NCBI GenBank assembly: GCA_025358315.1
Contig: JANYKA010000085.1
Span: 1 to 37,280, forward strand
DNA: 37,280 nucleotides
Source: Gemmatimonadota bacterium
GTDB taxonomy: Bacteria > Gemmatimonadota > Gemmatimonadetes > Gemmatimonadales > Gemmatimonadaceae
Direction of reading: 5' to 3'
Shown here: piece after piece, positions 1-37,280 of the stretch
How positions within the stretch are numbered: the stretch's first letter is position 1
Layout: the number at the start of each line of letters is the position of its first letter
Position numbers and translations under genes: made by a program
The notes under the pieces: generated by a model
The model's database searches: none
Seen by the model: the letters and a program-made list of their open reading frames with translations, nothing else
What the model was told of the DNA's origin: nothing

Positions 1-194
1 CCGAGTGTAGTTTGCAGGTGCAGGTATTCGTGCCCAGTCCGCGATTGGCTACCGACAACGCCGCAATGATTGCGCGGGCCGGGCTGTTTCGGCTGGCGCG
101 GGGTGAGCGGTCGGGGCCATCACTCAACGCATTTGCATCGCAGTCACTGCCGGGGCTTAGTATTGCTAGTGCATCAGGCGCCGCCACACCCTAA
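1..194 (+). CDS. tsaD: TsaD C-terminal end (tRNA N6-threonylcarbamoyladenosine synthase subunit), partial
   Basis: The reading frame is open from the first full codon at position 3 to a TAA stop at 192-194, so the gene enters from outside the window. The visible part, about 63 residues, contains the TDNAAMIARAG stretch, which is the conserved C-terminal TDN(A/G)AMIA motif of the TsaD/Kae1/Gcp family. TsaD is the ATPase subunit that transfers threonylcarbamoyl to A37 of ANN-decoding tRNAs in the cytosol. The tail after the motif is a Ser/Ala-rich extension with no recognisable domain. lgt follows after 18 bp on the same strand, so the two are probably co-transcribed. The family call rests on this one motif and its position near the C-terminus. 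Confidence 0.8.
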   Translation, partial: ECSLQVQVFVPSPRLATDNAAMIARAGLFRLARGERSGPSLNAFASQSLPGLSIASASGAATP

Positions 195-201
195 GAATTT
201 C

Positions 202-207
202 AGGAAG
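202..207 (+). promoter_or_regulatory. Shine-Dalgarno of lgt
   Basis: AGGAAG lies 5 nt upstream of the ATG at 213. It fixes the lgt start and shows that this genome uses canonical ribosome binding sites for at least some genes. Confidence 0.7.
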
Positions 208-212
208 AAACC

Positions 213-1067
213 ATGACTCCGCATCCGCCGTTTATCATCGTGCACGAATTTGCGATCCGGCTCGGTGCGTTGCCGCCGCTCACCGGTTTCGGGATCGCGA
301 TGCTGTTCGCGTTTCTCATTGGTCAGCTTGTAGCCACCGAAGAACTGCAACGCCGGGGCCAGGGTGCAGCGGCGCTGGCCATGGCGGATGTGACCGTCGG
401 TGCGGTTGTTGGCGGGTTGCTGGGCGCGAAAATTTATTACGCGATTCTGATGGGCAATGTGATGGATATCTTCAGTCGCGGCGGCTTTGTGTTTTGGGGC
501 GGGCTGGTGGGCGGCATTGCCTGCACCTACGGTGTCATCCGGTACAAGAAAATTCCATTTGTGCGCATCAGTGATGCCGCCGGCATTGGTATTGCCGCGT
601 CATATGCCGTGGGCCGCACGGGATGTTGGGCCGTGGGCGACGATTATGGACGGCCGTGGAGCAGTCACTGGGCCGTGGCATTTCCCGAGGGGAATCCGCC
701 GTCGACCGTGTTCAACTTGATGCAGACCTTTCAGGTGCGGGCACTGCAGGGACATCCGTTGACGGAATTGGTTTCTGTGTATCCCACACAATTGTTCGAA
801 GTGGCCATGGGCCTCGCGATGTTTGCCGTGCTCTGGCGCCTGCGCGACCACAAGCACGCCGAGGGGTGGCTGTTTGGACTCTACTGCGTGATGGCCGGTA
901 CGGAACGGTTCATCGTGGAGTTTTTCCGCGCGAAAGACGACCGCTTTTTTGGCGTGCTGACAATGGCCCAGGTGATCGCGATCGCCTTTGTTGCCTGCGG
1001 TGCACTGTGGATGGCCAAGCGGAGTCAGGTGCGGAAGGGCGCACCGGGGATTTACGCGTCGGCGTGA
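213..1067 (+). CDS. lgt: Prolipoprotein diacylglyceryl transferase (Lgt), variant active-site subtype
   Basis: The product is a 284-residue polytopic inner-membrane protein of normal Lgt length. Lgt moves diacylglycerol from phosphatidylglycerol to the lipobox cysteine of prolipoproteins. Recognisable features are the GRTGC segment around residue 135 (the Lgt signature arginine region), YPTQLFE at about 190-196, and ERFIVEFFR at about 231-239, which matches the family's conserved C-terminal arginine segment. Two places differ from E. coli Lgt: the motif usually written FHGG reads FWGG at 94-97, and the GRIGNFINGE signature reads GRTGCWAVGDDYG. I recall similar C/GDDYG versions in acidobacterial and related phyla, so this is probably a lineage subtype rather than a dead enzyme. 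The start is backed by a good Shine-Dalgarno. The gene ends 7 bp before the convergent iron permease gene. Confidence 0.88.
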   Translation: MTPHPPFIIVHEFAIRLGALPPLTGFGIAMLFAFLIGQLVATEELQRRGQGAAALAMADVTVGAVVGGLLGAKIYYAILMGNVMDIFSRGGFVFWGGLVGGIACTYGVIRYKKIPFVRISDAAGIGIAASYAVGRTGCWAVGDDYGRPWSSHWAVAFPEGNPPSTVFNLMQTFQVRALQGHPLTELVSVYPTQLFEVAMGLAMFAVLWRLRDHKHAEGWLFGLYCVMAGTERFIVEFFRAKDDRFFGVLTMAQVIAIAFVACGALWMAKRSQVRKGAPGIYASA

Positions 1068-1074
1068 GACGTGG

Positions 1075-3258
1075 CTACGGCCGGGGCGCTTCGCCCTGGC
1101 CGTGGGTTTTGGAATCGTGCTCGATTTCTTTTTCGAGTGAATCCACACGATCCTGCAATCGCCGCGCCGTGGCCTGAAGTTCCGTGAGCCGTTCCGCCAG
1201 CTCCGGTGGGATGGATTCACCGGAGTACTCGGCATCCTCGTCACGCGGATCCACGGCCGCTGGCGCGAGCGTACACCAGAGCGCAAATAGCAGTAGCGCC
1301 AGCAATATTCCCTGAAGCGTCAGCGTTTCGACGGTCGGGTAGATGCCGAAAAACTCGATGTGAGGAAAGCCGGGAATAAGCGTTTGGGAAACAATATTCC
1401 CTTCCTGCAACTCTTTCAATCCCTTGCCGGCAAAGATGAACGCCATCGTATAGAGCAGCGCGCTGGTCACAGCAAAGAATGGACGCAACGGAATCTTGAC
1501 GCCAAAGCGATAGAACAGTGAGAAAATCACCGCCAGTGCGGCGCCACCAACGAGCAGCCCCATCGCCACCGGCATAATATTGTGTGATCCGCGAGTGAAG
1601 AGCGCCTGATAGAACAGCGCCGTTTCGGCGCCCTCACGGAATACGGCAAGAAAAGCGACAAAGCCAAGGGCAAATCGCCCACCGTGGGACAATGCGGCGT
1701 TTACCTTCTCGCGAATAAATTTCTGCCACTGGGCGGCCTCAACTTTGGAGAGCAACCAATAGCTCACCGAAAAGAGCACGACCACGGCAATCATCATGGT
1801 GGCGCCTTCGATGACATCCTGCGATGCCGGAACAGCGGCCAGCACAGTGCGCAGGAAGAACGCAAGCACCGCGCTGGCGGCGAGGCCGCCGACGACGCCC
1901 CACCAGATGTCGCGCAGCCGGGCGCGATTCCCGGTTTTGATCAGAAATGCTACGACAGCTCCGACCACGAGAATCGCTTCGAAACCTTCGCGAAGAATGA
2001 TCAGCAACGACTCGAGAAACACGCCCCAGCCCGTAGAATCAGGAATCTGAAGTTCGAGAATGGCGGGCATTCCCTGCTCGATGCGGTTGCGTTGCATTTC
2101 TGCGGCGGCGAGATCGTTGGCTTTCACCGCGCCCTTGAAATCAGCGAAGTGCCTCTCCATTCCCGCGACGAGCCCCGGATCGCGCATGCGGGCCGGTCCT
2201 TCCAGCGGCTCAAAAGCGATGTAGGCATCAAAGGCGAGATCGCCTGCTTCTGACTTTTTTCCCGATCGGGCCGCCGCGAGCGCGTCGTCGATCAGGCGTA
2301 CGACGTGGCGGGCGACTGTCCGCGTATCCAGCGAGTCGCCGGCATTCGCGTTGGCACTGCCTGCAATCGTGAGCACGGGCGCAGCGCGCAGCGAGGCAAC
2401 GGCGTCGCTGCGTTCCGCATCACTGAGCTTGGCGCCGTCAGAAATTCCCGTCAGCGGATCGCCGGCAGCAATCGCCGCAGCAATGGCATCGTCACTTTGT
2501 TCCGCCTGCCAAGCCACACTCTTGGAACGCGGCGGCGTGGCCGACGCGCACGACGCACAGTGCGCCCCAAGTACCGACGCGCCGCGGGCCCGCGATTGAT
2601 CGGTCGCACGAAGGGAATTTACGAACGCGACCAGTGCCCAACGGTCGTCGATGCTCAGCACCGACGCCCACGCGGACATCATCGTCCCCTGCACGCCGAC
2701 GGAGATCACTCGGAACACGTGTGCGGGGGATACGCTATGCATGTGTGCGACACTGCCAATCGGCTCCGGGCGCGGAGTAAACTCCCGCGACCGGGCCCCA
2801 TCGCCGGCACCGGTTGCGCCATGACACGCTGCGCAACTCTGCGCAAATAATTGCTGACCGCGTAGCAGGTCGGGGATACGGCTAGGCAGATCGAGCGCCC
2901 CTTCGGCTCCCAATGCTTCGGCAAACTTTTTGCTCAGAGCGGTGAGTTCGCCCGGCTTTGCGTGTCGGGCTGCAGCCGCCGAGAGCGAGTCGAGTATGAG
3001 ACGCGCGGCCGTCGCATTGGGCGTATCAAGTCGCAATGCCACATCTTTCGCATCGCGCAAGAATCCGGCAGCCTCGTCCAGTTCAGAGGCGGCAATAATT
3101 CGGCCATTGGCATCGATACCTTTGGCATACTCCTCCACGGCGACGCTGACAATAGCAGCCAGCCGTTTTGCCGGCGGCTCCTGCTGGCCTCCAAACAGCG
3201 GCGTGGCAGCAAACAGAACGACGGGGATGTATCGGTTGAGAATCATTCTCAAAAGCAT
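1075..3258 (-). CDS. Cytochrome c / FTR1-family iron permease fusion
   Basis: The 727-residue protein has a hydrophobic N-terminal signal (about 1-24), a periplasmic region with one class I cytochrome c site (CAACH, C142/C145/H146, with Met193/194 as possible axial ligands), and a C-terminal FTR1 permease of about seven membrane segments. The two FTR1 iron-binding REXXE motifs are visible as REGFE at 423-427 and REGAE at 541-545. FTR1 proteins import ferric iron coupled to ferrous oxidation; the haem domain may pass electrons. A second cytochrome-like segment has C234-A-S-C237 followed by Ala, so its haem histidine is missing. A charged coiled coil of about 40 residues ends the protein. ATG at 3258 has no Shine-Dalgarno; an in-frame ATG at 3246 is the alternative. 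A Fur-box-like palindrome overlaps both. It is the only gene of its transcription unit. Confidence 0.88.
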   Translation of the reverse strand: MLLRMILNRYIPVVLFAATPLFGGQQEPPAKRLAAIVSVAVEEYAKGIDANGRIIAASELDEAAGFLRDAKDVALRLDTPNATAARLILDSLSAAAARHAKPGELTALSKKFAEALGAEGALDLPSRIPDLLRGQQLFAQSCAACHGATGAGDGARSREFTPRPEPIGSVAHMHSVSPAHVFRVISVGVQGTMMSAWASVLSIDDRWALVAFVNSLRATDQSRARGASVLGAHCASCASATPPRSKSVAWQAEQSDDAIAAAIAAGDPLTGISDGAKLSDAERSDAVASLRAAPVLTIAGSANANAGDSLDTRTVARHVVRLIDDALAAARSGKKSEAGDLAFDAYIAFEPLEGPARMRDPGLVAGMERHFADFKGAVKANDLAAAEMQRNRIEQGMPAILELQIPDSTGWGVFLESLLIILREGFEAILVVGAVVAFLIKTGNRARLRDIWWGVVGGLAASAVLAFFLRTVLAAVPASQDVIEGATMMIAVVVLFSVSYWLLSKVEAAQWQKFIREKVNAALSHGGRFALGFVAFLAVFREGAETALFYQALFTRGSHNIMPVAMGLLVGGAALAVIFSLFYRFGVKIPLRPFFAVTSALLYTMAFIFAGKGLKELQEGNIVSQTLIPGFPHIEFFGIYPTVETLTLQGILLALLLFALWCTLAPAAVDPRDEDAEYSGESIPPELAERLTELQATARRLQDRVDSLEKEIEHDSKTHGQGEAPRP
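1077..1110 (+). terminator. Probable Rho-independent terminator of lgt, inside the 3' end of the convergent gene
   Basis: An 11-bp stem (1077-1087 with 1093-1103, one G-U pair) with a 5-nt loop is followed by GGGTTTT. It starts 9 bp after the lgt stop. The same bases encode the last residues of the permease on the other strand. Confidence 0.55.
3236..3252. promoter_or_regulatory. Fur-box-like palindrome over the start of the iron permease gene
   Basis: The 17-nt sequence TTGAGAATCATTCTCAA is a perfect inverted repeat around one central base. Its core TGAGAAT-C-ATTCTCA matches the 7-1-7 Fur core TGATAAT-N-ATTATCA except at one position in each half. It covers codons 3 to 8 of the FTR1 gene if the start is 3258. 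The match and the gene's role in iron uptake together suggest repression by Fur; binding is inferred. Confidence 0.6.
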
Positions 3259-3345
3259 ATAAAAGTAAGATACTCGGGTTGCGGAGTGCCACGCTACTCC
3301 TCAGCTCGAAATCCGTTGTCTGTTATTGTTTACCGCCAGACAAAC

Positions 3346-3732
3346 TCAAGCATGCCGCTCCAGAACCACCACTGCCGATGCAGTTGTGTCCGTATGGGTC
3401 AGCGATACCCACACACTCGCCACCTCGAGCGCGAGGGCCCGCGCCGCTGCCCGGCCGTGAAACGCCAGGGTCGGAGCGGCATTCTCGTGCGGGATAACTT
3501 CGACCTCGCGCCAGCCTATAAGCCGCGCCTCATCGGATCCGGAGAGTGCCTTGAATGCCGCTTCTTTTGCCGCCAGTCGCGCCGCAAGATGCATGGCCGG
3601 TCGGACCCGTGCCTTGGCATACGCCACTTCATCATCCGTGAACAAACGTTGTAGCATGCGATCGCCTTTCCCGTCGAACATTTTTTCGACGCGGGCGATT
3701 TCAACCAGGTCAATGCCAACGCCGCAAATCAT
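3346..3732 (-). CDS. acpS: Holo-[acyl-carrier-protein] synthase (AcpS)
   Basis: The 128-residue protein has the length and motifs of AcpS, which attaches 4'-phosphopantetheine from CoA to the acyl carrier protein. GVGIDLVEIARVE near the N-terminus carries the magnesium-binding aspartate, and RLAAKEAAFKAL is the second signature (WxxKEAxxKA type) with the catalytic glutamate. The C-terminal VSLTHTD segment matches the usual SxSH strand with Thr in place of the second Ser. The start at 3732 is set by the MICGVGID context and by an ATGA overlap with the stop of the M14 peptidase gene upstream. It is the last gene of the coupled group read from 8586. The frame stays open further upstream, but that extension has no AcpS character. 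Confidence 0.93.
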   Translation of the reverse strand: MICGVGIDLVEIARVEKMFDGKGDRMLQRLFTDDEVAYAKARVRPAMHLAARLAAKEAAFKALSGSDEARLIGWREVEVIPHENAAPTLAFHGRAAARALALEVASVWVSLTHTDTTASAVVVLERHA

Positions 3733-6392
3733 GAACCGTTCCGGACGACGAATAATTTCAACCGCACCGTTTGGCCTCCGCTGCGGGCGATGACCACATA
3801 CACGCCGTTTGCCAAACGCGTTGCGTTGAGATCCCAGGCAATCGTGCCGCCTGTTGCAATCGCCGAACGCCACACCAGGCGGCCACTGAAGTCATAGGCC
3901 TGAATGTCACCAGTGGGCGTGGCGAATGGCCACGCGAAGTACACAATATTTTTGTGCACCGGATTTTCCGACGGCCGGAGCGCCAGCGCGGCATTGCCGC
4001 CGGTTATCGTTGACGCCCCATGCGACACGACCGCAATCTCATCGAGATTCCATTGCAGCCCGGTGCTGGCAAAGTCGAACACGAGTGACTTCCCTTTTAC
4101 TCCGCCGACCGTAACGCGCTCCGTATACCAGAGGGGCGCTGCACCCTGCACGCGCAAGATTTGCTGATAGGTCACGCCCGCGTCGACCGACATCAGCACG
4201 CGCCCGAACAGGGCTTCGCTGAAGCCGCTTCCATCGTATCGCGTCCAGAACATAAGCGACACCGTGTCGACGTCTGTAGGAATCTTTATGGCCGGCGACC
4301 GCAAATCACCGCCGCCATCCGAGCGCCACGAGACGCGCCCTGCTTCTACAAAATTCGAATCCGCATGGAATTGCGTGGCCGTCCAACCGGTTTCATTCGA
4401 CTCGCCACCATTAATCGCCAACACGTTGTAGCTGGTGGTGACGCCGCCAGCGCTGACCGTCACCGTAGTGGGCCGCGACGCCTGCCCAGTGGAGAGGCGG
4501 CGTGTGTAGCGTCCGCCAGCGGTGGAGTCTATGCGGAAGCTGCGCTGTATGGGAACGCTGATTATTGCGGTCGGGGCGGCGGCAGCCGGCACCGTGACAA
4601 TCACGGACGGGGACACACTTTCAACGATGATATGCTCACTGTGCCCGCCGGTCGTGGGACTCAAATAGCTGTACGGATCGCGCGCACTCTCAATCACGTC
4701 CAGGGCAAATGGCAGATTGTCCTGAAACAACTGTTGGAGTTGCCCCTCGTCGTCGGGAAACTCAAACCCGTAATAGGATCCGCTCTGATAACCGCTCGTG
4801 AGTTCAGGGGTGAACCCGATCGTGCCAAACTTGGTGCCTGCCCAATCGTTGTATTCACCGTTGGTCGTATACAGTGACCATGCGTTGCCCGGCGAATAGA
4901 ACGAGCGCGTAGAGCCCAGCAGATGATCGGTAACTGCGCTCCGGTTGTTTGTCCCGGCAAGCGTCTGATATACCGGCAGGTCCGCAGAAAGTTGACCGTA
5001 CACGGCACCCGGCGGGTAGAGCAACAGGCCGGAATAGGTGTGGTAGCTGAGTGCAACCACTGGCGGGTGCAACATGTGAAAGGCTTCAATATTTCGCGTT
5101 TCAATTTCCGACGCCGCCGTCGGCCCACGAAAAATGTCCGACTGCGGATCTGGTGACGAACCACTGTCGTCGAAGCCCCAGTTGGTGCGATGATTGCGAT
5201 TGAGGTCGACCCCAACGCCAATCCCCTGCGGAGAGCGCGTTTTACGCCACAGGCGGTCGGCGGTGAAGGTGTATTCAAAGCCATCGGGATTCGCGACGGG
5301 AACGATCCAGATATCACGCGTCTGCAATAGCGAGTCGAGCCGGGCGTTGCCGGCCGGTGGATTGGCCAAATACAGTATGAGCCGTAACGCCATCTCCGTA
5401 GCCGCCCACTCGCGCGCGTGATACGTCGCCATGAACAACACGTTTGGGCGCGACGGGCTGTCTCCCTTGGGGCCAATTTTCACCGCGAGCATCGGGCGGC
5501 CTTCGTACGATTTGCCGAGTGTATCAACCGAGACGCGTGAATTATTCTTGGCCAGTGAGTCGATAAATGCGCGAATGCCGCGAATCGGATCGTCATAGTC
5601 GCGGTACACTTTCGTGACCGCGATCGCTTGCTGCGCCGCGCCAATAACCCGCCCCGCGAGCCCGCTTCGACCGACAGGCACCGCCGAACCGTGGAACCCC
5701 AATTGCTCCATTCGCGCGAGCTCGCCCGGTGCGGCAACGACGAGCGGCGTTCCCCGCTCCACTCCAACGACGTCGAACCCGTGCTTAAGTAGCGACTCGG
5801 CGCGCACGCCGGGAACCCGTAGCGTGATGTGTTGTGCGTGTACAGGTGCGGCCGTAGCGCCGATCCCAACCACGGTGAACGCCACGAGGCGCGCCGCAGT
5901 GCGCTTGGCCGATTTGCGCACGGATGACGGTGTCACCATGACAATCCGGCGCGCCGCATCCCAAAAGGTGTCGACGCCATTAAACAGCGCCTGAACTCCG
6001 GCAACCCAACTGATCCACGCCGCGTCGCGTTCACCGGCCGCCGCAGCGCGAAATCCGCCAGCCGATCGTTCCATCAGTTCGAGCGCCGAGAACGCCGGCA
6101 GGGCAAGTTCACCAAGCGCCGCGGCGAGCGCACGCCGGTCGGCATCGGACTTCGCGTGCTTCTGTGTCGCCAGTGTGTCGATCGCGTCTTGTAACGCACG
6201 CCGAATCCGTGACGGATCGAATGCCGCCAGGCGCGCATCGGCACTTTGCACTCTCGCCGCTGCCTTGCGGGCCGTCAGGAGCGGGGCAAACACCAGATCG
6301 TGCTGCGGCGTCGCCAACGAACCGACACTGGCGAACGCGCGCAGGGAGCGCGTGAACTCGGGGAGCGCGAATAGCGCAACGTGCTCAGGCAT
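3729..6392 (-). CDS. M14 zinc carboxypeptidase with FlgD-like C-terminus and an extra N-terminal region
   Basis: With the start at 6392 the product has 887 residues. The start is chosen because ATGCCTGA overlaps the stop of the CYTH gene. Residues 1-151 are an Ala/Arg-rich region I do not recognise. Around residue 152 comes MVTPSSV..., a basic stretch plus hydrophobic core ending APVHAQ, which looks like a secretion signal. The peptidase domain follows: HAREW supplies zinc ligands His325 and Glu328, DLNRN supplies Arg399, SYHTYSG supplies His451, and FTPEL the catalytic Glu530. A beta-rich region of about 200 residues comes next. The final 75 residues (YDFSGRLVW..., LANGVYVVIA) resemble FlgD-Ig/T9SS-type tails. 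Either this is a fusion, or the secreted peptidase starts at an internal ATG at 5939 and the upstream part is a separate gene that lost its stop. The carboxypeptidase call is firm; the substrate is unknown. Confidence 0.85.
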   Translation of the reverse strand: MPEHVALFALPEFTRSLRAFASVGSLATPQHDLVFAPLLTARKAAARVQSADARLAAFDPSRIRRALQDAIDTLATQKHAKSDADRRALAAALGELALPAFSALELMERSAGGFRAAAAGERDAAWISWVAGVQALFNGVDTFWDAARRIVMVTPSSVRKSAKRTAARLVAFTVVGIGATAAPVHAQHITLRVPGVRAESLLKHGFDVVGVERGTPLVVAAPGELARMEQLGFHGSAVPVGRSGLAGRVIGAAQQAIAVTKVYRDYDDPIRGIRAFIDSLAKNNSRVSVDTLGKSYEGRPMLAVKIGPKGDSPSRPNVLFMATYHAREWAATEMALRLILYLANPPAGNARLDSLLQTRDIWIVPVANPDGFEYTFTADRLWRKTRSPQGIGVGVDLNRNHRTNWGFDDSGSSPDPQSDIFRGPTAASEIETRNIEAFHMLHPPVVALSYHTYSGLLLYPPGAVYGQLSADLPVYQTLAGTNNRSAVTDHLLGSTRSFYSPGNAWSLYTTNGEYNDWAGTKFGTIGFTPELTSGYQSGSYYGFEFPDDEGQLQQLFQDNLPFALDVIESARDPYSYLSPTTGGHSEHIIVESVSPSVIVTVPAAAAPTAIISVPIQRSFRIDSTAGGRYTRRLSTGQASRPTTVTVSAGGVTTSYNVLAINGGESNETGWTATQFHADSNFVEAGRVSWRSDGGGDLRSPAIKIPTDVDTVSLMFWTRYDGSGFSEALFGRVLMSVDAGVTYQQILRVQGAAPLWYTERVTVGGVKGKSLVFDFASTGLQWNLDEIAVVSHGASTITGGNAALALRPSENPVHKNIVYFAWPFATPTGDIQAYDFSGRLVWRSAIATGGTIAWDLNATRLANGVYVVIARSGGQTVRLKLFVVRNGS

Positions 6393-6978
6393 CGGCCGCG
6401 AGGTAACGATAATCGCCGGTGAGTTCGCGGCGGCAGATCGCCGCCCGCAAGAGTGTGCGTCGTTCGAAGCGGCGAATGAAATCGGGGAGCCGATCCGATG
6501 TGAATCCCTCACGAGGGAGCCCGGTCGCGGCGATCGCCGTCTCAATGCTCTCCGGCGTTCCTTCAACCTCTACCAAAGCATCCATTCGCGGATATTCCTC
6601 GATGCGCACAATGGCGCCACGAAATAAAAACTGATTGATCTCGCGATCAATCTCTCGTGTGACTTCATACCCGAGGCGTTCAAGCATTGTTGCCAGCGCA
6701 TCAGCATCAGCGGCGTCCGTGGAAATCTCCTCGCGTACTTTGTAGCCGTCATCGTAGCCGGTCGTGCCTTTCCAGTCGAGCGTGGCGCGCCCGCCATTGG
6801 CATCGCGATATTCGCGCAGCCGCAACACGTGATCGCGCGACGCGAGTGCGCGCTCCGGCGTATCGTAGCGGCGATCTGTCAGTGTGCCGGTAAACTGCAA
6901 CTCGGCGCCGGCCGCCCGCAGTACCACGGCGAGCGTTGCGGGAACCGCCACAACACTTTTCAGCTCGACTTCACGCAT
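6385..6978 (-). CDS. CYTH-domain protein (class IV adenylate cyclase / triphosphatase-like)
   Basis: The 197-residue protein begins MREVELK, so the ExExK motif that defines the CYTH fold is at residues 3-7. Alternating charged strands follow (HVLRLREY, TLDWKG, YKVREEIS, FLFRGAIVRIEEY, MDALVEVEGT), the usual pattern of the triphosphate tunnel. CYTH proteins act on phosphorylated compounds: thiamine triphosphate, inorganic triphosphate, or ATP to cAMP. The sequence resembles the CyaB/AC2-like group most, but the substrate cannot be told from the sequence. The start at 6978 lies in an ATGCGTGA overlap with the stop of the HAD gene, and its own stop overlaps the next start by 8 bp, so translation along this chain is probably coupled. 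Confidence 0.82.
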   Translation of the reverse strand: MREVELKSVVAVPATLAVVLRAAGAELQFTGTLTDRRYDTPERALASRDHVLRLREYRDANGGRATLDWKGTTGYDDGYKVREEISTDAADADALATMLERLGYEVTREIDREINQFLFRGAIVRIEEYPRMDALVEVEGTPESIETAIAATGLPREGFTSDRLPDFIRRFERRTLLRAAICRRELTGDYRYLAADA

Positions 6979-7663
6979 CGATGATCGCCTGGAGCACAGC
7001 GTCCGTATCGGAGAGGTCGGCGAATACGGCTTCGGGACCGCAGGCCGCGAGCGCCGTGACATCGTAGTGTCCCGTGGCCACGGCGATGGCCTTCGCGCCG
7101 ATGGGGCGCGAGCACGCGACATCGTTTGGCGTATCGCCGATAATCACACAGTCGGCAGCGGAAATCTCACGGCCCAGCACCGCGCTCGCGCGCTGGCGGG
7201 CAATGGCCGGCAACTCGCTGCGCACTTCGTGATCGCTGCCAAACGCACCAACAACAAAACGGCCCGGATCAATACCGACGACCCGCAACTTGTGTGCGGC
7301 GCCACGCACAAGATTTCCCGTCAGCAGACCAAGGACGATATCGTCGTGTTGCTCAACGGCATCAAGCAAAGCGGCCACGCCGGGCAGCAAAGCGGTTCCG
7401 TGTTGATCGCCCGTGAGCTCAATCGCGAGTTCTTCGACATAGCGGTCTAGCACAGTGTCCATTCGCACGTCGACGTCAGCGCTGGAAAACCCTTCGTGCT
7501 GCATGGCTTCGCGCACGATCTGTTTGTCAGTCTTGCCGTCGTAGCGGTATCCTGCCGGCCCTGGCGTACCGAAAATACCGGTGAGCGCGCGCTCCATTGA
7601 CCGGCGGCCGGCACCGCGCGACCACAAAATCGTACCGTCAATATCGAACAGCGCGATTTTCAT
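6971..7663 (-). CDS. HAD-superfamily hydrolase (phosphoglycolate-phosphatase-like)
   Basis: The 230-residue protein carries the HAD motifs in order: DIDGT with the nucleophile Asp7 and acid/base Asp9, LLTGN (motif II), and GDTPNDV (motif IV, the magnesium site). A helical cap of about 90 residues sits between motifs I and II, as in subfamily IA phosphatases such as Gph. It is probably a soluble phosphatase for a small phosphorylated metabolite; the substrate is not identifiable. The start at 7663 is fixed by MKIALFDIDGT and by an ATGA overlap with the EamA transporter stop. Unlike the second HAD-like protein in this window (31857-32543), all catalytic residues are present. Confidence 0.85.
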   Translation of the reverse strand: MKIALFDIDGTILWSRGAGRRSMERALTGIFGTPGPAGYRYDGKTDKQIVREAMQHEGFSSADVDVRMDTVLDRYVEELAIELTGDQHGTALLPGVAALLDAVEQHDDIVLGLLTGNLVRGAAHKLRVVGIDPGRFVVGAFGSDHEVRSELPAIARQRASAVLGREISAADCVIIGDTPNDVACSRPIGAKAIAVATGHYDVTALAACGPEAVFADLSDTDAVLQAIIDA

Positions 7664-8586
7664 TCGCCGTGGGCGGGCTCGGTCGACGTCGACGAGCGCG
7701 AGAGCCAGAGCCCGGCAAGGACGCCTGCCGCGCCAACGCCTTGCCACGCCGTGGGACGTTCGCCCAGCAGTGGCCACGCCACCGCGACAGCGACAATAGG
7801 CTGCAGATTCGAAAACATCGACGTGCGCGTGGAACCGATCACGCGCACGCCCCGGTACCACGCCAAGTAGGCGATGCCCACCGAGCCAATTCCACTGTAC
7901 GCAATTGCGCCCCACGTGAGCGGGGCCACCGACGTCCAATCCGTCCGAAGAATCGACGGCGCCGCCATCAGGAAAATCGGGATCGTGCCGCCAGCCAATG
8001 TCCATGCGGCGATTTGCATGCCGTCAATCCGCTCCGTCAGTGGGCGCACCCACGTCGTATAAAAGGCCCAAATCAATACCGCGCCTAGAATCAGCATATC
8101 ACCAGAAACACTGGTCTGGCCCTCGCTGGACTGCGCGGACCCTACAATGACAAAAGCCAGCCCGCCAATCGACAGCACAATCCCGAGCACCTGGCGACGC
8201 GTTACCCGTTCGATGCCGATCAACCGACCGACGATTGCAACCAGCGCCGGACTCGCCGCCATCAGCAGTGACGCGGTACCGGCGCGGGTTCGCGAAAGTC
8301 CTTGAATAAACAGCGCCTGATACATTCCATGGCCCAAGACGCCGAGCAGCATCAACAGCCCGATGTCACGTCTCGTTGGACGCTTTGAGCGCTGCGGCAA
8401 TGTCACTGCGAGCATCGTAAGTGCACCGAGCAGCATGCGCACTCCGTTGTACGCAAGCGGCTCGAGCACCTGAGTGCCGTACTTCAGCACCGAGAAGTTC
8501 ACCCCCCAAATCACGGCCATCCCCACCAAACCGAGCTCAGTGAGGGCTATTTCCGATTTGGACGAGCGCGCTACACGTGTCGACAT
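7660..8586 (-). CDS. EamA/DMT-superfamily transporter
   Basis: The 308-residue protein has about ten hydrophobic segments in two repeats. Typical EamA sequence is seen at MAVIWGVNFSVLKYG in the first repeat and WAFYTTWVRP and LQPIVAVAVAWPLLGE in the second; the last is the hallmark of the family. These are inner-membrane metabolite exporters or permeases, often for amino acids, but the substrate cannot be inferred. It is the first gene of the coupled minus-strand chain. The ATG at 8586 faces the divergent gene starting at 8671, so both promoters must lie in or close to the 84 bp between. No Shine-Dalgarno is evident. Confidence 0.87.
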   Translation of the reverse strand: MSTRVARSSKSEIALTELGLVGMAVIWGVNFSVLKYGTQVLEPLAYNGVRMLLGALTMLAVTLPQRSKRPTRRDIGLLMLLGVLGHGMYQALFIQGLSRTRAGTASLLMAASPALVAIVGRLIGIERVTRRQVLGIVLSIGGLAFVIVGSAQSSEGQTSVSGDMLILGAVLIWAFYTTWVRPLTERIDGMQIAAWTLAGGTIPIFLMAAPSILRTDWTSVAPLTWGAIAYSGIGSVGIAYLAWYRGVRVIGSTRTSMFSNLQPIVAVAVAWPLLGERPTAWQGVGAAGVLAGLWLSRSSTSTEPAHGE

Positions 8587-8670
8587 ACCGTGAAAGGTAA
8601 CGAACCGACGCCTTCAGTCGACGGCCGGCCCGCCTTTGTATTTCCGCCTGCGGCGCCGTACTTTCCGCCG

Positions 8671-9093
8671 ATGCATGTTTCCTTCGCTCTATTCGCCGAC
8701 GCCGCAAACATATCCCAGGAAGGGAAGCTCAACATCCTCGGCGTATTCGATGCGCTGCAAATCGGCTCGCTGCCGGCGGTGCATCCGCGCGCCACGCTCG
8801 TCGTACGCCTCAAGGCTGCCGAAGACGATAGCGGGATGCACACGCTCGGTTTCGGATGGCAGGGACCGAACGGCGAAGAAATCTGGTCGTCATCGGGTGA
8901 GCTCGAGGTGGGCGCGCCGCCGCCCGGCGCGTACGAACTGGACATCCCGGTGATTGCGGCCATTGACCTGCCTATTCAGCAGGCGGGGCCGCACGTGATG
9001 CGCATTGTTGTTGATGGTGCACTGCGCGCCGAGATCACGCTGCATGTGCGCATTGGCGCGCCCGTGGCGCCGTTGAGCGGACTGCTGAGCTAG
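8671..9093 (+). CDS. DUF6941-like conserved protein
   Basis: The 140-residue protein begins MHVSFALFADAANISQEGKL. The segment GKLNILGVFDAL followed by AVHPRATLVVRL resembles the conserved family often named DUF6941, whose members share the 'ADAAN..eGKLNILG.FD' opening. It is predicted soluble and beta-rich with no signal peptide or catalytic motif. The function is unknown. The start at 8671 is chosen to match the family opening; an in-frame ATG at 8590 would add 27 poorly conserved, Pro-rich residues. No Shine-Dalgarno precedes 8671, so the mRNA may be leaderless. Its stop codon shares the CTAG at 9090-9093 with the stop of the convergent peptidase gene. Confidence 0.7.
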   Translation: MHVSFALFADAANISQEGKLNILGVFDALQIGSLPAVHPRATLVVRLKAAEDDSGMHTLGFGWQGPNGEEIWSSSGELEVGAPPPGAYELDIPVIAAIDLPIQQAGPHVMRIVVDGALRAEITLHVRIGAPVAPLSGLLS

Positions 9094-10061
9094 CCGGCGA
9101 GTCCCGGCACGCCGTCCCGGCCGACGGCAAGGCGGACGGCACGTTCGATCGCCGCTTCGAGCGCTGCAGTCGCGAGCGCTTCGGCGCGCAACACCGACCC
9201 GGCCTTCCCCTCTCGCGGTGACAGCGCGAACAGCACATCACCGTCAACGCTTGATCCCGCCGGCGTAATCCGACGATGCATCGCCGCCGCCGCCGATCGG
9301 GCCACCTGTTGCAACTCGATCTTGCTGAGCGGCGCATCGAACACGACCACGGCCAGCGTTGTGTTTCGCCCGGCGGCGAATATTGCGTCCAACGCCCCTG
9401 CCGCGGCGAGCCGCGCTCCATCGACGAATGCGCCGTCAGCACCACGCGCGCCAGCGAGAATGGCTCCGTTGGCATCGCGAACGTCACCGAACGCATTCAC
9501 AGCGACAATGGCCGCCGCCGCCGCGCCATTCGACTCGGCTACCGCGATCCCGAGTCCACCTTTCATCGCGCCGGCGACTCCGGCCATTTTCCCTACGGTG
9601 CAGCCAGTTCCCGCTCCAACACTGCCTTCGGCAATGCCGGATGACACCGCTGTTTCGCATGCGTCATACGCCATCTGAGCAGTTGGACGCGATGCGAAGT
9701 TGCCGAGTGGGGCCAGATCGAACAGCACCGCGGCGGGAACAATCGGCACCACTCCGCCGGCAATCGAAAATCCGCGTCCCTGCTCTTCCATCCAGCGCAT
9801 AACGCCGGCCGCTGCATCCAAGCCGTACGCGGAGCCGCCGGTCAGGAGCACCGCATCAATGCGATCGTTGGAGGCCAGTGGATCGAGGAGCGCAAGTTCG
9901 CGGGAACCGGTCGACCGGCCCATGACATGTGCGCTGGCACGCAGAGGGCCTGAAATTCCGCGGATGACAGTCAGTCCCGTGGCGCCAACGGTATCGGTGG
10001 CATGTCCAATGGCAATGCCGAACCGCGCGAGGTCTGGTATTCCCTCGTTTTCATCGTTCAC
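9090..10061 (-). CDS. P1-family (S58, DmpA/NylC-like) self-cleaving peptidase
   Basis: The 323-residue protein matches the P1/DmpA fold of N-terminal nucleophile hydrolases. Family segments are VLLTGGSAYGLDAA (about 71-84), GSVGAGTGCTVGK (146-158) and VAVNAFGDV (187-194). GRNTTLAVVVFDA at 231-243 matches the region where NylC cleaves itself between Asn and Thr, so I expect maturation at N233-T234 with the Thr as nucleophile. Such enzymes remove N-terminal residues from peptides or hydrolyse omega-amino-acid amides; the substrate is unknown. It starts with GTG at 10061, and GTGA overlaps the stop of the small Cys-rich gene upstream. Its TAG shares CTAG with the convergent gene. Confidence 0.85.
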   Translation of the reverse strand: MNDENEGIPDLARFGIAIGHATDTVGATGLTVIRGISGPLRASAHVMGRSTGSRELALLDPLASNDRIDAVLLTGGSAYGLDAAAGVMRWMEEQGRGFSIAGGVVPIVPAAVLFDLAPLGNFASRPTAQMAYDACETAVSSGIAEGSVGAGTGCTVGKMAGVAGAMKGGLGIAVAESNGAAAAAIVAVNAFGDVRDANGAILAGARGADGAFVDGARLAAAGALDAIFAAGRNTTLAVVVFDAPLSKIELQQVARSAAAAMHRRITPAGSSVDGDVLFALSPREGKAGSVLRAEALATAALEAAIERAVRLAVGRDGVPGLAG

Positions 10062-10228
10062 GGCGACGGTGCCGTTTCCGGTTTGTCCAGACAGTCCCGG
10101 CAGAGCAGGAAGCCTCGGAGGTTACAGATGACGCAGATGAACTTCCCGCAATTTTGACACGGATATCCCTCGCTGGCTCGTTCCTCGAGCCCGCACGCGT
10201 GGCAGATCATCCGGTCGGTAGTCGACAT
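10058..10228 (-). CDS. Small four-CxxC putative zinc-binding protein (56 residues)
   Basis: A short reading frame starts ATG at 10228, 5 bp after the stop of the NtrC-type regulator gene, and ends with TGA at 10058-10060, which overlaps the GTG start of the P1 peptidase. The product has four CxxC pairs at C9/C12, C24/C27, C32/C35 and C43/C46. That is enough for two four-Cys zinc sites in a zinc-ribbon or B-box-like arrangement. There is no signal peptide or membrane segment. Tight packing on both sides and the regular cysteine spacing support a real gene. I do not recognise the family; a role in nucleic-acid or protein binding is possible but not shown. Confidence 0.75.
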   Translation of the reverse strand: MSTTDRMICHACGLEERASEGYPCQNCGKFICVICNLRGFLLCRDCLDKPETAPSP

Positions 10229-10233
10229 TCGGC

Positions 10234-11586
10234 TTAGCGCGGCTTTTCCATGAGCGTATACTCTCGAATCTTTTTAATCAGCGTTGCCCGCGAGATTCCG
10301 AGTTCGCGCGCGGCGTGTGTGCGATTGTGTTGATTCGCTTTCAGCGTCCGGTCGATGTGTGCTTTCTCCACTTCGGAAAGCGACTTCGGCACGTGATGCG
10401 ATACTTCGGCGCCGCTGGCTCCCTGAACTTCGCGGGGCAGGTGCACCACTTCAATTTTCGGCTGGCCGCGGGCCATCAGCATTGCCCGTTCTGTCACATT
10501 GCGCAGTTCGCGAATATTACCGGGCCACGAGTACCGGAGAATCGCATCAAGTGCGTCGTCGCCGAGTTGCGTCGGCGCTGCTGGCAGAGTGGGAGACAGA
10601 TCGTCCAACACGTGCGCGGCAAGTTCGAGAAGATCCTCACGCGACCGGGCGCGGAGCGGCGGCAGCGTAATCGGCATGACGGACAAGCGATAGTACAAAT
10701 CTTCACGGAACCGGCCAGCGGTGACTTCATTAACCAGGTCCTTTGTCGTCGCCGCAATGACGCGAACATTTGGCGTGATTTCCGAAGTCCCGCCGTGGCG
10801 ACGGAAACCCTTTCCTTCGAGCACCCGCAGCAACTTCGGCTGTAGGCGTGAATCGAGATCGCCGATCTCATCGAGAAAGAGCGTACCGCCATCGGCGATC
10901 TCGAAGAGTCCTTTCTTGGTGGGGCCGCGTGATCCGTCGGGGCCGCTCTCCACGCCGAACAATTCCGAGTCAAGCGATTCTGCCGTGAGTGCGGCACAGT
11001 TGACCTCGATGAACGGCTTGGCTGACCGCGGGCTTTGCGCGTGAATCAGCTCGGCGACGCGGCCTTTGCCCGATCCGCTTTCGCCGACGACCAGCGCCGT
11101 TGTGCGGTCGCTTGCCGCCAACAGCGACACTTGTGCCGAGAGCTCGCGCATGCCCGGGGACGATCCGAAAATCATGATCGAGTCCGCTCCGCGCCGGTCA
11201 CTCAGATACCGATTCATACGGCGCAAGGCGGCCTTTTCCAGCGCTCGTTCCGCCGCAGCGGCGAGATGGCTCAGATCCACCGGCTTTGTCAGAAAGTTCT
11301 CGGCGCCGCGATGCAGGGCATCAACGGCCATCGCGACATCGCCATATGCGGTGACCATGATGACCACCGGGTTCTCATCACGAATCTTGGACAGGACATC
11401 GAACCCGGTCATGTCGGGCAACCGCACATCAAGCAATACCAGATCGGGCTTGACGCGATGATAGGCGTCAATTCCTTCCACGCCGGTATGCGCTTCCGTG
11501 ACGACGTGCGAACCGTCGTGCCGGAAAAACATCGCGAACGCGGTGGCAATGGCGACTTCGTCGTCAATAATGAGAATGCTTGCCAT
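10234..11586 (-). CDS. NtrC-type response regulator lacking the GAFTGA motif
   Basis: The 450-residue protein has three parts. A receiver domain (1-120) has the phosphoacceptor Asp53 in LLDVRLPD and the conserved Lys101. An AAA+ domain (about 138-370) has Walker A GESGSGKG at 168-175 and Walker B TLFLDEIGD around 235-243. A C-terminal Fis-type helix-turn-helix ends the protein (THAARELGISRATLIKKI). In canonical sigma-54 activators ELFGHEKGAFTGA is followed 5 to 6 residues later by GxFE; here the spacing is kept but GAFTGA is replaced by GPDGSR at 215-220, so the loop that touches sigma-54 is absent. It may act as a repressor or on another sigma factor. It follows the histidine kinase gene by 3 bp and is surely its partner. 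Confidence 0.9.
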   Translation of the reverse strand: MASILIIDDEVAIATAFAMFFRHDGSHVVTEAHTGVEGIDAYHRVKPDLVLLDVRLPDMTGFDVLSKIRDENPVVIMVTAYGDVAMAVDALHRGAENFLTKPVDLSHLAAAAERALEKAALRRMNRYLSDRRGADSIMIFGSSPGMRELSAQVSLLAASDRTTALVVGESGSGKGRVAELIHAQSPRSAKPFIEVNCAALTAESLDSELFGVESGPDGSRGPTKKGLFEIADGGTLFLDEIGDLDSRLQPKLLRVLEGKGFRRHGGTSEITPNVRVIAATTKDLVNEVTAGRFREDLYYRLSVMPITLPPLRARSREDLLELAAHVLDDLSPTLPAAPTQLGDDALDAILRYSWPGNIRELRNVTERAMLMARGQPKIEVVHLPREVQGASGAEVSHHVPKSLSEVEKAHIDRTLKANQHNRTHAARELGISRATLIKKIREYTLMEKPR

Positions 11587-11589
11587 CTG

Positions 11590-14500
11590 CTATTGAATGC
11601 CTGAAGAAGGGGAAGCGACAATCGGCAAAGATACTTCAAATGCGGCTCCGTTACCCGGTTCGGACAGAACCCGAAGCATTCCGCCATGTTCACGGATGAT
11701 GCCAAAACTGATCGAAAGGCCGAGGCCTGTGCCAATTCCGCGCGGCTTGGTCGTGTAGAACGGGTTGAAAATGTGCGCCAGGTGTTCCGGCGCAATCCCG
11801 GGACCAGTGTCGGAAATTACCGTGACCAGATAGCCCTCGCGCTGGGTCGTGCGGACGGTGATTCGCCGGTCTCCCGGCCGCGATACCAACGACTGCTCGG
11901 CATTCGCCAGCAAATTAATGAAAACCTGCTGCAACTGAAACGGATCGGCCCAGGTCACAGGGAGCTTCTCGGCAAGATCCAGATCGAGGGTGATTTGCTG
12001 CATTTTGAGTGGATACCGGCGCAGTTCGATTGTATCCAGCAGCACTTGATTGAGCTCAGTCGGCATCTTTTCGACCGGATTCTGGCGGGCGAACGTGAGA
12101 AGCTTACCCACGATGCGCGCGGCCCGTTTCGCCTCTGTGACGATCGTGTCGACCGCCCGCTGGTTCTCCTCATTCCCCAGCGGTTCGGTCTGTAAGATCT
12201 GGGCAAACGCCAAAATGCCGGTGAGCGGCGAATTCACCTCATGGGCCACGCCGCCGACCAGTTCGCCGAGCGCTACGAGTTTCTCCCGGCGGACCACCTG
12301 TTCCAGCAAACCGCGCTCTTCCGTCACGTCCCGAATAATGGCAAGCGCGCCGGCAATCCTGCCGTGATCGAGAATCGGCGACGAGTTCACGGACGCCACG
12401 CGTTTTCGGCCCTGCGCATCGACGAACCGGAACTCACGCCGTTGACGCTCTCCGGTAATGGCCGCGGCGAACATCACCCACTTATCATCTCGCTCATCGG
12501 CCGGGAGGAGCGACGTGAAATGGTGTCCAATCACCGCTTCGCGCGTCACACCCATCGTCCGTTCGAGCGCGCGATTCACCGACGTGAAGTTCCCTTCCTC
12601 GTCGATCGTGCAGATGGCATCGTCCGCGCTCTCGACCAGACGCGTGTACAGCGCCTCCGCACGTTCGAGCGCCGCCGCACGGGCCCGATCGTCGGTAACA
12701 TCGCGTGCCACGCCAAGCACACCGATCACGTCGTTTCCGCGATGGATCGGCGTATTCGACAAGGACAGCAACCGTCGCGAGCCGTCCGGACGAACGAGAT
12801 GGGCCTCATACCGTCGTGTGGCACCACCGAGCGCCGCCCGGAAATGATCGACGACCTCGGCGGTCTCCGATGGCTCGAGCATCGGCAGAATGCTTCGACC
12901 AATCATCGCCTCGCGTGGAATGCCGGACAGTGCTTCGCAGGCCACGTTTGCCGAAGTAAAAACGCCAGTTGGGGCAAGCGTGTAAATCGCATCCGCTGCG
13001 ACCTCGACGAGGTTCCGGTATCGCGAATTCGCCGCGGCAACTTCGCTGCGGGCGCGGGTCTCATCGGTCATATCACGCAGCGAGACCACCAGTCCCGAGA
13101 CCCGCGTTCCGCCCCGAATTGGAGCGAGACTCATCGACACGGTGCGGCGCTCACCGCCGGCTCGCATCACCGCACCATTGAAGCGCATGGCTTCGCCAGC
13201 CAAGGCCAGCGATATGTGTCCAATAAGCTCCTCCTCCAACTCGGCAGGTACGAGCGAGGCAAGCGGCCCGCCGATGAGCGAAACAGGCTGGGCGAATAGC
13301 GCAATTGCGGCATCGTTGGCGAACTCGATTTGCCCAACATCCGACGTGATGAGAATCGCGTCGGTCGTGGATTCAACAACCAGCCGATAGCGCTCGGCGA
13401 GTGCATAAAACGACGTGACGTCATCAATCGTGACCACCGCACCACCTGCCGGATGTGGTGAGGCCACGAGATTGAATACGCGCCCGCTCCACTCCTGCCG
13501 AATCGTTCCCCGCCCTACAACACCCCGCCGCAACGCGGCGCCCAACGGATCATCATCAGTAATTTCGTGCGGTCCGTGCAATAGCGCATCGAATAGGGCC
13601 CGGCCGACCAGCGGCTGCCCCTCGCTAAGACCAGCGAGCGGTTCCAGCCGCGCATTGTGGCGAGTGATGAAGCCTTCGCCGTCAATGACCGCCATCCCGC
13701 CAACTATGGCGTCGAATGCCGCGTTCACTTCACGGGTCGCTTCGCTGGCTTCCTCGTATAAGCGCGCGTTCACCACGGCCAACGCGAGTTGCGCGGCAAG
13801 GCGTTCGAGCACGCGCGCATCGTCGCTGGTGAAATCGCGAGCGCGATTGACCACCGACAGCACGCCAATCGGCCCGTCAGGCGTAAGCATCGGCACACTC
13901 ACGCCCTTGTCAATTCCAGCGATACCGCGCGTCCGTTGATAAGCGCCGGGTTCGGTGATCGCGTCGTTGACCACCATGCTTCGGCCTTCGAGCATCGCGC
14001 GGCCCATCACGCTGTCGGCCACCGGCACATAGAACCCCTGCACCGGATCGGCGATTCCCGCCGTTGCAACAAGATGCAGGAAGTCACCACGACGCAGCCC
14101 CACCGATGCCCCTTCGCCGCCGAGCAGGGCCATGGAGTGGCGGATCGCAAGATTGAGCACATCAGACAACCGGAGCGATGAACCCAGCGCACCAGCCATT
14201 GCCGCGAGCGCTTCGCTTTGACGCTTGTCGTGCAGACTCTCTGCGAAGAGTGTGGCGTTAACCAACGCCGTTGCCGCTGTCGCGCCGATCGTGTGCAACA
14301 GTTCTTCTTCTTCACTGCCAAACGCGCCGGCCTCATCGCCGTATACGGCCACGATCCCCGTCAGTTTGTAACCCACCATCAGTGGTACGGCGAGCACGGA
14401 TGGTGCTGGAACATCTTTCGGGCCACGCGCTGACGGACGGGGAATGCCGGCGGCGCGACTAACTCTGCCAGTGCGGGACACATCATCGATGGCCTGTGCC

Positions 14501-14865
14501 GCGGGTGTTGTCGTATCATCGGTCGTGGCGTTGCCGTCCCGCCAATGCAACGACACACTATGCGATCCGCCTTCAGTTGGCCGCGCCACGACCACCCCGG
14601 CACACTGGATCATGCGGGCGACCTGACGTGCCAATTCGCGCTCAATGTCCTCCTGATTAAGCGAGCGCGAAAGTGTCGCACTTACCTCCTGGAGCCGCTG
14701 CAGGCGGTCCGCCCGGCGATCCGCCAGCGCCACCAGCCGGTCGCGCTCGCGAATGAGCGCTTCCACGACCGCCGCCTGCGCCTCCGGCAAGTCGCGCAAA
14801 AGCTCGCGCAACCGCGGGTCGAGCAGCAGTGCCGACGGCGTGCCGGCGAGGGTTGGATCGGTCAT
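11590..14865 (-). CDS. Soluble sensor histidine kinase with two GAF and four PAS domains
   Basis: The 1091-residue protein has no membrane segment and should sense signals in the cytoplasm. After an N-terminal coiled coil (about 20-75) come a GAF domain (about 75-215), a second GAF domain (about 220-380), and four PAS domains (about 385-850; repeated openings such as YRLVVESTTDAILI, YRNLVEVAADAIYT, YTRLVESADDAICT). The HisKA domain has the phospho-acceptor His875 in GGVAHEVNSPL. The HATPase domain has the N box (FINLLANAEQ), DTGPGIAP and GTGLGLSIS. It would phosphorylate the regulator encoded 3 bp downstream. The GAF/PAS ligands are unknown; no haem-, flavin- or bilin-binding residue stands out. 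The 68-bp gap upstream could hold a promoter. Confidence 0.9.
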   Translation of the reverse strand: MTDPTLAGTPSALLLDPRLRELLRDLPEAQAAVVEALIRERDRLVALADRRADRLQRLQEVSATLSRSLNQEDIERELARQVARMIQCAGVVVARPTEGGSHSVSLHWRDGNATTDDTTTPAAQAIDDVSRTGRVSRAAGIPRPSARGPKDVPAPSVLAVPLMVGYKLTGIVAVYGDEAGAFGSEEEELLHTIGATAATALVNATLFAESLHDKRQSEALAAMAGALGSSLRLSDVLNLAIRHSMALLGGEGASVGLRRGDFLHLVATAGIADPVQGFYVPVADSVMGRAMLEGRSMVVNDAITEPGAYQRTRGIAGIDKGVSVPMLTPDGPIGVLSVVNRARDFTSDDARVLERLAAQLALAVVNARLYEEASEATREVNAAFDAIVGGMAVIDGEGFITRHNARLEPLAGLSEGQPLVGRALFDALLHGPHEITDDDPLGAALRRGVVGRGTIRQEWSGRVFNLVASPHPAGGAVVTIDDVTSFYALAERYRLVVESTTDAILITSDVGQIEFANDAAIALFAQPVSLIGGPLASLVPAELEEELIGHISLALAGEAMRFNGAVMRAGGERRTVSMSLAPIRGGTRVSGLVVSLRDMTDETRARSEVAAANSRYRNLVEVAADAIYTLAPTGVFTSANVACEALSGIPREAMIGRSILPMLEPSETAEVVDHFRAALGGATRRYEAHLVRPDGSRRLLSLSNTPIHRGNDVIGVLGVARDVTDDRARAAALERAEALYTRLVESADDAICTIDEEGNFTSVNRALERTMGVTREAVIGHHFTSLLPADERDDKWVMFAAAITGERQRREFRFVDAQGRKRVASVNSSPILDHGRIAGALAIIRDVTEERGLLEQVVRREKLVALGELVGGVAHEVNSPLTGILAFAQILQTEPLGNEENQRAVDTIVTEAKRAARIVGKLLTFARQNPVEKMPTELNQVLLDTIELRRYPLKMQQITLDLDLAEKLPVTWADPFQLQQVFINLLANAEQSLVSRPGDRRITVRTTQREGYLVTVISDTGPGIAPEHLAHIFNPFYTTKPRGIGTGLGLSISFGIIREHGGMLRVLSEPGNGAAFEVSLPIVASPSSGIQ

Positions 14866-14933
14866 GTGAATTGGTGCCGTAGCTGGTCACGGGTGCCGAC
14901 TGGCAACTTACAATACACTGTGTGACGCCACAA

Positions 14934-15812
14934 TCACGACCGCGGAGCAAGAAGTCGCGCGCCGAGCGGTTCAGCCGTGGCACGGAGCGGCACGTATCCT
15001 AGCAGTTCTCCGTCCGCTTGGGCAACCGAAGGTGACAGGGATTCGAGAGTGACCTCGCGACCGCGGGCAAACAGCATATTCGCCCGCGGACGAAAATCCT
15101 TCAGGGCACAGCGCCGCACGACGTCAAATGCCTGCCAGGACGATTTTGCCGAAAAGAGGCAGAGATCGAGCAGGCCGTCGTCGGTGCGCACACCAGGTCC
15201 GGTAGCAATAAGACCATTGAGAAGTGACGGTACGTTGGCAATCATCGCCAGACCGCACTCACGCTCGTATACAATGCCATCAACTGTAGCTCGCACCGCG
15301 ACGCTCTCATTTCGCAACAACGCGACAGTCGCGCTCAAGGAGTATGCGTGCACACCAAATCGTCGTTTGAGCGCCGGCGTTGCCCCTTTCATCATCGCGG
15401 CATCCATTCCAAACCCTGCGGTCAGTGCGAATCGACGGCCGCTGTCGAGGAGTCCGACATCCATCCGGCGCTCGACGCCTGCCAGTAGGGCCTGCACCGC
15501 ACTTCGAATCACCAGCGGCGTCCCCAAATAGCGGGCAAGCTGATTGCCCGTGCCACCCGGCAAAATGCCGACCGGTTGCGCCGCATCAATCAACGCGCCG
15601 ACAACCTCCATCGCTGTGCCGTCGCCGCCGAGCGTGAACACCGCCCCGAAGCGCTCGGCGTGTACTTTTGCGAGTTCGGCGGCGTGTCCCGGGCGTTCCG
15701 TACGGATCACTTCACAGGAAACGCTCGCCGCACGAAACGCCCGCAACGCTTCCGCTTCGCCGGCCAGTCCCAGCCGCGACGCCGGATTGACGATGAGCAA
15801 TGCGGTGCGCAT
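14934..15812 (-). CDS. Diacylglycerol/lipid kinase family protein (YegS/DgkB-like)
   Basis: The 292-residue soluble protein has the DAGK catalytic fold. ALLIVNPASR opens it, FTLGGDGTAMEV at about 60-70 is the GGDGT nucleotide motif, and ILPGGTGNQLAR at about 83-94 is the second ATP-binding motif. The C-terminal beta domain has DDGLLDLCLF and ends with QADGELL, as in the family. Such enzymes phosphorylate diacylglycerol or related lipids with ATP at the inner membrane. The ATG at 15812 overlaps the stop of the TamB-like gene as TGATG; a TTG one codon upstream is less likely. Its place behind bamA- and tamB-like genes suggests a link to phospholipid supply for the envelope, which is inference. 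Confidence 0.86.
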   Translation of the reverse strand: MRTALLIVNPASRLGLAGEAEALRAFRAASVSCEVIRTERPGHAAELAKVHAERFGAVFTLGGDGTAMEVVGALIDAAQPVGILPGGTGNQLARYLGTPLVIRSAVQALLAGVERRMDVGLLDSGRRFALTAGFGMDAAMMKGATPALKRRFGVHAYSLSATVALLRNESVAVRATVDGIVYERECGLAMIANVPSLLNGLIATGPGVRTDDGLLDLCLFSAKSSWQAFDVVRRCALKDFRPRANMLFARGREVTLESLSPSVAQADGELLGYVPLRATAEPLGARLLAPRS

Positions 15813-18800
15813 CAAAAACGCCAGATGCGGAACAGATCAAAACCGAATTGGCGGGGCGTCGGTGCAAAGCCGCGCGCGATCGCATCGCGCGCGCAAAGCA
15901 CGGCACTCGTCGCCGGATCCATCCCGAGCGAAGCGGTCCAGCTGGGACTGAGACGGTAATCGAGTTTGATACCGAGCGCGTCGGTCAGCGAGAGCGGATC
16001 GGTGCTCGTGCCGCCTCCGAGCAACTGGCCAACCTGACACAACCCGTAGTCAACCCGGACAAAGGTGTTTTCGCTGAGTTGTTTGGCACAGTTGAAGCGC
16101 GTCCCTGACAAAATGTTCGAGCTGACATCACGGAGGCGCCCCTGATATGCGTCAAGTCCTGCAGCGCTGATCTGGGCATCGTCGCAGATGGTACCGGCGA
16201 CTTTCGATCCGAGTACGCTGAACGAGCTCGACAATAACAAACGTGCGGCCGTCGAGGTGTAGTCGGCATTGCGCGCCGTGATTTCATAACTGGGCGCGCC
16301 TGTCACCAAATAGCTGATTAAGTCGGCGTTCGTCACCCGAATCGAATCCGGACTCGACAGATCGGCGGTCGGGGACAGCAACGTTCCACCAATGTGCACG
16401 CGCACCCGAACATCCGGCCGCGATCCCGACTGGCTGTATTGCCGCACCGTATGGAGCGCGTTGATGTTCAGCGTGGCATTGAGGTCGGGGTCGCCGTAAA
16501 AACGAATCTCGCCGGTCTCCACATCGAACGGCCGCTGCACGGGCCCAAGATTCAGCCGGTAGGTTCCGCGCACCGTTTGCAGCGGTCCGTCAAGCGCCAG
16601 CTGTAGCGTGCCGGCATTCGGCCCGCGCTGCACACGTCCACGGGTGATGTTGACGAGACCGCCCAGATTGATATTCGCCTCTTCCGACCGAAGCCACACA
16701 TCCGGTCCCATCCGCACGGGCACACTCAGGACCTTGAGATTGTCCATGAACTCACCGGTCGGTTGCGGCAACACGCGACGGTCGATCAGCGCCGTCGTAT
16801 CCACCACGCGATAGAGCTCCGGATCATCGAGAGAAATCACGCGCTTTTGGTAGAGCTCCGGCACATAAATGACGCCACGGTTGACTTCGAGACTTCCGGC
16901 GAGCGTGGCCGACCGCCAGGCACCGGTGAGAGTGAGTTCGCCGGTCAGATCAAGGTCGGCAAACAGCGGCCGCTTGATCACGTTGAATCCGTGCGTCTCA
17001 AGCGAAAGTCCGACGGTCGGATTTTCGATGTCACGAATCCCGATAAAACCGCGGAGGGTCGCCGTCGCGGTGCGCGAAAGACCGCTGTGCACCGTCAGCC
17101 GCTGCACATCGATGCTGTCGCCAAGAAAACGGATGTCGGCATCGAGCCCGCTGAGTTTCACGTCGCCGATCGGTGCGAGCATGAATGCTCCATCAAGCAC
17201 CCGCAAAGCACCGGTCATACGGGGGTGCTTCCAGGTGCCGGCAAGATCGACATTTACATCAAGCGCGCCGCTGGCACCGCTGACCGCTTTTGAAAAGGAC
17301 TCGAACAACACCAGTCCAACGCTATCGGTGCGAATACGGCCGGAGAGTGGCTCTTCCAGCAATCGAGGGCCCGTCGGATTCAGCCCCAAATCGATGGGCA
17401 GCGTGGCTTCCGCATGAAAGGCCGGAATGCCCAGCCGGGAATATTCCATCGTGGTGGTCAGTCTGCGTTCAGCATAGCGGCCGTCGGCTTGCAGCGATTC
17501 AATCCGAACTCCACCGATCAACGCGTCGTGCACTATGCCGCTGAAGAACAGATCGGGCCGGGTGTGTGTGCCGCGCACGTCGGCCCGGAAGGACAGTGTT
17601 CCGGCGAGAGACGATTCGGTCTGGATCACCTCGCCAATATCGACGAATGGGACACGATCGGCCTGCACCAGGAGTGCGAGCACGGAATCGGCCGAGGATT
17701 GACCACCGGCAGTGATCCTGCCTCCGCCTGCACCTACCAATGAAAGGGTGTCGAGACGCACTCCACCGGGGGTCAGCGTGATGATTCCGGGGCGCTGTAG
17801 CGACCACGCGTTGGCCGCCGTTTTTAATGCGAGGCTGTCGAGCCGCACGTCCGTGGTATCTCCATGACGAACTATCTCGGCTCGCGCCCGGACCCGTGTG
17901 CCTCGCGGCGTTTCGGCCGCCGCCGTGGCGGTGGCCTGCGATCCACCGCGCAGTTCCGCGGCGGCGTCGAGGCGCCCCAGTGAAACACCGCCCGTTCGCA
18001 CCGTATCGAGGCGTACAGCGACTGTCCCGGTCGCCGAATCCGGGAGCGCACCTAGCCGCACACTCCCCGAGAGTTGACGCGCTGTTGTCCCCTCATACCG
18101 CAGGTCGGCGCCACTAAACGCGCCCTGCAATGCAAATTTGTGCGTCCATCCGACGACCGTACCGTTGCCGATAATCGTACCGCCGAGCGAGTCGGCGATG
18201 GCAAAGAGCCCGGTGTCGGTCCGCACGCGGCTCAGGTACCGACGCAAGCCGCCAAGGGAATCGATGATCGTCCGAAATTGCACGGTGTCGGTGTGCACAT
18301 CCACCAGTCCGAGTCCGCCAGTCGCGATGAACAAACCGGCGGATGACTCGACACGCATAGAGTCAATGCGCAGTGTTCCGGATTGTAATCGCAACGTTGC
18401 GCGCCCGGAAAAAATCCGGATGCTGTCCACCATCGATCGGTCCGCGAAGAGTTCAACGCCGCCGACGGCATTGGCCAGTGAATCGCCCTCAAGGTCCATA
18501 CTGAAGCGGCCACTGAATTCGCTTTGCGGCAGGCCCGCATGCTCGAACGCCCGGCGAAAATTCAATCCGGAGACGGCGCCGCGGGCTGCCGCGTGGTACC
18601 GCGGGCCTTCAGCATCGAACTGGCCGTCCAGTTGAACGCGGCCGGTCCCACCGACCAAGTCCGTTTGTACGGTGAGGTCGGCCACTGTGCCTTTGAGATG
18701 CAACGGGCCACTGTATTCGCCCCGCAACGGCAAACCGGGATACGATCGGGAGACCGTAGTGGCCGAAAGCGGCAACGCCGCCGCCGTAAGATCGAACGCA

Positions 18801-20374
18801 ATATTGCCTTCGCCCACCGTCATGCGCCCGCTGCCCTTCAATCGTGAGACGGGAGCGGTGTCGCCATCGCGATGCGTGAGATCTACATCGTGAAAGCGAA
18901 TGTCGGTCCAAACCGAATCGACAATGCCGGTACCCGAGATCGTCCCGTTCAATCGAGGGAAATTTGGATTCAGGAACTGTGGGGTGCGCAGGTCGAGTTG
19001 GGTAATATCCAGTTGCAGTCCGTGAAATTTTGCCAGGCTGGGATCAAGAATATCGACCTCCCCCCGCGCCGTCCCGCGCGTAATCGCGCCGGGCACGTTT
19101 CCGTCGGCGAACAAAAATTTCGCTTCATCAACCTTGAGGTGATTCACCGGGCCGCCCGATGCTCTGAGCGTACCAGTGATCTGGCCATGCCACGGATATG
19201 GGTACTTCTTGCCGTTGAGCGTCTCCAGCAAGGCAAAGTCGACTGGCAGGAGTTGCAGATTGACATCTTTCACAATCAGCACCGGGCCGCCGACGCCGTA
19301 CGTCATGGCACCGCGGATGTGCGAGCCGTTGCTGCGCGCGTCGATGTTCGTGATCGCATAATCCAGAATGCGAAGATCGCGCTCATTCTTGATGTGCAAG
19401 TCCATCGAGCCGCCACCGGTACGTGGCAGCGTCTGGAATATCCAGGCGATATCGTTCATCGCCACCGAGTCGCTGTGGACCCGGATGTCGTATCGAATCG
19501 GCAGGTCGTTGCCCCAGTGCATTTTGCCTTTTGCACTCGCCACGGAGCCGGGAAGTTCCATATGGGTGAAGTCAATCCAAATGGAATCGCCCCGCCAGAC
19601 TGCGCCGCCACGCACGTTGCGCCAAGCGAACGGCGGCAGCGGCTCGGAGACGTCTAATCGGGCAATATCGAACTGACGGCCCGTGCTGTCGGGCTGCCGG
19701 AGGCGCACCCGGTTGAATGTCGCGTTCACGGCCTGCCAGTGCCACGAACGCTGGTAGAAGGTCTTGCCTTTTGCGGCGACGCGGCGGATCTCGTGATCGG
19801 CAAGCGCAAGATTCACCGCCACGGCACTGTCGCGGCGCGCGCCCTGTAGCGAGTCATCCGGAGCCCACGGTAGCGTGAGCTGAAAGTGACCGCCGCGGAC
19901 CCGCACATTGTGCAGCACCACCAGTGCGCCAAACCCCCGGCGCGCAATGGGCTGTCCAACGACTTCATCGTCCCCGTTCGGAAAAACTTTGCGGAAATTC
20001 CACCGGTCGTCGTACTCACGACGCATCACTAGAAACGGATGTTGCAACTCGATCGAGCGCACGATAATTCGACCATCGAGAATGTCGCGTGGATCGTAAG
20101 TGAGCCGTATCGGACCGCTGGTGGCGAATACCGAATCATCGCGATCGCGAATCATCAGCGAATCAATGGTCAGATCCGTGAGAAACGACCCGGACAGTTT
20201 TCCCAGGTGAAGCGTGCCATTCATCCCGCGCGTCAACTGACGTGCCAACTGCCGGCGCAGCCAGTCGCGGCCGCCGTCGCTTTGCGTCGCGGCGATCAGT
20301 CCGCCAACGATTCCCGCCCCGAGCACAAGCATCGCCAGTGCCGACAACAGCACCACCGCGCGGCGGCGTCCCAT
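15812..20374 (-). CDS. tamB: TamB/AsmA-family translocation and assembly module protein
   Basis: The 1520-residue protein has a single N-terminal membrane anchor (about 5-28), a very long region of amphipathic beta strands, and a TamB (DUF490) domain over roughly the last 350 residues, ending in FRIWRF. The YLVTGAPSYEI and SLTDALGIKLDYRLSP-type segments near the C-terminus are typical. TamB-type proteins span the periplasm and work with an Omp85 partner in outer-membrane protein assembly; recent work on the family also points to phospholipid transport between membranes. The gene lies 3 bp after the BamA-like gene and its stop overlaps the lipid kinase start. Length is typical for the family. 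The symbol is by domain and neighbourhood, not by proven orthology. Confidence 0.88.
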   Translation of the reverse strand: MGRRRAVVLLSALAMLVLGAGIVGGLIAATQSDGGRDWLRRQLARQLTRGMNGTLHLGKLSGSFLTDLTIDSLMIRDRDDSVFATSGPIRLTYDPRDILDGRIIVRSIELQHPFLVMRREYDDRWNFRKVFPNGDDEVVGQPIARRGFGALVVLHNVRVRGGHFQLTLPWAPDDSLQGARRDSAVAVNLALADHEIRRVAAKGKTFYQRSWHWQAVNATFNRVRLRQPDSTGRQFDIARLDVSEPLPPFAWRNVRGGAVWRGDSIWIDFTHMELPGSVASAKGKMHWGNDLPIRYDIRVHSDSVAMNDIAWIFQTLPRTGGGSMDLHIKNERDLRILDYAITNIDARSNGSHIRGAMTYGVGGPVLIVKDVNLQLLPVDFALLETLNGKKYPYPWHGQITGTLRASGGPVNHLKVDEAKFLFADGNVPGAITRGTARGEVDILDPSLAKFHGLQLDITQLDLRTPQFLNPNFPRLNGTISGTGIVDSVWTDIRFHDVDLTHRDGDTAPVSRLKGSGRMTVGEGNIAFDLTAAALPLSATTVSRSYPGLPLRGEYSGPLHLKGTVADLTVQTDLVGGTGRVQLDGQFDAEGPRYHAAARGAVSGLNFRRAFEHAGLPQSEFSGRFSMDLEGDSLANAVGGVELFADRSMVDSIRIFSGRATLRLQSGTLRIDSMRVESSAGLFIATGGLGLVDVHTDTVQFRTIIDSLGGLRRYLSRVRTDTGLFAIADSLGGTIIGNGTVVGWTHKFALQGAFSGADLRYEGTTARQLSGSVRLGALPDSATGTVAVRLDTVRTGGVSLGRLDAAAELRGGSQATATAAAETPRGTRVRARAEIVRHGDTTDVRLDSLALKTAANAWSLQRPGIITLTPGGVRLDTLSLVGAGGGRITAGGQSSADSVLALLVQADRVPFVDIGEVIQTESSLAGTLSFRADVRGTHTRPDLFFSGIVHDALIGGVRIESLQADGRYAERRLTTTMEYSRLGIPAFHAEATLPIDLGLNPTGPRLLEEPLSGRIRTDSVGLVLFESFSKAVSGASGALDVNVDLAGTWKHPRMTGALRVLDGAFMLAPIGDVKLSGLDADIRFLGDSIDVQRLTVHSGLSRTATATLRGFIGIRDIENPTVGLSLETHGFNVIKRPLFADLDLTGELTLTGAWRSATLAGSLEVNRGVIYVPELYQKRVISLDDPELYRVVDTTALIDRRVLPQPTGEFMDNLKVLSVPVRMGPDVWLRSEEANINLGGLVNITRGRVQRGPNAGTLQLALDGPLQTVRGTYRLNLGPVQRPFDVETGEIRFYGDPDLNATLNINALHTVRQYSQSGSRPDVRVRVHIGGTLLSPTADLSSPDSIRVTNADLISYLVTGAPSYEITARNADYTSTAARLLLSSSFSVLGSKVAGTICDDAQISAAGLDAYQGRLRDVSSNILSGTRFNCAKQLSENTFVRVDYGLCQVGQLLGGGTSTDPLSLTDALGIKLDYRLSPSWTASLGMDPATSAVLCARDAIARGFAPTPRQFGFDLFRIWRF

Positions 20375-20377
20375 ACG

Positions 20378-22651
20378 CTAAAACGCCTGACCGATGGAAA
20401 TACTCGGCGTCAACCGCCGGAAGAACGACGTTTCACGTGGCGGCTGGTAGGTCGCCGCACAGCTCCCCGACTCCTGAGCCAGCACGCGGCCAGCCGACGT
20501 CACCCGAAGCGTGTTGCCTGGGCTGACACAAAGCAGCGCTCCGCCAGCCACTGTCGGCGCGTCGAAATAGGCGGCGCCTTCGGACCGTTGATAGGGATTG
20601 TACGCTACGTCGAGTCGGAGGAATCCGATGATCGTTCGGACGCGCACCCCAATTCCCGGTGTCCACCGGAGCGAACTGAACCCGACGTTCGAACCGGCCG
20701 AGCCGCGATTCCACACTTCGCCCACGTCGGTAAACGCCGTCCATTGAATGACGGATGGCAGAAATGGACTGCGCCACCGAACCTCGACGTTCGCCACGAT
20801 GAGTGCGTTGCCGCCAGTCGGAACGGTGCGCGAATTGCCGGAGTCCGCACGGGCGCGGAAATACACGGTGTCGTGGGGGTTGGCCGGATCGCCTCCAATT
20901 GCTCCGCTTGCTCGCACGGTGTCGTAAGCGGCCGGGATATACAATGCCGGGCCAAGCTCATTCTGCGCGAATCCACGGACCGTGGTCGGCCCTCCGGCAA
21001 ACAGCCGCTCCTGAGGCGGCACGTACAAGGCGGCACTGGAGAACTGCAATGTGCTGCCCACGACCGTGCCCATTTGCAACCGTCCGGCGAGCACGAGATC
21101 GCTGGTCACTGGCAGATACATCGCCGCGCCTACCGTCAGCTTTGTAAACCGCAGCGACGGATCCGACCCGGTAAAGTTGCCAGCGGTGCGCAATTCAAAC
21201 CGCAGCACGCTACCGGTCGTGGGATCCACGGGATTGTCGCTGGTTTCGCGCGTCACCGCGAGCCCGACAACGCCAAGGCGCTGCAGACGGCTGAAGGATT
21301 CGCGGTCGGCCTCCACGCAGGCATTGAATACCGCGCAGAGCAGCGCCGGCTGTGCCTTTGTCTCTCCGTATTCCAGCGAATACGACAACTGTTGCGTCAC
21401 GTGCGACTGGCGGCGTGTAAGGGCCAAACTGCCGCCCACTGGAGTGGTACGCAGGTACGCATTGTATTCCGACCGCCGTTCGCTGTAGAGCGAATACGAC
21501 GGCACGAACGCATGAAATAATGCGGGCCGACTGATGGTCGCGCCAAGATAATAATTCAGATCCTTACTGTACGGATCATCGTGCACAAACGGGCAGAGCC
21601 CTTCCAGTCCGGTGAGTGGCCTGCCGACACCAATTTTCGATAGCTTCGCGTGCAAGTCGAGCCGCGTGGCGCCGCCAAGAAAATTGTACTGCGTCAGATC
21701 GCCGCTCATACGAAAACAGTCGAGCGTACCATATCCACCGCCGAGGCGCGCCGAGCGGGCGAGCCCTTCCGTCACATCCAGTGACACGCGCACTGTTGAA
21801 TCGCCCGCCGCTAATGCGCTGTCGGCCACCACGCTGACATGCGTAAACAATTCCGTTTGATAGAGCGCACGTTTGGCGCGCTCGAGCCGCTCTTCGGAAT
21901 ATTGGTCGCCCGTCTGCACAGCCGCGACCTCACGCACGACGGCATCGCTCACCAACCGCGGTGCGCCCGGCCGCTGCAGATGTGCGCGGACGACAATCTC
22001 GCCAAGCCGCACCCGCGGTCCGAGCGCCACCGTAAACGTGACGCTGGCGCGGCGCGGCGCCGTGCGCGTGTCGTAACCAACAAACACTTCCGCATCCGGA
22101 TACCCACCATTGTGCAACCGCTGCGTCAACGTATCGCGCGTGGCTTCGTTCGCATACTTGTCGAAGTTGCCGCCCAGCGTCGTCGGCACGCCATGCAACA
22201 GTGACGCGCGATCGGGCTCGCGATCGAGACCATCAAACACGAGTGAATCCACGATAGTCGGAACTCCTTCCCGCACGGAGAATCGCACGGCGATCTGTTC
22301 CTTGCCCACTGGCGTCACAACCGTATCGACCGCCACCGATGCGTATCCGTGATTGCGGTACCAGATCAACAGGCGGAGCACGTCGAGTGGGAACTGCGTG
22401 CGGTCGAGACAGTGTCGCGCACCAAAAAACCGGAGGTGACGCCGCGTCCACGACGATGGTGTGGTCACGACACCGCCCGCCAGCGTTGCGTCGGAGAACG
22501 CACGATTGCCTTCGAACGTGAGCTGCACGACTTCGAGGCTCCCGGGCCGGCACGACACGTTTTGTGCGCGCGCCGCCGCAGGGCCGGCAACAATCAGCGC
22601 TGCCGCACACACCGCCCACGCTCGGCGAAGCCTAATCGTCCTTCTGGCCAA
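20378..22651 (-). CDS. Omp85-family outer-membrane assembly protein (BamA/TamA-like)
   Basis: The 757-residue protein has a signal peptide (about 1-29, ending AAARAQ), POTRA repeats from about 38 to 300 (for example LEVVQLTFEGNRAFSD and PRVRLGEIVVRA), and a C-terminal beta barrel. The barrel has the Omp85 signature VRGF at 558-561 in GGPTTVRGFAQNELG and ends with phenylalanine (ISIGQAF), the usual outer-membrane sorting signal. Pairing with a TamB-like gene 3 bp downstream suggests it is the TamA-like partner; it could also be the main BamA. It starts with TTG at 22651, inside the last 20 bp of the reductase gene. No ATG gives a better signal peptide. Confidence 0.88.
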   Translation of the reverse strand: MARRTIRLRRAWAVCAAALIVAGPAAARAQNVSCRPGSLEVVQLTFEGNRAFSDATLAGGVVTTPSSWTRRHLRFFGARHCLDRTQFPLDVLRLLIWYRNHGYASVAVDTVVTPVGKEQIAVRFSVREGVPTIVDSLVFDGLDREPDRASLLHGVPTTLGGNFDKYANEATRDTLTQRLHNGGYPDAEVFVGYDTRTAPRRASVTFTVALGPRVRLGEIVVRAHLQRPGAPRLVSDAVVREVAAVQTGDQYSEERLERAKRALYQTELFTHVSVVADSALAAGDSTVRVSLDVTEGLARSARLGGGYGTLDCFRMSGDLTQYNFLGGATRLDLHAKLSKIGVGRPLTGLEGLCPFVHDDPYSKDLNYYLGATISRPALFHAFVPSYSLYSERRSEYNAYLRTTPVGGSLALTRRQSHVTQQLSYSLEYGETKAQPALLCAVFNACVEADRESFSRLQRLGVVGLAVTRETSDNPVDPTTGSVLRFELRTAGNFTGSDPSLRFTKLTVGAAMYLPVTSDLVLAGRLQMGTVVGSTLQFSSAALYVPPQERLFAGGPTTVRGFAQNELGPALYIPAAYDTVRASGAIGGDPANPHDTVYFRARADSGNSRTVPTGGNALIVANVEVRWRSPFLPSVIQWTAFTDVGEVWNRGSAGSNVGFSSLRWTPGIGVRVRTIIGFLRLDVAYNPYQRSEGAAYFDAPTVAGGALLCVSPGNTLRVTSAGRVLAQESGSCAATYQPPRETSFFRRLTPSISIGQAF

Positions 22652-23648
22652 ATACCGCGAGGTTGGACGAGTGACCGGGGTTCACCTTTTTCTCCGGGTA
22701 AATAAAATGCACCGCCTGATTCACGGCGGTCGCAGACTCCGCAAATCCGGTAGCGATTAATTTCAGTTTGCCCGGATACGTCGTGACATCGCCCGAGGCG
22801 TACACCCCGCGCCGGCCCGTCTCCATCTGAGAGTTCACCACAATCTCATCGTTCTCCACCGTCAAACCCCACTCGCCCAGCGGGCCGATATCACTCACGA
22901 ACCCAAGCATTGGCAATACGACGTCGGCAGGAATACGATGCAAAGTTTTCGCTTTGATATCCTTGATTTCCAGCGCAATAATCCGGTCGCCGTCGGAAAT
23001 CACATCGTGTAACTCGTGGAACGTGTGGATAGACGTTCGCCCCGCAGCCTCCGCGGCGCGCACTTCGGAGATTGTCGCCGCATGCGCGCGAAAACGGTCA
23101 CTGCGATGGATCAGTGCGACGCTTGCCGCGCGGTCCCGGAGCTGATGCGCCCAATCGAATGCCGAGTCGCCGCCGCCGATAATCACCACACGCTTGCCGA
23201 TGAAATCGTCCGGGCTCGTTACGCGGTCGTGGATCCCGCGGCCGTACCAGGGGCCGGCAGCGGCCTGCGGAAGACGACGCGGCGAAAATGCTCCAATGCC
23301 TGCGGAAATAATTACCGCCCGGGTCGGAAATCGATCCGCCTCCGTCACCAGCACGAAATGACCGTCCGCTTCTTCCAACGCCACCACCCGCTGGTTGCAA
23401 TGCGTCAGCCCGGAGAACTGGCGGGCTTGCTCGACAAGCGAGCGCACGAGATCCTTCGCCAGCACCTTCGGAAATCCGGCGACGTCGAAGATATCTTTTT
23501 CCGGGTAGAGCGCCGTCAGCTGTCCGCCGGGCTCCGAAAGCGCGTCGACAATTTGTGCCGACGCGCCCCGCATGCCAGCATAGAAGAGGGCAAACAGGCC
23601 AGCCGGCCCTGCCCCAATGATCGTTAAATCAGTGATCTCGTGCACCAT
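22632..23648 (-). CDS. Ferredoxin--NADP+ reductase, thioredoxin-reductase-like type
   Basis: The 338-residue flavoprotein has the FAD motif GAGPAG at 12-17, the NADP motif GGGDSA at 158-163, and the C-terminal GDVTTYPGKLKLIATGFAE segment that binds FAD. It has no CxxC redox centre, which separates it from thioredoxin reductase and places it with the YumC-like FNR group that moves electrons between ferredoxin and NADP(H). The ATG at 23648 is the family start (MVHEITDLTIIGAGPAG). It is the first gene of the envelope block and its end overlaps the BamA-like gene by 20 bp. Only 25 to 52 bp separate it from the divergent DinB-like gene. Confidence 0.92.
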   Translation of the reverse strand: MVHEITDLTIIGAGPAGLFALFYAGMRGASAQIVDALSEPGGQLTALYPEKDIFDVAGFPKVLAKDLVRSLVEQARQFSGLTHCNQRVVALEEADGHFVLVTEADRFPTRAVIISAGIGAFSPRRLPQAAAGPWYGRGIHDRVTSPDDFIGKRVVIIGGGDSAFDWAHQLRDRAASVALIHRSDRFRAHAATISEVRAAEAAGRTSIHTFHELHDVISDGDRIIALEIKDIKAKTLHRIPADVVLPMLGFVSDIGPLGEWGLTVENDEIVVNSQMETGRRGVYASGDVTTYPGKLKLIATGFAESATAVNQAVHFIYPEKKVNPGHSSNLAVFGQKDD

Positions 23649-23673
23649 TCCGAAAGTTCGCCGCCGCGCTCTA

Positions 23674-24207
23674 ATGAATCAACCTATCGAGGCTTATTCG
23701 ATGACCAAGAGTGGCCTGCTGCTCCCCGAATACGATCTCGAAACGGCCAGCACCCGTCGGGCATTGGAACGTGTCCCCGACGGCCAGTTCGACTGGAAGC
23801 CGCATGCGAAGTCTGGCTCGCTGGGGTGGCTCGCGACGCACGTAGCGACGCTCACCAATTTCGCCGCCCGCGCCATTGACCATCCGGAATACGACATTGC
23901 CCCGAACGGCGAGACGCCCAAAGGGGTGATGCCCGCAACGTCCCAGGCCGAGCTTCTCGCGACGTTCGAGAAATCGAGCACCGAGGCGCGCGCCGCCATC
24001 GCCCGCTGTACCGACAAAATGTTCGACGAAAACTGGGCCCTGTTGTTCAATGGCAAGGCGTTGTTTACCATGCCGCGATACATGGTCATCCGCCAATTCA
24101 TGATGAACCATTTAATCCATCACCGCGGCGAACTCATCGTGTACCTTCGCCTGCTCGATATTCCCGTGCCGGGTCTGTACGGTCCATCCGCTGACGAGCA
24201 AATGTGA
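23674..24207 (+). CDS. DinB-like four-helix metal-binding protein
   Basis: The 177-residue protein has the DinB/YfiT-like pattern. An N-terminal helix (LLPEYDLETASTRRALERVPDGQFDWKPH) is followed by a helix with a metal-binding His in WLATHVATL, and a C-terminal helix has NHLIHHRGELIVYL with two further ligand histidines. The three histidines are all present, so a metal site is likely. Some members of the superfamily act as thiol-dependent S-transferases, but most have no known role. The start could instead be ATG at 23701 (MTKSGLLLPEYD), which would leave more room for the divergent promoter; neither ATG has a clear Shine-Dalgarno. A protein kinase gene follows after 9 bp. Confidence 0.8.
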   Translation: MNQPIEAYSMTKSGLLLPEYDLETASTRRALERVPDGQFDWKPHAKSGSLGWLATHVATLTNFAARAIDHPEYDIAPNGETPKGVMPATSQAELLATFEKSSTEARAAIARCTDKMFDENWALLFNGKALFTMPRYMVIRQFMMNHLIHHRGELIVYLRLLDIPVPGLYGPSADEQM

Positions 24208-24216
24208 GCGCACCCA

Positions 24217-25248
24217 GTGCATGACGCGTCCCGCACCATCGAATACCTCGGCAAGTTCCGCTTGCTGCGCCAGATCGCGCTCGGGGGTATGGCCACCGTG
24301 TACGAGGCCGAACAGGTCGGCGACCGCGGATTCACCAAGCGGGTCGCCCTCAAGGTCATTCACGAGAAATACGCCCGCGAACCCGAGTGGCTGCAGCTGT
24401 TCATCGACGAGGCAAAGCTCTCGGCCAATTTGATGCACGGTAACATTGTGCAAATCTTCCAATTCGAAGAAGTGCGCGGCGAATTTTTCATGGCGATGGA
24501 GTACGTGCGCGGGGTCACGCTACGCCGGCTCATCGATCATCACCGGGCGATGGGCGAGCCCATGCCGCCGCCGCTCGCTGCCTACATCATCAGTCGCGTC
24601 TGCCGCGCCTTGGACTATGCACATAATTTCGTCGATGCGTCCGGCGAACGATTGTACATCGTCCATCGCGACGTCTCCCCGGGCAACGTGCTGCTGACAT
24701 GGGACGGTCAGGTGAAACTCGCCGATTTTGGTATCGCCAAAGCCCGGACCATGGCCGATCCGGCGGCGCGTCAGCAGATGACGATTGGCAAGAAACACTA
24801 CATGAGTCCGGAACAAATCGTCAGCGCAAACGTCGACTGGCGCACCGATATCTTCTCGGCCGGTGTGGTGCTTTTTGAAATTCTAGCGCTCGAGCAACTG
24901 TTTAAGGAAGTCGAGACGGAAGCGTCGATGGATGAAGTGACCATTGCCCCAACACCCGACCTCCGCCTGCTCCTCCCCCATCTCGACAAGACCCTCACCG
25001 GACTGATTTCGCTCGCTATCGCCAAAGACTCCATGATCCGGCCGAATGCCGCGATGCTCGGACTGGCGCTCGACGAATGGTGTGCCAAACAGAAAATGCC
25101 AGGGTCGCCGGAACGGCTGCAGGCGCACTTGGCCAAGCAGTTTCCACAGAGCTACTCGCCGCCCTCTGACACACCCCGCGCCGTCTCCGCTCCAATAGTG
25201 CCGGAAAAGTCTGTCTGGTCGCTGCTCGATAAAGTGTTCGGTGACTGA
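24217..25248 (+). CDS. Soluble Hanks-type serine/threonine protein kinase
   Basis: The 343-residue protein is almost all kinase domain: glycine loop GGMATVYEA at 23-31, the ATP lysine Lys46 in ALKVI, the catalytic loop HRDVSPGNVLL from 150 (Asp152), DFG at 170-172, and SPEQ at 197-200. All catalytic residues are intact. There is no transmembrane segment or sensor domain; a Pro-rich tail of about 40 residues follows the kinase. The HRDVSPGN form is common in multicellular-type bacterial kinases such as those of myxobacteria. It starts with GTG at 24217, 9 bp after the DinB-like gene, so the two are probably co-transcribed. Its substrate is unknown. Confidence 0.88.
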   Translation: MHDASRTIEYLGKFRLLRQIALGGMATVYEAEQVGDRGFTKRVALKVIHEKYAREPEWLQLFIDEAKLSANLMHGNIVQIFQFEEVRGEFFMAMEYVRGVTLRRLIDHHRAMGEPMPPPLAAYIISRVCRALDYAHNFVDASGERLYIVHRDVSPGNVLLTWDGQVKLADFGIAKARTMADPAARQQMTIGKKHYMSPEQIVSANVDWRTDIFSAGVVLFEILALEQLFKEVETEASMDEVTIAPTPDLRLLLPHLDKTLTGLISLAIAKDSMIRPNAAMLGLALDEWCAKQKMPGSPERLQAHLAKQFPQSYSPPSDTPRAVSAPIVPEKSVWSLLDKVFGD

Positions 25249-25284
25249 CGGGCGTTCTCGATTGGTCGGCGTTAGCTTTTAGCC

Positions 25285-25836
25285 ATGACGTTCAAGATCT
25301 ACACCAAGACAGGCGACGACGGCCAAACCGGCCTTTTCGGCGGCGGCAGGATCGGCAAAGACAGTGCGCGCGTCTCCGCATACGGCGACGTCGATGAACT
25401 CAACGCGTTCGTCGGCGTTGCCCGCGCAGCCGAAGTGATGCCGCGTATCGACGAAGTGCTGGCGACCATCCAGCGCGACTTGTTTGCGATTGGGGCACTC
25501 CTCGCGACCCCACATCCGGAGAAAGTCCGCGAGCAGCTCGAAAAGGCGCGCTTGACTGATCAGCGCATCGCCCAACTTGAACAGGCGATCGACGATTGTG
25601 AGGCGGAGCTGGAGCCCCTGAAAGCGTTCATCATGCCCGGCGGCACGCAAAAGGCCGCCGCACTGCACGTAGCCCGCACGGTCTGCCGTCGCGCCGAACG
25701 TGCGATCATCCGGCTCCAACATACCGACAACGTACCGCAAGTCGTGATCATCTATCTCAACCGGCTTTCCGATCTGTTGTTTATGCTCGCGCGCGTCGCG
25801 AACCGCCGCGCCGGCGCCGGCGAAGTCACCTGGTAG
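25285..25836 (+). CDS. Cob(I)alamin adenosyltransferase, PduO type
   Basis: The 183-residue protein has the PduO-type signatures: IYTKTGDDGQTGLFGGG at the N-terminus (ATP loop), AYGDVDELNAFVG, RRAERAII and YLNRLSDLLFMLAR near the C-terminus. It transfers the adenosyl group of ATP to cob(I)alamin to make coenzyme B12, in the cytosol. Length is typical. No other cobalamin gene is in the window, so it may serve salvage for a B12-dependent mutase or reductase elsewhere. ATG at 25285 has no clear Shine-Dalgarno. aroB follows after 10 bp. Confidence 0.93.
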   Translation: MTFKIYTKTGDDGQTGLFGGGRIGKDSARVSAYGDVDELNAFVGVARAAEVMPRIDEVLATIQRDLFAIGALLATPHPEKVREQLEKARLTDQRIAQLEQAIDDCEAELEPLKAFIMPGGTQKAAALHVARTVCRRAERAIIRLQHTDNVPQVVIIYLNRLSDLLFMLARVANRRAGAGEVTW

Positions 25837-25846
25837 TCGCAAGTCC

Positions 25847-26950
25847 ATGATAAGCGCAGCTGCGAGCCCAATCCACTTGCATGGTTCACGCGTGCTGATT
25901 GGGGCCGGCCTCCTTGATGAGGGCGGCGTCGAGTTGCGCGCCACCTTGCATCACCGGCGCTTGGCGATCATCAGCGATAGCAACGTCGCACCCCTCTATG
26001 CGGCACGGCTCGCCGCAACATGTGGCACGCCGTCGCCAACGATACTGACAATTCCCGCCGGGGAAGCCAGCAAAACCCGCGAACAGTGGTCGCGCCTCAC
26101 GGACGAATTGCTCGACTTGCACTTTGGTCGCGACTCGGCAATTCTCGCCCTCGGCGGCGGCGTGGTTGGTGATCTGGCCGGTTTCGTCGCGGCCACATAT
26201 CTGCGCGGCATTCCGGTGGTGCAATTGCCCACCACATTACTCGCGATGATCGACGCGTCGATAGGTGGAAAAACCGGCGTTGATACACGCGCCGGGAAAA
26301 ATCTTGTCGGCGCGTTTCATCATCCTGTACTCGTTCTTGTCGACCCGACACTCCTCGGCACACTGCCCGTCGAACAACTCCGCAACGGGCTTGCCGAAGC
26401 CGTCAAGCACGCTGTAATCGCCAGTGCGCCGGATTTCGTCTGGCTCGCGACAAATACCGACTCGATCATTCGTAGCGGCGGCCCTGGCGCCGCATTGGCC
26501 GACCACCTCGTGCGCCGAAACGTGCAGATCAAGGCGGATATCGTTGCCCGCGACGAGCGCGAAACCGGCGTCCGGAAGATCCTGAACTTCGGTCACACAA
26601 TTGGCCACGCCATCGAAACGCTCAGCGGTTTCGCAATGCTCCACGGCGAAAGTGTGGCCGTCGGAATGGTGGTCGAAGCGCGCATTGCCGCGCGCGTCGG
26701 GATCGGTGATCCGGGACTTCCGGAAATGCTCATCGAAGTTCTGCGGCAGGCCGGACTTCCGACCGTTGTTCCGGCGGCGATGTCCAGTGACGCCATTCTC
26801 GAAGCAACGCGAAGTGACAAGAAGGCCCGTGAGGGATTGGTCGAATATGCATTGCCAGCCAAGCTCGGCGTGATGGCCGGCGCCGACCGCGGATTCGGGA
26901 TACCGGTGTCGGATGCAATGGTTTGCGCCGCACTTGATAACTCGCGATAA
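25847..26950 (+). CDS. aroB: 3-dehydroquinate synthase
   Basis: The 367-residue protein carries the AroB motifs: GGGVVGDLAGFVAATYLRG (NAD and phosphate binding), QLPTTLLAMIDASIGGKTGVD, and the zinc ligands in LAEAVKHAVI (Glu), NFGHTIGHA (His) and LHGES (His). It converts DAHP to 3-dehydroquinate in the shikimate pathway. All key residues are present and the length is typical. It lies 10 bp after the cobalamin adenosyltransferase gene and is the last gene before a 261-bp gap with promoters for the sigma factor gene. Confidence 0.96.
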   Translation: MISAAASPIHLHGSRVLIGAGLLDEGGVELRATLHHRRLAIISDSNVAPLYAARLAATCGTPSPTILTIPAGEASKTREQWSRLTDELLDLHFGRDSAILALGGGVVGDLAGFVAATYLRGIPVVQLPTTLLAMIDASIGGKTGVDTRAGKNLVGAFHHPVLVLVDPTLLGTLPVEQLRNGLAEAVKHAVIASAPDFVWLATNTDSIIRSGGPGAALADHLVRRNVQIKADIVARDERETGVRKILNFGHTIGHAIETLSGFAMLHGESVAVGMVVEARIAARVGIGDPGLPEMLIEVLRQAGLPTVVPAAMSSDAILEATRSDKKAREGLVEYALPAKLGVMAGADRGFGIPVSDAMVCAALDNSR

Positions 26951-27037
26951 GCAGACCGGCCGGTCAGAAACCAGACACTCGCGACCATTGTGACGCGGGT
27001 CATCTATCTGAAAGATTTGTGACGTTTGTGTAACCTA

Positions 27038-27066
27038 TTGCCAGTAAACGAGATAAGTCATATCTC
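27038..27066 (+). promoter_or_regulatory. Candidate distal promoter of the sigma factor gene, with an inverted repeat over the -10
   Basis: TTGCCA (27038-27043) and TATCTC (27061-27066) are 17 bp apart. The -10 is also the right arm of a perfect repeat GAGATA-N5-TATCTC (27050-27066), which could be an operator. Predicted from sequence only; the promoter rules of this phylum may differ from E. coli. Confidence 0.35.
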
Positions 27067-27102
27067 TGCACCAACACTGTGACATGGCACACGTTTTGGG
27101 TG

Positions 27103-27132
27103 TTGACCGCTGGCTGTACCTCTACATATCCT
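27103..27132 (+). promoter_or_regulatory. Candidate proximal promoter of the sigma factor gene
   Basis: TTGACC (27103-27108) and TATCCT (27127-27132) are separated by 18 bp. It would give a leader of about 70 nt before the ATG at 27212. The remaining bases of the 26951-27211 gap show no gene. Confidence 0.4.
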
Positions 27133-27211
27133 GCCCGTCCCTGCATATTGGTCAACGCCTGATCAGTACGTAGCTCGGTTATTCACTTCCCAACGCATTT
27201 ACGGGGTGTGT

Positions 27212-28105
27212 ATGCAGCGTGCGACTGAGTCGAGATCGAAAGGATTCTTCCGTTCCTCCCCCTCCACAGCTTTCGACCAGTACCTGCAGGACATTCAAAA
27301 GCTCCCGCTCATAACCGACGTCAAAGAAGAGCGTCGCTTGGCCCGGTTGGCCCAAAAGGGCGATGAAGCCGCAGCCGAACGGCTCGTTACGGCGAATCTT
27401 CGATTCGTCATTTCGTATGTCAAGAAATATCAAGGGCACGGACTCGATCTGTCCGAACTCGTCGCAATCGGTAACGAGGGACTTCTCAAAGCGGTCCGCA
27501 AATTCGATCCCGATCAAGGCGTCAAATTCATTTCGTACGCCGTGTGGTGGGTGCGTCAGGCGGTCCTCAAGGCGCTCGCGGAACAGACGCGCTCGGTGCG
27601 CATTCCGCTCAACCAGAACTCACAGCTGATTAAACTTTCCCGCGCCGAGACCGTTCTGGCGCAGGTGCTGAAGCGCGACCCGACGGACCATGAAATCGGC
27701 CGGTTGCTCGATGAAACACCGGAACAGGTGCGCGCCTCAAAACAAATGTCGGCCACCGAGCTCTCGCTCGACGCACCGGTCGATCGTTCTGACCGCGAGG
27801 CGTCCACACTCGGCGAGCGGTTTGCCGGTGGCGATGGCATCGAGATCGAAGAGCGGACGGACTTCAACCTGATGCGCGAGTGCATTGCCAGAGTCTTCCG
27901 CAATTACCTCACGCCACGTGAACGCAAAATTCTGCATTTGTATTACGGCCTCGATGAGGGTGCCGAAGCTATGACGCTCGAGAAAATCGGCGCACTGATG
28001 GGCGTCACCCGCGAACGCATTCGCCAGATTCGCGAACGGGCGTTCGAGAAACTTCGCGAGTCGCCCGAGGGGCGTTCGCTGATGGGCTTCTGGGCCATTA
28101 CCTGA
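27212..28105 (+). CDS. RNA polymerase sigma factor, RpoD/SigA family (short, FCB type)
   Basis: The 297-residue protein has sigma regions 1.2 to 4.2 and no region 1.1. Region 2 shows ANLRFVISYVKKYQGHGLDLSELVAIGNEGL and KFISYAVWWVRQAVLKALAEQ; region 4.2 shows GVTRERIRQIRERAFEKL with the -35-binding helix-turn-helix. The YAVWWVRQAVLKALAEQ form is closer to the Bacteroidota SigA type than to E. coli RpoD. It could be the primary factor or a group 2 paralogue. The ATG at 27212 sits 5 nt after GGGG; an in-frame GTG at 27206 is possible. Two candidate promoters lie upstream and a hairpin follows the stop, so it is probably a single-gene unit. Confidence 0.9.
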   Translation: MQRATESRSKGFFRSSPSTAFDQYLQDIQKLPLITDVKEERRLARLAQKGDEAAAERLVTANLRFVISYVKKYQGHGLDLSELVAIGNEGLLKAVRKFDPDQGVKFISYAVWWVRQAVLKALAEQTRSVRIPLNQNSQLIKLSRAETVLAQVLKRDPTDHEIGRLLDETPEQVRASKQMSATELSLDAPVDRSDREASTLGERFAGGDGIEIEERTDFNLMRECIARVFRNYLTPRERKILHLYYGLDEGAEAMTLEKIGALMGVTRERIRQIRERAFEKLRESPEGRSLMGFWAIT

Positions 28106-28117
28106 TTGAACCCCACC

Positions 28118-28143
28118 CATCGCGCTCCCCGGAGAGCGCGATG
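28118..28143 (+). terminator. Hairpin after the sigma factor gene
   Basis: CATCGCGCTC (28118-28127) and GAGCGCGATG (28134-28143) form a perfect 10-bp stem with a 6-nt loop, 12 bp after the stop. There is no T-run, so it may be a Rho-independent terminator of weak type or an mRNA 3'-end stabiliser. A second imperfect stem (GAAAGG with CCTTTC) lies just downstream. Confidence 0.45.
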
Positions 28144-28219
28144 TGATATGCGTGAAAGGTCGAGCGGCCTGGCTGCCCGGCCTTTCGTGCATTCACGGTG
28201 CGACGATTAAGGTTCAGCT

Positions 28220-29635
28220 ATGCCGGAATTGGCCACCACACTCTCGGATATTGTCGGCACGCGCTATTGCCTCACGCGTGCGACTGAGCTGTTGGCCTAC
28301 GCGACCGATGCGTTACCGGGCAATCGACGTCATCCCCGGCTGGCCGTTATGCCAGGCACACGGGACGAGACCGTGGCCGTGGTGCGCGCACTCTATGCGG
28401 CTGGGATGCCATTCGTCCCACGCGGCGCTGGCACCGGCCTCTCGGGCGGTGCGCTCGCCGACAGTGTCGTTTTGCTTGGGCTTCAGCGGCTTCGGCAGAT
28501 CATCACGATCAATCCCGAGTCGCGGACCGCGATCGTAGAGCCGGGTGTCGTAAATGCTGCGCTCAGCAAGGCTGCGTTGCCGTTTGGATTGCACTATGCG
28601 CCCGATCCGTCAAGCCAAACGGCCTGTACGATTGGCGGAAATCTCGCCGAGAATGCTGGTGGCCCGCATTGTCTGAAGTACGGCGTAACGCTCAACCACG
28701 TTCTGGCCGCCACGGTGGTGCTGCCGAATGGTGAGATCGTCTCACTTACCGCGCCAAGCGAAGAAACACCAGGGTACGATTTACTTGGCGCGTTCGTCGG
28801 CTCCGAAGGTTGCTTTGGTGTGGCGCTCGACATCACCGTGCGGCTCACGCCGAATCCGGAGCGCGTACACACCATGCTCGCCGATTTTTCGTCGATCGAC
28901 GATGCAGCCCGCGCCACGTCGGCGATCATTGCCGCCGGCATACTTCCGGCGGCGCTCGAATTGATGGACGCCGCAACCATTCAGGCAGTGGAGAGTTCGA
29001 TTTACGCCGCGGGCTATCCGGTCGACGCCGCCGCGGTGCTCCTCGTAGAAGTGGATGGCGCAGCCGACGGTCTCGACGAAGATGTTGACGCTATCGAGCG
29101 AATCTGTCGCGCCTGTGGCGCTCGCCACGTGCGGTCAGCGAGCGACGCGATCGAACGCGCCCGTCTGTGGCAGGGGAGAAAGAAAGCGTTCGGGGCGATG
29201 GGACGCATTGCCCCGCACCTCGCGGTTCAGGACGCCGTTGTTCCGCGGTCGCAGCTATCGCCGATCCTCGCCCGCATGGCCGAGATTGGCACGCGGCACA
29301 ATGTGCGCGTATGCAATGTGTTTCACGCCGGCGACGGAAATCTGCATCCCAACATTCCGTATGACGCCGACAACGCCGACGAGTCGGCGCGCGTGCACGC
29401 CGCAATGAGCGAAATAATGGAGCTCTGCATTTCGGTTGGTGGTACAATCACCGGTGAGCACGGCGTCGGGTCCGACAAGCTCGCATATATGGAGCGGATG
29501 TTTCCCGGCGATTCGCTCGACGCGATGTGTCGCCTTCGCGACGCGTTCGATCCGGAGCGGCGCGCGAATCCCGGCAAGGTCGTCCCCTCGCACCGGTGCA
29601 AAGAGTGGCGCGCCGCACCGGGCGCACACACATGA
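28220..29635 (+). CDS. glcD: Glycolate oxidase, FAD-binding subunit GlcD
   Basis: The 471-residue protein has the FAD_binding_4 (PCMH) fold: PFVPRGAGTGLSGGAL, TAIVEPGVVN, YAPDPSSQTACTIGGNLAENAGGP, and the FAD-oxidase C-terminal domain with VFHAGDGNLHPNI and TGEHGVGSDK. These are the usual GlcD/D-lactate dehydrogenase motifs. With GlcE and GlcF downstream it would oxidise glycolate (or D-lactate) to the 2-oxo acid at the inner face of the membrane. AAGG lies about 8 nt before the ATG at 28220. Its TGA overlaps the glcE ATG (ATGA), so the subunits are translationally coupled. Confidence 0.93.
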   Translation: MPELATTLSDIVGTRYCLTRATELLAYATDALPGNRRHPRLAVMPGTRDETVAVVRALYAAGMPFVPRGAGTGLSGGALADSVVLLGLQRLRQIITINPESRTAIVEPGVVNAALSKAALPFGLHYAPDPSSQTACTIGGNLAENAGGPHCLKYGVTLNHVLAATVVLPNGEIVSLTAPSEETPGYDLLGAFVGSEGCFGVALDITVRLTPNPERVHTMLADFSSIDDAARATSAIIAAGILPAALELMDAATIQAVESSIYAAGYPVDAAAVLLVEVDGAADGLDEDVDAIERICRACGARHVRSASDAIERARLWQGRKKAFGAMGRIAPHLAVQDAVVPRSQLSPILARMAEIGTRHNVRVCNVFHAGDGNLHPNIPYDADNADESARVHAAMSEIMELCISVGGTITGEHGVGSDKLAYMERMFPGDSLDAMCRLRDAFDPERRANPGKVVPSHRCKEWRAAPGAHT

Positions 29636-30570
29636 CACTGCAACCCGCGAACACCAGCGAGCTACAGACGATCGCGCACGACGCGCGGGCGCGATCGACT
29701 CCGCTGCGTCTGTTCAGCCGCGGAACATGGCCGACGGGAGTGACGGGCGGAGCGGTCGCGTCCACATCGCTCGACTTGTCTCTATTCAGTGGCATCGTGG
29801 AATATGTGCCGGGCGACCTCACGCTTACTGCGGGTTCCGCCACCACAATCGCCGAAATCGACGCCGCGACTGCGGCGCACAACCAATGGTGCCCGCTCCT
29901 GCCGTGGGGCGACGACGGCGGCTCGCTAGGTGCAACTTTCGCCACCGCTACCACCGGTCCCTGCGCGCGATCACTGGGTACGCCGCGTGATATAGCCATC
30001 GGGGTGCAGTTCGTGGACGGCACGGGAGCGCTCGCGCGTGGCGGCGGCCGCGTCGTGAAAAATGTGGCCGGGTTTGACCTCACACGACTGATGGTCGGAT
30101 CGTGGGGTACCCTTGGCGCGATCACGGAAATAAGTATTCGCCTGCGGGCGCGGCCCGCCGTCGACGAATCGTGGACGCTTTACCTCACACCGAGCGATGT
30201 CGCAGCGCAATCGCAATTGGCAGCTCTGCGGCGCGGTCCGCTTGCGCCACTGGCGTGTGAAATCCTCACAACTGCTCACGCCGCCGCACTTGGACTGCCA
30301 AACGCCTCAGCGCTCGTTCGGCTCGGCGGCAACACCGCATTCGTCGCGGCCGCACGCGCCGCCATGCGCGCAGCCGTGCGCGAGATTGGCCGAGCCGACC
30401 CGTGTGACACGCAGGTGTGGTCGCGCTATCGCGCCCTTGATCCGCATCCTCGCACCGTCACCGCAAACGCGTTTGCGGATCCATTGTCGCGACGAGTCAA
30501 AATGCTGTTCGATCCCGCCCACGTGTGGAACCGATTCGAAGGCGGGCACGGTGCCGAAGGCAAATCATGA
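29632..30570 (+). CDS. glcE: Glycolate oxidase subunit GlcE
   Basis: The 312-residue protein is a second, shorter FAD_binding_4 protein, as GlcE usually is. LFSRGTWPTG, IVEYVPGDLTLTAGSATTIAEI, DDGGSLGATFATATTGP and GRVVKNVAGFDLTRLMVGSWGTLGAITEI are typical. It forms the glycolate oxidase complex with GlcD and GlcF. The start at 29632 is set by the ATGA overlap with glcD; a longer frame upstream only reads through glcD in another phase. Its end overlaps glcF by ATGA as well. Confidence 0.9.
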   Translation: MTLQPANTSELQTIAHDARARSTPLRLFSRGTWPTGVTGGAVASTSLDLSLFSGIVEYVPGDLTLTAGSATTIAEIDAATAAHNQWCPLLPWGDDGGSLGATFATATTGPCARSLGTPRDIAIGVQFVDGTGALARGGGRVVKNVAGFDLTRLMVGSWGTLGAITEISIRLRARPAVDESWTLYLTPSDVAAQSQLAALRRGPLAPLACEILTTAHAAALGLPNASALVRLGGNTAFVAAARAAMRAAVREIGRADPCDTQVWSRYRALDPHPRTVTANAFADPLSRRVKMLFDPAHVWNRFEGGHGAEGKS

Positions 30571-31814
30571 CGCGCACCGCTGCCGATCTGCTGCCATTGC
30601 GCGGAGCCGAGCTGTGTGTGCATTGCGGCTTTTGCCTGCAAGCCTGCCCAACATATCTCGCGCTCGACGACGAAAATGATTCGCCGCGCGGGCGAATCGT
30701 GCTGATGAAAGCACTCGCTGAGGGCGCGATCGCATCGGACGATCCGGACGCGAGGCGTCATCTCGACCGTTGCCTCGGATGCCGCGGTTGCGAGACCGCC
30801 TGTCCGTCGGGCGTTCCCTATGGTCAGTTGCTTGAACAAACGCGCGAGCGACTCACCGCAGGTCGCCCATTGCCGCTCGTGGCGCGGACAATTCTTTTTG
30901 TGTTTGCGCGTCCGCTGTTCCTCGGTATCGTCATGTTTGGCGCGCGTGTGCTCCGCGCCACCGGCATTCCGGCCCTGCTCGCTCGCATACCGGGCCGGCT
31001 CGGTTTCGCTATGGCCATGCTTGCGTCGACTGCGCGGCGCCAGCACGCGTATCCCGCGGCCGATCCGGACTGCGGCCGGGGCACGGTCGCGATACTCGAT
31101 GGCTGCGTGATGGAAGGATTGTTCACCAGTATAAATCGCGCCACGGAACATGTACTCGAAGTGAACGGATATGGGCGCGTTACCGCGCCCGGCCAACAGT
31201 GTTGTGGCGCGTTGCATGCCCACGCCGGTGACGCCGCGACAGCACGCACACTGGCGCGCGCCAACATTGCTGCCTTCGAGAAGAGCGGCGCGCAATTCGT
31301 CTGCACCAACTCCGCGGGTTGCGGTGCGGCGATGAAAGAGTATTCGCAACTGTTGCGCGACGACCCCGAGTGGCGCGATCGCGCTGCGGCATTCGGCACG
31401 CGGGTACGCGATGTGAGTGAATTGCTTGCCGTGGCCGGCCCGCGATCGGCAGGCTCACTGCCTGGTGCGACGACCGTCACGTACGACGCGCCCTGCCATT
31501 TGCAACACGGCCAGCATGTCACAATTCCGCCACTCACCGTGCTTGCCGCTATTAGCCAACTCACGCTCATTCCGCTCACCGACAGCGATCAATGCTGCGG
31601 CAGTGCAGGCATCTACAACCTCATCGAGCCGGAGCTGTCAGACCAAGTGCTAGCGCCAAAGCTCGCGCACATTGCCGCTTCCGGGGCTGCCATCGTTGCC
31701 ACCGGAAATCCCGGTTGCCTGATGCAGATCGGCGCCGGGCTCATGCGGTCCGGCAGCGCCGCGATAGCGCGGCACCCCGTCGAGTTGCTTGCCGAAGCGT
31801 ATCGGAAATCCTGA
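30567..31814 (+). CDS. glcF: Glycolate oxidase iron-sulfur subunit GlcF
   Basis: The 415-residue protein has two 4Fe-4S motifs, CVHCGFCLQACP (C17, C20, C23, C27) and CLGCRGCETACP (C69, C72, C75, C79), and two CCG-type domains with QQCCGALHAHAG, DAPCHLQHGQ and DQCCGSAGIYN. It passes electrons from GlcD to the quinone pool. A hydrophobic stretch after the second cluster (about 100-130) may dock it to the membrane. The start at 30567 overlaps glcE by ATGA. The next gene begins 42 bp further on. Confidence 0.93.
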   Translation: MTRTAADLLPLRGAELCVHCGFCLQACPTYLALDDENDSPRGRIVLMKALAEGAIASDDPDARRHLDRCLGCRGCETACPSGVPYGQLLEQTRERLTAGRPLPLVARTILFVFARPLFLGIVMFGARVLRATGIPALLARIPGRLGFAMAMLASTARRQHAYPAADPDCGRGTVAILDGCVMEGLFTSINRATEHVLEVNGYGRVTAPGQQCCGALHAHAGDAATARTLARANIAAFEKSGAQFVCTNSAGCGAAMKEYSQLLRDDPEWRDRAAAFGTRVRDVSELLAVAGPRSAGSLPGATTVTYDAPCHLQHGQHVTIPPLTVLAAISQLTLIPLTDSDQCCGSAGIYNLIEPELSDQVLAPKLAHIAASGAAIVATGNPGCLMQIGAGLMRSGSAAIARHPVELLAEAYRKS

Positions 31815-31856
31815 GCGGACTTCACGCGGCCAGCACCCCGGTGATACTTATATAAG

Positions 31857-32543
31857 ATGTCACGCCCGGTCCTCATCATGGATTTCGACGATGTGCTCGC
31901 CGAAACGCGCGCGCCAAAACTTGACGCGCTGCGTACCGCATTCGCGTTTGATGGCGTGGTGATCGATGACGACTTCCTCGACACGATCTGTTTGGGCGTG
32001 TCGATCCCCGCCGCAGTTCGCGGGGTGTATCGACAGGCCAATGTGCCCGCCGACGAAACGATGATCGAACTTGCCACATTGCGTGCCGATCGTGCCTTCG
32101 CCGCGACTACGCAACACGGAATCCTACTCGCCCCGGGCGCCGCGGACTTTGTGCGCAATGCCTCGGCTCAGGTTCGACTGGCAATTGTCACCAGCGCGCG
32201 GCGACGCGACGTCGAGGCGCTGCTGGAATTGGCCGGACTGCGCGACGCATTTGAATGTGTCCTTACTGCCGATGATCGTACCGGCTTCGAGCCGTCGCCG
32301 GAATCGTACGACGCGGCACTGTTTCGTCTTGCCCACGGTGAGAGTATTCGCGCTGGTGGCGAGACCGCGATAGTGGCGTCTCTCAACGCGGCCGCGGCGG
32401 CCCGGGCGGCGCAGTTGACTGTCGTAGTCGTTGGTCCAGTATCGCCAACGGTCGCATTCGCTGGTGACGGATACATGGCCACACTTGAGGGTGTCGCTGT
32501 CGCCGATGCGGTACGCTTCTCACGTCGCGCTCGGGCGACGTGA
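31857..32543 (+). CDS. HAD-like protein with degraded catalytic motifs
   Basis: The 228-residue protein has the HAD subfamily I layout: motif I DFDDVLAET (Asp9, Asp11) and motif II VTSAR at 111-115. The later motifs are damaged: the KPxP lysine is Glu145 (FEPSPESY), and the motif IV EDS is A174-S175-L176 in IVASLNAAAAARAA, so the magnesium-binding acids are absent. It probably cannot act as a normal phosphatase. It sits between glcF and the YgfZ gene. A true phosphoglycolate phosphatase would make glycolate for GlcDEF, so it may descend from one and now bind or regulate; this is inference. The ATG at 31857 has TATATAAG just upstream but no Shine-Dalgarno. Confidence 0.75.
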   Translation: MSRPVLIMDFDDVLAETRAPKLDALRTAFAFDGVVIDDDFLDTICLGVSIPAAVRGVYRQANVPADETMIELATLRADRAFAATTQHGILLAPGAADFVRNASAQVRLAIVTSARRRDVEALLELAGLRDAFECVLTADDRTGFEPSPESYDAALFRLAHGESIRAGGETAIVASLNAAAAARAAQLTVVVVGPVSPTVAFAGDGYMATLEGVAVADAVRFSRRARAT

Positions 32544-33574
32544 TGCCGGAAGCGGTCGCGCCGGGATTCGAACGGGTCGAGCTCTTTTCGACACCGTCGA
32601 GTGAATACGATGCGCTCCGCAACGGTGCCGCATTGGTCGATCGCAGTTCGCGTCAACGGATAATCTTCGCGGGAGCAAAGGCAGGCGATACGCTCACAGG
32701 ACTCCTCACGAGCGATGTACTTGCGCTCACTCCGGGCACCGGCCAGTACGCCGCGGCACTGACATCCAAAGGGAAAATCATCGCCGACGTTCGGGTCTTT
32801 TCGCGCGATGGTGACTTTTTGGTCGACGTTGCCGAGGCGGCCGCTCCCGGATTCACCGCGATGATTCGAAAGTTCGTGAACCCTCGCCTCGCACGATACG
32901 CGGACGCGAGCACGATCTTGCGTACTGTCGGTGTTTTCGGTCCCAGTTCGGCTGGCACGATTGCGCTCGCACTTGGCATCGCCGCGCCAGCGCTCAAATC
33001 ACTCGGTGACTACGCGCATTTCGCGCTGGACTGGAACGGAAACGCGTTGCGAATCGCGCGCGTGCCCGACTTAGGTGGTGACGGATTCGATATTTTCGTA
33101 CCAGTGGAGGCCGCCCCGGCCCTATGGTCGGCACTCGAAAGTACAGGCGCGACTCGCGTCGGGCGGGCCGTGGTGGACATCGCACGAATTGAAGCCGGCC
33201 GGCCGCTCTGGGGAATCGACATGGACGAGAACACCCTCGCCCAGGAAGCGAACTTCGATGAACTGCATGGCATCTCATATACGAAGGGATGTTACACAGG
33301 CCAGGAGACCGTCGCCCGCGTGCATTTTCGAGGCCACGTGAACCGGCATCTGCGCGGGTTGCGCAGCACGGCACAACTACCGAGTCGGGCCCAACTGTTC
33401 AGTGAAGATGGGAAACCGGTGGGCGAAGTCCGGAGTGCCACCACATCACCAACGCTTGGCGCCATTGCCATCGCGATGGTTCGTCATGAAGTGGCGGCGG
33501 CGAGCCGGCTCACGGCACGATGGGACGGTGGCGAAACAAACGCCGTTGTACACCAGCTCCCATTTGCCAGTTGA
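32543..33574 (+). CDS. ygfZ: YgfZ-like folate-binding protein (GcvT family)
   Basis: The 343-residue protein has the YgfZ signature KGCYTGQE at 248-255 (Cys250), preceded by LAQEANFDELHGISY. The N-terminal part (LVDRSSRQRIIFAGAKAGDTLTGLLTSDV) resembles the folate-binding domain of the glycine cleavage T protein. YgfZ helps make or repair certain Fe-S enzymes using tetrahydrofolate. The start at 32543 forms TGATG with the stop of the HAD-like gene; GTG at 32540 is an alternative. Its place behind the Fe-S-containing glycolate oxidase genes fits a maturation or repair role. Confidence 0.88.
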   Translation: MPEAVAPGFERVELFSTPSSEYDALRNGAALVDRSSRQRIIFAGAKAGDTLTGLLTSDVLALTPGTGQYAAALTSKGKIIADVRVFSRDGDFLVDVAEAAAPGFTAMIRKFVNPRLARYADASTILRTVGVFGPSSAGTIALALGIAAPALKSLGDYAHFALDWNGNALRIARVPDLGGDGFDIFVPVEAAPALWSALESTGATRVGRAVVDIARIEAGRPLWGIDMDENTLAQEANFDELHGISYTKGCYTGQETVARVHFRGHVNRHLRGLRSTAQLPSRAQLFSEDGKPVGEVRSATTSPTLGAIAIAMVRHEVAAASRLTARWDGGETNAVVHQLPFAS

Positions 33575-33594
33575 TTGTGATTGCCGTTAATACA

Positions 33595-33626
33595 CGAAGG
33601 GCGCGACCAGATAGTCGCGCCCTTCG
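33595..33626. terminator. Strong bidirectional hairpin between ygfZ and the lipoprotein gene
   Basis: A perfect 13-bp stem (33595-33607 with 33614-33626, CGAAGGGCGCGAC arm) has a 6-nt loop. It lies 21 bp after the ygfZ stop and 20 bp after the convergent lipoprotein stop. T-runs are weak on both sides (CATTTAC on +). It fits a shared terminator. Confidence 0.65.
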
Positions 33627-33645
33627 CATTTACTTCGATTCCGGA

Positions 33646-33873
33646 CTACGGCTTCTTTGCCGGGGCCGGGGTCTTCGTCGTGGTCGACGTCGACGTGGTG
33701 GTCGTCGTGGTCTTCATGGTGGTGTCCTTCTTGGTGCTGTCCATCTTCATCGATGAGTCAGAGGCCATCGTGGTGGCCGGAGCCGGAGCAACTGCAGCGG
33801 CCGGAGCCTCTTCCTTCTTGTCAGCGCAAGCAGCGAGAGCGAGCACGGCAGCGACAAGGGCAATACGCTTCAT
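33646..33873 (-). CDS. Small Thr/Lys-rich lipoprotein
   Basis: The 75-residue product begins MKRIALVAAVLALAAC, a lipoprotein signal with lipobox L13-A-A-C16. The mature part is low-complexity: an Ala/Pro-rich stretch, then SSMKMDSTKKD and a Thr/Ser-rich run of about 15 residues, ending PAPAKKP. It is probably an extended, unfolded envelope lipoprotein; no function can be named. AGGAG (33881-33885) lies 7 nt before the ATG at 33873, which rules out a longer in-frame start at 33945. A promoter candidate with an overlapping palindrome lies upstream. Lgt (213-1067) would be needed to lipidate it. Confidence 0.8.
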   Translation of the reverse strand: MKRIALVAAVLALAACADKKEEAPAAAVAPAPATTMASDSSMKMDSTKKDTTMKTTTTTTSTSTTTKTPAPAKKP

Positions 33874-33880
33874 GGGGGTT

Positions 33881-33885
33881 CTCCT
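33881..33885 (-). promoter_or_regulatory. Shine-Dalgarno of the small lipoprotein gene
   Basis: AGGAG on the minus strand, 7 nt upstream of the ATG at 33873; it decides the start. Confidence 0.7.
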
Positions 33886-33896
33886 AAACGGGATAA

Positions 33897-33947
33897 TAGG
33901 CGCAATCGAGACTGCGCCTAATACGCAGTGCTCGTACAACAGCACAA
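33897..33947 (-). promoter_or_regulatory. Candidate promoter and operator of the small lipoprotein gene
   Basis: On the minus strand TTGTGC (33942-33947) and TATTAG (33918-33923) are 18 bp apart. A perfect inverted repeat TAGGCGCA-N8-TGCGCCTA (33897-33920) overlaps the -10 and the likely start point. The rest of the 33874-34129 gap, up to the molybdoenzyme gene, shows no gene. Confidence 0.4.
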
Positions 33948-34129
33948 CTTATCGATTTCCGGTGTCTTGGTCAAGTGTTTGGCGGCCCAGATTAGTGGGC
34001 CTTTGACGTGGCTAACCCAATGTCATCCCTCAGCTTGGTCGACACTGGCGTCAGGGCGAAAGGCCCCTTTCACTCTGGGGGCGCGATTAGATTTCTGATA
34101 CGGGTCCCCCAGGAACCAGCGAGTACGCG

Positions 34130-36229
34130 ATGACCGCAATCCAATTTCCCGAAGAGGACCAGGCCGGCGCTACGGTTGTTCGTGGCGCATGCCCACACGA
34201 TTGCCCAGACGCGTGCTCCACAATTGTGACCGTCGAAAATGGCCGGGCCACGCGTATTCAGGGCGACCCCGACCATCCGTTCACACAGGGCTTTCTCTGC
34301 GCCAAGGTGAACCGGTACCTCGAACGCACCTATCATCGCGACCGACTCACCACACCGCTCAGACGCGTTGGCCCAAAAGGGAGCCGCCAGTTCGAGCCGG
34401 CGAGTTGGGACGACGCGCTCACCGATATTTCCGCGAGACTCCGGACGATAGTGGCCACGCATGGCGCCGAAGCGATTCTGCCATACTCCTACGCCGGAAC
34501 GATGGGGCTCATTCAGGGCTCGTCGATGGACCGCCGGTTCTTCCATGCCATTGGCGCATCCAAACTCGACCGTACCATTTGTTCTACCGCCGGCTCCGTA
34601 GGCATGCAGATGACCGTGGGCGCCAATGTCGGGGCCGATGGTGAAGGCTTGCCCTCCAGCGATCTCGTGCTCCTTTGGGGGACGAACACACTCACGGCAA
34701 ATCCACATCTCTGGCCGCACGTCCTGCAAGCCAAGGCCAATGGCGCAAAGGTGATCGCCATCGACCCGATCCGCACGCGCACGGCCGATCAATGCGACGA
34801 GTGGATCGCAATCCGGCCTGGCACTGACGCGGCACTGGCGTTGGCGATGATGCACGTGATCTTCGACGAAGGATTGCAGGATGACGATTATCTCGATCGC
34901 TTCACGCTCGGCGCCGACCAACTGCGCGAGCGGGTGAAACAGTACCCACCGTCGCGCGCCGCGCAGATCACCGGTATTCCGAGCCCGCGGATTATCGAGC
35001 TGGCGCGGCAGTACGGTCGCGCCAAGGCGGCGTTCGTGCGCATCAATTACGGATTGCAGCGGCACGCTGGCGGCGGCATGGCCGTGCGAACCATCGCCTG
35101 CCTGCCAGCCGTCGTTGGCCACTGGCGCCGGGCCGGCGGCGGCATTCAGCTCTCGACTAGTGCGAATTTCCAGTTCAATAAGAAGGCGCTTGAACGCCCC
35201 GACATTTCTCCTCCCGTGCGGACGATCAACATGATTCGCATCGGGGAGGCACTCAACGCGCCCGATGGCGGCGTTGGTGGGCCGCCCGTTCAGGCATTAA
35301 TTGTATACAATTCCAACCCCGCGGCGGTGGCACCAGACCGCACGTCGGTACTTCGCGGATTGGCGCGCGACGATCTGTTCACCGTAGTGCTCGAACATTT
35401 CCAAACCGACACCGCCGACTGGGCGGACTGGATTCTTCCTGCCACGACGCAGCTCGAACATTGGGATATTCATTTTTCGTATGGCCATCACTACGTGCCG
35501 CTCAACCGGCCGGCGATTCAACCGATGGGCGAGGCAAAGCCGAATAGTGAGATCTTTCGCTTGCTTGCGGCGCACATGGGGCTCACCGACCCGATGTTCG
35601 CCGACGACGATCTCGCCCTGATTCACCAGGCGCTCGAATCGCCGCACGAAAAAATGAAAGGTGTGACATTCGACGCGCTGATGGAACGCGGCTGGGTGCG
35701 GCTGAATTTGCCGACGCCCTTCCTGCCATATGTCGACGGTGCCTTTTCCACGCCAAGCGGCAAAGTGGAGTTCTACTCCGAACGCATGAAACAAATGGGG
35801 CTCGACCCACTTCCGGCGTTCACACCACCATACGAATTCCCGGAAATGGTGCCGGAACTGGCCGCGAAGTATCCATTGACCCTCATCTCCTCGCCGCGCC
35901 ACCAATTCCTAAATTCGACTTTCGTGAATATCGACTCGCTGCGCCGCAATGCCGAGCCGGAGGTGATGGTGCATCCGGTTGACGCCGAGCGCCGCGGCAT
36001 TCCATCGGGAGCTCGTGTTGTGGTCCAGAACGACCGCGGCCACTTCTCGGGTGTCGTTCGCATCTCCGACGCCGTCCGTGAAGGGGTCGTGTGGGCGCCG
36101 TCAATCTGGTGGACAAAGCTCGCTGCCGACGGTGCGAACGCAAATGACACGACATCGCAGCGTGAAACTGATCTTGGGCATGGGCCCGTGTTTTACGACA
36201 ATCTCGTAGAGGTTTCAGTACTCGACTGA
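34130..36229 (+). CDS. Molybdopterin oxidoreductase (DMSO reductase superfamily), cytoplasmic
   Basis: The 699-residue protein has an N-terminal 4Fe-4S site CPHDCPDAC (C21, C25, C29) with C57 as fourth ligand (FLCAKVN). The likely molybdenum ligand is C151 in DRTICSTAG, as in the Cys-ligated members. [42 protein letters not shown] and the C-terminal molybdopterin-binding domain ([36 protein letters not shown]) complete the fold. There is no Tat signal, so it acts in the cytoplasm. No membrane or electron-transfer subunit is adjacent, and the substrate cannot be named; formate, thiosulfate/polysulfide or sulfoxide enzymes share this layout. Its TGA overlaps the next ATG (TGATG). AGGAA lies about 13 nt upstream of the start, which is rather far. 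Confidence 0.88.
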
Positions 36230-37280
36230 TGACGAAAGAAACGCCACAGCTGCCGCAGACGCTCGGAGCACTCAAACGTTCGCCATTCGCCGTGCCCGAG
36301 CGGGCCCACCGCAAAGTGAAAGATGAGATTCGCAAGAATCTCGTGATGCGCCTGCAGCATGGGGGACCACTCTTCGAGGGCGTGCTCGGCTACGAAGACA
36401 CCGTCATGCCGCAAATCGTCAATGCCCTGCTCTCGCGGCACAATTTTATTTTGCTCGGGCTCCGGGGCCAGGCCAAGTCACGCATCCTGCGCGCGCTCAC
36501 GACGCTACTCGACGACGTGATGCCGGTCGTCGCTGGTAGCGAGATTAACGATTCGCCGTTCCACCCGATATCAAAGTTCGCTCGCGAGCGTATTGCCGAA
36601 GGCGGCGACGACACGCCCATCGGTTGGGTCAGCCGCGACCAGCGGTTTGTCGAGAAACTCGCGACGCCGGACGTCACCGTCGCCGATCTCATTGGGGATC
36701 TGGATCCGATCAAAGCGGCGCGGGGCGGCCACATGCTTTCCGACGAGCTGACCATTCACTATGGAATGCTGCCGCGAGCCAATCGCGGGATATTCGCGCT
36801 GAACGAACTGCCGGACTTGGCCGCGAAAGTGCAGGTCGGGTTATTCAATATTCTGCAGGAGGGTGACGTTCAGATCAAAGGGTTTCCGATCCGGCTGGAG
36901 CTCGACGTCCTGCTCTGTTTCACGGCCAATCCCGAAGATTACACCGCACGTGGCAAAATCATCACGCCACTCAAGGACCGCATTGGGAGTGAGATTATCA
37001 CGCACTATCCGGAGGCCGTGGAACTCGGCATGGCGATCACGCAGCAGGAGGCGTGGACGGCACGCAGCGTTCCGCCTGCCCGGATTTCGCCACTGCTTGC
37101 CGAACTGGTGGAGCGCGTGGCGTTCGAAGCCCGCTCCGACAAGCGCATTGATCGCCGCTCGGGTGTCTCACAGCGCATGCCGATTTCCGTGCTGGAAAAC
37201 GTGGTATCGAATGCTGAACGACGCGCGATCCGGCTGGGGGAGAAAGAAATCGTTCCGCGACTCGCGGATGTGTACGCCGC
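36229..37280 (+). CDS. MoxR/Mg-chelatase-like AAA+ ATPase, 3' end outside the window
   Basis: The frame opens with ATG at 36229, overlapping the molybdoenzyme stop as TGATG, and is open to the window end (about 350 residues seen). Walker A reads [11 protein letters not shown] (G77 to S84, with Ala82 where Gly is usual), and the Walker B-like segment is [10 protein letters not shown] with N192-E193. The latter, with [29 protein letters not shown], matches MoxR/ChlI-type AAA+ proteins, where the insert strand and 'TANP' sensor follow Walker B. Such ATPases act with a VWA-domain partner to insert metals or activate enzymes; the next gene, outside the window, may encode one. The overlap suggests a link with the molybdoenzyme, which is inference. 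Confidence 0.82.

Follow-up and report, generated by a model that had tools for sequence, protein, structure and literature searches.

A predicted Fur operator within the first codons of a probably leaderless FTR1 iron permease gene in Gemmatimonadota

The FTR1 gene and the palindrome over its start

The window analysed here is the whole stretch of 37,280 nucleotides studied from a Gemmatimonadota bacterium (contig JANYKA010000085.1), and its minus strand encodes a cytochrome c-FTR1 iron permease of 727 aa (1075..3258), the proposed target of regulation. Pfam places a cytochrome c domain within residues 131-216 and recovers the FTR1 domain (PF03239) at 102.1 bits, above its cut-off of 25.3, while the EfeU/Ftr1 models of NCBIfam matched the protein only below their cut-offs, among them the EfeU equivalog NF041756. 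The reading frame opens with the codons ATG CTT TTG AGA ATG ATT CTC AAC, and its translation start is most likely the first ATG (3256..3258, minus strand), since codon 5, a second candidate ATG at 3244-3246, is not ATG in seven of the nine box-bearing orthologues. At one related locus (L021, genome G022) ATA stands at the FTR1 start where the relatives have ATG, with the -10 element and the box intact; a sequencing error, an unusual start or a later start may account for it. Upstream lies acpS (holo-ACP synthase; 3346..3732, minus strand), separated from the FTR1 start by a gap of 87 bp and outside the switch discussed below.

Over the first codons of FTR1 lies TTGAGAATCATTCTCAA (3236-3252), a perfect 8-1-8 palindrome that touches codons 3-8 and is regarded here as a predicted Fur box (3236..3252, minus strand; TTGAGAATNATTCTCAA). 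The canonical 7-1-7 Fur consensus of Proteobacteria and Firmicutes is TGATAATNATTATCA, with which the 15-base core of the box (3237-3251, minus strand) agrees at 12/14 positions, one base differing per half; the runner-up sites for this consensus in the window reach 10/14. The original prediction had described a palindrome perfect around one base, fitting the 7-1-7 core with one change per half and set around both candidate start codons, and each of these features was recovered, the second ATG lying inside the palindrome and the first preceding it by 4 nt. Symmetry was rejected as evidence for an operator, being weak evidence because shuffled windows average 0.9 perfect 8-1-8 palindromes (the window holds no other); it is the specific sequence of the palindrome that is significant, not its symmetry alone. 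No further copy with up to three mismatches was found in the window, where 0.03 would be expected by chance.

Recurrence of the box and its place in the promoter

Protein matches to some part of the 727-aa query were found in 59 of the 61 related genomes, many of the weak ones covering the cytochrome c part only. Among 30 fetched loci (37-87% identity), nine others carry the box at the same projected offset (L005, L008, L010, L018, L024, L026, L028, L030 and L031), and it lies near that offset in L017, L021, L032 and L033. The box of L030 is followed by an in-frame stop and therefore lies before the gene. In more distant families the box is again located around the FTR1 gene start, sometimes in diverged form. 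A smaller, FTR1-only gene with an exact box was also observed outside the panel (L037, genome G053).

The exact core TGAGAAYNRTTCTCA occurs at 62 sites in 47 of 148 family genomes and in 20 of the 61 relatives, two overlapping sets of genomes in each of which the reversed control gave no match. All except two of these sites (60/62) adjoin FTR1, feoA, TonB-receptor, PepSY_TM or HmuY genes. The most frequent neighbour is feoA (25 sites by tblastn, three of them Pfam-checked), followed by FTR1 (15 sites, 8 assigned by locus data and 7 by tblastn), TonB receptors (8 sites by tblastn, two Pfam-checked), PepSY_TM (8 sites, Pfam) and HmuY (4 sites, Pfam). Another site stands at the start of an ORF with a CbiX domain (Pfam; L173, genome G089) and possibly links Fur to tetrapyrrole metal insertion, and the last, which falls within an ABC-transporter gene in G146, where no FUR match was found, looks like chance. 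Together these sites predict the Fur operator and the core Fur regulon of a family of Gemmatimonadetes.

The expectation that similar sites would cluster at iron genes was thus borne out in the relatives but not in the window's own genome, a draft of 283 contigs and 82% completeness, in which FTR1 is the only iron gene with such a site. One other place in this genome lies within three mismatches of the palindrome, inside an unrelated ORF, and a wider Fur regulon was rejected for this genome on that basis. The copy (C191:36982-36998, equivalent to L002 1501-1517) has two mismatches and falls in an ORF of 476 aa that appears by eye to be metallo-hydrolase/rhodanese-like; it is probably due to chance.

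Upstream of the FTR1 start, a predicted promoter -10 element, TATCTT (3267..3272, minus strand), precedes the ATG by 8 nt and the 15-base core of the box by 15 nt. A TANNNT motif is found 8-9 nt before the ATG in 22 of the 26 loci of family f1 (shuffles: mean 0.8, maximum 5), and 25 of the 26 have no Shine-Dalgarno-like motif. The window gene displays both sequence features by which leaderless genes are recognised, a -10 element at a short fixed distance from the ATG and no Shine-Dalgarno-like motif, the latter in the 20 nt before the ATG; bases 3253-3285 have a GC content of 39%, against 61% for the window. The FTR1 mRNA is therefore probably leaderless or bears a very short leader of about 2 nt, and transcription would start at about 3258-3260. 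These results agree with the original prediction, which had noted the missing Shine-Dalgarno and the AT-rich stretch directly upstream and had proposed a leaderless or very short-leader transcript.

It is conceivable, if rather unlikely, that the gene has an ordinary leader, transcribed from an upstream promoter or as part of an acpS operon, with the internal box serving as a road-block further downstream. The proximity of acpS on the same strand and the four f1 loci (of 26) that lack the 8-9 nt spacing would fit such an arrangement; the near-constant distance of the -10 element from both the ATG and the box, together with the scarcity of Shine-Dalgarno-like motifs, argues against it.

The same promoter geometry extends to other iron genes. 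Of 60 oriented sites, 52 have a TANNNT motif at 11-17 nt ahead of the box (shuffles: mean 6.3, maximum 16; the range was fixed after inspection of the sites), with a peak at 13-15 nt. The 60 sites comprise 40 at FTR1, feoA and TonB-receptor genes, 10 hand-oriented sites at PepSY and HmuY genes and, from relatives, 10 FTR1 loci that include three (L005, L018, L100) from outside the family panel; L024, L157, L167, L173 and L197 were left out. At feoA, where strand and start codons were assigned by eye, the gene start appears to follow the box, and at FTR1 it precedes the box, so the operator is probably placed relative to the promoter rather than to the start codon. The box is coding at FTR1 presumably only because the leader is missing there.

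The FUR-family protein and the reading of the box

A fur gene, which the original prediction presupposed, is indeed represented in the window's own genome by one FUR-family gene (E 4e-30), whose protein contains the block PHHEHLLC..CGKVEEF; the HHEH within it we take to be metal ligands. The closest solved relatives of the protein are Fur proteins (best 2.5e-26), with PerR not far behind, and its scores against the NCBIfam Fur equivalogs miss their cut-offs (96.4 against 220 for NF051892, 90.8 against 146 for NF006999). The protein may function like Fur, though it falls outside the curated Fur groups. An operator read by another member of the FUR family, PerR or Zur, instead of the iron-sensing Fur is a somewhat fainter prospect than the ordinary leader. 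PerR is also among the closest solved relatives (3.8e-23), and the NCBIfam PerR model scores nearly as high as the Fur models, all of them below cut-off; on the other side, iron, haem or TonB-receptor genes are the neighbours of 60 of the 62 sites, and a single FUR-family gene was found in this 82%-complete genome.

The presence of the box at FTR1 follows that of a FUR-family gene. With presence defined by E-value alone (E<=1e-20), a box of at least 13/14 was found near FTR1 in 21 of 29 loci with FUR and in none of the 16 others, the counts being 23/29 and 1/16 for at least 12/14, and 25/29 and 2/16 for at least 11/14; four of 19 fetched loci (L087, L096, L099, L101) were left out, the N-terminal part of FTR1 being missing or unmatched. 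Three genomes (G002, G009, G011) lack a box at FTR1 despite a good FUR match. Their Fur proteins, like that of G014, have HHEQ instead of HHEH (L082, L122, L123, L132); of the four genomes, it is these three that have the FTR1 gene, and loss of a metal ligand would explain, post hoc, the absence of the box from them. In six further proteins (L124-L129; genomes G001, G003, G004, G005, G008 and G010) the HHEH block is lost and the helix-turn-helix stretch is kept. When the loci in the tree are divided by an 'intact Fur' set, drawn by eye from the alignment after the exceptions were known, the box is present at FTR1 in 10/10 f1 loci with intact Fur and in 0/16 without it, and across all tree rows, at a threshold of 12, in 21/24 and 1/19, respectively. 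The tree omits two of the 45 loci (G017, G049) on account of length. After correction for the tree, 3.5 of 5 independent pairs change the same way and none the opposite way (sign test p 0.125-0.5); with the box as the first trait, 3.6 change the same way (p 0.0625-0.25). The co-occurrence is thus partly shared ancestry, and the tree-corrected support is weak and not significant.

At the level of whole genomes, a FUR match of E<=1e-20 is present in 43 of the 47 genomes with an exact box and in 31 of the 101 others, uncorrected for ancestry, and 31 of the 74 family genomes with such a match have no exact box. The exact-box genomes outside this threshold are G067 (3.7e-18), G112 (2.8e-20), and G079 and G146 (no match). 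In genome G079, whose completeness is 99%, a TonB receptor carries an exact box (L162) although no FUR match was found, and this counts against the Fur reading; the gene may have been missed, or another protein may read the box.

That the element acts as RNA, as a hairpin in the 5' part of the mRNA controlling translation or decay, is very improbable. The sequence is self-complementary and lies within the transcript; such a hairpin was nevertheless rejected because it is missing from the fold predicted for the initial 60 nt, and the box tracks the presence of Fur and the spacing from the -10 element and recurs at several unrelated genes.

Across the nine box-bearing genes, the codons that the box spans encode L/M-R-(M/T/I)-(I/V)-(L/I). 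The box arginine is encoded by AGA in 9/9 cases, as against 10 of 529 arginines in the rest of these genes, a comparison that is partly circular because the genes were chosen by the pattern. When the first 12 codons are sorted by Fur status instead, AGA accounts for 9 of 13 arginines in the 10 Fur-intact f1 loci and for 3 of 28 in the remaining 16, L021 having been read from a wrong start so that its box arginine was missed. AGA also stands at codon 5 in two box-less loci (L011, L012). Of the three gene-strand frames over the box, only that of the gene itself yields a signal-peptide-like start, another containing a TGA stop and the remaining one charged or polar residues. The least probable reading of all, a palindrome arising by chance from conserved signal-peptide codons (LRTIL), could draw on the box being read in the same frame in each of the nine orthologues that were examined, on a tendency of gene starts that may favour AT-rich codons and on AGA in three box-less loci, and is opposed by the unequal use of AGA in Fur-intact and other loci and by the same box at feoA and other promoters, where it is apparently non-coding.

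The explanation that best fits these observations, to which we give a probability of roughly 0.87, is that 3236-3252 is a Fur operator overlapping the first codons of an FTR1 permease gene that is probably leaderless, and the sequence evidence supports the original prediction of a Fur-like operator inside this coding sequence. What can be read directly from the DNA is that the site exists, that it recurs in relatives and at further iron genes, that it accompanies an intact fur gene and how it is spaced from the -10 element. The same internal-box arrangement is present in many relatives with a working Fur, and the host is a soil- or water-type bacterium. Polymerase would use the -10 element at 3267-3272 and start at the ATG at 3258 or 1-2 nt before it. 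Fur loaded with Fe2+ would then bind the box at roughly +7 to +23 relative to the A of the ATG, a position suited to blocking polymerase, so that the permease would be made only when iron is short. From the sequences we infer Fur binding, repression and the iron response, as well as the exact transcription start. The operator would lie inside the first codons because transcription seems to begin almost exactly at the start codon: with a near-absent leader, a promoter-proximal operator falls in the coding sequence, and it would double as the codons L-R-M-I-L early in the signal peptide. The locus points to a way in which an operator may be pushed into coding sequence when transcription is leaderless: the operator stays nearly as far from the promoter as elsewhere, and the beginning of the protein adapts to it in the one frame compatible with a signal peptide.

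A second dyad and comparison with known systems

Another dyad, CCCGA-N9-TCGGG, spans the -10 element of FTR1 promoters in many relatives and also occurs in genomes without any FUR match. It was observed at FTR1 of L011, L020, L022 and L025 and at other genes in L168, L183 and L210. At FTR1, matches of at least 8/10 occur at 12 of the 16 loci that lack intact Fur and at 4 of the 10 that have it (Fisher 0.11), so that their excess in the former is a trend only and not significant; single-locus shuffles fall under 0.05 in 9 of the 16, and in L024, one of the four Fur-intact loci with the dyad, it lies off the -10 element. The strict form CCGATANATTNNNTCGG occurs once each in 8 of the 61 genomes, always at the FTR1 start as judged by coordinates. 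With up to three mismatches allowed, CCCGAGTATTNTACTCGGG matched at 36 places, of which 6 are at FTR1, the reversed control giving 29, and sites beyond FTR1 were rejected as being at control level. A longer dyad pattern gave 59 matches, which fall at 53 distinct places and are spread over 45 of the 148 genomes, with 6 for the control. Of 30 dyad places examined, 11 lie just before FTR1, 7 before TonB receptors and 5 before PepSY_TM, and 7 are near none of the genes tried; among the neighbour queries five TonB and two PepSY were Pfam-checked, all five TonB queries coming from the same loci. By eye, similar dyads stand upstream of the Fur box in PepSY/HmuY promoters (L168, L169, L183). The FTR1 promoter of the window has a possible left half, CCCGAG (3273..3278, minus strand), where relatives have the complete dyad; no complete dyad was found in it, the best match being 7/10 at another position (p 0.18).

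A DtxR-family gene was rejected as the reader of the dyad, being present in 59 of the 61 relatives and not found in the window's genome; its distribution is uninformative because so many relatives have it. Rrf2 genes likewise occur in 59 of the 61, and no perfect dyad was found near the 20 Rrf2 loci examined (best 9/10), giving no auto-regulatory link. There is about an even chance that a second operator, approximately AATCCCGAT-N5-7-ATCGGGATT, serves iron-uptake genes, lying over the -10 element at FTR1 and further upstream at PepSY, HmuY and TonB genes, that its reader is possibly of an Fe-S (Rrf2/IscR-like) or DtxR type, and that it took over FTR1 where Fur was deleted or metal-blind and the internal box lost. 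In its core length and outer half-sites the dyad resembles the IscR type 1 operator ATASYYGACTRWWWYAGTCRRSTAT, and it differs in having GAT/GAG rather than GACT, going by the matching passages of PMC3899308. The joint absence of Fur ligands and box, with the second dyad on the same promoter, would make the rewiring of this iron circuit directly testable.

The predicted box resembles canonical Fur boxes in its 7-1-7 symmetry, its agreement at 12/14 positions and its presence at the promoters of feoA, TonB-receptor and iron-permease genes. In contrast to them, its halves are GAGAA/TTCTC rather than GATAA/TTATC, and it is placed downstream of the -10 element and, at FTR1, within coding sequence. 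In E. coli, the ferrous iron permease of the EfeU-FTR1 type (efeUOB) is regulated by Fur. The window gene shares with permeases of this type an FTR1 domain above the Pfam cut-off and the Fur control proposed here, whereas a cytochrome c domain precedes its FTR1 domain and its score against the EfeU model is 127.2 bits against a cut-off of 255.

Among the matches listed in a literature search that covered few subscription journals and included the retrieved passages of PMC10783764, PMC5397173, PMC5243855 and PMC6034842, no paper dealt with Fur operators inside leaderless genes or with a Fur regulon of Gemmatimonadetes. Leaderless genes of Deinococcus and other high-GC bacteria likewise have TANNNT shortly before the ATG, according to passages of PMC3160421 and PMC12340547, in the main texts of which the term Gemmatimonad- is absent. 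The passages of the latter describe regulator motifs near the -10 element (DdrO) and mention no internal operator. The nearest precedent found is Zur of Corynebacterium glutamicum, whose target genes are described in excerpts of PMC2823685 as leaderless, with a motif that overlaps the core promoter. The two systems would have in common an operator of the FUR family and a promoter whose start is the A of the ATG; unlike the Zur motif, the predicted operator of the FTR1 gene lies downstream, within codons 3-8.
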